Of a stretch of DNA of 64,000 nt, positions 1 to 64,000 are shown piece by piece (within the stretch, counting starts at the first letter, position 1; each line of letters opens with the position of its first letter). Made by a program: the position numbers and the translations under genes. The notes beneath the pieces were generated by a model. The model ran no database searches. It was not told where the DNA came from and saw only the letters and a list, made by a program, of their open reading frames with translations. Origin of the DNA: Salinimonas iocasae (GTDB taxonomy: Bacteria > Pseudomonadota > Gammaproteobacteria > Enterobacterales > Alteromonadaceae). Where the stretch lies: NCBI RefSeq assembly GCF_006228385.1, contig NZ_CP039852.1, positions 3,178,001-3,242,000 on the forward strand, in the 5' to 3' direction.

Positions 1-1086
1 ACCCAGTGCCTCACGGGCTTTTTCAGTCAGACCGCGACCGATAATAAGGTTGATACGGCCACCAGCACGAACTTCATCAAGAATTACTTTTGATTTGTAG
101 TTGTACTCAGCCAGTACTTCGCCAGTTTCGTGGTTCGTGATCTTGCCTTCAAACGGATAGATGTCGATGACATCACCCATGTTCATTTTTTCTACGTCGG
201 CTTCAAATACCAACGCACCGGCATCTTCCATTGTGTTAAAGAAGATTGGTGCAACTTTAGAACCGATACATACACCGCCACCACGCTTGTTAGGAACGCC
301 TGGCAGATCTTCGCCGAAGAACCACAGTACAGAGTTAGTCGCAGACTTACGCGAAGAACCGGTACCTACCACATCGCCAACAAAGGCAACCGGGTGTCCC
401 TGATTTTTCACGTCTTCGATTTGCTTCATCGGACCTTTAACACCGTGCTCTTCCGGCTCCAGACCGTCGCGAGTCATTTTGTAGGCCGCCAGTGCGTGTA
501 AAGGAATATCCGGGCGTGACCATGCATCCGGTGCCGGAGACAAGTCATCAGTATTGGTTTCACCGGTTACCTTGAATACGGAATAGGTGATTTTGTCATC
601 CATTTTCGGACGTGAGGTAAACCATTCACCTTCTGCCCATGATTCAATCACTTCGGTAGCGTATTTATTACCGGCCTTATGCTTTTCTTCCACATCGTGG
701 AACGCATCAAACATTAACAGCGTGTGTTTAAGTTCTTTCGTAGCAAGTGGTGCAAGCTTGTCATCATCAAGCAGTTCAATCAGCGTCGCGATGTTGTAAC
801 CGCCGTGCATGTTGCCTAATAACTCAACCGCTTTTTCGCGGCTAATCAGCGGGCTGGTGTCTTCGCCTTTCGCGACAGCACTTAAAAAGCCGGCTTTTAC
901 GTAAGCGGCTTCATCTACACCAGGAGGAACGCGCTCTGAAATCAGTTCAAGCAGATAATCTTCTTCGCCTGCAGGTGGGTTTTTCAGCAACTCAACCAGA
1001 CTGGCAACCTGTTCGGCGTTCAGTGCTTTGGGAGGGATACCTTGTTCAGCACGTTCTTCTACGTGTTTACGATACTCTTCTAACAC
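1..1086 (-). CDS. acnB: Aconitate hydratase B, N-terminal part (cut by window edge)
   Basis: Bifunctional aconitase/2-methylisocitrate dehydratase of the TCA cycle, an iron-sulfur enzyme of the cytoplasm. Only the first 362 codons are present; the rest lies beyond position 1. The N-terminal HEAT-like domain (LEEYRKHVEERAEQGIPPKA) and the swivel domain (TNTDDLSPAPDAWSRPDIPL, GDVVGTGSSRKSATNS) match the E. coli family almost residue for residue. The start is a GTG at 1086, preceded by AGGAAG; the ATG at 1100 is in another frame and runs into a stop. The Fe-S cysteines lie in the missing part. Identification is secure. Confidence 0.97.
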   Translation of the reverse strand, partial: MLEEYRKHVEERAEQGIPPKALNAEQVASLVELLKNPPAGEEDYLLELISERVPPGVDEAAYVKAGFLSAVAKGEDTSPLISREKAVELLGNMHGGYNIATLIELLDDDKLAPLATKELKHTLLMFDAFHDVEEKHKAGNKYATEVIESWAEGEWFTSRPKMDDKITYSVFKVTGETNTDDLSPAPDAWSRPDIPLHALAAYKMTRDGLEPEEHGVKGPMKQIEDVKNQGHPVAFVGDVVGTGSSRKSATNSVLWFFGEDLPGVPNKRGGGVCIGSKVAPIFFNTMEDAGALVFEADVEKMNMGDVIDIYPFEGKITNHETGEVLAEYNYKSKVILDEVRAGGRINLIIGRGLTEKAREALG

Positions 1087-1260
1087 GATTTCTTCCTCAT
1101 GGTTAATCCTGCCGGTGAAGTTAACGGTCTTGGCGACAGGACGTGACTAAATAAAAACGCGGGGATTATAGCGGGTTAATGAACTTTTTTGAATGATTAA
1201 GGCCTTTCAATCTTTTATGACCGGTATTCAGCCGGTCAATGCCCATACACGGGCTTATAA

Positions 1261-2334
1261 TTACTGACTATTGGCCGACACTTTCAATATGGTGGCCTCT
1301 TCGCCGTCAGTGAGCAGCAGCACGGCGCCATTATCAGTGACATTTACATCGCGCAGGCGCTGTGAGATATCGCTAAATACAGTCTCAACGTCAGACGCTG
1401 CGTTCAGGTCAACAGCCAGCAGCGCTTCTTTTTTCAATGTAGTGATTAATAACTTGCCGGATAACTGCGGGAATTGCTCACCGCTGTAGTAAATCATACC
1501 GGAAGGCGCTACCGACGGCGTCCAGTTAACAATGGGCGGCTTCATATCAGGATAGCTTCGAAACGGACTGATACGGGCACCGGAATAATCATCGCCCATC
1601 GTCGCAACTGGCCAGCCGTAGTTTTCACCTTCCTCGATCAGATTGATTTCATCGCCACCTGCCGGCCCATGTTCATGTGCAATAATCTGATTGTCTTTAA
1701 TAACCAGCCCCTGCGTGTTGCGATGGCCTAATGAAAAAATATAGGGCGCCTCGGGAAAGGGAGGTGACTGAGGCGCACTGCCGTCTTCGCGAAAGCGCAG
1801 AATTTTTCCCAGTTGGCTGGTCTTTACCTGAGCCTGTTCGCGATAATCGAAGCCGTCACCCGTAGTCACCAGCCAGGTGCCGTCATCCAGCACTGCCAGC
1901 CGTCCACCAAAATGTACCGGTGTATCTTTAGTGGGTGTAACAGCAAGTATCTGCTCAATGTCTTTAAGTACGCCGTTATCCAGTATTGCGCTGACGACTA
2001 CCAGTTGGTTGCTGTCGGGCGTTCCACGGGTATAGCTGACAAGCACGCGACCTGAGGTGTAATAATCCTGCGTCAGTGCAAGGTCCAGCAAACCACCCTG
2101 CCCTTCGCTGTATAACTCAGGTAATGTCTGCTGATGGCGTTCAGCCTCACCGTTATTATCTACCACCACCAGCGCACCGTGCTTTTCAGTAACGATGAAC
2201 TGATTATCGGGCAGCGCTACCAATGCCCATGGTCGTTTTAGCGGTAAATCGATGGCTTGTGATAACGAATAGCGCATCGGTTCGGCTAAAGATGATGCGC
2301 TTACTAACAACACCAGCATCCAGGCATATTTCAT
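1261..2334 (-). CDS. PQQ-dependent sugar dehydrogenase family (soluble aldose dehydrogenase, YliI-like)
   Basis: Secreted six-bladed beta-propeller of the GSDH/sorbosone dehydrogenase family, which oxidises aldoses in the periplasm with PQQ. The 357-residue product begins with a signal peptide (MKYAWMLVLLVSASSLAEP). It contains the family landmarks PWALVALPDNQFIVTEKHG, VHFGGRLAVLDDG, SLGHRNTQGL and EHGPAGGDEIN. I chose the ATG at 2334 because GGAG lies 6 bases upstream; a GTG 24 bases further out gives a longer reading frame without such a site. No PQQ biosynthesis genes are in view, so the cofactor and substrate are inferred from the family only. It is a single gene, divergent from the membrane protein at 2465. 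Confidence 0.87.
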   Translation of the reverse strand: MKYAWMLVLLVSASSLAEPMRYSLSQAIDLPLKRPWALVALPDNQFIVTEKHGALVVVDNNGEAERHQQTLPELYSEGQGGLLDLALTQDYYTSGRVLVSYTRGTPDSNQLVVVSAILDNGVLKDIEQILAVTPTKDTPVHFGGRLAVLDDGTWLVTTGDGFDYREQAQVKTSQLGKILRFREDGSAPQSPPFPEAPYIFSLGHRNTQGLVIKDNQIIAHEHGPAGGDEINLIEEGENYGWPVATMGDDYSGARISPFRSYPDMKPPIVNWTPSVAPSGMIYYSGEQFPQLSGKLLITTLKKEALLAVDLNAASDVETVFSDISQRLRDVNVTDNGAVLLLTDGEEATILKVSANSQ

Positions 2335-2464
2335 CGCTAACTCCAGATTTATTCGCACTTTATAAGGTAAAGTTACAGTGACTTAACCTTATAAACAACT
2401 GTTGGATTATTCGTCAGATAGCCATTACACTGGCTTACCATCATACTTCTATTCTGCTATACCT

Positions 2465-2929
2465 ATGCAAATTCATAGCGCCCTGCCGTTTATCAAAGCT
2501 TATTTTTTCAGCTGGATTGTCACGTATATGCTGGCCAGTATCTTCCATACTCAACGTGTTTTGCATGGGTTAGCCGAGCTTGACGTTGCGATAAGCCTGA
2601 CTGACCGGGCCGCTACCACCCTGGATGATATCATCGGACTGCTACCTAAATATGGTAGTGCCATCGCGCTGGCGCTGTTGATCGCATTTCTGATAGCAAT
2701 AATATTAACGCGACGACGCACTCGCGTGGCGCCGTGGACTATTGCCGCTGGTGCCTCTGCCATGCTGGTTATGCTTTTGGCCATGCAGCCCATTATGAAC
2801 GTGACACTAATTGCAGGCGCGCGTGAGGCGGTGGGAATCGCATTGCAGTGTCTGGCCGGGGCTATCGGGGGGTTACTTTTTGCCAGCCTGTACGGTTATT
2901 TTCAAAGTAAACAAACTACCACAACATAA
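2465..2929 (+). CDS. Small polytopic membrane protein of unknown function
   Basis: I do not recognise a characterised family. The product (154 residues from the ATG at 2465) has about four hydrophobic segments: near residues 8-28, 68-85 (followed by RRRTR), 93-112 and 118-145. This suggests an inner-membrane protein with both ends close to the membrane. A TTG 63 bases upstream would extend it with a non-hydrophobic stretch, but neither start has a convincing Shine-Dalgarno sequence. It is divergent from the PQQ-type dehydrogenase and ends exactly at a strong bidirectional terminator. It is probably a real gene because the frame is open, membrane-like and terminator-delimited. Confidence 0.6.
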   Translation: MQIHSALPFIKAYFFSWIVTYMLASIFHTQRVLHGLAELDVAISLTDRAATTLDDIIGLLPKYGSAIALALLIAFLIAIILTRRRTRVAPWTIAAGASAMLVMLLAMQPIMNVTLIAGAREAVGIALQCLAGAIGGLLFASLYGYFQSKQTTTT

Positions 2930-2958
2930 AAAAACGCCGCGTGAAGCGGCGTTTTTTT
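2928..2958. terminator. Bidirectional Rho-independent terminator
   Basis: A perfect stem AACGCCGC-GTGAA-GCGGCGTT is flanked by A7 on one side and T7 on the other. It serves the convergent ends of the membrane protein gene (+) and the TPR gene at the end of the TonB cluster (-). Confidence 0.92.
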
Positions 2959-2967
2959 ATTAGAAAG

Positions 2968-4281
2968 TTATGATGAGAGCTCTGCATCCAGTTGTTCTTT
3001 GCTGCTCTTCTCAGACTGAACAAACTTTTTCCACTGCTGGGCAATGCCACGGCTTTTAGGGAATTTCTCTGCTTCAGCTAACTGGTTGAGTGCTTTTGCA
3101 TACTGACCCGTGTTGTACAGCGCCATGCCTTTTACCAGGTGCGGCATACCTTCGTTACGAAGCTGTCCCTTTTCCAGTGCTTGCTCCGCCGAGCTGATAG
3201 CCTTATCCCACTTTTCAGAATTCAGGTAAATTTGTGCCAGTTGCGCATCCAGCTCACCGTCCTCGGATAACGCTGCAGCTTCAGTGAGGGCTGGAATGGC
3301 CTTCTCGTTTTCCTTAGCCAGTTGCCAGCTTTGACCCAGAAAACGCCAGTTACGCAGGTTTTTCTCCAACGTGCCGTCTGCCAGGGCCTGCTCCATCAGC
3401 TTTGCCCCTTTGTAAGGTGCGCGATGGTAGTAGTAAAGCTGCGCCAGATTAAAGATATCGGCTGCACTTTGCACATAACCCTGCTGATAAGCGGTTTCCA
3501 TGATGGCCAGTTGCTTACGCTCTTCACCAAGCTCACCGAACATGCCCGCCAGCTGAATCCAGTACTTAGGTTCGTTAAATAACTTAACCATTTTAACCAG
3601 GATTTCTTTTACTTTTTCAGGGCGTTTCAGCTCGTAGTAAATGGCGCGCTGCAGAATTAACCAACCTTCATCAGGGATCATCCCCCTGGCTTCATGCTCG
3701 GCAACGGCCTGGTCAATATAGCCAGCGGCCTCTTCATAGCTCTTGTTCTGATACAGCGCCTGAGCTTTCAATACCTTATTTTTAGCAGGAATATCACCTT
3801 CATTCAGAGATTCCCAGCGTTCAAGATATTCAACCACCTCGGCATAGTTCCCCTGCATCAGGTGTAGCTGTGCCAGAGAAAACAGTGTCGACATTTCAAA
3901 CTTACGTGGAATAGGCTGCTGCTCAACCACGGTAGCGAACGACTCAAGTGCTTTTTCGTACTGCTCATCATTGTAGTAAATGAAGCCATAGAAATTATAC
4001 ATCATGGCCTGTTCGTAACTGTTCATAGAGCTTTTCTTACCCTCAACTTCATCAAGGATAGAAATTGCTTCTTTAATGTCACCTTCATCCGCTGCCGTTT
4101 GTGCCCGCGATAACTGATCGTAAACCTTTGAGCGCAGTGTTGGCACCTTACGGGTTTTCTTTTCGCTGGCTTTCTGCTGGGCAACGGCATCTGTTGAGAT
4201 GAACATTGCCGGCACCGCTGCCCCATAAACTGAGGCAACAACTGCTGCCGCTAACAGGCGTTTTGATAATGATTTATGCAT
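2968..4281 (-). CDS. TPR-repeat periplasmic protein, last gene of the TonB cluster
   Basis: A 437-residue exported protein: a signal peptide (RLLAAAVVASVYGAAVPAMF) is followed by tetratricopeptide-like helical repeats from about residue 50 to 420, for example YEQAMMYNFYGFIYYNDEQY and KALEKGQL-type units. Proteins of this kind close the TtpC-ExbB-ExbD-TonB clusters of Alteromonadales and Vibrionaceae and are thought to help the TonB complex work; the exact role is not known. It follows tonB by 6 bases, so it is translated from the same message, and the strong terminator at 2928-2958 ends the operon. I see no enzyme motif. Confidence 0.85.
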   Translation of the reverse strand: MHKSLSKRLLAAAVVASVYGAAVPAMFISTDAVAQQKASEKKTRKVPTLRSKVYDQLSRAQTAADEGDIKEAISILDEVEGKKSSMNSYEQAMMYNFYGFIYYNDEQYEKALESFATVVEQQPIPRKFEMSTLFSLAQLHLMQGNYAEVVEYLERWESLNEGDIPAKNKVLKAQALYQNKSYEEAAGYIDQAVAEHEARGMIPDEGWLILQRAIYYELKRPEKVKEILVKMVKLFNEPKYWIQLAGMFGELGEERKQLAIMETAYQQGYVQSAADIFNLAQLYYYHRAPYKGAKLMEQALADGTLEKNLRNWRFLGQSWQLAKENEKAIPALTEAAALSEDGELDAQLAQIYLNSEKWDKAISSAEQALEKGQLRNEGMPHLVKGMALYNTGQYAKALNQLAEAEKFPKSRGIAQQWKKFVQSEKSSKEQLDAELSS

Positions 4282-4287
4282 ATCGAA

Positions 4288-4896
4288 TTACCCGTCTATC
4301 TGGAAAGTAATACGGTTTTGCACACCGGATACTTCCGTGGCTTCGCCATTTACAACACGAGGCTTATATTTGAACTTCATGGCTGCATCAATGGCTGCCT
4401 GCTCAAAAATACCTTCCGGATTTGCTTCAACGACCATAGGGTCACGAACCGCACCTTGCTTGGTTACTGTGAACTCAACGATAACAAAGCCTTCAATACC
4501 ACGCTGCAGTGCACGGCGAGGATAAACCGGAGATACTTTAACTATCGGTAAGTATTCCCCATCACCCGAATCCAGTGCCAATCCACCATCCAGGCCACCG
4601 TCAGCACCGACATCAGAACTGAAATCCATAGAGGTACCTTCTGCATCCGGCGAAGGCGAGTCCATTTGCTGCGGCTGCATTTGCGGCGGTGGCTGCTCTG
4701 GTTTAGGCGGCTTACGCGGCTTGCGATCTTTTTGCTCTACCGTTTCCTCCTGCTTGACCCTTACAAAGTCAAGCACACTTCCCTTTGGCGGCTCCGTCAG
4801 TGCGCTGCCACCCATTTTGATCAGTGACTGCATCAAAAAGAACAGGCCTAACGTAATCGCCAGAGAAGCGAAGAATGCAATAATAAATCGTGGCAT
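4288..4896 (-). CDS. tonB: TonB energy transducer (TonB2-like)
   Basis: Couples the proton motive force harvested by ExbB-ExbD to outer-membrane receptors. The 202 residues show one N-terminal membrane anchor (residues 4-26), a short Pro/Gln/Lys linker (KPRKPPKPEQPPPQMQPQQ, about 60-80) and a C-terminal TonB fold. That fold carries the diagnostic PVYPRRALQRGIEGFVIVEF and AAMKFKYKPRVVNG. The linker is much shorter than in E. coli TonB1, as is typical for TonB2-type proteins that work with TtpC. It sits 3 bases after exbD. A Pho-box-like site before the first gene of the cluster suggests control by phosphate. Confidence 0.95.
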   Translation of the reverse strand: MPRFIIAFFASLAITLGLFFLMQSLIKMGGSALTEPPKGSVLDFVRVKQEETVEQKDRKPRKPPKPEQPPPQMQPQQMDSPSPDAEGTSMDFSSDVGADGGLDGGLALDSGDGEYLPIVKVSPVYPRRALQRGIEGFVIVEFTVTKQGAVRDPMVVEANPEGIFEQAAIDAAMKFKYKPRVVNGEATEVSGVQNRITFQIDG

Positions 4897-4899
4897 GAC

Positions 4900-5307
4900 T
4901 TACTGCTCTTGTGCTGCGATTGAAACGTCGTAAACACCCGCGGCGCGTGAAGCATCCATCACTTTGATAAGTGTTTCAGTTGTCGCTTTCTTATCAGCCT
5001 GAATGACCACCGTACCCTGCGGATTTTCGGCATGCAGGCGCTCAATGTTTGCCTGTACCGCGCGCTCATCGACGCGACGCTTATTGATCCAAATTTCGCC
5101 CGTATCAGAAATCGCGATTAGGACATTTGCACGATCTTTTTTAACTGCCGTAGATGCCTCAGGACGATTCACATCAATGCCTGCTTCTTTAACGAACGAC
5201 GCAGTTACGATGAAGAAGATTAGCATGATAAAAACAACGTCCAGCATGGGCGTCATATCGATTTGTGCTTCTTCTTCGTCAACCAGGTTTTGAAAATGCT
5301 GCTTCAT
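4900..5307 (-). CDS. exbD: ExbD biopolymer transport protein
   Basis: Proton-channel partner of ExbB in the inner membrane. The 135-residue protein has one membrane span (about residues 20-42) containing the conserved aspartate in DMTPMLDVVFIMLIFFIVTA, then a periplasmic domain with VIQADKKATTETLIKVMDA. Length and motifs match the ExbD/TolR family. It lies between exbB (27 bases upstream) and tonB (3 bases downstream), so it belongs to the TonB cluster rather than to a tol-pal locus. Confidence 0.96.
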   Translation of the reverse strand: MKQHFQNLVDEEEAQIDMTPMLDVVFIMLIFFIVTASFVKEAGIDVNRPEASTAVKKDRANVLIAISDTGEIWINKRRVDERAVQANIERLHAENPQGTVVIQADKKATTETLIKVMDASRAAGVYDVSIAAQEQ

Positions 5308-5334
5308 AATTTGATACCTTAACTTAATGTCTTA

Positions 5335-5859
5335 TCAGACATTACGTTCAATGATGATTGCATCCTCAAGATGCGTGCGTTCAGATTTCGCTTTACGGTT
5401 AAGCCAGGTTGAGGCAAAAACCCCGGACAGTGCACCAACCATTCCGGCCATTGTCGGAATCGTTGCTTTTGAAACCCCTGATGCCATCGAGCGTGCATTC
5501 CCAGATCCAGAGATTGCCATTACATCAAAAACTTCAATCATACCGGTTACCGTTCCCAGCAGACCCAGAAGCGGACAAAGCGCCACCAAAGCCTGAATAA
5601 TCGGGATGCTGCCATTCAACTGAATGGATAAGGTCGAAATCTTTTTCTGTCTTACCTGCTCGGCGTACCACGAAGTGCGATCAGAGCGAGCTTTCCACTC
5701 TTTGATAGCCTGCTTCTTCTTACTTTTGTGCCAGACCAGGATGTACATCGCACGTTCGAGGATCAAAAGCCACATAACGAATATCAGCAGACCGATGACC
5801 AGGAGAACCTGGCCACCTGTTTCTGTGAAATCGCGAATTGCTTCGAGAAACTCAAACAT
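5335..5859 (-). CDS. exbB: ExbB-type MotA/TolQ/ExbB proton channel protein
   Basis: Inner-membrane proton channel subunit. The 174 residues contain a first membrane segment at about 18-38, a charged cytoplasmic stretch, and the family core PIIQALVALCPLLGLLGTVT-GMIEVFD followed by SKATIPTMAGMVGALSGVFAS. It is shorter than E. coli ExbB, as expected for the second channel gene in a TtpC-type cluster. It is spaced 2 bases from ttpC and 27 bases from exbD, all in one transcription unit. Confidence 0.94.
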   Translation of the reverse strand: MFEFLEAIRDFTETGGQVLLVIGLLIFVMWLLILERAMYILVWHKSKKKQAIKEWKARSDRTSWYAEQVRQKKISTLSIQLNGSIPIIQALVALCPLLGLLGTVTGMIEVFDVMAISGSGNARSMASGVSKATIPTMAGMVGALSGVFASTWLNRKAKSERTHLEDAIIIERNV

Positions 5860-5861
5860 GA

Positions 5862-7226
5862 TTAGCTCCGCTCAGCGCGCTCTGCGATAACCCCTGCAGC
5901 TTGTTCCTGCAGAATGTAAACGATGTTTTTGCTACGGGTATTCAGCATGGCGTAAAGCAGTGTCATAGGAATAGCCACAACCAGACCCAGAACCGTTGTA
6001 ACCAGCGCGGTAGAGATACCACCTGCCATCAGTTTGGGGTCACCCGTACCAAACAATGTGATTGCCTGGAAGGTATTAATCATACCGGTAACCGTACCCA
6101 ACAGACCCATCAGCGGTGCAACAACTGAGATAATTTTGATGATGGTCAGATTACGGCTCAGCTTAGGCACTTCACCTAAAATCGCTTCGGTTAAGTGCAG
6201 TTCCAGCGCTTCAGTATCCGCATGTGGATACGTATCACGGACTTTCAGTACACGACCCAGGGGGTTCGTTGTTTTGATTTCTTTAGACTTAAGCTGCTTA
6301 TCAACTTTTGCTTTAGTGATTGTTAATGCAACCAGGCGCCAGATAGCCAGAATAAGACCGAACGCACCTACAATAAGAATGATGTAACCAACCACGCCAC
6401 CTTGTTCAACACGCTCTTTAAGCGTTGGTGCCTGAACCAGCAGGCCCAGAATAGAACCACCAGTGGGGTCAATACCAAACTCAACGATGTTACCGTCTGA
6501 GTTTTGCAGCGCTGAAGCAGAATCCTGATAGCGGTCGGCCGGCTGACGTACTAACTCTGCAACCGTGCCGGTAGTGCCGTTGTAATCAAGATATTTACCA
6601 TCTGATACCAACGCGAAAGGCCCTACACGAACGACTTCTTTAGTGACTTTCTCGCCGCCCGCTTCAACCACTGAGGTCTCAAAGGCTTCAACGTCACCTG
6701 ACTCGGTCATCTCACGCTGTATTTCGAACCAGACGCGCTCGATTTCTTCAATAGATGCCAGCTTAGAGCTTTTGCCCATTTCCTGCGCCATGTTGTCCAG
6801 AAATTCTGAACGGCCCGGGATTTGTGCTGAAATCACAGAGTTCTGGAATTTGCTTTTGGTATCACCAGCTACCTGCTGTAGCACACCGAACAGCTCTTTC
6901 AGTGAGCCCATACGGTTATCCAGCGCACCATTTAAGTCAGCCAGTTTAAATTCGTTTTCTTCAAACTGGGTTTCAAGTTGTTCAGATTGCTGCAGCAACT
7001 GGTCACGCTTGGCACGCGTTTCATCAAGAATCTGGTCCTGCTGTGCACGCTGCTGCATGAAACGTTCTTCACGTTGCTTGTTCTGCTGGCTTTGCGTGAA
7101 CTGACCTTCTTCCAGTTGCTTAAGCAACGCATCAAGGTCAAGCGCGCGGTCATTCTGGGCCACTGCGCCAAAGCTCAGGCCAATGGCAGTCAGACCAACT
7201 ACAAGTTTTTTCATTTGTTTAAACAT
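5862..7226 (-). CDS. ttpC: TtpC-like MotA/TolQ/ExbB proton channel protein with periplasmic coiled coil
   Basis: Extended ExbB homologue that in Vibrio TonB2 systems is required in addition to ExbB for energy transfer. The 454-residue product has a signal peptide (VVGLTAIGLSFGAVA) and a periplasmic coiled coil rich in Gln/Glu (about residues 25-110). A membrane segment (GYIILIVGAFGLILAIWRLV) precedes the C-terminal channel core VVAPLMGLLGTVTGMINTFQ and LVTTVLGLVVAIPMTLLYAM. I chose the ATG at 7226, nine bases after GAGG; an ATG at 7232 and a TTG at 7235 are in the same frame but too close to that site. It is followed by exbB after 2 bases. Confidence 0.9.
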   Translation of the reverse strand: MFKQMKKLVVGLTAIGLSFGAVAQNDRALDLDALLKQLEEGQFTQSQQNKQREERFMQQRAQQDQILDETRAKRDQLLQQSEQLETQFEENEFKLADLNGALDNRMGSLKELFGVLQQVAGDTKSKFQNSVISAQIPGRSEFLDNMAQEMGKSSKLASIEEIERVWFEIQREMTESGDVEAFETSVVEAGGEKVTKEVVRVGPFALVSDGKYLDYNGTTGTVAELVRQPADRYQDSASALQNSDGNIVEFGIDPTGGSILGLLVQAPTLKERVEQGGVVGYIILIVGAFGLILAIWRLVALTITKAKVDKQLKSKEIKTTNPLGRVLKVRDTYPHADTEALELHLTEAILGEVPKLSRNLTIIKIISVVAPLMGLLGTVTGMINTFQAITLFGTGDPKLMAGGISTALVTTVLGLVVAIPMTLLYAMLNTRSKNIVYILQEQAAGVIAERAERS

Positions 7227-7239
7227 GGTCATCAACCTC

Positions 7240-7998
7240 TTACTCTGTCATTGCCACTGGCAGCATCAGCATGTCTGGTGCCAGTTGTTTCTTCGCCATT
7301 CTCAGGCCTTTAGTAATCTGGGTGCGGTAGCTGCTGTCCAGCTCTTCCCATTGGCGGGTTTGCTTGTTCCAGACACCCTGACTGCTGGCATCGCGGGTTT
7401 GATAAATCAGTGCGGTACGACCTAAGCGTAAAAACTCAACGTCACGCTCCTGACCGTCGATTTCATGAATACCGTTATAGGCTTCCATTGTACGGCCGTA
7501 TTCCATTTCTACCTGGTATGCTTCCATCACCCGACGGAATTTTTCTGATGCTGCAACATCAGCGCGGTCCATCAGATTTTTAAGGTCAGCAACACGATTT
7601 GCACGCTCTTCCGGTAAGAAGGGCACATCCAGTTCGATGAACTGCTCAAGACCTTCAATCATGCGAATCATCAATGGCGTAATTTGACGCTCGATTACCG
7701 ATACTTCATCGATAGAGTCGTTCAAATCAGACATTTCCTGCTTCTGATTTTCAATCTGTTTACGCAACTGCGCGTTGTAAACTTCCAGACCTTCAATCTC
7801 TTTATTCAGAGTTTTAAACTGCTGTAGTTTACTGTCGATTTGGTTGGTGATTTTGTTGATTTTTTCCTGTGACTGCGCCGCCGATTCATTGATCTTTGCC
7901 GCCTCGTCCACAACGGGTTTTAAATCTTCATCATCTTGCGCCATAGCAGCTGATGCCATCATGGCACTTGCCAGTAGCAAGGAGTTGAAAAGCTTCAT
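7240..7998 (-). CDS. DUF3450 family periplasmic coiled-coil protein
   Basis: A 252-residue exported protein: a signal peptide (MKLFNSLLLASAMMASAAMA) is followed by a long coiled coil from about residue 35 to 110, then a helical/mixed C-terminal half. DUF3450 proteins are the usual first gene of TtpC-ExbB-ExbD-TonB-TPR clusters in marine gammaproteobacteria; their biochemical role is unknown, but a structural role in the TonB complex is likely. The ATG at 7998 follows AAAGG. A Pho-box-like sequence lies about 80 bases upstream, so it is the probable entry point of the operon's transcription. Confidence 0.9.
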   Translation of the reverse strand: MKLFNSLLLASAMMASAAMAQDDEDLKPVVDEAAKINESAAQSQEKINKITNQIDSKLQQFKTLNKEIEGLEVYNAQLRKQIENQKQEMSDLNDSIDEVSVIERQITPLMIRMIEGLEQFIELDVPFLPEERANRVADLKNLMDRADVAASEKFRRVMEAYQVEMEYGRTMEAYNGIHEIDGQERDVEFLRLGRTALIYQTRDASSQGVWNKQTRQWEELDSSYRTQITKGLRMAKKQLAPDMLMLPVAMTE

Positions 7999-8059
7999 AC
8001 ACTCAAACCTTTTAATTTAAAAAAATCGGTATGCACCGACCAGAATAGAAACTGCGCGT

Positions 8060-8093
8060 AGGATAGGAGTTTTCTGTGACAGTTTTATTACAT
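8060..8093 (-). promoter_or_regulatory. Pho box and -10 element in front of the DUF3450-TonB cluster
   Basis: On the minus strand ATGTAATAAAACTGTCAC (8093-8076) matches 16 of 18 positions of the enterobacterial PhoB consensus CTGTCATAWAWCTGTMAY. Ten bases further lies TATCCT (8065-8060), at the distance where a PhoB-activated promoter keeps its -10 hexamer. The same ACTGTCAC half-site and spacing occur in front of phoB in this window. Assignment is by eye, without a score matrix. Confidence 0.65.
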
Positions 8094-8136
8094 GACTGTC
8101 ATAGTTAAACGAAGGTAGATGTTTCTTTCAGAAGAT

Positions 8137-8165
8137 ATAAAAAGAGCCGCGACATGCGGCTCTTT
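8137..8165 (-). terminator. Rho-independent terminator of the TonB receptor gene
   Basis: Read on the minus strand: stem AAAGAGCCGC-ATGTC-GCGGCTCTTT followed by a T-rich run and TATATC. It lies just after the receptor gene and before the Pho box, so the TonB cluster downstream needs its own promoter. Confidence 0.85.
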
Positions 8166-8172
8166 GAGGGGT

Positions 8173-10929
8173 TTAGAACGTGTAGCTATAGCTTAAGCCG
8201 AATTCAATTCCGCGTTCTTCGCGCAACAAATCAAGGCCTTCCTGTTCAATGCGTTTTTCCTGGTCCAGCAGGTTTTTAATACTGAATTTCACCTGCGAAT
8301 TGAAATCCGGATAATACGAGTAATTAAAGTCGATTGAATGGAACGTCTGTTCCTCTGCATCTTCATTACCACGTGTTCCGGGCACGATAATTCGTGGACC
8401 AAAGGCGTTATAAACCAGTGTGGCAGAATGCTCGCCATTGGGTGAGTCATAACCCATCTGCAGGTTCAGTACCCACTCAGAGTGACCAACCAGACGACGC
8501 TCGTTGTTGGTAACGATATTCGACGCGCTGGTTGCATCAAGCGCATCAAGTAACTGGCGCTCAAACAGACTGGTGCGATCATCATCGGCAGCACCGATGA
8601 CAACTTCTGAGTCGGACATGGTCACGTTACCAGTCACGAAGAAGTCGACCAAACGGTCATCGATGATGCTCAGGTCCTGCAGAAACTCGACTTCCACACC
8701 GTATAATTCACCGGACTCACCGTTGGCAGTCAGCAAGTTTGGCGCTGCACCACCTACTGTACCCAGCTCAACCAGCTCAATCGGGTTTTCGATGTCTTTG
8801 TAGAATATCGCTGCTGACAGGTTATTACCGGCTTCACGATACCATTCCCAACGAAAATCTGCGTTGCGAAGTTTTGAGCTTTTCAGCAAAGGCGAACCAC
8901 GTACCAGGAACTCTGTTAACGGGTCAATGAAGAACGTGGTACTGATATCACGTAGATCCGGACGAATTGCCGATTCACTGATATTAAAGCGGAACTGCAT
9001 CTCATCATCCATGATGTAAGTGACCGCCAGTGACGGGAAGAAATCATCTTCCATAAACGCCAATTGCGCAATTTCCTCAGACTCTACCGAGAACGTGTTC
9101 GCGTGCGCGGAAAACGGCACGGAAATCTGACGGAAGTCTTCATACCGCACACCGCCTGAGAAGCGCCACTTATTATTGATAAACGCATCAGCCATCAGGT
9201 AATACGCATCAACTTTAGTTCCTGCGGCGTATTCATCACCGTCAGCCATGTTTGACTGTAAGATTCCGGCACCGGTTGAACTGCCGTAAAAGTCGTCACT
9301 GGCCAACTGGTCTGCAGCAAAGATCTCATCAATTTGATCACCGAACAAGGCGTCATCTGCTATAGCACGGTGCGGAACCTGAATCGTGATATTTTCTGCT
9401 TTACGGGCTTTTTCGAAAAAGTCCGCACCAGCCTTAACTTCCAGATCGATGCCATCAAGCATGATGGGATAGCCTAAGTTCCAGCCCCACGTATCAGAAA
9501 CATCCCGCAGACTCTGATACTGACGATTCACGTTAGTTGCAGATACATCCTGCAGTTGCTGTGAGATAAACTCACCATCGTCCAGATTCTTCTGGTAGGT
9601 CGCTGACAAGCCACCGGGCGCATCCCGGTTTGCACGACTGGTGCCGGCATACCAATCGAAATACATGAAGTTAAGCTTAGGGAAGTTGTGCGTGCCTTTG
9701 ATTTGGCTGGAGGTCATACGACGCTCTTCAAAAAGCATATCAACACGCTCAAGTTCACGGGTGCCAAAAATAGTTTCGTTCACGTCAACAAAATCACGCA
9801 CACGAACACGATCGTTCATGTCGTGCAGTATAACGTTAGTAAGCTCCAGGCGATGGTTACTGTTGTATTCGTAACCTACGTTAAACATTCCGCTCCAACT
9901 GACGCTTTGCTCTGTTTCAACACCATCATACGATTGTGCAAAGCACTTACCATTTTCTTTTTCACTGTCTGGTAAGTCAGCGCAGCCGACGGTACCCAGA
10001 TTAGTACCTGACTTTTCCCGCCCGACATTCCATTCGTTTTCGTAAGAAATGGCTGATAAGAATCCGAATTCACCAACATCGGTAACAAAGCGGTTACCTA
10101 ATGTGGCGCCAATATCAAAATCAGGGTCTACATTTTTAGGATCCGGGCCGATATCCCAGAACATTGAGCCCAGCATTTCCTTGCGCTCTTCAAGCGTCAG
10201 CGGATAAGTGCCAGAGCCTTCAATGCCATCATCGGCCTGTGCTTTATCCAGATTAGACTGAATCACACCAGACAGTGCACGCGTACCATCGTCGCGACCT
10301 GTCCAGTCATCACCACCGCCACTGTAGAAAAAGCCATCTGTAGAATTGTTGGTGTTATAGTCAACGCCACCAGAAAGCTTGAAAACAAATTCCGACGGGA
10401 TGGACTTGGTGCGGATATTTACATTACCCCCACCGAAGTGTGCTGGCATATCCGGAGAAAACGACTTTTGTACGTTCAGGCTTTCAATAATATCCGATGG
10501 AAATAAATCCAGCGGTACAACTGAGCGGGTTGGATCCGGGCTGGGTACGCCCATGCCGTTTAGCTGTGTACTTGAGTAGCGCTCACCTAAACCACGCACA
10601 TAAATAAATTTGCCATCTACCAGGGTTAGACCTGTTACACGACGAAGTGCTGATGCTGCGTCACCGTCGCCGGTACGTGAGATCTGGTCAGCACCTAAAA
10701 TATCTGCCACGAATGCCTGATTCTGACGTTCCTGCAATACCGCTGCGGCTGTGCCTTTGAGTCGTGTGCCGGTGGCAACAACTTCTTCGATGACTTCCTG
10801 TTCATCGGCCTGAGTCTGACCTTCCTGCGCCAGTGCTGCCTGAGAGGAAAGTGCGCTCGCCATTAGTGCTACGCTTACTGCTGCGTATAGCTTCGATTTT
10901 GATGGCATCGAACGGCTTTTGTAAATCAT
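8173..10929 (-). CDS. TonB-dependent receptor of the large Alteromonadales type, substrate unknown
   Basis: Outer-membrane 22-strand barrel with N-terminal plug; 918 residues, signal peptide to about residue 35 (ALSSQAALAQ). A TonB-box-like EEVVATGTR lies near 48, the plug spans about 60-190 (RVTGLTLVDGKFIYVRGLGE), and the barrel ends in a terminal aromatic (YSYTF). Start ATG 10929 is preceded by GGAG. It lies downstream of the beta-helix lipoprotein and upstream of the TonB cluster, close to phoBR and a PstS-like gene. I therefore infer a phosphorus-containing ligand, but nothing in the sequence proves it. It resembles receptors annotated only as TonB-dependent receptor. Confidence 0.9.
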   Translation of the reverse strand: MIYKSRSMPSKSKLYAAVSVALMASALSSQAALAQEGQTQADEQEVIEEVVATGTRLKGTAAAVLQERQNQAFVADILGADQISRTGDGDAASALRRVTGLTLVDGKFIYVRGLGERYSSTQLNGMGVPSPDPTRSVVPLDLFPSDIIESLNVQKSFSPDMPAHFGGGNVNIRTKSIPSEFVFKLSGGVDYNTNNSTDGFFYSGGGDDWTGRDDGTRALSGVIQSNLDKAQADDGIEGSGTYPLTLEERKEMLGSMFWDIGPDPKNVDPDFDIGATLGNRFVTDVGEFGFLSAISYENEWNVGREKSGTNLGTVGCADLPDSEKENGKCFAQSYDGVETEQSVSWSGMFNVGYEYNSNHRLELTNVILHDMNDRVRVRDFVDVNETIFGTRELERVDMLFEERRMTSSQIKGTHNFPKLNFMYFDWYAGTSRANRDAPGGLSATYQKNLDDGEFISQQLQDVSATNVNRQYQSLRDVSDTWGWNLGYPIMLDGIDLEVKAGADFFEKARKAENITIQVPHRAIADDALFGDQIDEIFAADQLASDDFYGSSTGAGILQSNMADGDEYAAGTKVDAYYLMADAFINNKWRFSGGVRYEDFRQISVPFSAHANTFSVESEEIAQLAFMEDDFFPSLAVTYIMDDEMQFRFNISESAIRPDLRDISTTFFIDPLTEFLVRGSPLLKSSKLRNADFRWEWYREAGNNLSAAIFYKDIENPIELVELGTVGGAAPNLLTANGESGELYGVEVEFLQDLSIIDDRLVDFFVTGNVTMSDSEVVIGAADDDRTSLFERQLLDALDATSASNIVTNNERRLVGHSEWVLNLQMGYDSPNGEHSATLVYNAFGPRIIVPGTRGNEDAEEQTFHSIDFNYSYYPDFNSQVKFSIKNLLDQEKRIEQEGLDLLREERGIEFGLSYSYTF

Positions 10930-10977
10930 GCTAAAAAACTCCGTTAGAGCTGAGTCTGGAATTAGGGGCTTCTAACA

Positions 10978-11005
10978 GCTTAGGCGCCGTATCAGGCGCC
11001 TAAGC
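10978..11005. other. Intergenic perfect hairpin between lipoprotein and receptor genes
   Basis: Eleven-base arms GCTTAGGCGCC and GGCGCCTAAGC enclose a GTATCA loop. On the minus strand, in which both neighbouring genes are read, no T-run follows it; a T-run follows only on the plus strand. It therefore looks more like an mRNA-stabilising or processing stem between two co-transcribed genes than a terminator. Confidence 0.6.
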
Positions 11006-11032
11006 ATTTTTATCTACTTTATGGGGTAAGCC

Positions 11033-12481
11033 TTATTCCAGACCTACTGTTACCCAGCTTTCAGTCCAGTCAGTTGTAGCATCCATCGCACCAATATAGT
11101 CGGTAGCATCGAAGAAGCTATCGTCAATACTGACACTGCCTTCAAGCAATACAGAGCCTTCAGCCGGCTGATAGCCGTTGTCAGCCAGTCCCAGGCCATC
11201 CTGTGCAACAACACTGTTACCGTCCTGCCCTTCGAACCAGGCTTGCGTAAAGCCGTCGCTGCCGTCGTCGTCGCTGAAGTTATTGCCTTCAGCACAGGCA
11301 ACCACAGAATTGGTCATAGTCAAATCACCCGCATCGGCATTGGCTTGTGACTCTGCACCATTAATACGCAGACAGTTGCTGTAAGCATCTGGTCCGGTAA
11401 TGACAAAACCAGAAAGCGCACCCGCAGTACCAGCACGTAAACGAACACCATTAGCATCGTCTGCACCGATGATAGTCACGTTGGCAACGGTAGGGTTTGT
11501 CAACGGCGTCGCCGCTGCATCAAATTCGCTGTTATCTGATTCAAAGGCATTGTCACCATCAGCAGCATCCTGTTTGATAAGCACATATTGCGCTTTACCC
11601 GTCCAGCCGAATGACCAGTCGAAAGAGTCGTCACCGTTAGCTGTGAGCACAATGTGCTTAACATTAACTGTGCCACCGAAAAATTCGATACCGTCATCCA
11701 GATTCTGGTGAACCTGAATATAGTCGACCTCAGTGCCTGAACCTACACCAGCAAAGCTGATTCCGTTTAACTCGTCACCGTTACCCAGCGTACGACCTGC
11801 GTGCTTGACGATGACATAGTTAAGCACACCAGAGTTATCTTCAGGCATGTTTCCGCCAAACTGACCGGCGTCACCTTCTGCAGAAACACCACAGTTGTTC
11901 AGTTCGTCTTCGGTCGCTTCGCCTACCTGATCACCACATGAGTTAGCTGGCGCACGGCCCAGTAATACCAGTCCGCCCCACTGACCAATTGTAGTTTCCT
12001 GACCAGTTACGTCCTGAATAGATGTCATCGTGATGGGCGCTTCAGCTGTACCGTTTGCCATGATTTGAGAACCACGACGAACAACCAGAAAATCTTCACC
12101 GGCCTGGCCAATGATGGTAGTGCCTGCTTCGATAGTCAGTACCGCTGAGTTTTCGTTATCGCCACCTACTGCAGTACGGCCATCCAGTACCCAGTGCGCA
12201 TCGGCGCTTAGTGTCGCATCTTCGTTGAATTCAACATTTGAAGATAACTGGTAAACCGGTTTATCTGTAATTTCAGGAAAGTTAGCTGAAACGTCGGATG
12301 CCAGGCCTGCAGAGACCAGTGGATTAGCATCGCCATCTGTTGGAGGATCAGTCGGGGTGGGATTAGCAGTGCCGCCTTCGTTTGTAACGTCACCTTCATT
12401 GATATTAATGTCACCGCCGCAACCAGCAAGCACTAGCGCGCTGGCAATTGCAGATGCTTGAAACAGATGCTTAATAGTCAT
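11033..12481 (-). CDS. Surface/periplasmic lipoprotein with beta-helix repeats
   Basis: A 482-residue lipoprotein: signal peptide with lipobox LVLAGC at about residue 21, an Asn/Pro/Thr-rich linker (about 25-55), then a right-handed beta-helix-like body. The body has recurrent short strands and Gly/Asn turns (LTIEAGTTIIGQ, GIEFFGGTVNVKHIVLTANG). Proteins of this type commonly accompany TonB-dependent receptors in Alteromonadales; no catalytic motif is visible and the function is unknown. It is the first gene before the receptor at 10929, with 103 bases between them holding only a hairpin. A weaker Pho-box-like site lies about 60 bases upstream. The low-pI, Asp-rich composition fits an exported marine protein. 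Confidence 0.75.
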   Translation of the reverse strand: MTIKHLFQASAIASALVLAGCGGDININEGDVTNEGGTANPTPTDPPTDGDANPLVSAGLASDVSANFPEITDKPVYQLSSNVEFNEDATLSADAHWVLDGRTAVGGDNENSAVLTIEAGTTIIGQAGEDFLVVRRGSQIMANGTAEAPITMTSIQDVTGQETTIGQWGGLVLLGRAPANSCGDQVGEATEDELNNCGVSAEGDAGQFGGNMPEDNSGVLNYVIVKHAGRTLGNGDELNGISFAGVGSGTEVDYIQVHQNLDDGIEFFGGTVNVKHIVLTANGDDSFDWSFGWTGKAQYVLIKQDAADGDNAFESDNSEFDAAATPLTNPTVANVTIIGADDANGVRLRAGTAGALSGFVITGPDAYSNCLRINGAESQANADAGDLTMTNSVVACAEGNNFSDDDGSDGFTQAWFEGQDGNSVVAQDGLGLADNGYQPAEGSVLLEGSVSIDDSFFDATDYIGAMDATTDWTESWVTVGLE

Positions 12482-12539
12482 TCGATTCTCCGTCAGGACT
12501 ATGTATTTTTAAAAGACAGGAGAAGACTACATAAGCTTA

Positions 12540-12557
12540 ATGACACTTTTGTTACAT
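12540..12557 (-). promoter_or_regulatory. Possible Pho box before the lipoprotein-receptor pair
   Basis: Minus-strand ATGTAACAAAAGTGTCAT fits 14 of 18 consensus positions, and further TGTGACAG/GTGTCAT fragments lie directly upstream. No good -10 is obvious at the expected place. The rest of the gap 12482-12766 is AT-rich and holds no gene. Confidence 0.4.
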
Positions 12558-12766
12558 TATGACACTGTCACAAAAGTTTTATATTTTTGCCGGAACTGAA
12601 AAATATAGCTTTAAATTCAATTATTTACACTAAACCTTAAGTGATATTTTATATGATTTCCGTTTAACGAGTCGCTTTTTTCAGCATGCAGGCCAGGACC
12701 CACTGATTTTTTGAGCTACAGTAAAAGGTCACCTGCCTGATAGGCTATATCGCCCCCTGGCGGCAT

Positions 12767-13720
12767 TTACTTCTCATCCAGTAAACGCCGCTGGCGTAGT
12801 AAGACATCATCACGTACCGGAAAGTAGCCATCTCTGGCTACCTGTTGCTGACCCTGCCGGGACAAAATAAAACGCAGAAACTCTCTTTCCAGTACTGGCA
12901 ACGGTTTCCCCGGTGCCTTATTGATGACGAGATAAAGAAAACGGGAAAAAGGATACGTTTCATTGCGAACTGTGTCGCTGGTGAGCGGTATAAGGTGTGC
13001 TTTATCTTCACCGATAGGCAGTGCACGCACCCCGGCAGTTTTATACCCGTATGCTGCGTATCCCATGCCGTTTCGACTGGTAGCCACCGAGAGCACAACA
13101 GAGGCCGAGCCGGGCTGCTCATTAACAGTGGCTCTGAAATCGCCGTCGCACAGGGCCATGACTTTAAACAGCCCGTAAGTGCCCGAAACGGAATTACGCC
13201 CAAACAGACGGATGGGGGAATTGCTAATGCCGGTATCCACCCCTAACTGATGCCAGCGAGTGATTGGCTCTGGCCCGCCGCAAAAGCGGGTGTGTGAGAA
13301 GATAGCATCAACCTCTTGCAGTGTGGCTCCTTCAATTGGATTGCGCCGCTCTACAAAAATGGCAATGGCGTCCATGGCAACCCGCAATACGGTAGGCGGA
13401 TAGCCGTGTTCTCGCGTGAATTCACGAATTTCGCTGGGCTTCAGCGCCCGGCTCATCGGGCCGATGGTTGCCGTGCCTTCGGTAAGTGCCGGCGGCGCAG
13501 TCGATGAACCTGACGCCTGTATCTGAAATTTCACCTGCGGGTAGAGCGTCTTAAATTCCTGCGACCAGAATGTCATCAGGTTTGCCAGCGTATCAGAGCC
13601 CACAGACGTAATTTTGCCTGCCACACCTGGCTGGCGCGTATATTCCGGAACATCATCAGTAGCCGCCATGAGTACAGCAGGCATTACGCAAATGAATAAC
13701 GCGGCGATTGTTTTGAGCAT
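12767..13720 (-). CDS. PstS-like phosphate-binding protein
   Basis: Periplasmic substrate-binding protein of the PstS family, 317 residues with signal peptide (IAALFICVMPAVLMA). Motifs include the phosphate-loop-like GSDTLANLM, QASGSSTAPPALTEGTATIG and NSVSGTYGLFK. Its ATG shares one base with the phoR stop (TAATG), so it is translationally coupled to the sensor kinase. No pstCAB permease genes follow; the window continues with the lipoprotein and receptor instead. The protein may therefore sense or scavenge phosphate for a permease encoded elsewhere, or assist the sensory pathway; this is inference. Confidence 0.88.
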   Translation of the reverse strand: MLKTIAALFICVMPAVLMAATDDVPEYTRQPGVAGKITSVGSDTLANLMTFWSQEFKTLYPQVKFQIQASGSSTAPPALTEGTATIGPMSRALKPSEIREFTREHGYPPTVLRVAMDAIAIFVERRNPIEGATLQEVDAIFSHTRFCGGPEPITRWHQLGVDTGISNSPIRLFGRNSVSGTYGLFKVMALCDGDFRATVNEQPGSASVVLSVATSRNGMGYAAYGYKTAGVRALPIGEDKAHLIPLTSDTVRNETYPFSRFLYLVINKAPGKPLPVLEREFLRFILSRQGQQQVARDGYFPVRDDVLLRQRRLLDEK

Positions 13721-15018
13721 TATGTCCCCGCTATCAATTCCTGACTGAGTAAAAACGAAAACTCACTACCCTGCCCGACAGTACTGGCAATTTCGAGTCT
13801 TGAGTTATGGTGAGTCAGCACATGTTTAACTATCGACAGCCCCAGTCCGGAGCCGCCGGTCTTACGGGAACGGGCCTTATCTACCCGGTAGAAACGCTCC
13901 GTCAGACGCGCCAGGTGATTTTGCGCAATGCCATCACCGTTATCTACCACCATAAAGCGTGCGCCCTCGTTATCGGCTTTCCAGTAAACGTCTATCTGAC
14001 CACCAGCGGGCGTATAATGTACGGCGTTAAACACCAGGTTAGAGCAGGCGCTGCGCAGCTCTGTTTCTACCCCGAACACTTTCAGCGCATTATCAATGTG
14101 AAAAGTAATCGTGTGATGCTTATCTTTATTCAGAGCCTGCGCCTCAGCTTCCATCTGCCGGAACATTGCCGGCATATCCACGATGTTTTCGTAAATGCGC
14201 TCAGAGCTTGCCTCAATACGCGATAATACCAGTAAGTCCTCGACCAGATTTTGCATCCGCTGGGTCTGGGCAGCCATCTCGTTTATCGCTTTGGCCTGAA
14301 ACGGGTTTTCCTGTTCATCAGCGGGCAACAACTCAAGATAGCCATGCAGTACCGTCAATGGCGTGCGCAGTTCATGTGACACATTAGCCACAAAGTCTTT
14401 ACGCATTTCTTCTAACTGCGACACCCGGGTAATGTCGCGGGCGATCAGCAGCAGGTGCGCCTCGCCATAAGGCATGATGCGGTACTCGAATGTCTTGCCC
14501 GGGTTGGTGGGAGCCGGCACCTCAATGGGATGGTCGAAATCCCCGGCATGAAAATAAGCAATAAAGTCAGGATGGCGGATAAGGTTATCCAGACGCCGTC
14601 CGGCATCGGCCGGCCACTTCAATCCTAGATCGAGGCGGGCCAAACGGTTACACCAAATAATGTTGGCTTTGGCATCGACTACCACAGCCGCGTCAGGAAG
14701 TGCTTCAGAACCTTCGCGAAAACGCTTTACCAGCTCACCCAGCTCTTTGCGTTTATTGCGATTACGCCGCTGCAGGTAATAGATACCTTCATAAATATGT
14801 TCCCACACCCCCTTTACAGTAGGTGGCGACATCTTGCGGCTGTGCCACAACCAGCGATTCAGCTTGAGCAGTTGCCAATAGTTGATAGTAAGCAACACCA
14901 GCGCCCCCAGCGTTATCGCCAGCAACATGTCATCCAGGTACCATCCCACTACAGCAAACACCAGCAAATAACCGCCTAATCGCAGCAGGCTTTTTAACCA
15001 GGAAAAAGGATAATACAT
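13720..15018 (-). CDS. phoR: Phosphate regulon sensor histidine kinase
   Basis: Membrane sensor kinase that phosphorylates PhoB when phosphate is short. The 432 residues show two closely spaced N-terminal hydrophobic segments (about 10-45), a PAS domain (LPDAAVVVDAKANIIWCNRL, about 105-200), the HisKA phospho-acceptor in FVANVSHELRTPLTVLHGYL (about 210-230), and an HATPase domain with NLVFNAVHYTP, VVDNGDGI and GGSGLGLSIVKHVL. Length is that of PhoR. It follows phoB after 72 bases, which carry a small hairpin, and overlaps the pstS-like gene by one base. Confidence 0.95.
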   Translation of the reverse strand: MYYPFSWLKSLLRLGGYLLVFAVVGWYLDDMLLAITLGALVLLTINYWQLLKLNRWLWHSRKMSPPTVKGVWEHIYEGIYYLQRRNRNKRKELGELVKRFREGSEALPDAAVVVDAKANIIWCNRLARLDLGLKWPADAGRRLDNLIRHPDFIAYFHAGDFDHPIEVPAPTNPGKTFEYRIMPYGEAHLLLIARDITRVSQLEEMRKDFVANVSHELRTPLTVLHGYLELLPADEQENPFQAKAINEMAAQTQRMQNLVEDLLVLSRIEASSERIYENIVDMPAMFRQMEAEAQALNKDKHHTITFHIDNALKVFGVETELRSACSNLVFNAVHYTPAGGQIDVYWKADNEGARFMVVDNGDGIAQNHLARLTERFYRVDKARSRKTGGSGLGLSIVKHVLTHHNSRLEIASTVGQGSEFSFLLSQELIAGT

Positions 15019-15056
15019 AGTTGACGCGTCAAACCTTGGTTGGGGAGATGAGCAAA

Positions 15057-15079
15057 GGCACAGTGTAGAGAACTGTGCC
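15057..15079. other. Small hairpin between phoB and phoR
   Basis: Eight-base perfect arms GGCACAGT and ACTGTGCC around a seven-base loop; on the coding strand it is followed by CTTTGCTC rather than a full T-run. It could attenuate phoR expression relative to phoB. Confidence 0.5.
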
Positions 15080-15090
15080 GGTAAAGGAAG

Positions 15091-15777
15091 TTATTTTGTA
15101 GAAAAGCGATACCCTGCACCACGAACTGTTTGAATCATCGCATCGTGGCTATGCTTGGCAATTGCTTTACGCAGACGACGAATGTGAACATCTACGGTAC
15201 GATCTTCCACATACACATTCGTGCCCCAAACGTTGTCCAGCAGCTGCTCGCGTGAATAAACCCGCTCAGGGTGTGTCATAAAAAAGTGCAGCAACTTGAA
15301 TTCGGTGGGCCCCATATCTACCGCTTCGTCGTTTGCCGACACACGATGCGAGGTGGGTTCCAGTTTCAGTCCGTTAAACTCGATGGGCTCTTCTTTTGAA
15401 GTTGGCGTCACGCGACGCATTACCGCTTTAATTCGCGCTACCAGCTCTTTAGGTGAAAACGGCTTGGTAATGTAATCATCAGCGCCTGCATCCAGCCCTC
15501 GAATCTTGTCGTCTTCCTCACCACGTGCGGTAAGCATAATGACCGGGATATCGCGGGTAAACTCATGTTGTTTAAGATTTTTAGCCAGCTGAACACCGCT
15601 GCCACCGGGTAACATCCAGTCCAGCAAAATCAGATCCGGATACGGCTCACAGATTTTTTCCTGTGCAATATCATAGTCTTCCGCTTCAACGGTAGTAAAA
15701 CCAGATTGCTCCAGGACAAACTTTAACATTTCGCGAATTGGCGCTTCGTCCTCTACCAATAAGACTGTCCGAGACAT
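15091..15777 (-). CDS. phoB: Phosphate regulon response regulator PhoB
   Basis: OmpR-class activator of phosphate-starvation genes. The receiver domain (residues 1-120) carries LLVEDEAPI, the phospho-acceptor aspartate in [10 protein letters not shown], and KPFSPKEL. The winged-helix domain carries [20 protein letters not shown] and [12 protein letters not shown]. With the ATG at 15777, preceded by AGGAA, the protein has 228 residues, one less than E. coli PhoB. An in-frame ATG 18 bases further upstream has no ribosome binding site. Two tandem Pho boxes lie upstream, so phoB is probably autoregulated. Confidence 0.96.
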
Positions 15778-15809
15778 AGACTGTTTCCTGCTCATTTTTA
15801 AACGCCGCC

Positions 15810-15863
15810 ATTATTCATTGAATCTGTGACAGTTTTATTAAATGGGTTACAGTTATATGTCAA
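15810..15863 (-). promoter_or_regulatory. Tandem Pho boxes and -10 element of phoBR
   Basis: Minus strand, in order: TTGACATATAACTGTAAC (16/18 to the PhoB consensus), two bases, ATTTAATAAAACTGTCAC (15/18), ten bases, AATAAT as -10 (15815-15810). The half-sites recur about every 10-11 bases, one helical turn, as in known PhoB promoters. Confidence 0.75.
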
Positions 15864-15970
15864 GTTTTTGACCAAACCATTGCAAAGCGGGGTTTACGTT
15901 ATTCTGCTTGTTTAAACACCAATTTGTGCATATTCTTGGGCAATGAGGAAAAGGATCAGGGTAAGGATAT

Positions 15971-17707
15971 GTGGTTCACATGACCCCAGTAAAAACCGGC
16001 TTGTCGAAAAAATTGCTGACGCGTGTTCTGTCGGTTTATTTTATCCTGACATTCATCGTGACTGTGGGCCAGATTTTCACTGAGTATTTCAGCACCAAGC
16101 AGAATATTGAAGGTGAGCTACAAACTCTTAAAAATACGTTTTCTACCAGTCTGACCCGAGCAATATGGGAACTTAATACGCCCCAGGCGCTGACTATCGC
16201 CCGCGGCCTGATGGAACTGCCTATCGTTGAAGGCGTTCAAATTCGTGATGAAACCGGCGAATATATTGCCAACCTTGGCAATACCGCAGATCAGCCCCGT
16301 CAGCCTATCAACAGCGGTATGATGCAGGACCACCCCGGCGGCGTTTTCGGCTACAGCTTCCCGCTTATTTTTGAGTTTTCCGGGCGCGCCTCGCACGTCG
16401 GTGATGTTACCCTGTATTCCAGTTTTGATATTATTTACAGTCGGATCGAAATCGGCATTTTCTTTCTGATTGGTAATGCCATTGTCAAAACGGCCTTTCT
16501 GGTCTTCCTGTTTATGACGGCCTTTCGCCGCTTGCTATCTGAACCGCTGGCCAGTATCACCGAGCAAATGAGTGCTTTTGATCCTGAGCACCCTAAAGAC
16601 TCGAAAATTTCTGTTTTTGTTGAGGACGATAATGAACTTCGTCGTCTGCAGTTTTCCTACAATCAGGTTATCGATGATCTGATAGCCTCGCAGAACAAGT
16701 TGCGTGGCACGCAAATGAAACTGGAACGCAGTTACCAGCAGATTGATGAACAAAATCTGCTGCTGGAACAGGAAGTCGCCAAAAAGACCGCTTCGCTGTC
16801 GCAGATAATGCTGGATCTCGAGCAGCAAAAAGATGAGCTAATCGGCAATCAGCGTGAGCTGCGTGCCGAAATTGAAAACCGACAGCGCGTTGAAAACGAG
16901 CTGAGAAAGCGAAACAACGAGCTGGCCAGCTCAATGGACACACTCAACCAAGCCAAAGACCAGTTGCTGGAGTCTGAGCGAATGGCCACCTTAGGCGGCC
17001 TTGTTGCCGGTATCACCCATGATGTAAATACTCCTATCGGAGTGAGCGTGACAGCGGCCAGCTTCCTTGAAGACAGGCTGAACAAACTGCAAAAGCAGTT
17101 TGAAGATAAAACCCTGACTGCGGGTCAGATGGAAAGTTTTCTGGATGAATCCCACCAGACAACCTCATTATTGATGAAGAACCTGCAGCGCGCCTGTGAG
17201 CTTATCGAGTCGTTCAAACAGATTTCGGTTGACCAAACCAGTGACGCTGAGCGCAAGTTCAATCTTGGTGAGTACATCGATGAGGTCATGCAGTCACTCA
17301 AACCCAGCTTCAAACACACTACACATAAATTTAATATTGAGTGCCCCGACGATTTGGTCATTCGCTGTGCGCCCGGCGTTATCGCCCAAATCATTACGAA
17401 TATGGTAATGAACTCGCTGATTCACGGTTTCGACGGTGTCCATAATGGACGGGTTTCCCTTAGCGTGAGTGTCGACGGCGATGACGTTGTTATGGATTAT
17501 CGCGATAACGGTAAAGGGCTTACCGAAGCGCAATTAGATAAGCTTTTTGATGCCTTTTTTACCACCCGTCGCAGTGACGGCGGCAGCGGACTGGGCACCC
17601 ACATCATGTATAACCTGGTGACCCAGGCATTAAACGGTACAATTACGCCGACCAGCGCGCCGGGCAAAGGCTTAAGTTACCATATCCGCTTCCCGCTGCG
17701 CCGTTAG
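15971..17707 (+). CDS. Membrane sensor histidine kinase, no adjacent response regulator
   Basis: 578 residues. A first membrane span lies at about 19-40, a periplasmic sensor region at about 42-155 (FSTSLTRAIWELNTPQALTI) and a second span at about 160-185. A HAMP-like linker and a long coiled coil (about 235-345, many Glu/Gln/Leu) follow, then the phospho-acceptor His in LVAGITHDVNTPIG and an HATPase domain (MNSLIHGFDG, DYRDNGKGL, GSGLGTHIMYNL). The GTG at 15971 has AAGGA five bases upstream and was preferred to the ATG nine bases later. It diverges from phoB and is followed by rdgC, so its partner regulator and signal are unknown. Confidence 0.88.
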   Translation: MVHMTPVKTGLSKKLLTRVLSVYFILTFIVTVGQIFTEYFSTKQNIEGELQTLKNTFSTSLTRAIWELNTPQALTIARGLMELPIVEGVQIRDETGEYIANLGNTADQPRQPINSGMMQDHPGGVFGYSFPLIFEFSGRASHVGDVTLYSSFDIIYSRIEIGIFFLIGNAIVKTAFLVFLFMTAFRRLLSEPLASITEQMSAFDPEHPKDSKISVFVEDDNELRRLQFSYNQVIDDLIASQNKLRGTQMKLERSYQQIDEQNLLLEQEVAKKTASLSQIMLDLEQQKDELIGNQRELRAEIENRQRVENELRKRNNELASSMDTLNQAKDQLLESERMATLGGLVAGITHDVNTPIGVSVTAASFLEDRLNKLQKQFEDKTLTAGQMESFLDESHQTTSLLMKNLQRACELIESFKQISVDQTSDAERKFNLGEYIDEVMQSLKPSFKHTTHKFNIECPDDLVIRCAPGVIAQIITNMVMNSLIHGFDGVHNGRVSLSVSVDGDDVVMDYRDNGKGLTEAQLDKLFDAFFTTRRSDGGSGLGTHIMYNLVTQALNGTITPTSAPGKGLSYHIRFPLRR

Positions 17708-17790
17708 TAAATTTACGCCTAAAGGCCGTTGCGCGAACGGAGTCCGATTGGTACGCTTGCCGCCCGTAATTTTGAAAGTAGCGTGTGGCA

Positions 17791-18696
17791 ATGTGGTTTA
17801 AAAATATAAAAGCCTATCAGATAACCCAACCCTTATCGTTGGATGACGATGACCTGCAAAAAGCATTAAGTGAGTTCACATTCCGGCCGTGTGGTAGTCA
17901 GGATTTGGCGACCAGTGGCTTCGTATCCCCTTTTTCTCAGGTGGGACAGGATACGATGATGTTCCACAAAGTTCAGGAACGTTACTGGATCACCATCAAA
18001 AAGCAGGAGCGTATTCTGCCTTCTACGGTGGTGAACGCTGAACTGGCGGAAAAAGTTGCCAAAATCGAAGCTGAGACCGGTTCTCCTGTCGGCAAGAAAG
18101 CGCAAAGCGATCTTAAGCAGGAAATCATTACTCAACTGATGCCTCGTGCTTTTACTAAAAACAGCTATACCCATGGATTTATCTCATTACCTGACAATCT
18201 GGTTGTCGTGGACAGCTCATCAGATGGCAAGGCTGAAGGGTTTCTGGCCATGGTGAGAAAAGCCATTACCTCTTTGCCAGTGGTCCCGCTGGCTCGTCGT
18301 AGTCTGCAATCGGAGCTTACTCACTGGCTGACGGAAGGTGCACCGGATAATATCGAGCTGCTTGAAGAGGCTGAACTTAAGTCCACCGATGATTTGGAAA
18401 GCGTTATCCGCTGTAAGAATCAGCCACTGGACAGTGAAGAGATCCAGCTTCACCTTGACTCAGGCAAACTGGTACAGAAAATCGGTTTTGCGTGGCAAGA
18501 TACGCTGACTGCGCTGATTGCTGAAGATGGCTCTTTTAAGCGCATCAAATTTACCGACCGGATGAAAGAAGAGATGGACGATATTCCGAAAGATCAGGCT
18601 TCGGCACGTCTGGATGCAGAGTTTACCCTGATGTCCTCTGAACTCTGTTTTTTTCTGGACGATATGCGCAAAACGCTCAAATTGGACGACGCATAA
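17791..18696 (+). CDS. rdgC: Recombination-associated protein RdgC
   Basis: Ring-forming DNA-binding protein that limits RecA loading during replication and recombination. The product has 301 residues, close to the 303 of E. coli. It starts MWFKNIKAYQIT and keeps the family signatures FRPCGSQDLATSGFVSP, KKQERILPSTVV, LMPRAFTK, SLPVVPL and LDEAELKS-like EEAELKSTDD. The ATG at 17791 matches the conserved N-terminus; a GTG two codons earlier is less likely. It lies alone between the orphan kinase and a convergent siderophore receptor. Confidence 0.95.
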   Translation: MWFKNIKAYQITQPLSLDDDDLQKALSEFTFRPCGSQDLATSGFVSPFSQVGQDTMMFHKVQERYWITIKKQERILPSTVVNAELAEKVAKIEAETGSPVGKKAQSDLKQEIITQLMPRAFTKNSYTHGFISLPDNLVVVDSSSDGKAEGFLAMVRKAITSLPVVPLARRSLQSELTHWLTEGAPDNIELLEEAELKSTDDLESVIRCKNQPLDSEEIQLHLDSGKLVQKIGFAWQDTLTALIAEDGSFKRIKFTDRMKEEMDDIPKDQASARLDAEFTLMSSELCFFLDDMRKTLKLDDA

Positions 18697-18709
18697 CGGT
18701 ACCGTATTA

Positions 18710-18738
18710 GTTAAAGGCGGATTTCACCCGCCTTTAAC
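18710..18738. terminator. Hairpin between convergent rdgC and siderophore receptor
   Basis: Eleven-base arms GTTAAAGGCGG and CCGCCTTTAAC around a seven-base loop. The T-run is interrupted (CTTTAACTATC), so it is a probable but not strong terminator for both converging genes. Confidence 0.6.
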
Positions 18739-18765
18739 TATCGCATCATAAATCTACACCGAGTA

Positions 18766-20895
18766 CTAAAATCGCTTTTGCAATGCAAACTCGAATCTGC
18801 GTTGCGCGCCAAACCAGCAGTTACCAGCGTCAAAACATGCCCCGACGTAGTCGTTATCTGTCAGATTACTTACGCTGCCCGATAGCGTCATGTCATAAGT
18901 AGGAATGTCATAAGAAAGTACTGCATCGATTAAAGTATATGAAGGAACTGTATCGCTATTATACTTATCAAGCTGCGTTTCGCCCACGTATCTCACACCG
19001 GCGCCTGCGGTCAGTCCTTGCAATAGATCGTCAAAGAAATAGTTCGCCCATACCGACGCTGTTTCTTCAGCCACCCAAACAGGCGTTTTGCCGATAAGTT
19101 TCTGGTCTAGCGGATTGTCAGTCACTTCCATATCCAGTAACGTTGCATTCGCCTGAATAGTAAGCTGCGGGGTAAACTGATGACTCAGCTCAAGCTCGCC
19201 CCCCTTGGACTGAACTTCGCCATTTTGCGTTTGACGGGCAAAATCAGGTGTGTTTACAACGACATTTTGTTTATTCAAAACAAAATAAGCGGCGGTGAAT
19301 GTCGTTTTACCTGAAGCGCTTTGAAATTTCGTACCTACTTCTGTCTGATTGGCCGTAGTGGGCTTGAAAGCCTCCCCCGTTTGCGCATCTGTACCTGTCA
19401 CAGGCTCGAACGATTCTGAATAATTGGCATAAATTCGCCAGCCTGACTCGAAGCGGTACATTGCAGCCACCCTGCCAGAAAACTGCGACTGATCGATGGT
19501 GGCAGTACTCCCATAAGCGCTTTGCGCGTAGATGTTAGCAACCTCGTCAGTGCTATCGTAATGGTCATAACGACCATTTAGTAATACCGTTATACTACCT
19601 AACGTGATTTCATCCTGAGCATAAAACCCTAACTGACGAATATCTATCTGATGGTCTTCCTGATAAAACGATAACGGCAGTGCATCAACATCAAACAGCT
19701 CATTATCGATATTGTTAAGTGCAAGCACCGGCGTTTGCATCCCCAGAGTATCTTTATAAGCAACCTGAGAGTCTGACTCTTGATAGTCCATCCCGAACAG
19801 AAGCTGGTGCGATATTGTCTCATTATCCACTATGCCGGAAAGCTGAGTATCTACCGTCACGCCGTCAATGGTTTCATCGGTCAGGTAGGCAGATCGCAAT
19901 AAGGTGACTTCGTCTTCAGCCAGCGTGTTGTGATAAGTGTTCTGCTGTAACGCGTCAGCATCTGTATAACGCAATTTTTGCAATACCGACCAGGCATCAT
20001 TAATTTCATGATGAAGTTTATAACCCAGCATCAATACATCCCGCGAAAACTGGTTCCAATTCTTGTCTCCAGCATATGTATCCGGCGCAAGCTTGCCATA
20101 TGGCGCCTCAAAGAGCGTGCCCACAGAGGGTAATGGCGTAGAGGGAACCATCTGTGGGTCTTCCTGATAATATGCAGTCAAAGAAACCTCGGTAGCATCC
20201 GAGATATCCATGGTCAAAGATGGTGCGAATGTATAGCGTTCAGTTTCGGTGGTTTGCTGATAACCGTCGCGACTACGCCCTAGTGCGACTATTCGATAAC
20301 GACTATTCTCATCAATCTCATCGGCACTATCAAGCCCAAGTTCAAGCAGATTATCAGAACCTACAGCCAGCCGGACTATTGTTTCGTCTTCTTTTTCCGG
20401 ATACTTGGCAACCTGGTTTACCAGGCCACCAGGCGGCACTACACCATAGAGTGAAGAGGCGGGACCTTTTAGTATCTCTAGCGACTCTGTGGCGAAAGCA
20501 TCCACCTGAGGATAAAGGTTCCAGTTGTTATTCGTAAGTAATGGCAACCCATCATAAAATGTTTGATAGGTAGTGAAGCCACGAATCGTAAACTGATCAA
20601 AAATCGTTATGGTAGGACGGCTTTCTGTTGTTACTCCCGAGACATAACGCAACGCTTTGCTAACAGTGTCTGCCTGGCGAAGCTGTAACAAAGACTGGTC
20701 GATAACACTGATACTTACGGGCGACTCAATGGGTTTGACAGAAGATTTGGTGGCTGTGTTGCGGTAAGCCTGTAGAGGATGAACTTCGATGTGCTCCAGT
20801 TCATTGCTACTCTGATCGGTCTGCGCTGAAACCTGACCGGCAATTACCGCTGACATCAGGCTGGCAAAGACATATCGCCGAGGGATGATAACCAT
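18766..20895 (-). CDS. TonB-dependent siderophore receptor
   Basis: Outer-membrane ferric-siderophore receptor; 709 residues with signal peptide (FASLMSAVIAGQVSA). The plug starts near residue 50 (KPIESPVSISVIDQSLLQLRQ, RYVSGVTTESRP, LEILKGPASSLYG, PPGGLVNQVAKYP). The barrel contains YDHYDSTDEV and YANYSESFEPVTG and ends in a terminal Phe (ALQKRF). The motif set is that of the hydroxamate-type (FhuA/FpvA-like) subfamily, but the ligand cannot be read from sequence. A Fur-box-like site lies about 60-80 bases upstream, consistent with iron repression. It converges with rdgC. Confidence 0.92.
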   Translation of the reverse strand: MVIIPRRYVFASLMSAVIAGQVSAQTDQSSNELEHIEVHPLQAYRNTATKSSVKPIESPVSISVIDQSLLQLRQADTVSKALRYVSGVTTESRPTITIFDQFTIRGFTTYQTFYDGLPLLTNNNWNLYPQVDAFATESLEILKGPASSLYGVVPPGGLVNQVAKYPEKEDETIVRLAVGSDNLLELGLDSADEIDENSRYRIVALGRSRDGYQQTTETERYTFAPSLTMDISDATEVSLTAYYQEDPQMVPSTPLPSVGTLFEAPYGKLAPDTYAGDKNWNQFSRDVLMLGYKLHHEINDAWSVLQKLRYTDADALQQNTYHNTLAEDEVTLLRSAYLTDETIDGVTVDTQLSGIVDNETISHQLLFGMDYQESDSQVAYKDTLGMQTPVLALNNIDNELFDVDALPLSFYQEDHQIDIRQLGFYAQDEITLGSITVLLNGRYDHYDSTDEVANIYAQSAYGSTATIDQSQFSGRVAAMYRFESGWRIYANYSESFEPVTGTDAQTGEAFKPTTANQTEVGTKFQSASGKTTFTAAYFVLNKQNVVVNTPDFARQTQNGEVQSKGGELELSHQFTPQLTIQANATLLDMEVTDNPLDQKLIGKTPVWVAEETASVWANYFFDDLLQGLTAGAGVRYVGETQLDKYNSDTVPSYTLIDAVLSYDIPTYDMTLSGSVSNLTDNDYVGACFDAGNCWFGAQRRFEFALQKRF

Positions 20896-20955
20896 TATAA
20901 AAAATCCATTCCTATAAATGTTTTGAAACAGGAAAGGAATATACCATCATTAACT

Positions 20956-20974
20956 GCAAATGATAATTATTACT
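20956..20974 (-). promoter_or_regulatory. Fur box of the siderophore receptor
   Basis: GCAAATGATAATTATTACT matches 14 of 19 positions of GATAATGATAATCATTATC, with the core TGATAATTATTA matching 11 of 12. It is placed between the receptor start (20895) and the neighbouring regulator gene, as expected for iron repression. Confidence 0.7.
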
Positions 20975-20988
20975 ATTTTCACTTGCTC

Positions 20989-21543
20989 TTACGGATAACA
21001 GATTATATCGATAAACGTGGTTTTTCCGTTTTCGTCACGGTAGCCATGCTCGGCATCAGCAGACAAAATAAATTGCTCATTAGCATTTACGGTATGCCAG
21101 GCGTTTTGCTGGAAAACAGCAAGCCGTCCCTCCAGAACATGGATATGTTCAGTTACACCTGACGCATGCGCGGACGAACGCTGTTCATGACGGTTAGTCA
21201 GCGTTATTTCAAAGGTCTCCATGCGAGTAACGGGATTGAATGAAAATAACGTGCTCACCTGCATATTCGGGTCGTGGGCAAACGCCGCCTGGTGCTGCTT
21301 ACTAAATGCGTAGGCATCATCCTTATCAGAGTGAATAAATGATGAGAAAGAGGCATCAAGTCCGGTCGCAATCTTCCATAAGGTTGCAATTGTCGGGCTC
21401 GACTCTTCCCGCTCTATCTGGCCAAGCATCGCTTTAGATACACCAGTCGCCTGCGCCGTCTTATCCAGCGACCACCCCTTGTTTTTGCGCAGGTGTTTCA
21501 GCTGCGTCGCAATCTGCCGGGTAATCATTTCCGACTCTTTCAC
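20989..21543 (-). CDS. XRE-family regulator with C-terminal cupin domain (SutR/YdcN-like)
   Basis: Transcription factor of 184 residues. A helix-turn-helix lies at about 10-65 (LKHLRKNKGWSLDKTAQATG, VSKAMLGQIEREESSPTIAT). A cupin sensor domain lies at about 100-175 (HASGVTEHIHVLEGRLAVFQ, ANEQFILSADAEHGYRDENG). This architecture is that of E. coli SutR (YdcN), whose gene is a neighbour of the BenE-family transporter ydcO; the same pairing is found here, divergently arranged. GTG at 21543 has GAGG in front; an ATG five codons later is an alternative. It probably binds the palindromes in the 97-base gap and controls itself and the transporter. Confidence 0.85.
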   Translation of the reverse strand: MKESEMITRQIATQLKHLRKNKGWSLDKTAQATGVSKAMLGQIEREESSPTIATLWKIATGLDASFSSFIHSDKDDAYAFSKQHQAAFAHDPNMQVSTLFSFNPVTRMETFEITLTNRHEQRSSAHASGVTEHIHVLEGRLAVFQQNAWHTVNANEQFILSADAEHGYRDENGKTTFIDIICYP

Positions 21544-21555
21544 ATTTCACCTCTT

Positions 21556-21607
21556 GTGCGTTATAGCGCACAGTGCTATCTTGCACTGTGCGCTTTAACG
21601 CACAGTG
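21556..21607. promoter_or_regulatory. Paired palindromic operators between sutR-like and benE-like genes
   Basis: Two copies of a 16-base near-palindrome, GTGCGTTATAGCGCAC (21556-21571) and GTGCGCTTTAACGCAC (21588-21603), are centred 32 bases apart. The second is extended to nine-base arms (CACTGTGCG/CGCACAGTG, 21584-21607). The two copies are themselves inverted relative to each other, so the whole segment can also form a large cruciform. Probable binding sites for the adjacent regulator. Confidence 0.7.
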
Positions 21608-21640
21608 TACCAGCCTGATCAATCGCGTAAAGGAGCCTTT

Positions 21641-22840
21641 GTGTTCAAATCTCTCAGTGTCAGTCATATCGCCGCAGGGTTAACCGCGGTGGTGGTGGGT
21701 TACAGTAGCGCGGTTGTGTTGGTCATTGAAGCGGCACGCACGGCTGGCGCATCACCAGATATGGTTGTGAGCTGGCTGTTTGCCTTAGGTATAGGTATGG
21801 GACTTAGCTGCATTGTATTTTCTTTGCGCTACAAAATACCTGTTGTCACCGCCTGGTCTACGCCCGGCGCTGCGTTTTTGCTAAGTGCCGCCGCAGTATT
21901 TCCGCTGAGCGAAGTGATTGGCGCATTTGTCATCGCCGGGATCTGTACGTTGGCCTGTGCGCAGAGTCGTGCGCTGACCCGCTTAATTACCGCCATCCCT
22001 ACGAACATTGCTTCGGCACTGCTGGCGGGTATTGTACTGCCTATTTGTCTGAACATTTTTGCCGATGTGACACAGGCACCACTTATTACCGCTGTTTTTA
22101 TCGCGACATATGTTATTGCCGGGCATCTTATACCACGCTATCTGATGCTTTTATTGCTGGTTCTGGGTGTGGGTTGCAGCGTTTGGTTAGGTGATTTGTC
22201 CGCGCTGAACTGGCAGGTCAGCGTGGCTGCGCCAGTCTGGGTATCCCCCGACTTCAGCGTGGCTTCTGCGATAAGCCTTGGTTTTCCTTTATTTATTATC
22301 ACGATGCTGTCGCAAAATGTACCGGGCATGGCCATCCTGAAAAGTTACGACTTTAAACCCGACCACAAGACAGTGTTAAGTGGTTTGGGAGGATTACAGA
22401 TTGCACTGGGCCCGTTCGGCGGCTTTGCATTTAACTACGCCGCGATTACAGCGGCCATCTGTATGGGTGAAGACGCCGGAGATAAGCGAGAGCATCGCTA
22501 CCTGGCTGCGGTGGTCGCCGGGTGTGCTTATATCGGGCTGGGACTGGCAGCAGGGCTGGTGGTGATGCTCTTTACCAGTATGCCGGAAGTTGTCATACAC
22601 TTACTGGCCGGGCTTGCGTTGCTGGGTACGCTACAAAGTGCGCTATTAAACAGTATGGTACAGGAGCGTTACCGCAAAGCAGCATTAATGACGCTGGTCT
22701 GTACGGCATCGGGAATGAGTTTATTTAAACTGGGGGCGCCCGTGTGGGGTCTTGGGCTGGGCTTACTGATGCTTATGCTGGAGCGCACTCGCTACAAAAA
22801 AACACCTTCTGTAGCGAATACACAATCCAACGACACCTAA
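21641..22840 (+). CDS. BenE-family proton symporter (benzoate/aromatic acid type, YdcO-like)
   Basis: Inner-membrane transporter, 399 residues, about 11-12 membrane spans. Family signatures are AAGLTAVVVGYSSAVVLVIE near the start, PVVTAWSTPGAAFL, AIPTNIASALLAGIVLPICL and FGGFAFNYAAITAAICMGED. The GTG at 21641 follows AAGGAG five bases upstream; the longer frame from 21605 would run through the operator. No aromatic-degradation genes are nearby, so benzoate is only the family name; the SutR-like partner points to a sulfur or amino-acid related signal as an alternative. Convergent and directly abutting with the HDOD gene. Confidence 0.87.
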   Translation: MFKSLSVSHIAAGLTAVVVGYSSAVVLVIEAARTAGASPDMVVSWLFALGIGMGLSCIVFSLRYKIPVVTAWSTPGAAFLLSAAAVFPLSEVIGAFVIAGICTLACAQSRALTRLITAIPTNIASALLAGIVLPICLNIFADVTQAPLITAVFIATYVIAGHLIPRYLMLLLLVLGVGCSVWLGDLSALNWQVSVAAPVWVSPDFSVASAISLGFPLFIITMLSQNVPGMAILKSYDFKPDHKTVLSGLGGLQIALGPFGGFAFNYAAITAAICMGEDAGDKREHRYLAAVVAGCAYIGLGLAAGLVVMLFTSMPEVVIHLLAGLALLGTLQSALLNSMVQERYRKAALMTLVCTASGMSLFKLGAPVWGLGLGLLMLMLERTRYKKTPSVANTQSNDT

Positions 22841-23677
22841 TCAGGCAAAGATTTGCCGGGCGTTATTTCGTAATTCGGCGAACTCTTCTGTTTCGACGTC
22901 CTCAATTCCGCTTAATGCGCCGCGCTCGATAGCGCGTTTGAGCACCACGTCCTTCTTATCACCCATTCGGCCGGCCAGTGCAGCACCAACTCGCACAAAA
23001 TCCAGATAGCCCAGTGTTTTAGGCACCATCGAGATATCCCGCCAATGCTCAGCTGAATTCACAAATGACGGACCAAAGCCCCACTCACGCATGATGCTGC
23101 CACCGATAGGCCCTGACACCTTCTGAATAGCCTCATCCAGGAAGGTCGGATTGGCAAACACATCTTCGTTTCGCTCAGCTTCAGTAAGAATCGGCAGTAC
23201 ACCGATATTATGAACAAGCGCCGTCAGCGTCATAGTATCCACACTGATTTCACGCTTGTTAGACTTATTGGCATAAGTCTGCAGCGCGGCCAACGCATTG
23301 GCTACCACTTCAATAGTATCGGCCCATTCTTTACGAAGATACTCACCTACCAGCGTATTTTTTGAGACAAACAGTTGCTCCATCGCAAGTGCGGTAGCAA
23401 TGTTCTTTATTTGCTGCAGACCTATACGGGTAACGGCCTGACTCACAGAGTTAACTTTTACGGTCCGCCCAAGGTAGGCACTGTTAGCGATTTTAATAAT
23501 CCTTGCGGCCAATGATGGGTCTTTGCTGATGACATCCCCCATTTTTCCCAAATTAACATCAGGATCATCAGCGGTACGTCTTACCTGTAATGCAATAGCA
23601 GGAAGCGTGGGCAGCACCAGCGTATCGTTATTTATTTTTTCTACAAGGATGGTAAGTAGTGCATTTTCTGTAGACAT
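22841..23677 (-). CDS. HDOD domain signalling protein
   Basis: 278 residues, nearly all one HDOD domain (an HD-like fold without catalytic metal ligands). Motifs are LPTLPAIALQVRRTADDPD, ISKDPSLAARIIKIANSAYL and VNSVSQAVTRIGLQQIKNIA. Such proteins act as adaptors in chemotaxis, motility and cyclic-di-GMP signalling. No GGDEF, EAL or receiver domain is attached and no signalling gene adjoins, so the pathway is unknown. Its stop directly abuts that of the BenE-like gene without a terminator between them. Confidence 0.88.
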   Translation of the reverse strand: MSTENALLTILVEKINNDTLVLPTLPAIALQVRRTADDPDVNLGKMGDVISKDPSLAARIIKIANSAYLGRTVKVNSVSQAVTRIGLQQIKNIATALAMEQLFVSKNTLVGEYLRKEWADTIEVVANALAALQTYANKSNKREISVDTMTLTALVHNIGVLPILTEAERNEDVFANPTFLDEAIQKVSGPIGGSIMREWGFGPSFVNSAEHWRDISMVPKTLGYLDFVRVGAALAGRMGDKKDVVLKRAIERGALSGIEDVETEEFAELRNNARQIFA

Positions 23678-23981
23678 AGACTGTCCTTCTACGGCAAAAG
23701 AATCATTATTATCGGAACGGGGAGGACGAAAGCCGCTTTATTTTCTATAGCTTCAACATGGCATCAGCACATCCCTGTTAATCAACTATATCAGCCAATT
23801 CCGGATTCCGCACGTGTGCAAAAATAGTCCAGCGTATTGGATACTATAGCGTTGCCGGCAAGGAATGGTTATGCTTGGCTTACAGAGGGCAGGTAGCACA
23901 GCCGACCGCCTTTCCAAACGGGCCCGGGAAAGCCCACAATAATAATAATGACCAGCTAACAGAATAACTGATAAGAGAACT
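23678..23981. other. Gene-free region between two divergent genes
   Basis: About 300 bases upstream of both the HDOD gene (-) and the M49-like gene (+). It contains a GC-rich, potentially structured stretch at about 23870-23935, including CTTTCC...GGAAAG arms around AAACGGGCCCG, followed by an AATAATAATAATG run. It may be a 5' leader of the peptidase gene; I could not match it to a known RNA family, and I see no protein gene. Confidence 0.4.
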
Positions 23982-25697
23982 ATGTTTACAAGCAGAATTA
24001 CCAAAACAGCACTCGCGGTTGCCGCCGCGGTATTTTTAAATACCGGCTGCAGCGAGGCACCTGAAAACGAAACCGCTACTGGCAGTGCAGAGCAGCAAAC
24101 TGTTGCCTCCACTAACGACATAAAAAAACAGGAGTCCGCCGCCCTGACGGTTGATCGTAAAAGATTATCAATCTACCAGCCTGTGGATCTGGATGCGGAT
24201 CTCAGTCACCTAAGCGACAACCAGCAAAAGATGGTTGGTTTGTTGATCGATGCTTCTGAAATTATGGATGACCTGTTCTGGCAACAGGCGTTCGGTGGTG
24301 AAAAGTCCGCTTTTCTTAATCGCCTGAACGATGACGAGACAGTCCATTTTGCCCGGATAAATTATGGTCCGTGGGATCGGCTGAACGGCGACGCCGCATT
24401 CTTATCTGGTGTCGACAGCAAACCTGAGGGTGCGCAGTTTTATCCTGAAGATATGACCAAAGAAGAGTTTGAGAAAGCCGACTTTGACGATAAAAAAGGC
24501 CTTTATTCACTGGTTCGACGCAACGACAATGGCGAGCTTTACACCGTCCCCTATTCAAAAGCTTACAAGGCGCAGTTGAATGATGCGGCTGAACTGCTCA
24601 AGCAGGCTGCTGAGCTTGCTGAAGATGAAGGTTTTGCAAATTATCTGTCACTGCGTGCACAAGCGTTGGTCAGTAACGAATATCTTGATTCAGATATGGC
24701 CTGGATGGATATGAAAACCAACCCGGTAGAGCTGGTAATCGGGCCTATCGAAACCTATGAAGATCAATTATTTGGTTATCGTGCGGCGTTTGAAGCCTAT
24801 GTTCTGGTTAAAGATAAAGCGTGGAGCGATAAACTATCGCGTTACGCGCAGTTTCTTCCTGAACTGCAGCAAGGCCTGCCGGTTCCTGAAGAATACAAGG
24901 CGCAGATGCCGGGGTCCGATGCTGACTTAGGCGCGTACGATGTGGTGTATTACGCAGGTCACTCCAACGCCGGCAGTAAAACCATCGCGATTAATCTGCC
25001 TAACGATGAACGCGTTCAGTTAGAAAAAGGCACCCGTCGTCTGCAACTGAAAAATGCCATGCGTGCCAAATTCGATCAGATTCTGATGCCGATTTCCGAG
25101 GCGTTGATTGTGCCAGAACAGCGTGAGCACATTACTTTTGATGCGTTTTTCGCTAACACAATGTTTCACGAAGTGGCGCATGGACTGGGTATCAAAAACA
25201 CACTGGATGGAAAAGGCACTGTTCGCGCTGCGTTAAAAGAACACGCCTCTGCGTTAGAGGAAGGCAAGGCCGATATACTTGGCCTGTATATGGTGCAGAG
25301 CCTGTTAGAGAAAGGCGAAATTACCGAAGGAACACTGGAAGATTATTATGTGACTTTCATGGCGGGCATTTTCCGCTCTGTGCGTTTTGGTGCTTCCAGT
25401 GCCCATGGAAAGGCCAATATGATCAGGTTCAACTACTTTGCTCAGGAAGGCGCATTTGAAAAAACTGAGAAAGGCATGTACCGCGTAAACATGAATAAGA
25501 TGCAGGCTGCGGTGAAGTCATTATCGCAAAAAATCCTGACGCTACAGGGTGACGGCGATTATAAAGGCGTTAGCGAGCTGGTTGAAAAAATGGGTGTCAT
25601 AAAGCCTGAGTTAGCCAGCGACCTGGCAAAGCTGGAAAAAGCCGATATCCCGGTGGATATTCACTTTAATCAGGGTAAAGAACAGCTAGGTCTGTAA
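23982..25697 (+). CDS. M49-related (dipeptidyl-peptidase III-like) zinc lipoprotein
   Basis: 571 residues. A lipoprotein signal (TALAVAAAVFLNTGC, Cys about 23) is followed by an Asn/Glu-rich tether and a large hydrolase domain. The likely zinc site is HEVAHGLG near residue 396 together with EEGKADILGLYMV near 425. The second motif matches the EExxAD pattern of the M49 dipeptidyl-peptidase III family, but the first is HExxH rather than the HExxxH of classical members. Bacterial relatives are often annotated as Zn-dependent hydrolases or, misleadingly, as Nudix proteins. Probable role: cell-envelope peptidase. Monocistronic with a terminator behind it. Confidence 0.8.
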   Translation: MFTSRITKTALAVAAAVFLNTGCSEAPENETATGSAEQQTVASTNDIKKQESAALTVDRKRLSIYQPVDLDADLSHLSDNQQKMVGLLIDASEIMDDLFWQQAFGGEKSAFLNRLNDDETVHFARINYGPWDRLNGDAAFLSGVDSKPEGAQFYPEDMTKEEFEKADFDDKKGLYSLVRRNDNGELYTVPYSKAYKAQLNDAAELLKQAAELAEDEGFANYLSLRAQALVSNEYLDSDMAWMDMKTNPVELVIGPIETYEDQLFGYRAAFEAYVLVKDKAWSDKLSRYAQFLPELQQGLPVPEEYKAQMPGSDADLGAYDVVYYAGHSNAGSKTIAINLPNDERVQLEKGTRRLQLKNAMRAKFDQILMPISEALIVPEQREHITFDAFFANTMFHEVAHGLGIKNTLDGKGTVRAALKEHASALEEGKADILGLYMVQSLLEKGEITEGTLEDYYVTFMAGIFRSVRFGASSAHGKANMIRFNYFAQEGAFEKTEKGMYRVNMNKMQAAVKSLSQKILTLQGDGDYKGVSELVEKMGVIKPELASDLAKLEKADIPVDIHFNQGKEQLGL

Positions 25698-25702
25698 ACA
25701 TT

Positions 25703-25736
25703 AAACGCAGAGCTGCCTGATGCCGCTCTGCGTTTT
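25703..25736 (+). terminator. Terminator after the M49-like gene
   Basis: Arms AAACGCAGAGC and GCTCTGCGTTT with an 11-base loop, ending in TTTT. It lies between the stop of the plus-strand peptidase and the stop of the minus-strand HIT gene and could serve both. Confidence 0.75.
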
Positions 25737-25748
25737 ACCCACCGAAGA

Positions 25749-26117
25749 TTATTCTAAGTTTTTGGGCTTGTCAGTGTACGGTGGCCAGCCCAGCAGTTTA
25801 CCACCCAGTACGTGCAGATGAATGTGGTAAACACTTTGTCCACCAAATTCATTGCAGTTCATTACAGTGCGATAGCCTTCCTCAGCAATGCCCATCTCAT
25901 CGGCAACCTTAGCCGCTACCACAGACAAATGTCCCACCAATTCCCTGTCCTGCTTAGTAATATCATTAATGGTAGCAATGGCTTTTTTCGGGATTACCAG
26001 AAAGTGGACCGGTGCCTGAGGATTAATGTCCTTGAATGCCAGGGCCTGTTCATCTTCATATAGAATTTCAGCATCAATTTCGCGATTGATAATTTTTGTA
26101 AAAATAGTCTCAGACAT
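25749..26117 (-). CDS. HIT-family nucleotide-binding protein (HinT-like)
   Basis: Purine nucleoside phosphoramidase of the histidine triad superfamily; 122 residues, the usual HinT length. The C-terminal triad HIHLHVLGG is intact, and IFTKIINREIDAEILYEDE and KDINPQAPVHFLVIPKK mark the Hint branch. It is the last gene of the minus-strand group folB-folK-uppP-HIT, 46 bases after uppP. Confidence 0.93.
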   Translation of the reverse strand: MSETIFTKIINREIDAEILYEDEQALAFKDINPQAPVHFLVIPKKAIATINDITKQDRELVGHLSVVAAKVADEMGIAEEGYRTVMNCNEFGGQSVYHIHLHVLGGKLLGWPPYTDKPKNLE

Positions 26118-26163
26118 AGCGAATCCTTTTAAATATGAATGAAAGGCAACCTGTCGATTGCCT

Positions 26164-26964
26164 CTATCCGAACACGAACCAGAGCAATATTGCTCCCAGT
26201 ATCAGTCGATAGATAACAAACGGTAACATCCCGATACGGGATATCCAGCTAAGGAACAGGTAAATACAAAGGTACGCGCTGACAAAAGAAAACGCAGCAC
26301 CATAGAAAAGTGCACTCCAGTCTACCTGCTCGCCAGAGCCTGCCAGTTCAAGCACAGCCAGCGTACCTGCTCCGAGGATAACCGGAATTGACAGTAAAAA
26401 CGAGAAGCGGGCGGCGCTCTCGCGATTAAAGCCCAGCATTAATGCAGCGGTCATGGTAATACCCGAGCGTGACGTGCCGGGAATCAGCGCAAGCGCCTGA
26501 GCAAGCCCGATAATTACAGCACCTTTGAGGCCCATAGCTGATAAATCTTTGGTGTGCCTGGCAGATTTATCGGCATACCAGAGTAACAGACCAAATATAA
26601 TCGTCGTGGCAGCTATAACCAGTGCGCTACGCGCATTAAGCTCAATCCAGTCTTTAAGCAGAAAGCCGGCAATGACCGCAGGGATCGTTGCCAGAATGAC
26701 ATACCATGCCAGCTTACTGTCCTGTGTCTGGTCAGACGAAAACCCTCTGGTCAGCCAGGCGCCGGCCATACGAAATATATCTTCACGAAAATAAATCATG
26801 ACGGCAAGCAGGCTACCTACGTGCACCGCTACATCAAAAGCCAGACCCTGATTAACCCAGCCTAATAATTCAGCGGGAAGAATCAGGTGAGCAGAACTAC
26901 TGATTGGCAAAAACTCTGTGATTCCCTGAATGATTGCCAGAATAATAATTTCAAAAAGCGTCAT
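26164..26964 (-). CDS. uppP: Undecaprenyl-diphosphatase
   Basis: Recycles the C55 lipid carrier for peptidoglycan and other envelope polymers; integral inner-membrane protein of 266 residues with about eight spans. Both catalytic signatures are present: [13 protein letters not shown] near residue 16 and [20 protein letters not shown] near 160. It begins 3 bases after folK, and the order folB-folK-uppP is common in gammaproteobacteria. Confidence 0.95.
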
Positions 26965-26967
26965 TGC

Positions 26968-27465
26968 TTATACATCTCTCCAGTCAAATACTACGGGCCA
27001 CAACGGCTGGTCTTTATTCTCAAATTGCTGCCATAAATACTGATAGGTTTTATTCTCTGCCGGATGGATGTCATCCGGCACCAGTTCAGCTAAGGGGCGT
27101 AATACAAATGCGTTATACAGAATCTCTTCTCTGGGCAGCGTGACAGGCTGCGAAGTCACTACGTTATTAAACGTTAAAAGATCCAGGTCCAGTGTTCGTG
27201 AACAAAACTTTTTCTCACTGTGCGTTCTCCCATGATCCCGTTCAATAGCCTTTAATCTGTCGTTAACTTGCGCCACACTGAGGTCGGTAAAAGCACTGAC
27301 AACCAGGTTGTAAAATGTCTCCCCGTCAAAGCCAACCGCCTCACTTTCGTATACTGATGAGCACTGAACATCTTTAAAGTGAGTTTTAAGCGCGGCCACT
27401 CCTTCGCGGGTATGTCTTGCCCTTTCAATGTTCGAGCCAACACTGATAAGAATTTTATTAAGCAT
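26968..27465 (-). CDS. folK: 2-amino-4-hydroxy-6-hydroxymethyldihydropteridine pyrophosphokinase
   Basis: Transfers pyrophosphate from ATP to 6-hydroxymethyl-dihydropterin in folate synthesis. 165 residues with GSNIERARHTREGVAALK at the start, FYNLVVSAFTDLS, and the active-site segment FCSRTLDLDLLTF containing the metal-binding aspartates. Its ATG overlaps the end of folB by 8 bases, which indicates translational coupling of two consecutive pathway steps. Confidence 0.93.
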   Translation of the reverse strand: MLNKILISVGSNIERARHTREGVAALKTHFKDVQCSSVYESEAVGFDGETFYNLVVSAFTDLSVAQVNDRLKAIERDHGRTHSEKKFCSRTLDLDLLTFNNVVTSQPVTLPREEILYNAFVLRPLAELVPDDIHPAENKTYQYLWQQFENKDQPLWPVVFDWRDV

Positions 27466-27817
27466 TGTGTTTTGATGCAGAAATGGTGACAGTTACCGCC
27501 CGCGCATCAGGCAGTATATTGGGTTTGGTAATGGCCAGAGAAACAGACGAAACCGCAAACGCAGAAAGTACGGACTGACAAAGAAAGTGGCCCAGTGCCT
27601 CTAACAGCTCAAACCGGGTGGCGCCCGCTTCGTTTTGTATGAAGTCAGCCAGCTTTGCATAGTCGATAGTATCGGCAACGTTATCGCTGATGCGCGCCTG
27701 CATCAGATCAGCACAAATACTGACATCTATCAGCAGGCGGGTTTTTTGCGTTCTTTCCCAGTCATAAACGCCAATAAGCGCATCAACGTTTAAGTCGCGA
27801 ATGTGAATCTGATCCAT
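27458..27817 (-). CDS. folB: Dihydroneopterin aldolase
   Basis: Folate pathway enzyme (119 residues) cleaving dihydroneopterin. It begins MDQIHIRDLNVDALIGVYDW, the conserved N-terminus with the GVYDWE pocket, and contains LIDVSICADL and DTIDYAKLADFI followed by FELLEALG. It is the first gene of the folB-folK-uppP-HIT group and diverges from plsY. Confidence 0.93.
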   Translation of the reverse strand: MDQIHIRDLNVDALIGVYDWERTQKTRLLIDVSICADLMQARISDNVADTIDYAKLADFIQNEAGATRFELLEALGHFLCQSVLSAFAVSSVSLAITKPNILPDARAVTVTISASKHNA

Positions 27818-27942
27818 ATATTTCAGCCAGTTCTTGCAGCTGACGTATTCTCGCCCAGACGCAACTTAACGTATGCGACTGGCGCATTTACGCGCTTTTT
27901 AGTAGTGTGAGGCAAGTGTAACCTGAACCTCGACCGTATTAC

Positions 27943-28560
27943 ATGATTGCAACTATTATTTTGATGGTAAGTGTGGCTTACCTGTGCGGTTCACTTTCCA
28001 GTGCCGTGGTCATCAGTCGTTTGTACCGGTTACCTGATCCGCGTCAGGCGGGATCACAGAATCCCGGCGCAACGAATGTATATCGCCTGGGCGGTCGAAT
28101 TCCGGCTGTTTTAGTGTTGGTAATGGATATTCTGAAAGGTACGCTGCCGGTATATGTCAGCTACTGGATTGGAATAGATGCAGTCGCACTGGGGGTTATT
28201 GCAATTGCAGCCTGCCTTGGTCATATCTTCCCGCTGTATTTTGGCTTTAAAGGCGGCAAAGCCGTAGCCACTGCTTTTGGCGCTATGCTTCCTATCGGTT
28301 TGGAGCTGGGTGCACTGCTTATTTTTACATGGGGTGTAGCGCTGTTTATCTGGGGTTACTCATCGCTTGCTGCAATAATCACCGTTGCCCTTGCCCCGCT
28401 ATATGTTTGGTTTATCAAGCCACTTTACACGCTGCCTGTGGCAATGCTCTCAATATTAATTATTGCACGACACCGGGCAAACATCGTCAGGCTATTGAAA
28501 GGCGAAGAATCTAAGGTGTGGAATAAACAGGGCAAACTAAAGTCAGATAGCCAGCCCTGA
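27943..28560 (+). CDS. plsY: Acyl-phosphate:glycerol-3-phosphate acyltransferase
   Basis: Makes lysophosphatidic acid from acyl-phosphate in the inner membrane. 205 residues, about five to seven spans, with the three PlsY motifs: [30 protein letters not shown]; and [20 protein letters not shown]. It diverges from folB and converges with tsaD, from which it is separated by 14 bases without a clear terminator. Confidence 0.95.
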
Positions 28561-28574
28561 ACATGCAAAAGCCT

Positions 28575-29588
28575 TTACACTGGCTCAAGCGAGTCAAGCG
28601 GCCAGCGTGGGTTGGCTGTCGCGCCCAGCGAAACGGTTTGACCTGCTTTTAAACGCTGCATGCCGGCATAGGCGATCATGGCGCCATTGTCAGTGCAAAA
28701 AGCCAGATTGGGGTAAAAGACCTCCCCGTTCAACTTGCGCATCATTGTTTCCATTTCACAACGTAACCGCTTATTAGCACTTACCCCACCAGCGATTACC
28801 AGACGTTTCAGCCCGGTTTGCTTTAGCGCTCGTCGACATTTGATCATCAGTGTATCTACCACAGCTTCTTCAAATGCATAGGCAATATTGGCGTGGGTTT
28901 GTTTATCATCGGCAGCATCTCGAATGGTGTTTGCGGCAAACGTTTTCAGACCGCTGAAACTGAAATCCAGCCCTGGTCTGTCTGTCATCGGGCGCGGGAA
29001 CTGATAATGCCCAGGCTCGCCCTGTTCGGCCAGCTTAGCCAGCAGCGGGCCACCCGGGTAATCCAGACCCAGTAATTTGGCGGTCTTATCAAACGCTTCG
29101 CCTGCGGCATCATCAATGGACTCGCCCAGCACTTCATAGCGCCCGATACCGGCTACGTTTACCAGCATAGAATGCCCGCCGGAGACCAGTAATGCGACAA
29201 ACGGAAATGCCGGCGCATTGTCTTCCAGCATAGGGGCTAACAAATGCCCTTCCATATGATGTACACCCACTGCAGGTACGTCCCAGGCATAGGCCAGTGC
29301 CCTGCCCACAGAAGAGCCTACCAGCAATGCGCCCACCAGGCCCGGCCCTTGTGTAAATGCAATGCCGTCCAACTCGTCAGGGGCGGTGTTAGCATCCTGC
29401 ATGGCCTTTTCAATCAGCGGAAGGGTTTTACGCACATGATCCCGGGAAGCCAGCTCAGGGACCACGCCCCCGTAATCAGCATGTAATTTTACCTGACTGT
29501 ACAATTCATGAGATAATAGGCCCTGCTCGTCATCGTAGACAGCAATACCGGTCTCATCACAGGATGTTTCAATTCCCAGAATGCGCAT
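28575..29588 (-). CDS. tsaD: tRNA N6-adenosine threonylcarbamoyltransferase
   Basis: Catalytic subunit for the t6A37 modification of tRNAs reading ANN codons. With the ATG at 29588 ([14 protein letters not shown]) the protein has 337 residues, identical in length to E. coli TsaD. An upstream in-frame extension of 26 codons lacks conservation and was dropped. Metal-binding HHMEGHL (about residue 110), [20 protein letters not shown] and [13 protein letters not shown] are present. It diverges from rpsU, the usual gammaproteobacterial arrangement. Confidence 0.97.
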
Positions 29589-29702
29589 AAGGTGATCCGA
29601 CTTGGTAAAAAATGTGGGCCGAAGTTTACCGTTTATCATCATAGGTGGGAATGGCGGATCACGCATTTTGTCAGAAACTGGCTATTTTTTAGCAATTCTG
29701 TC

Positions 29703-29731
29703 TTTACATTTGCCCCGCGAATGATTAGAAT
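29703..29731 (+). promoter_or_regulatory. Sigma-70 promoter of the rpsU-yqeY-dnaG-rpoD operon
   Basis: TTTACA, a spacer of exactly 17 bases, then TAGAAT; each hexamer differs from consensus at one position. It lies 83 bases upstream of rpsU. Confidence 0.75.
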
Positions 29732-29813
29732 TTCGCACCATTTTTAACCCGGGTGCCCTTTTGTGAGCATAATTTGCCCGGTTCAACCGTGATAATTTTG
29801 AGGTGAGTACTTA

Positions 29814-30029
29814 ATGCCTATCGTTAAAGTTAGAGAAAACGAGCCGTTTGACGTTGCGCTTCGTCGTTTCAAGCGTTCTTGTGAAAAAGCAGGCGTTCTG
29901 TCAGAAGTTCGTCGTCGTGAATTTTTCGAAAAGCCGACCTGGGAACGTAAACGCAAGAAAGCTGCAGCGAAGAAACGTCATCTGAAAAAGCTGGCTCGCG
30001 AAAACGCACGTCGCGTAAAACTCTACTAA
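29814..30029 (+). CDS. rpsU: 30S ribosomal protein S21
   Basis: Small basic ribosomal protein, 71 residues as in E. coli, beginning [20 protein letters not shown] and ending in a Lys/Arg-rich tail. GAGGTGA lies 8-10 bases before the start. It is the first gene of the macromolecular synthesis operon and is followed by a hairpin that can separate its high expression from the genes behind. Confidence 0.98.
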
Positions 30030-30044
30030 GATAGTGTTTATTCT

Positions 30045-30068
30045 CAAAGGTGCCTGAAGGCACCTTTG
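30045..30068 (+). terminator. Partial terminator/attenuator after rpsU
   Basis: Ten-base perfect arms CAAAGGTGCC and GGCACCTTTG with a TGAA loop, followed by TCGTTTCT. The incomplete T-run fits the leaky terminator known between rpsU and dnaG in E. coli. Confidence 0.75.
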
Positions 30069-30105
30069 TCGTTTCTAAGGCTTGGTTTTTTCAAAAGGTC
30101 CTGTC

Positions 30106-30552
30106 ATGGCATTAATTGACGAATTAAAAGAAGCACAAAAAGATGCAATGCGGGCGAAAGACAAAGTTCGCCTGGGCACAATTCGTATGGCGATTGCAGC
30201 CATCCGTCAGCGTGAAATTGATGATCAGATAACACTAACTGATGCAGATATACTGGCAGTGTTGACTAAGATGGTTAAACAGCGTCAGGATGCAGCGCAG
30301 CAGTATGACGATGCTGGTCGTGAAGAGTTGGCGGCAAAAGAACGTGCCGAAATAACCGTTATCGAAACCTTCCTGCCCCAGCCGCTCAGTGATGCTGAAC
30401 TGGATGCGTTAATCGATGAAGCCATGGCTGATACCGGCGCAACTGGTATGCAGGATATGGGTAAGGTTATGGGACAACTTAAACCTAAAGTTCAGGGCCG
30501 CACTGATATGGGCGCGTTGAGCGCAAGAATCAAATCTCGCCTGAACGGCTAA
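30106..30552 (+). CDS. yqeY: GatB/YqeY domain protein
   Basis: 148 residues from the ATG at 30106, which has AAGGT six bases upstream; an in-frame upstream extension of eight codons was not used. The fold is the YqeY domain found at the end of the GatB amidotransferase subunit (LIDELKEAQKDAMRAKDKVR, IETFLPQPLSDAELDALIDE, MGKVMGQLKPKVQGRTDM). It is thought to bind tRNA-related substrates; its exact role is not known. It is inserted between rpsU and dnaG, as in many gammaproteobacteria. Confidence 0.93.
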   Translation: MALIDELKEAQKDAMRAKDKVRLGTIRMAIAAIRQREIDDQITLTDADILAVLTKMVKQRQDAAQQYDDAGREELAAKERAEITVIETFLPQPLSDAELDALIDEAMADTGATGMQDMGKVMGQLKPKVQGRTDMGALSARIKSRLNG

Positions 30553-30632
30553 CGACTTCGGCGCAGCGAATCATTGTTGCGCCTTTTTCCTATCTTGTTA
30601 AAGTAACTCCTTTATTCCTGTAATCTGAATTC

Positions 30633-32423
30633 ATGGCCGGAAAAATACCCCGGGATTTCATTGATGATCTCCTGTCCAGAACCGACGTTGTCGATATTGT
30701 AGATAGTCGGGTAAAGTTAAAAAAAGCTGGCAAGAATTATCAGGCTTGCTGCCCCTTTCATAACGAAAAAACGCCTTCCTTTACTGTCAGTCAGGACAAA
30801 CAGTTTTATCACTGCTTCGGATGCGGTGCACACGGCAACGCTATCTCTTTTATGATGGAGTTCGATCGCCTTGAGTTTGTTGAGGCAATTGAAGAACTCG
30901 CTAAATTCCATGGGTTGGATGTGCCCCGTGAGCAAGGCGGGCCGCCAGCGATGTCTCAGGCTAAAAAGCAGCAGCTGGAAGATGATCATACCCTGATGGA
31001 ACAGGTCGCCCGTTACTTTCAGCATCAGTTACGCAGCCACCCTAACAGTCAAAAAGCCATCAGCTATTTGAAAGGCCGTGGCTTATCCGGTGATGTTGTC
31101 AAACAGTGGGAAGTTGGTTATGCCCCCAGTGAGTGGGACGGCGTACTAAGCACGTTTGGCACTACTAATGACCGTATACGACAATTGATCGACCTTAAAC
31201 TGGTCAATCAGAACGACAGTGGCAAACAATACGATTTTTTCCGTGACCGGATAATGTTTCCGATTCGGGACAGGCGTGGACGAGTTGTGGGTTTTGGCGG
31301 CCGCGTGCTGGAAAACGACAGCGGGCCGAAGTACCTGAACTCGCCGGAAACGCGCATCTTTCATAAAGGTCAGGAACTCTACGGATACTATCAGGTCCGC
31401 CAGAATAATCGGCATCTGGATAAGATCATGGTCGTTGAAGGCTATATGGATGTCGTTGCGCTCAGTCAGTTCGACATTAATATTGCTACAGCGGCGCTGG
31501 GCACTGCAACTACACCGGACCACCTGAATTTACTGATGCGCTCCACCAATCATATTGTGTGTTGCTACGATGGAGATAACGCCGGACGACAGGCCGCCTG
31601 GCGGGCGCTGGAAAATGCCCTTCCCGCGCTAAAAGATGGTGTAAAACTGACATTCATGTTTCTGCCTGACGGCGAAGACCCTGATACGATGGTACGCAAA
31701 GTCGGCGCTGACAGCCTGCTTTCAATGCTAAATGATGATGCCCTGCCGTTGTCGCGCTTTTTCTTTGAAACTCTGCTCAAAGAGCACGAAGTCGGCACGC
31801 CGGAAGGCAAACTGGCTTTAAAAGCAGCCGCTCAACCGCTGATAGATACGGTACTGGGCGACAATCAACGGGCGATGCTTGCCGAGGAACTGGCAAAACA
31901 TACTGGCGAGTATGACCGGTTCAGATTGCAGCAGGACATCGCACAGGCCAACCAAAAGTCTTCCCGTCCGGGTGGCACTAGTACCCGCCATACTGTGCAA
32001 AAGACGCGGTTATCACCAGTACGCACATTGGTTAGGCTACTGCTTGATTCCCCCTCGCTGGCTGGTCGCTGCGAAGAGGTAATGCCAGCATTACTCGCCA
32101 ATAGTGGTATTGCTGGCATCACTCTGCTGAGCGACATTCACCAGTATTGTTTGAATAACAGACAGGCAACAACCGCGCAGCTTATTGAAAACTTCCGGGA
32201 TCATCCCCATTCATCAGCTATCGCAAAGTTACTGCAGCAGGAACATCTGGTAAATGAGGCGGATGAAGAGCGGGTATTCACCGATAGCTTTGCCCGCCTT
32301 CTTGACTGGCATTTTGATAGTCGCATCGAAACGTTACTTTCTCGCTCCCGCGTACAACCGCTTAGTCGGGCCGAGAAAGAAGAACTGACGATGCTGATGA
32401 AAGAGCGCCAGTCAAAACACTAA
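30633..32423 (+). CDS. dnaG: DNA primase
   Basis: Makes RNA primers for replication. 596 residues: a CHC2 zinc-binding domain (CCPFHNEKTPSF...FHCFGCG-type, about 38-66), the RNA polymerase basic and Toprim domain (MVVEGYMDVVALSQF near residue 270; CYDGDNAGRQAAW near 310), and a helical C-terminal domain that contacts DnaB. It lacks an obvious Shine-Dalgarno sequence, consistent with the low expression of dnaG inside this operon. Confidence 0.97.
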   Translation: MAGKIPRDFIDDLLSRTDVVDIVDSRVKLKKAGKNYQACCPFHNEKTPSFTVSQDKQFYHCFGCGAHGNAISFMMEFDRLEFVEAIEELAKFHGLDVPREQGGPPAMSQAKKQQLEDDHTLMEQVARYFQHQLRSHPNSQKAISYLKGRGLSGDVVKQWEVGYAPSEWDGVLSTFGTTNDRIRQLIDLKLVNQNDSGKQYDFFRDRIMFPIRDRRGRVVGFGGRVLENDSGPKYLNSPETRIFHKGQELYGYYQVRQNNRHLDKIMVVEGYMDVVALSQFDINIATAALGTATTPDHLNLLMRSTNHIVCCYDGDNAGRQAAWRALENALPALKDGVKLTFMFLPDGEDPDTMVRKVGADSLLSMLNDDALPLSRFFFETLLKEHEVGTPEGKLALKAAAQPLIDTVLGDNQRAMLAEELAKHTGEYDRFRLQQDIAQANQKSSRPGGTSTRHTVQKTRLSPVRTLVRLLLDSPSLAGRCEEVMPALLANSGIAGITLLSDIHQYCLNNRQATTAQLIENFRDHPHSSAIAKLLQQEHLVNEADEERVFTDSFARLLDWHFDSRIETLLSRSRVQPLSRAEKEELTMLMKERQSKH

Positions 32424-32697
32424 GAATCAGAGCGGTGTTGCGGTGAAAAGTACCAACTATTTTTGGTTAAAAAACATGCCGGTAGCCTAGTATAAATAAC
32501 GCTTTATCTGTTATACTGGTCAATTCGCTGCAAGCTTACGTAAGTAATTGCAGAACGATTTTTCAGCCGAAAAAGAGGGTCAGAGGCCCTGACAGGTGCG
32601 GTAACAAGACGACAGCAAGCATGAACGAGCAATGGATTAAACGTTGGCTTGGTCATGCTTTTTTGCTTAATTAATAATTGTGAGAAGTGTAGGTTCT
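32424..32697 (+). promoter_or_regulatory. rpoD leader region with possible leader peptide and stem-loop
   Basis: 274 bases between dnaG and rpoD. Near 32500-32520 there are AT-rich hexamers such as TAGTAT and TATACT that could be -10 elements. From 32621 to 32674 runs a 17-codon frame ([17 protein letters not shown]). Its ends overlap eight-base inverted arms AAGCATGA (32617-32624) and TCATGCTT (32653-32660), the latter extended by TTTT. This could be an attenuator; the small frame has no good ribosome binding site. Confidence 0.4.
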
Positions 32698-34536
32698 ATG
32701 GCGCAAAGCAAGCAATCTCAGATTAAACTCCTGATTGCAAAAGGTAAAGAGCAAGGTTACTTAACTTTTGCAGAAGTAAACGACCACCTGCCGCAAGACA
32801 TAGTCGATTCTGATCAAATCGAAGATATTATTCGCATGATTAATGACATGGGTATTCAGGTATCTGAATCCGCTCCGGATTCTGACGAATTACTCATGCA
32901 GGAAACAACCGCTGATGAAGATGCAGCAGAGGCTGCAGCTCAGGCGCTGGCAACTGTAGAAAGTGAAATAGGCCGCACCACCGACCCGGTTCGTATGTAT
33001 ATGCGTGAAATGGGTACGGTTGAGCTTCTGACTCGCGAAGGTGAAATTGAAATCGCCAAGCGCATTGAAGATGGGATTAACCAGGTTCAGTGCTCAGTAG
33101 CCGAATACCCCGAAGCGATTACCTATCTGCTTGAGCAGTGGGATCTGTATGAAGCCGAAGAAATACGCCTTGGCGATATTATTTCAGGTTTTGTCGACCC
33201 TGATGACGACCGTGATCTGGCGCCTACGGCGACACACATCGGCTCTGAACTTTCAGAAGAAGAACTGGAAGATGAAGACGATGACGACAAGGATGACGAT
33301 GACGATTCTGATGAAGATGATAGCGGCGTTGATCCTGAACAGGCACGTGAAAAGTTCGCAGAGCTGCGTGATCAGTACGGCAAAGCCCGTGATGTAATCG
33401 AGACCCAGGGTCGCGCGCATCCGGACTCACGCAAAGAAATTGCAGCACTGAGCGAAATTTTCAAAGAATTCCGCCTGGTGCCTAAGCAGTTTGATCGCAT
33501 GGTTAAAAACATGCGCGATATGATGGACAAAGTACGTATCCAGGAACGTCTGGTTATGAAGTACAGTGTCATCAATGCCAAAATGCCTAAAAAGGATTTC
33601 ATCAAAGCATTCGCGGGTAACGAAACGTCTACCGAATGGTTAGGTGAAGCGATTAATGGCAGCCATGCTTACAGCGATGCGCTGGCGCAGCATAAAGAAG
33701 ATATCGAGCGTAGCGTATCGAAAATGACGCAGGTTGAGCAGGAAACAGGCTTAATCATCGCCGATATTAAAGATATCAATCGCCGTATGTCGATTGGTGA
33801 AGCAAAAGCGCGCCGGGCCAAGAAGGAAATGGTTGAGGCCAACTTGCGTCTGGTTATTTCGATTGCTAAGAAATACACCAATCGCGGATTGCAATTCCTG
33901 GATCTTATTCAGGAAGGTAATATTGGTCTGATGAAGGCAGTTGATAAATTTGAATACCGTCGTGGTTACAAATTTTCGACCTACGCAACATGGTGGATTC
34001 GCCAGGCGATTACCCGCTCAATTGCTGACCAGGCGCGGACTATCCGTATTCCGGTTCATATGATCGAGACCATTAACAAGCTGAACCGTATTTCCCGTCA
34101 AATGTTACAGGAAATGGGCCGCGAGCCAAGCCCGGAGGAATTGTCAGAACGCATGCTGATGCCGGAAGACAAAATCCGTAAGGTGCTTAAAATCGCTAAA
34201 GAGCCAATTTCTATGGAAACACCTATTGGCGATGATGAAGATTCACATCTGGGTGACTTTATTGAGGACAGCACCATTATTCAGCCGTTGGACTCTGCCA
34301 CAGGTGGTAGCCTGAAGGGTGCGACGCAAGAGGTTCTGGCCGGGTTAACCGCTCGTGAAGCTAAAGTACTGAGAATGCGCTTCGGCATTGATATGAATAC
34401 TGACCATACGCTGGAAGAAGTGGGTAAGCAGTTTGATGTTACCCGCGAACGTATTCGTCAGATTGAAGCCAAAGCGTTACGGAAGCTTCGCCATCCCAGC
34501 CGCTCTGAGCAGCTGCGCAGTTTCTTGGACGAGTAA
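32698..34536 (+). CDS. rpoD: RNA polymerase housekeeping sigma factor (sigma-70)
   Basis: 612 residues from ATG 32698 ([13 protein letters not shown]), one less than E. coli RpoD. Visible are region 1.1, region 1.2 ([20 protein letters not shown]) and an acidic non-conserved insert with an Asp/Glu run around residues 195-215. Also visible are region 2 ([37 protein letters not shown]), region 3 and the region 4 helix-turn-helix ([20 protein letters not shown]). It ends the operon, 15 bases before a strong terminator. Confidence 0.98.
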
Positions 34537-34550
34537 CTGTATAAAGTCAG

Positions 34551-34578
34551 AAAAAAGCCCGCATCAGCGGGCTTTTTT
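34551..34578 (+). terminator. Rho-independent terminator of rpoD
   Basis: Perfect stem AAAAAAGCCCGC-ATCA-GCGGGCTTTTTT directly behind rpoD. Confidence 0.95.
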
Positions 34579-34648
34579 GTCTCTGGTGATTTACCTGAGC
34601 AATATTTATCGCTAGCTTACAGGTTGCAATAATTAAGGGGAAACCAGC

Positions 34649-35089
34649 ATGCAATGGCAATGGGCAAAACTTGAGGCGTTAGGCGCTACGGATGTTCACG
34701 CAATGTATCAGCTGCGTCAGAATGTATTTATTCTGGAGCAGACGTGTCTTTATCCTGACATTGATGAGCTGGATGAAAAAGCCTGGCATTTACTGGGCTG
34801 GCAGGGAAGCAAGCTAACTGCGTATGCGCGATTGCTGGCCCCTGGAATTAAGTATCCTGAGCCTGCAATGGGCCGTGTTTTGATTTCTATGCAGGCACGC
34901 GGTCAGCAGTTAGGGCGCAAGCTGGTCAGCGAAGCCCTGACATATAGTCAGACCACATTCAGCACCTCCGCTATGCGCATTTCAGCACAGCTTCATTTAG
35001 CGGCCTTTTACGAGAGCTTCGGTTTTGTCACTGAAGGGGATGCCTATGATGAAGACGGCATCCCGCATATTGAGATGTCTCGCCGCTGA
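34649..35089 (+). CDS. ElaA-type GNAT acetyltransferase
   Basis: Single-domain acyl-CoA acetyltransferase of 146 residues. ElaA-family signatures are ALYQLRQNVF-like AMYQLRQNVFILEQTCLYPD, IDELDEKAWHLLGW, YARLLAPG, MGRVLISMQARGQQLGRKLV and FYESFGF. The substrate of ElaA proteins is not known. It precedes the D-glutamate gene set by 100 bases but has its own ribosome binding site (AAGGGG), so a link to that set is uncertain. Confidence 0.88.
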   Translation: MQWQWAKLEALGATDVHAMYQLRQNVFILEQTCLYPDIDELDEKAWHLLGWQGSKLTAYARLLAPGIKYPEPAMGRVLISMQARGQQLGRKLVSEALTYSQTTFSTSAMRISAQLHLAAFYESFGFVTEGDAYDEDGIPHIEMSRR

Positions 35090-35189
35090 GCAGATATTCC
35101 TTTTCCGCTCTATACCCGAATAATCCAACTGTTGGGTTGTGCGTATCTAAGGGAGTCCATTACAAACCTACCGAAATCAAGGAAATGAT

Positions 35190-36182
35190 GTGATTCAGGC
35201 GCCTTACCTGCTCTTTATCGGCGATGCTACCGACCCGTTAAGTATCAAAATGGCCCGCAGTGTAGCTGACTGGCGGGCGCAAAAATGTCTTGGTGAATAC
35301 CGGCTACCCGGATGTGAAGTAACAACCGGCTGCCCATCGTTAAGTATCGCGCAGGCTGCCGAACGAGGCGCAAAAAGCTTTATTTTAGGGTTCGCCAATA
35401 GTGGCGGGCATTTGGATGAGCGTTACCTGCCACATATTATCGAAGCCATTGAGTCAGGCATGGATGTGGTAAGCGGCCTGCATGATAAGCTGACAAATTA
35501 TCCTGAGCTGGTTAAAAAGGCTGAAATTGCCGGTGTGCGCCTTATAGATATCCGCCACCCTGCCCTGCGCCTGTCTACCGGAACAGGGAAAAAGCGAACA
35601 GGAAAGCGGCTTCTCACCGTAGGTACCGATTGTTCAGTAGGTAAAATGTATACGTCGCTAAGCCTGACCCAGGCCATGGCGGAGCAAGGACGCCAGGCCA
35701 CATTCAGAGCCACTGGCCAAAGCGGTATTCTTGTCGCCGGTGAAGGCATACCAATAGACTGCGTGGTGGCGGATTTTATTTCAGGCGCGGCTGAGTCTCT
35801 TAGTCCGGACAACGATCCAGCTCACTGGGATATCATCGAAGGCCAGGGCTCTTTATTTCATCCGGCGTTTGCCGGCGTCAGTCTGGGCTTACTGCATGGC
35901 TCGCAACCCGATGCACTCGCTATATGTCATGCACTGAACCGTTCGCATATGCGCGGTTTGCCGCATGTTCCACAGCCCTCTCTTTCTGCAACGATCAACG
36001 CCAATCTGGAAGCAGCCCGCCTCACCAATCCTGATGTTTACGTAGCAGGGATAGCGGTAAATACGTCGGCCGTGAAAGAGGATGAGGCGACAGCGTGGTG
36101 TCGTAAAACCAGTGATTCGTTCGGCTTACCCTGTGTCGATCCGGTTCGCCATGATGTGTCAGTATTGCTGGAGCGTTTATGA
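35190..36182 (+). CDS. dgcN: DUF1611 family N-acetyltransferase (DgcN-like)
   Basis: 330 residues with a Rossmann-like N-terminal part and a P-loop-like C-terminal half (VGTDCSVGKMYTSLSLTQAM near residue 150; EGQGSLFHPAFAGVSLGLLH). DUF1611 proteins next to an enolase-superfamily epimerase have been described in marine bacteria as DgcN, which acetylates D-glutamate so that DgcA can racemise it. GTG start at 35190 with AAGGA in front. Its stop overlaps the DgcA start by four bases (ATGA), a strong sign that both act in one pathway. The name rests on family and context. Confidence 0.75.
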   Translation: MIQAPYLLFIGDATDPLSIKMARSVADWRAQKCLGEYRLPGCEVTTGCPSLSIAQAAERGAKSFILGFANSGGHLDERYLPHIIEAIESGMDVVSGLHDKLTNYPELVKKAEIAGVRLIDIRHPALRLSTGTGKKRTGKRLLTVGTDCSVGKMYTSLSLTQAMAEQGRQATFRATGQSGILVAGEGIPIDCVVADFISGAAESLSPDNDPAHWDIIEGQGSLFHPAFAGVSLGLLHGSQPDALAICHALNRSHMRGLPHVPQPSLSATINANLEAARLTNPDVYVAGIAVNTSAVKEDEATAWCRKTSDSFGLPCVDPVRHDVSVLLERL

Positions 36183-37171
36183 GATTAACGATTGAAGCGA
36201 AGCATGAAACATTGCCTCTAGCGCAGACTTTTGCCATTTCACGCGGCGCCAAGACACAGGCTGATGTAGTTGTGGTAACGGTCACCAACGGTGAGTTTAC
36301 CGGTTGGGGGGAATCAGTTCCCTATGCCCGTTATGATCAGAGTATTGAAGATACGCTGAATAAAATTAAATGCACAAAACCAGCAATTAAACATATTGAT
36401 GACCACCGCCGCCTTAATGCAATTTTACCGGCATGTGCCGCCAGAAATGCACTGGATTGCGCTTTGTGGGATCTAAAGTCAAAAATTGAAAACAAGCCGG
36501 TCGCTCAGCTTATCGACCTGCAGGAAGTAAAGTCCTGCGTAACGGCGCAAACTGTAAGTGTTGCCAGTACTCAGGAAATGCAAAAGAACGCCCGGGCATT
36601 ATGTAACAGTGAATTAATCAAGGTAAAACTAGATCCGGACGATGTCATCGAAAAAGTCAGTGCTATCCATGAAGTATGCCCGGATAGTCGCTTTATTATT
36701 GATGCCAATGAAGGCTGGAATTTATCGTTATTAAAGGAAGTGGCGCCACAGTTAGCCAGGTTGAATGTTGCGCTGATTGAACAGCCACTGCCCGCGGACG
36801 ACGACGAAGGGTTAACTGACTATCAGTGCCCTGTCCCGTTGTGTGCAGATGAATCATGCCATACCACCGCATCGCTCAAGCAGTTAGTCGGCAAATATCA
36901 GGCTATCAATATCAAGCTAGACAAGACCGGGGGACTGACCGAAGCACGTTCCTTAATGAAGGCAGCCAGGCTTTACGAGCTGGATATCATGGTGGGCTGT
37001 ATGGTGGCCTCCTCACTGGCTATGGCCCCGGCATACCTGCTGGCGGGCGGCGCAGATTATGTTGATCTTGATGGTCCGGTACTGGTAGCAGAAGACCGTC
37101 AAAACGGGTTTATTATCGAAAATGGCATTATGAAACGCCCGGACTCACTGTTGTGGGGCAGTGGCCGGTAA
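36179..37171 (+). CDS. dgcA: Enolase-superfamily racemase (DgcA / dipeptide epimerase-like)
   Basis: 330 residues, related to L-Ala-D/L-Glu epimerase. N-terminal capping domain (GWGESVPYARYDQS), then a barrel with the acid/base and metal residues of the subgroup: LIKVKLDPDD (Lys pair), FIIDANEGWN (Asp), LIEQPLPADDDEG (Glu), LCADESCHT (Asp), INIKLDKTGG (Lys) and the MVGCMVASSLA loop. Paired with dgcN it would interconvert N-acetyl-D- and L-glutamate; a muropeptide dipeptide epimerase is the alternative. It is followed after 13 bases by a sodium symporter. Confidence 0.75.
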   Translation: MRLTIEAKHETLPLAQTFAISRGAKTQADVVVVTVTNGEFTGWGESVPYARYDQSIEDTLNKIKCTKPAIKHIDDHRRLNAILPACAARNALDCALWDLKSKIENKPVAQLIDLQEVKSCVTAQTVSVASTQEMQKNARALCNSELIKVKLDPDDVIEKVSAIHEVCPDSRFIIDANEGWNLSLLKEVAPQLARLNVALIEQPLPADDDEGLTDYQCPVPLCADESCHTTASLKQLVGKYQAINIKLDKTGGLTEARSLMKAARLYELDIMVGCMVASSLAMAPAYLLAGGADYVDLDGPVLVAEDRQNGFIIENGIMKRPDSLLWGSGR

Positions 37172-37184
37172 TGGATAGTCAGTA

Positions 37185-38747
37185 ATGACAACCCTCGATT
37201 ACACCATCATCGCCAGCTATCTGATTGGGCTGTTATTACTGGGTGCGCTATACCGCAGACACGGTGGGGGCAATGATTACTTTTTGGCTGGGCGCGCCTT
37301 GTCATGGCCTGCGATAACATTATCAGTCATGGCGACTCAGCTTTCGGCTATAAGCTTTATTTCAGCCCCGGCTTTTGTCGGTATCAGGGAAGGTGGCGGA
37401 CTTATCTGGTTGTCCTATGAGCTGGCTTTGCCGGCTGCGGTTGCTATTATGCTGTGGCGTCTGTTGCCCTCATTGCACAAAGCTGGTGTAGTCAGCGTTT
37501 ATGACTATCTGGAGCGACGTTTTACCCGTTCAACACGATTGTTAATTAGCTTCGTATTCCAACTTAGCCGTTCATTTGCGACCGCGATAATGATTTACGC
37601 CATCTCTCTGATTTTACAGGGCACTATTGGCCTTAATCAGTATCACGCCATTGCGCTTATCGGGGTAATCACACTTATTTATTCAGCTATGGGCGGCATG
37701 CGCGCGGTGGTATACGGTGATGCGCTGCAAATGATACTGATTGTCAGTGGTGCTGCCATATGTCTGTTTGTAGGCCTTCAGGAAGCCGGTGGTTTCAGTA
37801 ATGTGCTTGCTCTGGTTGAGCCACAGCGGCTACAGGCTATCAATTTGGAGTCCGCCGGTTTTGCCGGGTCTGATTTCGGGCTGTTGCCTATGTTATTTGG
37901 CGGCATCATTCTTTATGCCTCTTATTATGGTTGTGATCAGTCTGAAGCGCAGCGAGCTTTGTCAACGCGCAGTCTCAGTGATTTGCGAAAGATGCTGGTT
38001 GCGGTCGCATTACTGCGCTTTCCCATCACCCTGCTCTATTGTGTTACCGGGCTGGTTATCGGCGTATTATTCTTAAACAACGCATCATTGATGGACCAGA
38101 TCCCTGATGGTAAGCCAGACTGGATGATGCCGATCTTTATTGTTGAGTACCTGCCCAGCGGATTAGTCGGCTTTCTGGTAGTCGCCATCATGGCAGCGGC
38201 AATGTCCTCATTAAGCTCTGCAATTAATAGTCTGGCGGCAGTGTCCGTGGAAGATATTTATCGCCTGAAAGGCCGGCGTCCGAAAAGCCATGAGTATGTG
38301 CGACAGGCTCGCCTGGCGGGTATCGGCTGGGGTATCGTTACCCTGGTGTTGTCCCTCTATGCCGGCGATATTGCCCCTACAGTCATAGAGGCAATCAATA
38401 AAATCGGCTCAGTATTCTATGGTCCCGTGCTGGCTACCTTTCTGCTGGGGATCCATACCCGCCGCACGTCTTCTCGTGCAGTCAATATCGGCCTGACTGC
38501 CGGAGTGGTCTGTAATATCCTGCTGTGGATTCTGGACATTCCGCTATTCTGGTTCTGGTGGAATGTCATTGGTTTTACTGTCACTGTTGTTGTCGCCCTG
38601 CTTATTGCATCAGTGCGCCCCGACGCTATTCCCAAAACATTACCTTCTGTGAAAGGTGCTGGCACATCACTGCTTGGCGCGCTGGTTTGCTGGTCATTTG
38701 TACTGCTTGGTTTAAGTATTATTATACCCATGATTTTAAAAGCCTGA
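37185..38747 (+). CDS. Sodium:solute symporter (SSS family)
   Basis: Inner-membrane sodium-coupled transporter, 520 residues with about 13 spans. SSS features are DYFLAGRALSWPAITLSVMA, TQLSAISFISAPAFV, YSAMGGMRAVVYGDALQMIL and AAAMSSLSSAINSLAAVSVEDI. It is the third gene of the dgcN-dgcA unit, so it probably imports the D-amino acid or acidic amino-acid derivative that the two enzymes use. The substrate cannot be read from the sequence. Confidence 0.88.
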   Translation: MTTLDYTIIASYLIGLLLLGALYRRHGGGNDYFLAGRALSWPAITLSVMATQLSAISFISAPAFVGIREGGGLIWLSYELALPAAVAIMLWRLLPSLHKAGVVSVYDYLERRFTRSTRLLISFVFQLSRSFATAIMIYAISLILQGTIGLNQYHAIALIGVITLIYSAMGGMRAVVYGDALQMILIVSGAAICLFVGLQEAGGFSNVLALVEPQRLQAINLESAGFAGSDFGLLPMLFGGIILYASYYGCDQSEAQRALSTRSLSDLRKMLVAVALLRFPITLLYCVTGLVIGVLFLNNASLMDQIPDGKPDWMMPIFIVEYLPSGLVGFLVVAIMAAAMSSLSSAINSLAAVSVEDIYRLKGRRPKSHEYVRQARLAGIGWGIVTLVLSLYAGDIAPTVIEAINKIGSVFYGPVLATFLLGIHTRRTSSRAVNIGLTAGVVCNILLWILDIPLFWFWWNVIGFTVTVVVALLIASVRPDAIPKTLPSVKGAGTSLLGALVCWSFVLLGLSIIIPMILKA

Positions 38748-38906
38748 CAGCTAAGAACCTTTTGCTGCCTGTCCAGCCTTTACATTACTTTGTAGTAAGT
38801 TGCTGAGTAGCGAGGACATCGGCCCTAAAATTAGACATATCTAATATATCGAACTATTTTTGTAGTTCAGCCTGTAATGTTGCAGGTCTGAAATGAGGAT
38901 ACGACG

Positions 38907-39362
38907 ATGAAGAAACACGTGATTGGAGGTGTCTTATTTTGTGTATTTAGTTTTTTAACTATTCAAAATGCCTATGCTGATGACCATCAACCCCCGTTTA
39001 AAGGCGGTAACTACTGGGAAGTAACCGGCATCAAGACTGAGGATGGCGCAGGTCTTAAATACAGCAAGTGGTTAGCTGCTGAGTGGCGTAAAAGCATGGA
39101 ATTTGCCGTTTCCAAGGGCTGGCTGGAAAGCTATACCGTGTTGTATAACGTACACGCCCGCGCTGATGAGCCGGACATCTATATTGTTCGTCAGTTCAAA
39201 GACTGGGCATCAGAAGATGAAAATGACAAGCGCCGTGGCGAGTATATGGAATGGGCCAAAAAAAGTATGGAAAAAATGGAAAACGAAAGTGGTGATCGTG
39301 CAGAATATCGCACAATCATGAGCACAGTATTGTTGCAGGAAATGCTTCCACGCAACGAGTAA
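38907..39362 (+). CDS. Small exported protein of unknown function
   Basis: 151 residues with a clear signal peptide (VIGGVLFCVFSFLTIQNAYA) and a mature part of about 125 residues rich in Trp, Lys and Glu (YWEVTGIKTEDGAGLKYSKW, YIVRQFKDWASEDENDKRRG). The ATG follows GAGG by eight bases, and a small hairpin GAACTA-N5-TAGTTC-like lies upstream, so I take the gene as real. The alternation of strands and helices recalls a dimeric alpha-beta barrel, but I recognise no family. It stands alone between the symporter and tpm. Confidence 0.65.
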   Translation: MKKHVIGGVLFCVFSFLTIQNAYADDHQPPFKGGNYWEVTGIKTEDGAGLKYSKWLAAEWRKSMEFAVSKGWLESYTVLYNVHARADEPDIYIVRQFKDWASEDENDKRRGEYMEWAKKSMEKMENESGDRAEYRTIMSTVLLQEMLPRNE

Positions 39363-39530
39363 GTCATTTCTTTTACCATATGCAGGAGCCTTGCAGTACC
39401 TGCCTCCCCCAAATCGCACTGTAACGCTGAGACTCCGCCTCCATTTCACTTCGATAAGCTATTTTATCTGCGATCTTCAGCCAGTGGTAAAATCGCGCTA
39501 TCCTCATCGGAGATTGATAAGGAGCGCAAG

Positions 39531-40172
39531 ATGGAAGCAACATTCTGGCACAACAAATGGGAAACCAATGAGATTGGCTTTCACGAAAAAGAGTATAATC
39601 CGGGCCTGACTCGGCATTTTAGTGGCCTTGATTTACCTTCCGGTAGTCGGGTATTTGTTCCGCTTTGCGGTAAAACCCGGGATATTCACTGGCTGCTTAA
39701 AGAAGGGTTTAAAGTTGTCGGTGCTGAGCTTAGCGAACTCGCCGTTAAACAGCTTTTTGAAGAATTACAGACCCAACCCGCGGTAGAGGATACAGCATCC
39801 GGAAAAATCTATACCGCCCCCGGCATTCAGGTATTCACCGGTGATATTTTTCAGCTGACCGGTAACAGCATCGGGCGCATAGATGGCATATATGACCGTG
39901 CGGCCCTGGTCGCCCTGCCTGATTCAATGCGAAAAAAATATACTGAACATTTGCGAGCTATCACCGATACCGCACCTCAGCTTGTGATCACTTTCACCTA
40001 TGACCAGGCTCATATGGATGGACCGCCTTTCAGTGTCCCCGCTGCTGAGATTGAGACTTTCTATGCGCCCTTCTATCAGCTTAAACAAGTTCAGGACTCA
40101 GAGGTAAAAGGCGGGTTAAAAGGTCAGTGCGAAGCAAGGATTAATGTGTGGCAATTAATTGAGAAAGCCTAA
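39531..40172 (+). CDS. tpm: Thiopurine S-methyltransferase family protein
   Basis: SAM-dependent methyltransferase of 213 residues, typical of bacterial TPMT proteins linked to resistance to tellurite and selenium compounds. It starts MEATFWHNKWETNEIGFHEK and shows VFVPLCGKTRDIHWLLKEG (SAM-binding loop), VVGAELSELAV, IYDRAALVALP and ITFTYDQAHMDGPPFSV. AGGAG lies seven bases before the ATG. Single gene. Confidence 0.93.
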   Translation: MEATFWHNKWETNEIGFHEKEYNPGLTRHFSGLDLPSGSRVFVPLCGKTRDIHWLLKEGFKVVGAELSELAVKQLFEELQTQPAVEDTASGKIYTAPGIQVFTGDIFQLTGNSIGRIDGIYDRAALVALPDSMRKKYTEHLRAITDTAPQLVITFTYDQAHMDGPPFSVPAAEIETFYAPFYQLKQVQDSEVKGGLKGQCEARINVWQLIEKA

Positions 40173-40288
40173 GTTCGTCTTATTGAAACGTTTTATCCCA
40201 AAACTTGATATTTCTTTGCTGAACCGAAACGGTACTGTCTGATTATCAATGTGTGACAAATCACAGATTAATCAAAAGGAAATACTGG

Positions 40289-40873
40289 ATGAAAGTAATG
40301 AATAAACCGCTTCTGGCGGCTGCAATGTCTGCAGTGCTTATGACACCTGCCGCTTTCGCTGAGTCTACAACGTATAACATTGACCCGGACCATACCAGCG
40401 TTATTGCAAGCTGGAGCCACTTTGGTTTTTCCAATCCAACTGCAACGTTTGACGATGCATCGGGCACCATTACCTTTGACGATGAAGATGCCAGCGCATC
40501 AAGTATCAATGTCACTATTCCGGTAGATACTGTCGATTCTTACGTGAAAAAGCTCACCAATGAATTCATGAACGAAGAGTATTTCAATGTTGATGAGTAC
40601 CCTGAAGCGACATTCAAAAGTACCCGCGTTGAAGAAGCCGGTAACGATGAATATAAAGTGCATGGCGATCTGACCATCAAAGGCACAACAAAACCGGTTA
40701 CTTTTGATGTGACACTGAACAAGCAGGGTCAGCATCCGATGACGAAAAAGCAGGCCATTGGCTTTGACGCAACGACAACCATCATGCGTTCAGATTTTGG
40801 TATCGATAAGTACGTACCGAATGTTTCTGATGAAGTCATGCTGCGTATTACCACCGAAGCGCAGGCAAAATAG
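40289..40873 (+). CDS. YceI-family periplasmic lipid-binding protein
   Basis: Exported lipocalin-like beta-barrel (194 residues) that binds polyisoprenoid-type lipids. Signal peptide LLAAAMSAVLMTPAAFAES, then YNIDPDHTSVIASWSHFGFS, IPVDTVDSYVKKLTNEFMNE, FNVDEYPEATFKST and the closing GIDKYVPNVSDEVML. The ATG at 40289 has AAAGGA upstream; a 12-codon in-frame extension was discarded. No cytochrome b561 partner gene is present. Confidence 0.92.
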   Translation: MKVMNKPLLAAAMSAVLMTPAAFAESTTYNIDPDHTSVIASWSHFGFSNPTATFDDASGTITFDDEDASASSINVTIPVDTVDSYVKKLTNEFMNEEYFNVDEYPEATFKSTRVEEAGNDEYKVHGDLTIKGTTKPVTFDVTLNKQGQHPMTKKQAIGFDATTTIMRSDFGIDKYVPNVSDEVMLRITTEAQAK

Positions 40874-41026
40874 TTGTATTAACGCGCGGCACCCGCCGCG
40901 CGATACTTTCCCCAATCGCCAAATCAGGGCAATTGTTCCGGCCTGAGCGCCATTCGCCAATTGTGAACCACCCTTCCCTCTGGTAGCGTTATACCCCTGT
41001 TTTAGAAAAAATAGAGAATTCCGGTT

Positions 41027-41794
41027 GTGTTTGAATTAGCCGCTTTCAGCTTAAAGGGCAATGTAAGTGACGCCGAGTGGAAAACCCGGGTCGATCTGGC
41101 AGCCTGTTATCGTCTGGTCGCTGACATGGGATGGGGAGATCTGATTTACACGCATATCTCAGCGAAAGTACCTGATACCGAGTACTATCTGGTTAACGCG
41201 TTCGGACTCACCTTTGACGAGGTCACTGCCTCAAACCTGGTGAAAGTCGACTTGCAGGGTAATATCCAGGATGACACGCCCTATGCTATCAACCCTGCTG
41301 GGTTTACTATCCATAGCGCTATTCACGAAGCGCGCAGCGATGCCAAATGCATTGTGCATCTGCACACAAAAGCCACCATCACCGTGGCATCACTTAAAGG
41401 TGGGCTTCAGCCGTGGAGTCAGTATTCATTGTTCTCTTTGCCTTCATTAAGTTATCACGATTATGAAGGGCTGGCTGTGAACGATGATGAACGGGTACGT
41501 CTGCAGCAAAACCTGGGTGACACCAACCACATGCTGCTGCCTAATCATGGTGGCCTGACACTTGGTACAACAGTGGGCGATGCCTTTATGCGGTTTTATG
41601 ACTTGCAACGCGCCTGTGAAATTCAGGTAGAACTCATGAATTCAGGGCGCGAGGTTATCCCTGTTCCACAATCTATTGTCGATGGTATTTATGATCAGGC
41701 CAGTAAAGTGCACTCTGGCCAGACCGGTGGACAGAAAGCCTGGCCAGCGATGCTAAGAAAAGTATGGAAGATGGACCCCGGGTTTTGCGAATAA
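41027..41794 (+). CDS. Class II aldolase/adducin-family protein
   Basis: 255 residues with the class II aldolase fold: RVDLAACYRLVADMGWGDLI-YTHISAKVP at the N-terminus, metal-binding IVHLHTKAT (about residue 110-116) and LLPNHGGLTLG (about 190). The family covers sugar-phosphate aldolases and also proteins of unknown activity. GTG start at 41027 with only a weak ribosome binding site. It lies 23 bases before the enolase-superfamily gene, and the two are probably co-transcribed. It could cleave a keto-deoxy sugar acid made by its neighbours; the substrate is unknown. Confidence 0.85.
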   Translation: MFELAAFSLKGNVSDAEWKTRVDLAACYRLVADMGWGDLIYTHISAKVPDTEYYLVNAFGLTFDEVTASNLVKVDLQGNIQDDTPYAINPAGFTIHSAIHEARSDAKCIVHLHTKATITVASLKGGLQPWSQYSLFSLPSLSYHDYEGLAVNDDERVRLQQNLGDTNHMLLPNHGGLTLGTTVGDAFMRFYDLQRACEIQVELMNSGREVIPVPQSIVDGIYDQASKVHSGQTGGQKAWPAMLRKVWKMDPGFCE

Positions 41795-41817
41795 CGCCCA
41801 GTAATACAGGATAAAAA

Positions 41818-43002
41818 ATGAAAGTTACCAAAGTAGAAATTTTTGATATTGAATGTCCGGATCGTCCGCCATGGAACCCTGTGTTTGTCAGAGTCTACAC
41901 AGATGAGGGCATTACCGGTGTAGGTGAGGCTGGTCTGGCCTATGATTTGGGTCATAGTGCTGCTGCGCATATGATTAAAGAGATTGCCGAAGCCATGTTG
42001 ATTGGCTGGAACCCGTTTAATACCGAGCACCTGTGGAGTCGCATGTTGCGGGAAAGCTTCTGGGGACTGGGCGGCGGCCCTGTCATATATGCAGCTATGA
42101 GCGCCATTGACACCGCGCTGTGGGATATCCGCGCACGAGCGCTTAACGTGCCCGTATATGACCTGCTCGGTGGTCGCACCAACGATAAACTTCGCTGTTA
42201 CGCTAGTCAGCTTCAGTTTGACTGGGATAAAGACATTACCAAACTGAATGCGCCTGAAGAGTACGGTCGCGCGGCGGAAAAAGCCATGGCCGAGGGCTAC
42301 GATGCCATCAAGGTTGACCCGATTGTTTATGATAAAGACGGCGTTACCCATTTTGATCGCACTAAGCTGTTCACCAAATCAGAAATGAAACTGTTCCGCG
42401 CCAGATTGCAGGCTATCCGCGATGCTATGGGCGATGAAGGCGACATTATATTTGAATGTCATAGCTTACTGGGCGCCTCAACCGCCATTCAACTGGCTGA
42501 TATTGTTGAAGACATAGGCTGTTTGTATTACGAAGAACCTGTGAATTATCTTAACGCCAAGCTACATGACAAAGTCGCCCGTCGTGTGAATGTGCCAATC
42601 GCAGGCGGAGAGAGGTTATATAACCGTTGGGATATCCGCCCGTATCTGGAAGATCAGTCACTGGATGTATTACAGCCCGATGTTGGTTTGTGTGGTGGCT
42701 TCACTGAAACGAAAAAAGTCTGTGATTATGCGGACATTTACGATGTGCGTATACAAGCCCATGTGTGTGGCGGACCGGTGGCTACTGCAGCTGCCCTGCA
42801 CCTGGAAACTGCCATTCCAAACTTTCTGATACATGAGCATCATACCTATGCCACGAAACACTGGAACCGTGAATTATGTATACAGGATTTCCAGCCTGAA
42901 AATGGCTACATCAGCGCACCGGACACGCCGGGACTGGGCATTGAGCTGAACGACGACATTGTTTATCGCTCACCTTATATGACGATTACGTCACTGAAAT
43001 AA
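41818..43002 (+). CDS. Mandelate racemase/muconate-lactonizing family sugar-acid dehydratase
   Basis: 394 residues of the enolase superfamily. Capping domain 1-125 (VFVRVYTDEGITGVGEAGLA), barrel with YDAIKVDPIVYD, FECHSLLGA, LYYEEPVNYLN and PIAGGERLYNRWD as successive metal- and base-bearing strands, then QAHVCGGPVATAAALHLETA. The arrangement resembles the galactonate/mannonate-type dehydratases. With the adjacent class II aldolase and the lactonase-like and SDR genes behind, it would dehydrate a sugar acid, but the actual substrate is not determinable here. ATG 41818; the gene ends before a strong bidirectional terminator. Confidence 0.88.
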   Translation: MKVTKVEIFDIECPDRPPWNPVFVRVYTDEGITGVGEAGLAYDLGHSAAAHMIKEIAEAMLIGWNPFNTEHLWSRMLRESFWGLGGGPVIYAAMSAIDTALWDIRARALNVPVYDLLGGRTNDKLRCYASQLQFDWDKDITKLNAPEEYGRAAEKAMAEGYDAIKVDPIVYDKDGVTHFDRTKLFTKSEMKLFRARLQAIRDAMGDEGDIIFECHSLLGASTAIQLADIVEDIGCLYYEEPVNYLNAKLHDKVARRVNVPIAGGERLYNRWDIRPYLEDQSLDVLQPDVGLCGGFTETKKVCDYADIYDVRIQAHVCGGPVATAAALHLETAIPNFLIHEHHTYATKHWNRELCIQDFQPENGYISAPDTPGLGIELNDDIVYRSPYMTITSLK

Positions 43003-43029
43003 CGCTATTTAAGATAAGGCATACCATTC

Positions 43030-43057
43030 AAAAAGGGAGTGACTACTCCCTTTTTTT
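43030..43057. terminator. Bidirectional terminator
   Basis: Stem AAAAAGGGAGT-GACT-ACTCCCTTTTT with a further T-run, between the dehydratase gene (+) and the DUF3750 gene (-), whose stop codon it overlaps. Confidence 0.93.
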
Positions 43058-43589
43058 AGTCGTCAGCATAGCCACTGCCGATAGCCCTAAATGGCATTTC
43101 CAGCCCCAACTCGGGCACTTGCCGGGCGACCCATGCCGGAAACGTATTGCTGTTGGGACCGGGAAATACCTGATACTCGTCAGCCCAGGGATACGCATCT
43201 ACTGCCTGCTCAATATCAGGAATGAGCGAAGCCGCCTTATCCCCCGTTAATGACAGTATTTTTTCTGGCTTTGCGCCATACCAGAATCTGTCAGGTGTAC
43301 TGGTACGGTAAGATTTGAGTGCAGGCAGCCCACGATCTGTACGCCAGCCCACGACCTCATAGACGGTATAGTCCTGCGCATCCGGTGCTTTTGTAGCAAT
43401 CCAGGTATGCACAGCAAACCAGCCTTTCCAACTGAATGCATCAGCCGCGTACACCTCAATAACAGCCTGAGGAGTTTTAGAAGGCTCCGGCGCAATGCCC
43501 GCCGGTTCGCGACTTGCAGTACGCCAGTCACCACTGGAGCACCCAGTGATGAGACCTGTGAAAAAAACTATAAGAATATATTTGTGCAT
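43056..43589 (-). CDS. DUF3750 lipoprotein
   Basis: 177 residues from the ATG at 43589: lipoprotein signal IVFFTGLITGCSSG (Cys about 17), then the DUF3750 core EVYAADAFSWKGWFAVHTWI, TVYEVVGWRT, YPWADEYQVFPGPNSNTF and the C-terminal PFRAIGSGYADD. The family is found in many proteobacteria and its function is unknown. The core with a Trp/His-rich groove and an invariant PNSNTF suggests an envelope enzyme. A 14-codon upstream extension was not used because it disrupts the signal peptide. Confidence 0.85.
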   Translation of the reverse strand: MHKYILIVFFTGLITGCSSGDWRTASREPAGIAPEPSKTPQAVIEVYAADAFSWKGWFAVHTWIATKAPDAQDYTVYEVVGWRTDRGLPALKSYRTSTPDRFWYGAKPEKILSLTGDKAASLIPDIEQAVDAYPWADEYQVFPGPNSNTFPAWVARQVPELGLEMPFRAIGSGYADD

Positions 43590-43672
43590 AAGCTCGGCCT
43601 GCGTGGTAATACACTTTTTACGCAGCAACATACTGACTGGTTGTTACTGATTTTTAATCTGGTTGAGACTGG

Positions 43673-44521
43673 CTAAAAGCGATACCAGCGATGGGCGTTC
43701 TCATTCAAAAGTGCGCTCAGGTGCACTGCAGGAAGACTATTAACCAGGCGCTGCCAGTAAGCAGGATAGTCACAACTAAACAGACACAGCGGAAAATTGC
43801 TGCCCAGCATGACCCGCTGCATACCAAATAACGTGATAAGCGTGTCGATAATGTCAGCCACCTGACCTGTGTTCCACTGCCGCGTCGAGCCCATCATTTC
43901 CCACCCCGACGCCTTGATTGCCACATTCGGATTTTGCGCCAGATGCTGCAGACTATCTCGCCATACAGGATCATCCACCGTCTCACCAGGTATCATACCG
44001 GCGTGGTTGATAATACATTTGACACCGGTTGTATTCAGAACGTGAAGCAGGGCGCGAGTAGCCTGGCTGTCACTGGCAGAAAATTGCGCTTCAAAATGCC
44101 AGCCTCTTTTTGCTAACCGCTTAAAACTTTCAAGCGTACGAGGATGATTGAGTACAGACACCGCCTGCTCATCAAGAATATGCCGTATACCACAAACACT
44201 ATGTAATTCCGCCAGTTTAGCCAGCGTATCTGAAAAATTGGCGTCGGTAATATCAGCCCCGGCAACTGTCCGTAACGGCAGTGAAGCCGAGTGCTCCAGG
44301 TATTCAATCTCACGCCACGGCATGTTGTTGTCATACCCTGCCTCAATATGAACGATACCGCTTAAGTGAACAGGGTCGGTCAGGCTGATGTCCTGTTGAG
44401 AAAATGAGCGCCTGATGAGGTGTTTATCAGGCCAGTGAGGTGCATTTTCGGCTTGCAGCCAGTGATACTCACCTTTTTCAAGGTCGAACAAGTGTACGTG
44501 TGAATCAATTAACGGATACAT
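43673..44521 (-). CDS. Amidohydrolase-family lactonase-like protein (COG3618)
   Basis: 282 residues of the amidohydrolase-2 fold: N-terminal metal motif LIDSHVHLFD, then YHWLQAENAPHW, VHIEAGYD, CIINHAGMIPGE and VMLGSNFPLCLF. Members of this group hydrolyse sugar lactones such as L-fucono- or L-rhamnonolactone. Its ATG overlaps the SDR stop by one base (TGATG), so dehydrogenase and lactonase are coupled, the order expected for oxidation of a free sugar to its lactone and then to the sugar acid. Which sugar is unknown. Confidence 0.83.
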   Translation of the reverse strand: MYPLIDSHVHLFDLEKGEYHWLQAENAPHWPDKHLIRRSFSQQDISLTDPVHLSGIVHIEAGYDNNMPWREIEYLEHSASLPLRTVAGADITDANFSDTLAKLAELHSVCGIRHILDEQAVSVLNHPRTLESFKRLAKRGWHFEAQFSASDSQATRALLHVLNTTGVKCIINHAGMIPGETVDDPVWRDSLQHLAQNPNVAIKASGWEMMGSTRQWNTGQVADIIDTLITLFGMQRVMLGSNFPLCLFSCDYPAYWQRLVNSLPAVHLSALLNENAHRWYRF

Positions 44522-45270
44522 CAACGCGCAGTGTAGCCCCCATCGATAACCTGCAGGCTACCGGTAATAAACGCAGACTTTCCACCCGCCAGAAATAATA
44601 CCAGTTCTGCAACTTCTTCTGGCTGGCCTAAGCGACCAAGGGGCTGCTGTGAAGCTTCGTCAGCTACCACGTCATCCTTATTTGCCCCTGACTTTTCAAC
44701 ATAACGATTAATGGCATTATGAAACAGCGGGGTCTCGATGGTGCCAGGACAAACAGCATTGGCCCGGATGCGGTATTCGGCATAGTCCAACGCCGTCGTT
44801 TTCACCATAGATGCGAGTGCGGCTTTTGACAGATTGTAAGCAAATGAACCCGGCTTACCCACCAGGCTTTGATCAGATCCCATAACAACAATTGCGCCCT
44901 CGCGCTGTGACTTCATTACCGGAAGTACGGATTGAATGGCGGCATAGGCACCTTTCACATTGATAGCAAAAACGCGGTCCAGCTCCGCCTCGCTGGTTTG
45001 CTCAATAGTGCCGGAAAAGTGAATGCCAGCATTGGATACCAGCGCATCAATACGTGAAGCCTGCTCAACTACCCGACTTATGCACTGCCTGACCTGTTCA
45101 GTATCAGCCACATCGCACTGAAGCCACTGACCATGCTCCACCGGACGAGCAAAATCTTCCAAATCCAGATTGAACACCCGATAGCCATTTGCCGACATTT
45201 TCTCGCTGACAGCCAGCCCGATTCCCTGGCTCCCGCCAGTTACCACACACACCGGAGATACGTAGGACAT
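44521..45270 (-). CDS. SDR-family sugar dehydrogenase-like oxidoreductase
   Basis: NAD(P)-dependent short-chain dehydrogenase, 249 residues. Cofactor loop VVTGGSQGIGLAVSE, NAGIHFSG, catalytic region with VVMGSDQSLVGK (Ser), SFAYNLSKAAL (Tyr-x-x-x-Lys) and VCPGTIETPLF. All catalytic residues are present. ATG 45270 follows AAGGG; the GTG two codons upstream is less likely. It is the first gene of a two-gene unit with the lactonase-like protein, and diverges from the Dabb gene across a 194-base gap with inverted repeats. Confidence 0.88.
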   Translation of the reverse strand: MSYVSPVCVVTGGSQGIGLAVSEKMSANGYRVFNLDLEDFARPVEHGQWLQCDVADTEQVRQCISRVVEQASRIDALVSNAGIHFSGTIEQTSEAELDRVFAINVKGAYAAIQSVLPVMKSQREGAIVVMGSDQSLVGKPGSFAYNLSKAALASMVKTTALDYAEYRIRANAVCPGTIETPLFHNAINRYVEKSGANKDDVVADEASQQPLGRLGQPEEVAELVLFLAGGKSAFITGSLQVIDGGYTAR

Positions 45271-45302
45271 TGCCACCCTTTTTAGGTTAAAAATTTTCGC
45301 TC

Positions 45303-45358
45303 AAGCATGACCAACGCATGCTTAAAAAGCAAGTGTGGTGACACTGGATAGCACTTGC
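45303..45358. promoter_or_regulatory. Inverted repeats between SDR and Dabb genes
   Basis: Two imperfectly nested symmetric elements: AAGCATG-N7-CATGCTT (45303-45323) and GCAAGTG-N16-CACTTGC (45329-45358). Their position between divergent genes makes them candidate operators for an unlinked regulator of the sugar-acid genes; no regulator gene is adjacent. Confidence 0.45.
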
Positions 45359-45464
45359 GAAAGAGTTGGTATATTGTGGCTTAAGCGAATCACAACCTGC
45401 TTGATGCTAAAGCAACTTCCTATAGGTGGTTCGCTATCGTTTATATGACACAAAGGAATTGCCT

Positions 45465-45890
45465 ATGAAACACCCAGCCAGACGAAAATTTTTATCATTC
45501 GCCGGTATGGCAGCCGGGTCAATATGTGCCGCCACCGCGTTGCCGGTGAGCGCACACGGCTCCTCTTCCTGTAAAGGTGTGTCGTCGGTGGTTCATATGG
45601 TGTATTTCTGGCTTAATAATCCTGACTCCGCCGAGGACCGGGAATCTTTGGTGAAGGGTTTAAACAGCTTACGTGAGATTAAACATATCCAGGCCCTGCA
45701 TGTGGGTGTGCCTGCTGCTACTGAGTCACGGGATGTCATTGACTCTAGTTATCAGGTATCTGAAATGATGATGTTTGACAGTATTGAAGATCAGAACGCT
45801 TACCAGAGCCATCCACTTCACAAAAAATTTATTGAAGATTACAGCCACCTGTGGAAAAAGGTGGTGGTATACGATTCTGTCAGCGCGTAA
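45465..45890 (+). CDS. Dabb (stress-responsive alpha/beta barrel) protein with Tat signal
   Basis: 141 residues. The N-terminus ARRKFLSFAGMAAGS with a hydrophobic stretch ending in SAHG is a twin-arginine export signal. The mature part is one Dabb domain (VVHMVYFWLNNPDSAEDRES, LHVGVPAATESRDVIDSSYQ, HPLHKKFIEDYSHLWKKV). Cytoplasmic Dabb proteins are common, while Tat-exported versions are found next to sugar-degradation genes in marine bacteria; their activity is unknown. ATG 45465 has AAAGGA upstream. Divergent from the SDR gene. Confidence 0.87.
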   Translation: MKHPARRKFLSFAGMAAGSICAATALPVSAHGSSSCKGVSSVVHMVYFWLNNPDSAEDRESLVKGLNSLREIKHIQALHVGVPAATESRDVIDSSYQVSEMMMFDSIEDQNAYQSHPLHKKFIEDYSHLWKKVVVYDSVSA

Positions 45891-45931
45891 CTGGCTTGTA
45901 CCTATTCAACGGCCTGCAAATGATCAAGTAA

Positions 45932-45960
45932 ACTGAGCGGCGTCGAAACTGCCGCTCAGT
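45932..45960. terminator. Hairpin between convergent Dabb and serine hydrolase genes
   Basis: Ten-base perfect arms ACTGAGCGGC and GCCGCTCAGT with a nine-base loop; no T-run, so termination strength is uncertain. Confidence 0.55.
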
Positions 45961-45970
45961 GCCATAACGT

Positions 45971-47818
45971 TTATGTCCAGCTTACCAGCCCAATCACACC
46001 AAAATACGCCAGGTAAATGACTACCACCAGCTGAAGCGCAAGATAGACAGCTACAAAGCCGCGCAGCCAGCGTGACGTTGATGGACCACGATATTTAATG
46101 CGTTTCCAGCATGCCCATAATGTGACTATAGCTAACAGGATTGACGCAATAAACAGCGCCACGGAAATGGGCCCCGGTCCACCGAGATTGTCAAAAGGAT
46201 TGCTGAGCCCTACACCGATTAAGACTAAAAACGCCACGGCAATCAGGGCAGATAAAGACATCCATTTACGCAGCTGCAGGCTATGGGCGCCGACTATTTT
46301 ACCTCGTGCCTTATTGATCAGCCAGACAGGCGTGTAAACTACAGTAATAACCAGCGTCAGAAACCACGCCAAAAATATAACCTTATCTGCTATAGCGCCA
46401 AATGCAGAGGTCGTAACGAAAACCCGATCACCGTAATGAATGACGTCTCCAGCTACCGGATCGGTGGCGCTGGTCATTACAATCTCTCCCTTATCATTGC
46501 TCCAAATATCATTGCCAACATAAACAATATCTCGTTGCCAGCCAGGATTTGCCACCATAGAAAGGTGTGCACCCTCATCGTTGATATCAATTAAAACAGG
46601 CGAAGCTATTCTCTCGATAAAATACTGCTTTTCTATACGCGGATTGATAAGACGATAGTAACCTGACAGTTCCTGCCACCGCTGGGGTACCGGTTCCGCC
46701 TTTACAGTCGGTACAGTATTCTCCTGTGCGATAAAGTCTGCCAGCAATCTTGCAGCTTTATAGAATGCCCTGGGGTTTTCATCATTAAGGAGTAGCGCAA
46801 AGCCGGTCCCGTTGTCAGGTAAATAAGACAGCTCCGACGTCCATCCGGGTAACGAGCCATCGTGGCCCCGATATCCCCAGCCATCATAATAACGAGAGAA
46901 GTTATAGACCCCATACCCGGCATCAAATTTACCCGCATTGGTGGTTTGAGATTGCTCCATACGCTTGATGGATTCAGCATTTAGCAACGGCTTTCCCCGT
47001 TCTGTAAAAAAGGTCAGTAGACGCTGCATATCACTAATGCTAGATGAGGCGCCCCCCGCGGGGTACATCAGTAAATGGTCGTGCTCTACGATATTGCCCC
47101 CACTATGTCCTTCTGCCATCGTGACCGACTCAAGCGCGGTGCCGTAAAATGTGTGATTCATGCCTAAAGGTGTGAATATCTCGGTTTGCACATAGTCGGT
47201 AAAAGGCTGCTCCGTGACTTTTTCAATAAGCAGCGCGGTAACCGCCGCAGCGGTGTTTGAATAGGAATGGCGAGTACCGGGAGCCCACCGGCTGATATGA
47301 CTGTCAGGCTGAAAACGCAACGCTTCAGTTAAAGGCATCACTGGCTGATTATCATACACAAATTCTGCCAGCGACATTTCGTCAAAGCCTGTTGTGCTTT
47401 CCAACAAATGTTTAACTTTTAACGGGTGTGTTGCTTCCCAAGGATTTTCAAATTCGAATTCTGGCAGCACTTCGGCAACGTTCGAATCGGGATCTATCCT
47501 CCCCTCCTCAATAAGCTGCATTGCCGCAATCCCTACAAACATTTTACTTATAGAAGCAATTCGGTAAGCGGTGTCGGCGGTAACCGGAGTTTCCTGCCCT
47601 TTTTGTAACGAGCCTATCGTTTTTATATGCGCAGGTTTATCAGGTTGAACAATTGCGTAGGACAGTGAGGGAAGGTTTTCTTTTTTGACCAGTTCGGCCA
47701 TGCTTTTATCAAGTGAATCAAGGGTAACGGGAGGGGATTCGCTGGCCAGCGCGGGGAGACAAAACAGCCACCCACTCACCGCCATAGCCATTGCAAGTAA
47801 CCTTATCGGCTTCAACAT
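45971..47818 (-). CDS. Membrane-anchored serine hydrolase, beta-lactamase/class C fold
   Basis: 615 residues from ATG 47818 (AGGAAG six bases upstream). Signal peptide LLAMAMAVSGWLFCLPALAS, then a penicillin-binding-type hydrolase domain (about 30-370) with SxxK in YRIASISKMF (near residue 90), YSNTAAAVTALL (Tyr-x-Asn) and GYRGHDGSLPGWTSEL. A beta-rich linker follows, and the C-terminus has about four membrane spans (VIFLAWFLTLVITVVYTPVW onwards). This layout is that of peptidases/esterases of the EstB/AmpC-like group. The substrate is unknown; a D-amino peptide or an ester is likely. Confidence 0.88.
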   Translation of the reverse strand: MLKPIRLLAMAMAVSGWLFCLPALASESPPVTLDSLDKSMAELVKKENLPSLSYAIVQPDKPAHIKTIGSLQKGQETPVTADTAYRIASISKMFVGIAAMQLIEEGRIDPDSNVAEVLPEFEFENPWEATHPLKVKHLLESTTGFDEMSLAEFVYDNQPVMPLTEALRFQPDSHISRWAPGTRHSYSNTAAAVTALLIEKVTEQPFTDYVQTEIFTPLGMNHTFYGTALESVTMAEGHSGGNIVEHDHLLMYPAGGASSSISDMQRLLTFFTERGKPLLNAESIKRMEQSQTTNAGKFDAGYGVYNFSRYYDGWGYRGHDGSLPGWTSELSYLPDNGTGFALLLNDENPRAFYKAARLLADFIAQENTVPTVKAEPVPQRWQELSGYYRLINPRIEKQYFIERIASPVLIDINDEGAHLSMVANPGWQRDIVYVGNDIWSNDKGEIVMTSATDPVAGDVIHYGDRVFVTTSAFGAIADKVIFLAWFLTLVITVVYTPVWLINKARGKIVGAHSLQLRKWMSLSALIAVAFLVLIGVGLSNPFDNLGGPGPISVALFIASILLAIVTLWACWKRIKYRGPSTSRWLRGFVAVYLALQLVVVIYLAYFGVIGLVSWT

Positions 47819-47881
47819 GATGTACTTCCTTTTATAAATTAACATCCTGTACTGATCCATCGCATGGATCACAGGCCGCAC

Positions 47882-48258
47882 ATCAATGGTTATTCGTTTT
47901 TATCTGAGGATGGCAGCCATAACACTACGCTTAAAAAGCAGAAAAAGAAAAGGGTAACAATTGTTCTGCCAAAAATGCGTGAGCGTTTGAAATTTAAGTA
48001 TTTATCGCTATCTACTTTATCAGAACGGGTGAAAAAATCACCTGATATTTGATGGTAAGGCAGGCTTTACCAACTGTAGTAGCGTATTAAAAAACATCGT
48101 TCTGACTGACTGGAAATGCTGCCCTTGGCCACAACATAGCCGCAAATGAGAAGTTGTTCGAAACGTATTCCACTTATGACGTCTGCTACACCAGCAATGT
48201 GATACCCATGCCTCAAATTGAGCAATCATTGGGTAAGATTTTTGTCTTTTTAAAAGTA
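47882..48258. other. Gene-free stretch downstream of the small minus-strand genes
   Basis: No frame here has a ribosome binding site or a protein-like composition that I trust. Small symmetric elements are present (GGTGAAAAAATCACC near 48029; TGGTAA-N8-TTACCA near 48052-48071) which may end transcription of the two-gene unit at 48259-48557. Confidence 0.4.
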
Positions 48259-48354
48259 CTATGATTTAAAGAACATATAATCCATCAGCATTAAAAACAC
48301 ACAAGTACAAAAGAACCAATAGCCTATCTTTTCTATTTTACTCTTTTCCTTCAT
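48259..48354 (-). CDS. 31-residue single-span membrane peptide, candidate immunity protein
   Basis: Short frame found by reading the minus strand. ATG 48354 has AAGGA seven bases upstream. The product begins with a charged segment MKEKSKIEKIGYW, continues with a hydrophobic span of about 17 residues (FFCTCVFLMLMDYMFF) and ends KS before TAG. It lies 47 bases downstream of the double-glycine peptide gene on the same strand. Tiny basic membrane proteins in this position are typical bacteriocin immunity proteins. Family membership cannot be shown; function is inferred from size, topology and position. Confidence 0.5.
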   Translation of the reverse strand: MKEKSKIEKIGYWFFCTCVFLMLMDYMFFKS

Positions 48355-48371
48355 ATCTTTTCCTTGAAAGC

Positions 48372-48394
48372 CGGGGCCAACATAAATGGCCCCG
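48372..48394 (-). other. Hairpin between the bacteriocin-like gene and its downstream partner
   Basis: Seven-base arms CGGGGCC and GGCCCCG with a nine-base AT-rich loop, located between the stop of the peptide gene (48402) and the start of the membrane peptide (48354). It may adjust the ratio of the two products. Confidence 0.55.
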
Positions 48395-48401
48395 AAAACT
48401 G

Positions 48402-48557
48402 TTAGGGAATGTTGTGAGCAGCATCATACAAGGACGAGCCTAGCCAGCTACCGATATGACCAAAAGCACCTGCCCCGTAGTCAGTCAAAAACAGTGCCCA
48501 CACTGCGACCGCCATTCCCCCTGAAATGTCATCCACTTCATGTTGTTTTAATTCAAT
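48402..48557 (-). CDS. Double-glycine leader peptide, bacteriocin/microcin-like
   Basis: Minus-strand frame of 52 codons ending in TAA at 48402. The first 14 residues (xELKQHEVDDISGG) fit the double-glycine leader consensus with acidic/hydrophobic spacing and an ISGG cleavage site. The remaining 37 residues are hydrophobic and Gly/Ala-rich (MAVAVWALFLTDYGAGAFGH, then a Trp/Leu/Ser segment ending AAHNIP), like class II bacteriocins and microcins. The weak point is the start: a TAG lies three codons upstream and only ATT (48557) or ACG (48560) is available, with AGGA 8-11 bases before them. Either a rare start codon or a decayed gene. No exporter gene is in view. Confidence 0.55.
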   Translation of the reverse strand: MELKQHEVDDISGGMAVAVWALFLTDYGAGAFGHIGSWLGSSLYDAAHNIP

Positions 48558-48813
48558 CGTTTTCTAAATCCTTATTGAAGGTTTAGTCTGCTGAATCCAG
48601 TGTCACGGTACAGCCAGACATGAATACTGTATAACAGCACGCATACCGTAACCGCTGTACTAAAGCCCGTGTTTTCTGGCTTACGCGCATGCTTTTACTC
48701 TGGATATTTGAACCAGAGCTATCATCCGATCATCGCAGGGGATTATTAATTTGCTGTAATACCAGCGAGTTAGCTGCTTCACGCATGAACTTTCTGTTTG
48801 CGATACAGTAGAA
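48558..48813. other. Upstream region of the bacteriocin-like gene
   Basis: Contains no credible protein gene. On the minus strand TATACA-type hexamers near 48630 could be promoter elements, and a hairpin CTCTGG-N9-CCAGAG lies at 48698-48718. It also holds the 5' region of the plus-strand esterase gene. Confidence 0.35.
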
Positions 48814-49683
48814 ATGTGTATGAAACTGCTCCTGATTATATTCGCTACCGTGCTACTGGGCGGCTGTGCAAAACTGATGTTTGCCACGGCTAACACCACC
48901 ACACTCACTTTTGATGGTGATATCACCGAAAATATTGCTTATGGCACTGCGTCCCGTCAAAAGCTGGATATTTTCGTCCCTGAGGACCTGGATGAAGGCA
49001 CTGCGCCAGTTGTGATATTTTTTCATGGTGGCCGCTGGAGCTTTGGTTCAAAAGATCAGTATCAGTTTGTCGGCATACGCCTGGCCTCGATGGGTTATGT
49101 AGCGGTATTACCTAATACAAGGCTGTACCCGGAAGTGAAATTTCCGACATTTGTTGATGATGCTGCAGCAGCGGTGGCGTGGATACAAAACAATATTCAA
49201 AAGTACGGCGGCAGTGAACAATTAATTATCAGTGGACACTCATCAGGTGCGCATATTGGTGCATTAGTGGTAGCCGACGAAAGTTATCTGAAAAAAGCCG
49301 GCGGCGATCCACAAGGCATTGATGCATTTGTAGGAATGAACGGTCCGTATGACTTTACGCCTAAAGCAGATGACCTTCGGGATATGTTTGGCCCGCCCGA
49401 ACAGTTCGACAAAATGGTTGTCACCCATTATATCGATGGTGGTGAGCCCCCGTTTGCGCTGATGTATTCATCAAATGATAAGACGGTGCACGAGCAGAAC
49501 CTGAAACGACTAAAGGCAAAAATAGAATCGGTGGATGGCCAGGTCAGTACCTACATTTATGATAAGGGCGAACATACCGGAACCGTCGCCGCATTAAGCT
49601 GGGCTAATCCTGATGATTTGCCAGTGGCAGATGACATGCAGGCCTTTATACAAAAATATGTTCTTACCCCGAAGCAAAGGTAA
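48814..49683 (+). CDS. Alpha/beta hydrolase lipoprotein (carboxylesterase type)
   Basis: 289 residues. Lipoprotein signal KLLLIIFATVLLGGC (Cys about 18), then an esterase fold: oxyanion motif FFHGGRWSFGSK (HGG), nucleophile elbow ISGHSSGAH (Ser in GHSSG, about residue 150), and late acid/His region with GEHTGTV. It resembles the HSL/BD-FAE-like esterases that act on short esters. Two ATGs (48814 and 48820) are possible and neither has a clear ribosome binding site. It diverges from the bacteriocin-like unit. Confidence 0.85.
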   Translation: MCMKLLLIIFATVLLGGCAKLMFATANTTTLTFDGDITENIAYGTASRQKLDIFVPEDLDEGTAPVVIFFHGGRWSFGSKDQYQFVGIRLASMGYVAVLPNTRLYPEVKFPTFVDDAAAAVAWIQNNIQKYGGSEQLIISGHSSGAHIGALVVADESYLKKAGGDPQGIDAFVGMNGPYDFTPKADDLRDMFGPPEQFDKMVVTHYIDGGEPPFALMYSSNDKTVHEQNLKRLKAKIESVDGQVSTYIYDKGEHTGTVAALSWANPDDLPVADDMQAFIQKYVLTPKQR

Positions 49684-49707
49684 CAGGCTGTATTCCGTGA
49701 GATGTTT

Positions 49708-49923
49708 TTACTTCCAGCCCTGACGCCAGTTATCGGTTTTCTTAAGTTCACGCCAGTCAATTGCATATTCATTGTTTGAGTGTATTGCCTCAATCACACA
49801 ATGAACAACAGCACCCGCTTCGTTATATTCAACTTCAGTAACGGTGAAGTGCTTTTCTTTGTTCACATGCCGCACGGCTGTCCATTTACTATGAAGTAGC
49901 TTTGTCGGACTGACTGGGTTCAT
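49708..49923 (-). CDS. TIGR02450 family small protein
   Basis: 71 residues from ATG 49923, which has GAGG seven bases upstream; the longer in-frame extension up to 50013 lacks conservation. The sequence MNPVSPTKLLHSKWTAVRHV, then KEKHFTVTEVEY and a C-terminal Trp-rich DWRELKKTDNWRQGW, is characteristic of a conserved but uncharacterised gammaproteobacterial family. It is a cytoplasmic, soluble, single-domain protein. Convergent with the esterase gene. Confidence 0.85.
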   Translation of the reverse strand: MNPVSPTKLLHSKWTAVRHVNKEKHFTVTEVEYNEAGAVVHCVIEAIHSNNEYAIDWRELKKTDNWRQGWK

Positions 49924-50190
49924 ACACGTGCCTCGATGCATTTTGGTAGTACCCGATGGCGTTCTTTCCACCCCGTTGCTATAACGGTAATTAGCAAAAT
50001 GATTATTAATCAACTCAGGCTTATTAACCGGGCACTACAGCGTAGTGGTGATGATGGTTTTTAGATTAACGCACAGTTAAATGGATGGAAGTTAAATTTT
50101 TTATAAATCAGCGACCGATGCTTGGCGGTGCGTAAATTGTGCGTATAATTGCAAATTCAAACACCCGTTTAAATTTAATAGGAGTGGGTT

Positions 50191-51951
50191 ATGCCTCAGT
50201 ATCAGGCCCCTATGGCAGACTATCAGTTTCTGCTTAAAGAGTGGTTGTCATTAGACACACACTATCAACAGCTGGGTATCAGCGACTTCGACTTTGAACT
50301 TGCTAATGAAGTTATCTCTCAGGGCGCGAAGTTCGCCGAAGATGTGATAGCACCGCTAAACCGCACTGGTGATGAGCAAGGCTGTAAGCTTGAAAACGGC
50401 AAGGTGACCACCCCTGACGGTTTTGCTGAGGCATATAAAGAATATATCGCAAATGGCTGGAACAGCATGCTGGGTTCGGCCGACTATGATGGCCAGGAGC
50501 TGCCCTATTCGATGGCTGTACCGGTACATGAAATGCTTCATTCTGCCAACCTGAGCTGGCGCCTGACCAGCATGCTTACGGAAAGCGCCGTTCTTGCCGT
50601 GACACGCCATGCCAGCGAAGCACTTAAGTCACAGTATCTGGCTAAGCTGATAAGCGGTGAGTGGACCGGTACAATGAACCTGACTGAACCTCACGCTGGT
50701 ACCGATTTGGCACTGCTAAATACTAAAGCTGAGCCGCAGGATGATGGCAGTTATACCATTACCGGAAATAAAATCTTTATCACCGGTGGCGACCACGAGT
50801 GGACCAGCAACATTATCCACATGGTACTGGCCCGTCTGCCTGATGCACCTGCAGGTGTTAAAGGCATCAGCTTATTCCTGGTTCCTAAATTTCTGCTGGA
50901 TGATAACAATGAGCCTGCCGAGGCCAATGCGGTTTCTGTCGGCAGTATCGAACATAAGATGGGTATTAAAGGCAGCCCCACCTGTGTAATGAATTATGAT
51001 GGCGCCAAAGGCTGGCTGATTGGCGAGGAAAACAAAGGTCTGGCTTGCATGTTCACAATGATGAACGACGCACGCTTTCAGGTCGGTCTGGAAGGTCTGG
51101 GCGCAGCCGAGGCGTCTTTTCAGGGTGCCCTGGAATACGCTCGTGAGCGGGTGCAGTCGCGTGCGCCACAGGGTGTTCAGAATCCTGACGGAAAAGCCGA
51201 CCCCATTGTTTTTCAGCCCGATGTGGCACGCATGTTGTTAACCCAGAAAACACAGACTGAAGGCTGCCGGGCGCTTGCGGTGTTGTATTCAAAGTATATG
51301 GACATTGAACGCCTGGGCAATGATGAAGACAAGAATACCGCAGGTCAGGTGCTGCAATTTTTAACGCCGGTGTGTAAAGCCTTTATGACCGATATGGGAC
51401 TGGAAGCGAGTAGTCTGGGGGTTCAGGTACTTGGCGGCCACGGTTATATTCGTGAATGGGGTATGGAGCAGCTAATGCGTGACGTACGTATTGCGCAGCT
51501 TTATGAAGGCACCAATGGTATTCAGGCGCTGGATCTTATCGGTCGAAAGCTGACCCGCGATAAGGGCCAGATGATGGAAACCACTTATATCGAGTTTGGT
51601 AAGCTGGTTGAAAATATTCAGGATGACACTGTTAAAGCACAGGCTCAGGCATTACTGGATGACTGGCGTGCAAGTTCAGCCGATTGTCTGGCGTTGGATC
51701 CGGCCGATGTCGCCAGTGCCGCGTGCGATTACCTTGCCTACACCGCTTATTCTCTGATTGGCGTACTTTGGTATAGCATGGCAGATAGCGCATCACGTAG
51801 TGAAAACCAAACTATCGCCAGTGCAAAAGCCAAGTCCAGAGACTTTTATATCGCTCGCATTTTACCGCGTCGTGATGCTCACAAAGTAGCGATGAAAGCA
51901 GGAAAAGCGTCGGTACTGTCAATTTCAGGTAGTGAGTTCGATTATCTTTGA
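50191..51951 (+). CDS. Acyl-CoA dehydrogenase, DmdC-like long form
   Basis: FAD-dependent enzyme of 586 residues. It starts MPQYQAPMADYQFLLKEWLS, the N-terminus typical of the long acyl-CoA dehydrogenases that include 3-methylmercaptopropionyl-CoA dehydrogenase (DmdC). Visible are TGTMNLTEPHAGTDLALL and KIFITGGDHEW (flavin/substrate contacts), VLGGHGYIREWGMEQLMRD and YEGTNGIQALDLIGRKL, plus the family-specific C-terminal domain. No other DMSP genes are present, so it could equally act on fatty acyl-CoA. It is monocistronic, with AGGAG before the ATG and a strong terminator behind. Confidence 0.9.
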   Translation: MPQYQAPMADYQFLLKEWLSLDTHYQQLGISDFDFELANEVISQGAKFAEDVIAPLNRTGDEQGCKLENGKVTTPDGFAEAYKEYIANGWNSMLGSADYDGQELPYSMAVPVHEMLHSANLSWRLTSMLTESAVLAVTRHASEALKSQYLAKLISGEWTGTMNLTEPHAGTDLALLNTKAEPQDDGSYTITGNKIFITGGDHEWTSNIIHMVLARLPDAPAGVKGISLFLVPKFLLDDNNEPAEANAVSVGSIEHKMGIKGSPTCVMNYDGAKGWLIGEENKGLACMFTMMNDARFQVGLEGLGAAEASFQGALEYARERVQSRAPQGVQNPDGKADPIVFQPDVARMLLTQKTQTEGCRALAVLYSKYMDIERLGNDEDKNTAGQVLQFLTPVCKAFMTDMGLEASSLGVQVLGGHGYIREWGMEQLMRDVRIAQLYEGTNGIQALDLIGRKLTRDKGQMMETTYIEFGKLVENIQDDTVKAQAQALLDDWRASSADCLALDPADVASAACDYLAYTAYSLIGVLWYSMADSASRSENQTIASAKAKSRDFYIARILPRRDAHKVAMKAGKASVLSISGSEFDYL

Positions 51952-51971
51952 TCTCGCGTATACCGGATAAC

Positions 51972-52001
51972 AAAAAGCCCCGTACCAGCGGGGCTTTTTT
52001 T
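51972..52001. terminator. Bidirectional Rho-independent terminator
   Basis: AAAAAGCCCCG-TACCAG-CGGGGCTTTTTTT between the acyl-CoA dehydrogenase (+) and the GH97 gene (-). Confidence 0.93.
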
Positions 52002-52023
52002 ATATCGATAAATATCTACCGAA

Positions 52024-54081
52024 CTAGTTCAGCGCCTTAAACCGCACAGCGGCACCACCAGCATTCGCCAGATACAAGTCGATGCTGTCTTTCGCAGTAA
52101 CGGTTTTTGTCTCATAACTCATTGCATACGGGTTATCTTTCCACTGCGTATCCTGCTTGTCCTGATAGATCTGGGCTTCATATTTTTGCCCTGATTTAAG
52201 AAAATCCAGTTTTACCGTGACAGTCCGGGGCTCTTCATTGGTAATAGCGCCAAGGTACCAGTCATCACCTGAGTAGTCCCTGTGCTTTTTCTCTTGTCTG
52301 GCAATAACGATAAAGTCGCCAACTTCACCCTGCAGCGCTTCAGTTTTTTCCCAGTCGGTAGGGACATCCTGAATAAACTGGAAGGCCTGCTTATGTTCAA
52401 GATAATTCTCCGGTAAATCCGCCGCCATCTGAATAGGGCTGTACAATACAACGTACTGTGCAAGCTGACGCGTTAATGTTGACATCGGGCGGCGTACAAA
52501 GTCGGCCGTATCGTTTTCCGGCACTTCAGGACGCTTATAATCGAAGTCGAAAATGCCTGGTGTGAAGTCCATAGGGCCGGCCAGCATGCGGGTGAATGAC
52601 ATGGTAGGAATATGATTAGCCGGATTAGGCGCACCAGCACCCGAGTTGTATTCCTGCCCGCGCGCACTTTCCCGTGAAATCCAGTTAGGATAGGTACGAC
52701 GTAGCCCCGTGTCTTTCACTGATTCGTGCGTGTTTATAGCCAGCTCGTATTTTGCCGCTGTACTGACATTATTAATGAAGTGATTGACCACAGGCTGGCT
52801 GTCAGTAAATTCATAGCGCATCACGCCGTTTTCATCCCGACGTTTCAGGTTCTGACCAAATGCCACATAACCTGTTTTAATCTGCTCTACACCATGGTCC
52901 TGATACAACTTGAAGCCATCTTCCATTTGCTCTTCATAGTTGGTGATACCGCCAGAAGTCTCGTGGTGACCGATAAGCGTAACGCCTTTTTTCTTACCGT
53001 AATCAGTTACCGCTTTGATATCAAAGTCCGGATAGCTCTCGGTAAAGCTGAATAGCTGAGAGTTTTCGATCCAGTTGCCATCCCAGCCTTTATTCCAGCC
53101 TTCCACTAATACTCCGTCAAAGCCATATTTGGCGGCAAAGTCCATATATTCTTTAGTACGTTCGGTGGTTGCCCCATGTTTCTCACCAGAGCCCCAGGTG
53201 TATTTGCCGATATGCATGCCCCACCAGATGCCAACATATTTACCCGGGTTAATCCAATCAACCTCACCCAGTTTATTAGGTTCATTGAGGTTAAGTGAAA
53301 TGTAGGAATTGATAAGATCAACCGCTTGTTCACCCACAGTTACAGTGCGCCACGGTGTGGTGAAGCTGCCTTCTTTATGCACCAGTGTACCATCAGCCCG
53401 CGGAGCCAGATTAGCCTCTAAACGGCCTCCATCCTGACGCTGCAGACTCATTCCGGCGTAATCAACCAGTGCCGCTTCGTGAATGGCCAGATGCGTGCCG
53501 TCTTCATATTTAACGGTGAACGGGGTGTGCGCCAGATCTACGTCCTGCAAAGGCGTTTCACGGTAAAGGTATTCATAGCGCTCACGGCCCTGTCCGGGGA
53601 TCCAATAAGCTGTAGCATTGTCTGAATTAGTCAGGTGAAACTGTGTCAGTTCGCGCGTAATGTTGCGCTGCCCACCACCAGGGACTTCGTAGCGAAAGCC
53701 GATGCCATCATCAAAAACACGGGCGCGAACCACAAACTTGCGCTGCGCATCATCGGTATGCGTAAACTCCACAGCCAGTTCATTATACTTGTTTTCGATG
53801 ATACGCTGTTCGCCCCAGGGCTGCTCCCAGGTGTCATCATGCTTATCACGGCTGATCTCTTTTACCGAAAAGTCACGATACATCGGCTGTGCCTGTTCAA
53901 AGGTAAAGCCCAGCTTACTGGCATCAATCAGTTTTTTACCCTTGAATGTCAGCGAATACTCAGCCAGTTCATTTTCATCTGAAAATGTCAGAACTAAATC
54001 GCCGTCCGGAGATTTTACCGAAATATCCTCGGCATGAGCAGTAAACGCAAGCATACCCAGCGCAAGTGTGAAATATCGCAT
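52024..54081 (-). CDS. Glycoside hydrolase family 97 protein (alpha-glucosidase SusB-like)
   Basis: Exported glycosidase, 685 residues, signal peptide YFTLALGMLAFTAHA. N-terminal beta-sandwich (about 20-270) with VKSPDGDLVLTFSD and GGQRNITRELTQFHL. The central barrel carries WWGMHIGKYTWGSG, KYGFDGVLVEGWNKGWDGNW, VTLIGHHETSGGITNYEEQM and RGQEYNSGAGAPNPANHIPT; a C-terminal beta domain closes the protein. GH97 includes calcium-dependent inverting alpha-glucosidases and retaining alpha-galactosidases; which one is not decided here. ATG 54081 has GAGG upstream, and the 15-codon extension was discarded. No other starch or sugar gene adjoins. Confidence 0.92.
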   Translation of the reverse strand: MRYFTLALGMLAFTAHAEDISVKSPDGDLVLTFSDENELAEYSLTFKGKKLIDASKLGFTFEQAQPMYRDFSVKEISRDKHDDTWEQPWGEQRIIENKYNELAVEFTHTDDAQRKFVVRARVFDDGIGFRYEVPGGGQRNITRELTQFHLTNSDNATAYWIPGQGRERYEYLYRETPLQDVDLAHTPFTVKYEDGTHLAIHEAALVDYAGMSLQRQDGGRLEANLAPRADGTLVHKEGSFTTPWRTVTVGEQAVDLINSYISLNLNEPNKLGEVDWINPGKYVGIWWGMHIGKYTWGSGEKHGATTERTKEYMDFAAKYGFDGVLVEGWNKGWDGNWIENSQLFSFTESYPDFDIKAVTDYGKKKGVTLIGHHETSGGITNYEEQMEDGFKLYQDHGVEQIKTGYVAFGQNLKRRDENGVMRYEFTDSQPVVNHFINNVSTAAKYELAINTHESVKDTGLRRTYPNWISRESARGQEYNSGAGAPNPANHIPTMSFTRMLAGPMDFTPGIFDFDYKRPEVPENDTADFVRRPMSTLTRQLAQYVVLYSPIQMAADLPENYLEHKQAFQFIQDVPTDWEKTEALQGEVGDFIVIARQEKKHRDYSGDDWYLGAITNEEPRTVTVKLDFLKSGQKYEAQIYQDKQDTQWKDNPYAMSYETKTVTAKDSIDLYLANAGGAAVRFKALN

Positions 54082-54213
54082 AGCTTTCCTCTTCGTTGTG
54101 ATTGTCAAAGCATAGCAGTGAGACAACGTAAATACAGTTTTAATATTAAGCAGTTAACGTATTCGAAGATCATAATTTAACGACCGTAATAGTCAGTCAG
54201 ATTGTCAGAGATA

Positions 54214-54241
54214 AAAAAACCAGGCTGTTGCCTGGTTTTTT
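54214..54241 (-). terminator. Rho-independent terminator of the nuclease gene
   Basis: AAAAAACCAGGC-TGTT-GCCTGGTTTTTT directly behind the minus-strand nuclease gene. The rest of the gap to the GH97 start is AT-rich with nothing else recognised. Confidence 0.92.
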
Positions 54242-54257
54242 AAAAGGTAATGCGCTT

Positions 54258-57200
54258 TTAGTTAAACAATGAACGCAAACTGCTTACCTTTGCACGCCCC
54301 CGCCCGCGGTCTTCACGTTTGCATCCTTTACGGGTGCACAGGTCGCGGAAGAAACGTACATCTTTGTTATTTACACGCCCATCATTATTCAAATCCAGCT
54401 CTGGGTCGACAGGCTGCTTAAACAGCACAGCTTTAATGAACAGGCGGAAGTCAGAGGTATCGACATCGCCGTCACCATCCATATCGCCCAGCAGGGTCAG
54501 GTTAAAACTGGTTACAACCGGATCATGGTCAGAGGCACGATACAGCAGGGTATTAAGCCATGCGTCTGGCTTGTATTCACTGTTGTAGTCGACTGCCGGC
54601 ATTTCATCAGCGTTGATATGCCATGCTGTCGCATCAGTTAATGCTTCTTTCATAGTACCGCTCACTAACTGATAATCCAGCGTGCCGGACTCACCACGGA
54701 AGGTATAGGTATAGACCTTTTTACCATCTACCTGTTCCAGTGTATTGGTATAGCCTGAACTGGTCAGGTAAGTGATTGGGTTTTCCTGCGCGTAGGCATT
54801 CATGTCACCCATTATCACCTTCGATACATCTGCATACTGGGCTTCCAGCCAGGTATTCAGTGCAATCGCGGCTCGCGTGCGGGTTACATCACAGTTACCG
54901 GCAAGGGGATCGTCATCACCGGCGCCACATGACGAACCTTTTGATTTCAGGTGATTAACACTGATAACAAATTCGCGATTGGTGTCTTTATGGGTGAAGC
55001 GCTGTGTCAGTGCCGGTCTGTTACGGTCAGTAAATAACGGGCCGTTTTCGTCACTGATGCTGTTTTGCGGTGTCAGAATTTTCGCACTGCCAACTGGCGC
55101 CACCCTGTCTTTGCGATAAAGCAGACCGGTGGTGATGTCGTCGGTACCAATGGTTTCGACACCGGCATCAACAAAGGCATAAACATCAGCGCCGGTTTGC
55201 TGATTCAGTGCATCGGTGAGCTGTGCAATCATGCTCAGCGGACCAAAACCGTCGTTTTCAATTTCCATCAGGCCGATAGCATCAGCATCCAGCTCTAACA
55301 TCGCGCTGACAATTTTCTCAAGCTGACGTTCATATTCCGCCACGGTATCGGCACCACGAGAGGTAGGGAAGCCTTCTCCCTGACCGTTACCATTAAACAG
55401 GTTCAGTACATTGAAACTGGCCAGTGTCAGGTTTCCTTCCACAAGCTCTGGCTCATCGGTACGGGCATTTTCCTTCACAACATCCACTAAACCCAGCGGA
55501 CGCACGCGATAATTTGAAAACCCGTAATCCATCACACCCACAACCTGAGACACCTTGTCGCCCAGACGAATCGGGTTGTAGGGATCTATGCCTCCGGCAC
55601 CAAGCAGATACTGTGAATTACCACTACCATCGGCATTATCATCAATGATCAGCATATCGCGCGCGTTTGCAGCTGCCAGTGCGTCGGCCTGTTCAGAATC
55701 AGGCGCAAAAAGCTGAGTAGGAATGAACAAACGCTCAGAAGATACAGTTACCTCACCATACTGACTGTAGCTATAAACATTGTTTATTACCCAGTCAGAC
55801 TGATTAGAAATCAGCATGCCTTCAACCGCCTCAAAGTCAGCTTCATCATTTACTGGCAGGCTCAGAGTTACCGCAGAAACGCTGTCTGTACCACATACCT
55901 GAGGGGTTGACTGAACACTAAGCTGGGTTCGGCCATAACGCTCAGAAACACTGGCGGTAAAGCGCACTACGTCCCCAGCCATCAATGCACTGTTATCACC
56001 GGGTGCATAGACAAATACCCCTTCAGAGGTCGCCGGATTGGTATCAGCATCCTGATCTTCTTCCTGAATGAAGAAGCCACTGAGATCTGGCGTAATATGA
56101 GTAATCACCGCTTCTACCTCAACAGTCTGACCAGCCAGCGGCGAGGAAAAGCTATCACCCTGCACTTCATGAATCAGGGTAGCGGGCGCGTAGCAGGTTG
56201 AAGGCTGTTCAGGATCGCCCCCGTTATCGCCATTACCGTATTGGCCCAATCCGTCAAAGGTATTTTTGGCAAAGCCATCCCATTGAACAGCAGGATCAAA
56301 CGCATCATAGGCATTGGCATCGCCGGTGCTGACAGAGGATTTGCGGCGAAGCGTGTTGTCTTTCGTGCTGGTATCGCCACTGCCCCACTCGGTTCTGACA
56401 CCAATCTGGCCGATAGCATCGATAATTTCGCCGTTATGCAGTAATACCACCGCATCGTCGCCATTAAAACTAACCTGTGAAGTCAGCATGTCAGCCACAC
56501 TGGTCACCGGCGCATCAGACTGGTTGTTAGCCAGAACGAATACATCGCCGGGCGCCAGGTCGCCGCTTAAGGTGATCGGGCTGTTCCCATTTTCGCTGCC
56601 ATTAGCAAAAATTTGTACTGCATAATCAGCTAAAGACAGGGTTGCAGAACCCAGGTTCACAATTTCCAGCGCCTTATTGTAGCTGCCGCCTTCCACGTAC
56701 TCTGAGAAAAACGGCTGAGCCGGACTCAGGCTATAGGTACCTACCGGAATAGGTGTAACCGCAGTGGCATTATCGGCCTGTCCATCCAGCGTATCTTTGC
56801 CCGGAATCATCCAGTCATCGGCACTGAACTCACCATCAGGTACACCGGCTGTGCGATAGGCGAAGCTGTCGGCGTATTCCCATGCCTGGCCACTGCCATC
56901 AACGTCGGTCTCACCGTAAAGGTCAATGCGATCACCATTACAGAAAACTTCAATGGCATCGTCGCCGTTTATCGACATAGCCCCGCTGGTGTAATCAGGT
57001 GCGAAACCAAAGAAGTTCGTGAAGCCGGTGCTTTCACTGGCAATATACAGATACTCACCCGCATTGACTGAAACAGAAGGAAAAACAAATTCTTCACCCG
57101 ATGAGCCATTACCGTTATTGGCAGAGCCCACACCGCATACGCTCAAATCAGCGATATCCTGCGCAACATAAAGCTCAATGCCTTTCGGCACGCCGCCACT

Positions 57201-58676
57201 AAGCGGGCCGTCAAACACAGCGCTGAGCACCAGTGGTGCGGCAGTTGGCAGCTCCGGCTCAACCGGTTCTTCCGGCTCAGATGGCGTGCTGTCATCACAG
57301 CTGTCTGCATCATAGAACATGCTTACCCAGTCCGGATTATCCACAAACGGGTTGCGATTGCCCTGATACTCATAAATAGCGTGCTGACGTGTTAGTTCAC
57401 TGGCATCGACCGGATCAGCATTATGCCACTCAATCATGGTGCATAGCTTACCCAGTTCAGGGCTGCCGGAATCAGTGATGCGATTGACGAGCGACAGGTC
57501 TGGGGTAATGTCATTACCCATGCCTTCATAACGCACATCCATGTACATCATCATTCGCGCAACATCGCCTTTGATGTCATCGCGTGGCTCGAAGGAATCG
57601 CCATCGATGCGATTGTCCGGCGCCTCGGCTAACGGCGAGTCAGAGAAGTCAAAATCAAGGTTGCCACGACTGGCGTTGACTGAGATATCAGTCGGTCTCA
57701 GATGCTGAATATCCGTATACGCTTCTGTTGCGCTGCTGCTAAAGCCATGGCTTTTCGGCCAGCTATGCTCGCGATTCCAGTTATCCGGATTGGTCGATGC
57801 AGCCCCCGAACCATTCGAGGATTTAGCCAGTGAACGGTTCGAATAAAACAGAATAATGTTATCCGGGTTAGCCGGATCCTGGTCAGTTGCAGTCAGCGCT
57901 GACCAGACCTGTGAATAGGTAAGCTGGCGCTGGTCGGCTGCAATCACATCGCTTAACGTTGCGCGAATAGTTGCCATATCATAGCCAGCCTCGATTTGGG
58001 ACTGAACAGCAGCATAATAGGCGGCTGCATCGAAAGTAGCAGCGTCAGCCACCTTATCCAGTGCCGGACAGTTGGTGCAAACACCTTCAGGAATACCATC
58101 ACTGTCGCCAGGCTCAGCATCATCAGACAGCGTATGCTCGCCCAGACCGGAAAAATCGTCTTTTGCCAGTCCGGTATATTCCTGTGCCGGGGCAAAAACA
58201 TCAAACGGGTCAGTATCGCCGGTATGGACCGTTGGTTTGCGCACCAGTGTGTTATCTTTGGTGCTTACCGGACTGGTTCCCCACTGCGGGTCTGGTCGAA
58301 AGCCGACCTGACCCAGGCTGTCTACCACCACGCCGTCTTTCGTCAGTACTACAGCATCATCACCGTTGAATAAATTCTGCGATGTAAGTTGCTGAGCAAA
58401 CTGACTTAATGCTGTATCACTGCGGTTATCGGCGATAACCCAGGTGGCGTTAGCGTCAACGGTTCCTTCCAGCGTAATAATGGCGCTGGCGTCGGTTTGG
58501 CCGTTTGAATACACAGAAAGTGTATAGCCTGTAAGAGAGAGCGGTTGTGACGTGGTATTGTAAAGCTCGAGAGCCTTGTTATAGCTGCTTCCTTCAACAT
58601 ATTGCGAAATCAGCACATCAGCGCTGACCGGTGTTGATAAACACAATGCCAGGGGCAGCAGGGTAGATTTTTTCAT
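54258..58676 (-). CDS. Secreted multidomain nuclease: lamin-tail domains, endonuclease I, ExeM-type endonuclease/phosphatase, dockerin
   Basis: 1472 residues. Signal peptide to about 19; lamin-tail-like domain (YVEGSSYNKALELYNTTSQP, about 25-180). Next is an endonuclease I domain with the His-Asn catalytic core NWNREHSWPKSHGF (about 300) and IQHLRPTDISVN. Two further lamin-tail-like domains follow (LVLSAVFDGPLSGG; YVEGGSYNKALEIVNLGSAT), then an OB-like domain. An endonuclease/exonuclease/phosphatase domain comes after these (TLASFNVLNLFNGNGQGEGF, LMEIENDGFG, VNHLKSKGSSCG, VIMGDMNAYAQ, YRASDHDPVV). The C-terminus is a dockerin-like pair of calcium loops (DMDGDGDVDTSDF, DLNNDGRVNNKDV) and a basic tail. 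A Pho-box array upstream indicates induction by phosphate starvation. Two nuclease activities in one chain is unusual. Confidence 0.9.
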   Translation of the reverse strand: MKKSTLLPLALCLSTPVSADVLISQYVEGSSYNKALELYNTTSQPLSLTGYTLSVYSNGQTDASAIITLEGTVDANATWVIADNRSDTALSQFAQQLTSQNLFNGDDAVVLTKDGVVVDSLGQVGFRPDPQWGTSPVSTKDNTLVRKPTVHTGDTDPFDVFAPAQEYTGLAKDDFSGLGEHTLSDDAEPGDSDGIPEGVCTNCPALDKVADAATFDAAAYYAAVQSQIEAGYDMATIRATLSDVIAADQRQLTYSQVWSALTATDQDPANPDNIILFYSNRSLAKSSNGSGAASTNPDNWNREHSWPKSHGFSSSATEAYTDIQHLRPTDISVNASRGNLDFDFSDSPLAEAPDNRIDGDSFEPRDDIKGDVARMMMYMDVRYEGMGNDITPDLSLVNRITDSGSPELGKLCTMIEWHNADPVDASELTRQHAIYEYQGNRNPFVDNPDWVSMFYDADSCDDSTPSEPEEPVEPELPTAAPLVLSAVFDGPLSGGVPKGIELYVAQDIADLSVCGVGSANNGNGSSGEEFVFPSVSVNAGEYLYIASESTGFTNFFGFAPDYTSGAMSINGDDAIEVFCNGDRIDLYGETDVDGSGQAWEYADSFAYRTAGVPDGEFSADDWMIPGKDTLDGQADNATAVTPIPVGTYSLSPAQPFFSEYVEGGSYNKALEIVNLGSATLSLADYAVQIFANGSENGNSPITLSGDLAPGDVFVLANNQSDAPVTSVADMLTSQVSFNGDDAVVLLHNGEIIDAIGQIGVRTEWGSGDTSTKDNTLRRKSSVSTGDANAYDAFDPAVQWDGFAKNTFDGLGQYGNGDNGGDPEQPSTCYAPATLIHEVQGDSFSSPLAGQTVEVEAVITHITPDLSGFFIQEEDQDADTNPATSEGVFVYAPGDNSALMAGDVVRFTASVSERYGRTQLSVQSTPQVCGTDSVSAVTLSLPVNDEADFEAVEGMLISNQSDWVINNVYSYSQYGEVTVSSERLFIPTQLFAPDSEQADALAAANARDMLIIDDNADGSGNSQYLLGAGGIDPYNPIRLGDKVSQVVGVMDYGFSNYRVRPLGLVDVVKENARTDEPELVEGNLTLASFNVLNLFNGNGQGEGFPTSRGADTVAEYERQLEKIVSAMLELDADAIGLMEIENDGFGPLSMIAQLTDALNQQTGADVYAFVDAGVETIGTDDITTGLLYRKDRVAPVGSAKILTPQNSISDENGPLFTDRNRPALTQRFTHKDTNREFVISVNHLKSKGSSCGAGDDDPLAGNCDVTRTRAAIALNTWLEAQYADVSKVIMGDMNAYAQENPITYLTSSGYTNTLEQVDGKKVYTYTFRGESGTLDYQLVSGTMKEALTDATAWHINADEMPAVDYNSEYKPDAWLNTLLYRASDHDPVVTSFNLTLLGDMDGDGDVDTSDFRLFIKAVLFKQPVDPELDLNNDGRVNNKDVRFFRDLCTRKGCKREDRGRGRAKVSSLRSLFN

Positions 58677-58723
58677 TCTTGTCGTTCCTGCTTTTTTTGA
58701 AAACTATCCTTCGGTACAGGAAG

Positions 58724-58776
58724 ACTATAAGGGATTTGCTACAGAAAAGTGACAGAAAATCGACAATTTGTGACGG
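58724..58776 (-). promoter_or_regulatory. Pho-box array and -10 element of the secreted nuclease
   Basis: On the minus strand four half-site-like blocks follow each other at steps of 10-11 bases: CCGTCAC, TTGTCGA, CTGTCAC, CTGTAGC. The last pair, CTGTCACTTTTCTGTAGC, fits 14 of 18 PhoB consensus positions. Eight bases behind it lies TATAGT (58729-58724) as -10, and the gene starts 48 bases further on. Confidence 0.65.
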
Positions 58777-58824
58777 AAATTTGACCCTCGCACAGAGTGA
58801 ACAGCCACAAATGCAGGCTCTATG

Positions 58825-58848
58825 CGGCAATGAGGGGTCTCATTGCCG
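58825..58848. terminator. Hairpin behind the DUF3016 gene
   Basis: Ten-base perfect arms CGGCAATGAG and CTCATTGCCG with a four-base loop, 20 bases beyond the stop of the minus-strand DUF3016 gene. No T-run on the coding strand, so termination is uncertain. Confidence 0.5.
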
Positions 58849-58867
58849 AAAACAAAGCCCATCATTT

Positions 58868-59392
58868 TTATTTCGGCCTAGCGGCGGTCTGCTCAAGGGT
58901 CTTTTCAAACCAGTCTCTGATCATGGCTTTTTCGTAAGTAAGATTTTCTGAGCGGCGATTGATACGCGTGCCTCTGTCCATAAACGACATATCTTTTAGT
59001 TTTACATCAGCGCTTTGTAGTGTAGCGCCACTTGCGTCTGAAAGTGTGTAACTAAAATGCATGCGTGGAATATATAGCGGCTTGACCAGCCGGATATCGG
59101 CGCCGCCTACGCCACCCAGAAAACTGGCAGGCCAGACTTCACCCGCCAGGTCGAGGTCAGTCACGGTCATTGATAAGGTCTGACCGTCGGGGAGCTTTTC
59201 AGCCAGTTCGGTAATATATGCTTCCATGTCTTTGAAAATCATTTCCCGGAAGGACTTGCGGGATTGATTGGAGGGGCGGATGTCCTGATAAGACTCGGGC
59301 TCCTGCCAGGTAACACTTACTTCAGCGGCCGCGCTGGCAGTTCCAGCATACAGCCCGGCAATACTCAGCATTGCCACAGCAAACTTTGCCAT
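58868..59392 (-). CDS. DUF3016 exported protein
   Basis: 174 residues: signal peptide FAVAMLSIAGLYAGTASA, then the DUF3016 core VSVTWQEPESYQDIRPSNQS, LSMTVTDLDLAGEV, HFSYTLSDASGATLQSADVK and FMDRGTRINRRSENLTYEKA. Function of this gammaproteobacterial family is unknown; the core looks like a periplasmic beta-rich protein. It lies upstream of the nuclease gene on the same strand, but the Pho promoter in the 191-base gap separates them. Confidence 0.85.
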   Translation of the reverse strand: MAKFAVAMLSIAGLYAGTASAAAEVSVTWQEPESYQDIRPSNQSRKSFREMIFKDMEAYITELAEKLPDGQTLSMTVTDLDLAGEVWPASFLGGVGGADIRLVKPLYIPRMHFSYTLSDASGATLQSADVKLKDMSFMDRGTRINRRSENLTYEKAMIRDWFEKTLEQTAARPK

Positions 59393-59562
59393 TGTGGATA
59401 CCTCACACAGATTGACACATGAATGATTACGTCTGGGTGTTAGAGCACGTTCATCATGGCAAGTTCATTTAATGGTCATAATTTAATACTAACCAGGGCT
59501 ATTGCCAGAACGTGTGTCAGGTATAGAGTATGCTGGGAAAACTTAACAGAAGATGAATACGT

Positions 59563-59925
59563 TTATCGTTTTGCCAGTAACGGTGATTCGGACAGATAAC
59601 TGCAAAACTGATGGCGGTTGTCTCCGGCAATAAAAGGATTTTTATCGTCGTTTAAACAATACGTTTTATGAAAATGGTTCACATTCTGACGACTTGATGT
59701 GACAGAATCAAAATAGTCCTGCTGGAAAGGACGCATTGAAGAATACAGGCCACTGGACTGCTCACGAAGATCGTGTAGCGCCATTTTATCAGGCAACGCT
59801 TCTATCGTGATAAGCCAATGCGTAACCGTTTGCTGAGCACTGGACAAAAAGTCCTGTACTATCGGCATGCGCAATACAATCACTAAAGCGGCAATCTCAA
59901 TAAAGACCAGTATTTTGCGAATCAT
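59563..59925 (-). CDS. Small membrane-anchored protein of unknown function
   Basis: 120 residues with one N-terminal membrane span (ILVFIEIAALVIVLRMPIVQ, about 4-24) and a polar, presumably periplasmic part containing two cysteines (TYCLNDD, HQFCSYL) and several aromatic residues. The start ATG 59925 has a purine-rich AGGAG nearby. No family is recognised and no partner is evident. The frame is preserved between divergent genes, so it is likely but not certainly real. Confidence 0.55.
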   Translation of the reverse strand: MIRKILVFIEIAALVIVLRMPIVQDFLSSAQQTVTHWLITIEALPDKMALHDLREQSSGLYSSMRPFQQDYFDSVTSSRQNVNHFHKTYCLNDDKNPFIAGDNRHQFCSYLSESPLLAKR

Positions 59926-60099
59926 AAAAATTATCTATTCCTCCTGTATGCATGAAAGGTTAGTTTACTTTTACAGTAGGAAAAATAAGTATTTTTATAC
60001 CTATAGATAAATTTTGAACATCTGCACCGGCTGAATTCAGCCATCACAGCATATTCCAGTTTTATCTGTGACGTTTAATGCCAGCTGTACGCTGATTTT

Positions 60100-60113
60100 T
60101 TGATCTGCATTAA
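60100..60113 (+). promoter_or_regulatory. FNR/ANR-type site upstream of ccoG
   Basis: TTGATCTGCATTAA matches TTGAT-N4-ATCAA at nine of ten defined positions; the centre is about 65 bases before the ccoG start. Consistent with oxygen-dependent control of cbb3 oxidase assembly genes. Confidence 0.55.
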
Positions 60114-60171
60114 ACTATTATGATTATGCGCTGTTATGATAGGGGCGCTTTTCTACGCAAAAGGGTTTTGC

Positions 60172-61602
60172 ATGAGCGAACGTATTCCGGTTAAAAATGT
60201 ATCAAAGGTGGAAGTCCACCAGCCTCGCCGTGCTACCAAAAAACGCCATTCTTCACGAAGTCGCATTTACGTTCGCGCCGTTAAAGGCCCGCTTGAGACA
60301 TTTCGTCGTTTCTTCGGCCTGTTCTTTCTGGCGTTATTCGCGGTGTTGCCTTTTATTCAGTATAACGGGCAGCAGGCGATACTGCTGGATATCGGTGAGC
60401 AGCGCTTTTCTCTGTTTTCATTGACCCTCTGGCCGCAGGATCTGACACTGCTGGCTTACCTGTTTATTATCTCCGCCTTCGCGCTGTTTTTTGTCACAAC
60501 CTTTGCCGGGCGCGTGTGGTGCGGCTTCATGTGTCCGCAAACAACCTGGGTCTATATCTACACCTGGTTTGAGGAAAAAATAGAGGGTAGCCGTAACAAG
60601 CGAATGAAGCTGGACGAACGCCCTATGGACTGGGACAAATTCTGGCGCAAAACCCTCAAACAGGTTTGCTGGTGGGCAGTAGCCATTCTCACTGCGCTGC
60701 TGTTCGTTGGCTATTTCACGCCGGTACGCCAGTTGTTTATAGACTTTTTTACCTTTCAGACCAGTTTTTGGGCGACCTTCTCTATTCTGTTTTTTGCAGT
60801 CTGCACCTGGGGTAACGCCGGGTACATGCGGGAAATTATGTGTACGCATATTTGCCCGTATGCGCGCTTTCAGTCGGCGATGTTTGATCGCGACACAATC
60901 ACAGTGGCCTACGACGCCCGCCGTGGTGAGGCACGTGGCCCGCGCCCGCGCAAAATTCCGCACGACGCATTAAGTGAAAAGGGGCTTGGCGACTGTATTG
61001 ACTGCCACCTGTGCGTGCAGGTCTGTCCGACCGGTATCGATATCCGCAACGGCTTGCAGTATGAGTGTATTAATTGTGGTGCTTGCGTAGATGCCTGTAA
61101 CGGGGTTATGGATAAAATGAATTACCCTAAGGGGCTCATCCGTTTTACCTCAGAAGATGCGCTGGCCGGCGGAACCACCCGGGTTTTCCGGCCCAAGTTA
61201 ATTGGCTACTTTGTGGTATTGCTTATTATGCTTGCTGTCTTTGCCGCCAATGTTATCTATCGCGTGCCACTTGAGGTAGATATCATCAGAGACCGGAATT
61301 CACTGTATCGCGAGACTAACGAAGGCCTGATTGAAAACGTTTATACCCTTAAGGTACTGAACAAATCGCAACAACGCCTGACTTACACAATTGATGTTCA
61401 GGGCCTGCCCTCGTACGACCTTATCGGCAATAATACCGTTACTGTTGGTGGCGGAGAAGTCGCAACATTACCGATTTCGGTTGCCACCGATGCCTATAAT
61501 CTGGAAGATGCCGTCACAGAAATTCAATTCAAGGTGTCTACAACCTCTTCGCAGGGCGAAACGATACAGGTTACAGAGCCTTCTAAATTTTTATACCAAT
61601 AG
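60172..61602 (+). CDS. ccoG: Cytochrome c oxidase accessory protein CcoG (RdxA/FixG)
   Basis: Iron-sulfur membrane protein that reduces copper for assembly of the cbb3 oxidase; 476 residues from ATG 60172 (AAGGG upstream). About five membrane spans; the conserved GRVWCGFMCPQTTWVYIYTW loop near residue 110; two ferredoxin-type 4Fe-4S motifs (CIDCHLCVQVCPTGIDIRNG and CINCGACVDAC followed by NGVMDKMNYPKG, about 285-330); and a C-terminal IgG-like periplasmic domain. The ccoNOPQ oxidase genes are not in this window. It is followed by srkA after 6 bases. Confidence 0.95.
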   Translation: MSERIPVKNVSKVEVHQPRRATKKRHSSRSRIYVRAVKGPLETFRRFFGLFFLALFAVLPFIQYNGQQAILLDIGEQRFSLFSLTLWPQDLTLLAYLFIISAFALFFVTTFAGRVWCGFMCPQTTWVYIYTWFEEKIEGSRNKRMKLDERPMDWDKFWRKTLKQVCWWAVAILTALLFVGYFTPVRQLFIDFFTFQTSFWATFSILFFAVCTWGNAGYMREIMCTHICPYARFQSAMFDRDTITVAYDARRGEARGPRPRKIPHDALSEKGLGDCIDCHLCVQVCPTGIDIRNGLQYECINCGACVDACNGVMDKMNYPKGLIRFTSEDALAGGTTRVFRPKLIGYFVVLLIMLAVFAANVIYRVPLEVDIIRDRNSLYRETNEGLIENVYTLKVLNKSQQRLTYTIDVQGLPSYDLIGNNTVTVGGGEVATLPISVATDAYNLEDAVTEIQFKVSTTSSQGETIQVTEPSKFLYQ

Positions 61603-61608
61603 GGATGT

Positions 61609-62580
61609 ATGACCGATTTTACCTTCACCGGCCTGACGCCTGATGTGGTGCTTGATGCACTTGAGGCCTGTGGCATCTATCCACAATCCGGTTTGCTTGC
61701 GCTAAATAGTTATGAAAATCGCGTCTACCAGTTTCAGGCCGACGATGGCCGACGCCTGGTAGTCAAGTTCTACCGCCCTGACCGCTGGACCAACGCACAA
61801 ATTCAGGAAGAGCACGATTTTTCCTGGCAGGTTAGCGATGCCGACATTCCACTGGTAGCACCGCTGAAAATTGACGGGCAAACGCTGCATACTTATCAGG
61901 GCTTCCGGTTTACCGTGTTCCCGTCAGTCGGCGGGCGCCAGTTTGAAATTGATAATCTGGATCAGTTGGAGTGGATGGGCCGTTTTATCGGGCGGATGCA
62001 CAGAGTCAGTCAGACACAAAGCTTCACGCACCGGCCGGCTATCAGCACTGAAACATTTCTGGACGAACCTTATCGCGAATTACAGCAAAGTGCGCTGTTA
62101 CCCGACCACCTTAAATCAGCGTTTTTTGCGATTGCCGAACCGCTCATTGACCTAACCAAAAAACATTATCGGCCCGTCAACGAAATCAGGCTGCATGGGG
62201 ACTGTCACCCGGGGAATATTCTGTGGCGTGACGGCCCGATTTTTGTGGATTTAGATGACTGTCGCAGCGGGCCAGCCATTCAGGACCTGTGGATGATGCT
62301 TAGCGGCGATCGTCAGCAGCAACTGCTTCAGATCGATGTTCTGGCTGAAGCCTATGAAGAGTTTCATTCGCTGGATAAGCGAGAACTGGCATTGATTGAA
62401 CCGCTTCGTGCTATGCGCATGATTCACTATATGGCGTGGCTTTCCCGTCGCTGGCAGGACCCTGCTTTTCCCCGGGCATTTCCGTGGTTCGCAGATGATA
62501 AATACTGGGAAGGACAGATTCTGGCGCTCAAAGAGCAAATGTCAGCACTTCAGGAGCCGCCACTGACCCTTGGTATGTAA
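61609..62580 (+). CDS. srkA: Stress response kinase A (YihE-type Ser/Thr kinase)
   Basis: Protein kinase of the choline-kinase-like fold, 323 residues, which counteracts toxin-mediated death under stress in E. coli. Family features: LALNSYENRVYQFQADDGRR, VVKFYRPDRW, EEHDFSWQVSDADIPLVAPL, catalytic RLHGDCHPGNILW (Asp-x-x-x-x-Asn loop) and FVDLDDCRSGPAIQDLWMML. It is downstream of ccoG in a probable operon with yqaA; the linkage seems positional rather than functional. Confidence 0.95.
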   Translation: MTDFTFTGLTPDVVLDALEACGIYPQSGLLALNSYENRVYQFQADDGRRLVVKFYRPDRWTNAQIQEEHDFSWQVSDADIPLVAPLKIDGQTLHTYQGFRFTVFPSVGGRQFEIDNLDQLEWMGRFIGRMHRVSQTQSFTHRPAISTETFLDEPYRELQQSALLPDHLKSAFFAIAEPLIDLTKKHYRPVNEIRLHGDCHPGNILWRDGPIFVDLDDCRSGPAIQDLWMMLSGDRQQQLLQIDVLAEAYEEFHSLDKRELALIEPLRAMRMIHYMAWLSRRWQDPAFPRAFPWFADDKYWEGQILALKEQMSALQEPPLTLGM

Positions 62581-62585
62581 CGCCG

Positions 62586-63011
62586 GTGTTTGCCGAAGCC
62601 GGGCTGGCCGGAATGTTTGTCAGCGCCTTTCTGGCTGCCACTCTGCTGCCATTAGGCTCTGAAGCTGTATTACTTGCTCTGCTTTACGCCGATTACCCGG
62701 TTATCCCGCTTATTATTACTGCGACAGCCGGCAATGTCGGTGGCTCACTGGTAAATTACTGGCTTGGCTGGCGCTTTGGCAGAGCGGGCATAATGCGCAT
62801 TGCCAAAGTCCCTGAACATCGCCTGGTTAAAGCCGAACATCAATTCCGGCTATGGGGAAGGTGGAGCCTGTGTCTGGCATGGGTACCTGTTATTGGCGAT
62901 CCGCTGACCTTTATTGCCGGCATACTTCGCATCAGTCCGGTGTGGTTCGTGGTGCTGGTCACTGCTGGTAAGGCCAGCCGCTACATTATAATTTCTCAGC
63001 TCGCCGCGTAA
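62586..63011 (+). CDS. yqaA: YqaA-family membrane protein (VTT/DedA-like)
   Basis: 141-residue inner-membrane protein with four to five spans. Family motifs: FVSAFLAATLLPLGSEAVLL, TATAGNVGGSLVNYWLGWRF, WGRWSLCLAWVPVIGDPLTF and AGILRIS followed by GKASRYI. It is distantly related to DedA proteins; the function is unknown. GTG start at 62586, five bases behind the srkA stop without a ribosome binding site of its own, so it is probably translated by coupling. Confidence 0.87.
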   Translation: MFAEAGLAGMFVSAFLAATLLPLGSEAVLLALLYADYPVIPLIITATAGNVGGSLVNYWLGWRFGRAGIMRIAKVPEHRLVKAEHQFRLWGRWSLCLAWVPVIGDPLTFIAGILRISPVWFVVLVTAGKASRYIIISQLAA

Positions 63012-63056
63012 CTGTGGTTTGTTTTGCCCGTGCTATAACGTATACTCCGGCGCTAT

Positions 63057-63243
63057 TCAGGTGCTTGTTTTTATTACAAGTTAAACGGGAAGTCAGTGAA
63101 AAGCTGACGCTGCCCCCGCAACGGTAAGCTCAGATCTCCGATCTTCATTTACATTAGCAAATGCTAAACGTCACTGTGAGCACTCATGGGAAGACGTAAA
63201 TGGCTTCGAAATGACGAAGCGAGCCAGCCCGGATACCGGCCTG
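63057..63243 (+). ncRNA. Cobalamin (B12) riboswitch
   Basis: The conserved series is present in order: AGGTGC, AAACGGGAAG, the GCTGCCCCCGCAACGGTAA core, CACTG, ATGGGAAGACG, and GCGAGCCAGCCCGGATACCG at the 3' side. It ends 73 bases before the btuB-type receptor and would shut its expression off when adenosylcobalamin is abundant. Confidence 0.95.
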
Positions 63244-63315
63244 ATACGCGGCTGACACTGAGTCAGCCTTTCCTATCAGCTGCACTCGGGCGGAGTGCTG
63301 TTACGGAATCATTTC

Positions 63316-64000
63316 ATGAAGAACCCATTATTTACTACGACCGCTTTGTCGGCGGCATTCGCGTTATCCGGCATCGTTTCGCCGGCTTTTTCACAGCCAT
63401 TCCCCACTGATGCAGAAACCCTGACGGTAACCGGCTCTCGTCTGGCGCTTGGCCGTTCTGAACTGGCGGCGGTATCCACGGTCATCGACCAACGAGAAAT
63501 TGAGCGCTCAGGCGCCCTTCAGATCACAGACCTGCTACGCGCACTGCCCGGCGTAACGATTGCACAGTCCGGCAGTACCGGCGCACTTACCGAAATACGC
63601 CTGCGCGGTAGTGAAACCAATCACTTACTGGTAGTTATTGACGGTGTTATTGCCAATGATATTGGTCAGGGGAGTACCATCGACCTGGCGCATTTAAATA
63701 CTGCGAATATTGCTCGCATTGAATTGCTGCGTGGTGCACAAAGCGCATTGTGGGGAAGCGGCGCGGTGGCCGGTGTATTAAATATCACAACCACTGCCGG
63801 TGCCGGGCAAAAAGATGCTGTGCAGGCAGAGGTCGGCATCGGCACGCAAGGGACTACATCAGCGTCAGCATCGGCCAGCGGCACGCAAGGCAAGGTATCT
63901 TTTAATGCCTATGCAAACTGGTTGAATACCAATGGAGATAATATCGCCCTGACCGGGGGTGAGGATGACGGATACCGGAACATTGCCACAGGGGGCGCTT
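63316..64000 (+). CDS. btuB: BtuB-type vitamin B12 TonB-dependent receptor, N-terminal part
   Basis: Outer-membrane cobalamin receptor; 228 complete codons are visible before the window ends. Signal peptide (TTTALSAAFALSGIVSPAFS), TonB box region TLTVTGSRLALGRSELAAVS, and plug domain with QITDLLRALPGVTIAQSGST, LTEIRLRGSETNHLLVVIDG, IARIELLRGAQSALWGSGAV and AGVLNIT. Identity as btuB rests on the plug sequence and the B12 riboswitch directly in front. The barrel and C-terminus lie beyond 64000. Confidence 0.93.
   Translation, partial: MKNPLFTTTALSAAFALSGIVSPAFSQPFPTDAETLTVTGSRLALGRSELAAVSTVIDQREIERSGALQITDLLRALPGVTIAQSGSTGALTEIRLRGSETNHLLVVIDGVIANDIGQGSTIDLAHLNTANIARIELLRGAQSALWGSGAVAGVLNITTTAGAGQKDAVQAEVGIGTQGTTSASASASGTQGKVSFNAYANWLNTNGDNIALTGGEDDGYRNIATGGA

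Follow-up and report, generated by a model that had tools for sequence, protein, structure and literature searches.

A double-glycine bacteriocin-like peptide frame of the Alteromonadaceae, probably reduced and mute, beside a candidate immunity gene

Introduction

Two very small frames on the minus strand of a Salinimonas iocasae window (the whole stretch of 64,000 nucleotides analysed here) raise the question of whether a short gap between larger genes holds a working bacteriocin system, the remains of one, or no gene at all. The gap lies between a serine hydrolase-like gene (45971-47881, minus strand) and an alpha/beta hydrolase-like gene (48814-49683, plus strand), both named by eye, and the initial annotation, made from the sequence alone, read its contents as a class II bacteriocin or microcin followed by its immunity protein.

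Results

The minus-strand peptide frame, its leader and its 37-residue core were recovered as originally described (Table 1), and the frame is free of stops over 51 codons. When the window peptide was searched against some 5.8 billion proteins, P0001 was the sole relative returned, with 86% identity and 100% of the peptide covered; with an eight-sequence alignment as the query, 20 proteins, P0001 included, were obtained at E ≤ 0.1. P0015 is 69% identical to the window peptide across 100% of the query, so that the conservation of leader and frame in relatives, which the initial annotation had proposed as a check, is indeed found. A family profile of 20 members, from which the window peptide, P0001 and P0015 were left out, scores the window frame at 38.8 bits, against 4.4 bits for the runner-up among the window's frames and a maximum of 7.8 bits in 1000 dinucleotide shuffles of the intergenic stretch, a control that is strong against chance, though not wholly independent because the profile members were collected with queries containing the window peptide. 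Both features that define the family are present, namely the leader M.EL...E[IL]..[IV].GG and the C-terminal [FI]G..[LI]G..LYD..H. Its sequence places the window frame in a family of alpha-type double-glycine peptides that occurs in Alteromonas and in other Alteromonadaceae.

Table 1. Positions of the features described in the text. Plain numbers are positions in the window; L and G prefixes denote loci and genomes, respectively.
Feature	Position	Strand	Basis or remark
Alpha-type double-glycine peptide frame	48405..48557	-	sequence; homologues P0001, P0015; family profile
Leader IELKQHEVDDISGG of the alpha-type peptide	48516-48557	-	sequence
37-residue core of the alpha-type peptide	48405-48515	-	sequence
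Stop TAA of the alpha-type peptide	48402-48404	-	sequence
ACG ATT where a standard start is expected	48555..48560	-	sequence; P0001 begins Met-Ile there
ACG codon	48560-48558	-	sequence
In-frame TAG closing the frame upstream	48564-48566	-	sequence
Shine-Dalgarno-like AAGGA, 8 nt before ACG and 11 nt before ATT	48569..48573	-	sequence
G+C-rich hairpin of 8 bp, no T-run	48372..48394	-	folding
Shine-Dalgarno AAGGA of the 31-aa frame, 6 nt before its ATG	48361..48365	-	sequence
31-aa basic protein, one hydrophobic stretch, candidate immunity protein	48259..48354	-	sequence; G021 counterpart
Graspetide-like cluster: C39-ABC exporter, HlyD adaptor, ATP-grasp maturase-like, LuxR-type (by eye)	L020:5007-9908 (G000:C1 about 501.0-505.9 kb)		
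Rce1/CAAX-type (PF02517) proteins, another Alteromonadaceae genus	L095:406-1287; L097:421-1290		directly after alpha/beta pairs
51-aa membrane-type protein after the G064 alpha/beta pair	L056:5272-5427 (in L024, 1124-1279 on the minus strand)		profile

The window peptide has no Pfam match at E ≤ 10, and TIGR03949, the NCBIfam class IIb model, gives it 16.7 bits (E 0.0046), under the cut-off of 21.5 bits; the same model matches 15 of 23 family members at E ≤ 1, and its cut-off is exceeded by 4 of the 10 members scanned singly. A double-glycine leader ahead of a short core, as in class II microcins, is also found. Named genome contigs, a set in which the window's own genome may be absent, gave no match to the window peptide and two to the family protein P0005. 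A mobile origin was considered and rejected, with no plasmid match for P0005 (tblastn) or for the window DNA (blastn) and no match in viral contigs for P0014 and P0015.

The start of the frame had not been discussed in the initial annotation. Its end coordinate, 48557, is correct as a position but falls on the opening letter of an ATT codon and not of a standard start, and upstream of this ATT the peptide frame reads ACG, then AAA, then TAG. Inspection of the frame revealed no ATG, GTG or TTG from which the full leader could be translated; the sole common in-frame start is the GTG at 48536, with which half of the leader would be lost. The predicted protein P0001 starts MIELKQ, and its Met aligns, at the level of protein sequence, with the ACG of the window. 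ATT is a permitted start in translation table 11, and both ATT and ACG are weak starts. No sigma-70-like site was found within 48000-48900, against a mean of 2.2 in shuffles. The 51 stop-free codons count against silence, since with such a frame ATT could be a working start; even so, translation of the window peptide is most likely absent or very weak, and with neither a partner nor a standard start codon found, this copy is probably mute.

Members of the family were found in 13 of 59 Alteromonas genomes with an eight-row alignment at E ≤ 1e-4 (4 of the 13 being sources of the alignment rows), in 30 of 59 at a loose E ≤ 0.1, and in 26 of 246 sampled genomes of the Alteromonadaceae, spread over 10 of 52 genera, with a 23-row alignment at E ≤ 1e-4. 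The alpha peptides end in FG.GLG.GLYDA.H, and a second double-glycine peptide, beta, with a GYxxGYGxGY-like glycine zipper, adjoins alpha in 22 of 31 loci, a count that is descriptive because the beta profile (13 peptides) was built mostly from the loci counted. These 31 comprise 16 loci from early searches (down to E 4.2e-4, duplicates dropped) and 15 from the family-wide search, leaving aside matches for which no locus was returned, weaker matches and loci of the family search already counted, and they contain near copies (L090/L091 and L095/L096/L099). Outside the family, none of 185 Gammaproteobacteria genomes gave a beta match at E ≤ 1e-5, in a search that gave no signal anywhere and carries little weight.

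Beta is absent from the window locus (L001) and from L003, L004, L026, L033, L086, L092, L100 and L101, the last of which has two alpha-type matches; since these are nine of the 31 loci, an alpha without a partner may be nothing unusual. A beta-like frame in L004 (genome G017) is broken by a TGA, and comparison of L003 with L004 gives pN 0.051 and pS 0.132 for the peptide frame and 0.026 and 0.099, respectively, for the 64-aa neighbour. Genome G030 holds two decayed loci (L005 and L021/L018), one with a TAA in both peptides and the other with a TAG in the leader of the second peptide. Predicted metagenome proteins related to the first (P0003) and second (P0004) G030 peptides are full length, and P0018 is cut like the G030 copy. 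The broken members in G030 and G017 indicate that alpha/beta loci can decay.

A search of the window genome with the beta model returned the window peptide itself as the sole match above noise (25.5 bits, E 6.1e-5; next 15.5 bits), and the same search gave matches of 59.6 and 37.4 bits in G114. Of the two adjacent double-glycine peptides typical of class IIb, the window locus holds one. Of the first 33 residues of the window peptide, 27 match P0001, 26 match P0015 and 7 match P0014, whose beta-like class was assigned by eye; of its last 18 residues, 17 are shared with P0001 and 15 with P0014, whereas the seven remaining members of the nine compared match at 8-9 of 15-18, a comparison in which P0014 and P0015 are predicted proteins only, picked after the alignment had been seen, and P0014 is present in both alignments. 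The alpha-like N-terminus and beta-like C-terminus, noticed post hoc, fit a deletion that may have fused tandem alpha and beta genes.

The 47 bases and the hairpin that the initial annotation placed between the peptide stop and the ATG of the 31-aa frame are both there, and for the 56 nt from 48355 to 48410 a folding energy of −20.9 kcal/mol was obtained, with a z-score of −2.81 (2 of 200 shuffles equally good). A terminator was considered and rejected, as the hairpin is without a T-run and absent from the terminator listing. A further RNA element, a cobalamin riboswitch, was observed elsewhere in the window, at 63042-63258 on the plus strand (102.8 bits).

The 31-residue frame and its ribosome binding site agree with the initial annotation; its single membrane span is borderline, by hydropathy only (1.6 over 18 residues), and the frame fell under the threshold of the small-membrane-frame scan. 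The sister genome G021 is 79% identical to the window over both flanks, and the flank-identity search gave no match in it to window 48338-48652. Neither the alpha nor the beta profile matches L075, a stretch of this sister genome, and we claim no decayed relic of the peptide gene there: the alignment scores 55.0, the shuffles average 55.1, and 497 of 1000 shuffles do equally well. G021 does keep a 29-aa frame with a TTG start that is the counterpart of the 31-aa protein, with 29 base and 14 amino-acid differences over 29 codons; the frame is conserved no better than the flanks (67% versus 79%), with pN 0.299 and pS 0.506. When the same substitutions were placed at random, the frame stayed open in 22% of trials, and of those 2.9% had as few amino-acid changes; 20% had an equally hydrophobic stretch, so hydrophobicity adds nothing to the coding case. 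No other clear relative was found among the 59 Alteromonas genomes (next E 0.026). The case for coding is modest, and the position and size of the 31-aa protein, together with this coding evidence, make it a candidate immunity protein.

Small membrane-type frames lie behind the peptides in several related loci, with 64 aa in L003 and L004, one or two frames of 63-70 aa in L087-L091, 42 aa in L098 and 64-67 aa in L029, L031, L032 and L034, a tally that stands without a control count, small hydrophobic frames also arising by chance. In L005, L025, L027, L030, L096 and L100 the scan picked up no such frame behind the peptides, and other inspection of these loci revealed a 69-aa frame after the L005 peptides and, ahead of the L025 pair, one of 67 aa. 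An Rce1-like PF02517 domain was found after the alpha/beta pair in both of the two proteins scanned, from L095 (293 aa, 66.7 bits) and L097 (289 aa, 62.2 bits), and the same Rce1-type frame is present in L099. Genes for CAAX proteases and for small membrane proteins are both described as putative immunity genes in the type IIb operons of pneumococci (PMC4860687). The C-terminal part of the 51-aa protein in G064 matches the alpha profile (21.3 bits), and this protein may confer immunity by mimicry of alpha. A 44-aa frame in L085 (1120-1254, minus strand) has a similar-looking tail and no profile match.

A search of the window genome for a C39 peptidase-containing exporter, another check proposed in the initial annotation, gave one match (120.8 bits), a 721-aa ABC protein in which the catalytic Cys, His and Asp can be recognised by eye and which has a HlyD adaptor beside it (HlyD_3, PF13437, 47.7 bits). 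The exporter is unlinked to the peptide and lies beside another peptide cluster, at C1:504 kb against C1:3226 kb on the 3811-kb contig, that is, 2.7 Mb apart or 1.1 Mb the other way if circular; the window locus thus lies outside the distance of about 10 kb between toxin genes and type I exporter that the authors of the Cdz study used as their search rule. An ATP-grasp maturase-like protein (TIGR04187, 138 bits, under the cut-off of 350) and a 62-aa precursor adjoin the exporter, which therefore probably has a graspetide-like peptide as its own cargo; the C-terminal half of the precursor (RLTLPKKPIRYYTQAIGEDGGDLPDLLT) is identical in G021 except for the last residue. Since the genome holds further double-glycine peptides, at C1 about 2428.5, 3054 and 3623.5 kb (L052:4540-4987, L051:3943-4131 and L107:2043-2171), one of them a pair that has a 124-aa neighbour, it is plausible that the exporter is shared among scattered peptides of this type. 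At E ≤ 1e-3, all but one of the 59 Alteromonas genomes contain C39 matches, of which some are weak.

Discussion

The reading that we favour, and hold to be reasonably probable, is that the locus carries a reduced member of an Alteromonadaceae double-glycine bacteriocin-like family, silent or barely translated, beside a kept immunity candidate. Behind it stand the family membership of the frame, the pairing in its relatives, the state of its start codon, the beta search that found no partner and the C39 exporter in the genome. We file the window copy as a single, probably mute member of the family, beside an immunity candidate, because it is unpaired, scores under the TIGR03949 cut-off and has only ACG or ATT from which the full leader could start. 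The class II bacteriocin or microcin with immunity protein that was first proposed retains its double-glycine peptide, its small basic neighbour and a C39 exporter, but the family is a two-peptide one in most of the loci examined, no partner of the window copy was found and the exporter is unlinked.

By analogy, the family most likely works like the class IIb two-peptide bacteriocins, from which we infer export, killing and immunity, as well as the fusion and the silence of the window copy. A peptidase-ABC exporter would cut alpha and beta behind their GG; once released, the two would act jointly on the membrane of near relatives, with a small membrane protein, or else one of the Rce1/CAAX type, shielding the producer. 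The window locus would be a reduced form of this arrangement, in which a single alpha-type gene, with a C-terminus nearest to a beta-like peptide and no standard start, is followed by the immunity candidate; its silence would leave an immunity-only locus. A wider proposal can be put forward only tentatively: the family may be a Gram-negative counterpart of class IIb in the Alteromonadaceae with unlinked exporters, its loci repeatedly collapsing, through alpha/beta fusion, loss of the start or stops, until the peptides are mute and nothing but the immunity gene is kept, and with at least one locus (G064) in which the candidate immunity protein would be a membrane-anchored mimic of alpha.

The peptide could instead be a working one-peptide class II microcin, translated at a low level from the ATT, exported by the C39 protein and matched by the 31-aa protein as immunity. 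The intact frame with AAGGA upstream, the permitted status of ATT, the existence of other loci with no beta (9 of 31) and the exporter with its triad and HlyD adaptor are all consistent with this, but P0001 has its Met one codon earlier, at the ACG of the window, to which the spacing of the AAGGA is, by general knowledge, better suited than to the ATT; no promoter-like site was found, and the exporter is distant and beside another cargo. We regard this alternative as doubtful.

It is less likely still that the family consists of secreted signalling or self-lysis peptides, with the small membrane proteins as receptors or unrelated. No activity was found for any member, and one exporter with several scattered double-glycine peptides in the genome would suit signalling as well; bacteriocin-like peptides are also described as able to mediate autolysis (PMC11798529). 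In our judgement, however, the glycine zippers, the hydrophobicity, the varied membrane neighbours, the Rce1-type neighbours and the broken copies suit bacteriocins better, and we consider such a role improbable. The lack of a standard start and of a promoter-like site would also be expected of a chance frame in intergenic DNA, but the profile score of 38.8 bits against a shuffle maximum of 7.8 (n = 1000) rules this out, full-length relatives at 86% and 69% identity stand against it as well, and we give it practically no credence.

Antagonism between marine Alteromonas strains is perhaps under-read from annotated genes, because peptides this small are easily missed by gene callers. The family profile renders such peptides findable, and the series of complete pairs, alphas on their own and disrupted copies next to a retained small membrane gene offers a case in which producer, immune and sensitive states at sea could be tested. 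The literature on Alteromonas, searched by titles and the beginnings of abstracts, yielded no paper on a peptide family of this kind.

Among known systems, the class IIb bacteriocins of the lactobin A/cerein 7B (TIGR03949) and lactococcin G types resemble the family in their double-glycine leader, short hydrophobic core with GxxxG, paired genes and, as seen in the relatives, small membrane or CAAX-protease-type neighbours. The family differs from them in its Gram-negative hosts, and the window case in its unlinked exporter and in a single copy that is below the cut-off and without a standard start.

To our knowledge, the Cdz system of Caulobacter is the closest Gram-negative case. CdzC, CdzD and CdzI of Caulobacter crescentus are described as a two-protein glycine-zipper bacteriocin, secreted by a type I system, with a small transmembrane immunity protein, and the authors place Cdz-like systems particularly in the gamma-proteobacteria (PMC5380434). 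The likeness, drawn by description and not by sequence, lies in the Gram-negative host, the two-peptide make-up with a glycine zipper, the type I secretion expected for the family and the small membrane immunity candidate; the cdz cluster, however, holds its own exporter, and Cdz is reported to kill by contact, with surface aggregates (PMC5380434).

Class II microcins of the microcin V type share with the window case a GG/GA leader, a C39 exporter with membrane fusion protein in the genome and a small membrane neighbour, but the confirmed immunity proteins given for them are of 51-216 aa, against 31 aa here (PMC9746304); here, moreover, the exporter is unlinked and the relatives have a paired architecture. 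The pneumococcal blp loci are Gram-positive, and their operon is described as including exporter, signal and receptor genes, whereas their type IIb peptides, their CAAX-protease and small membrane immunity genes and their fluid sets of partners are much like what we find in the Alteromonadaceae family (PMC4860687).
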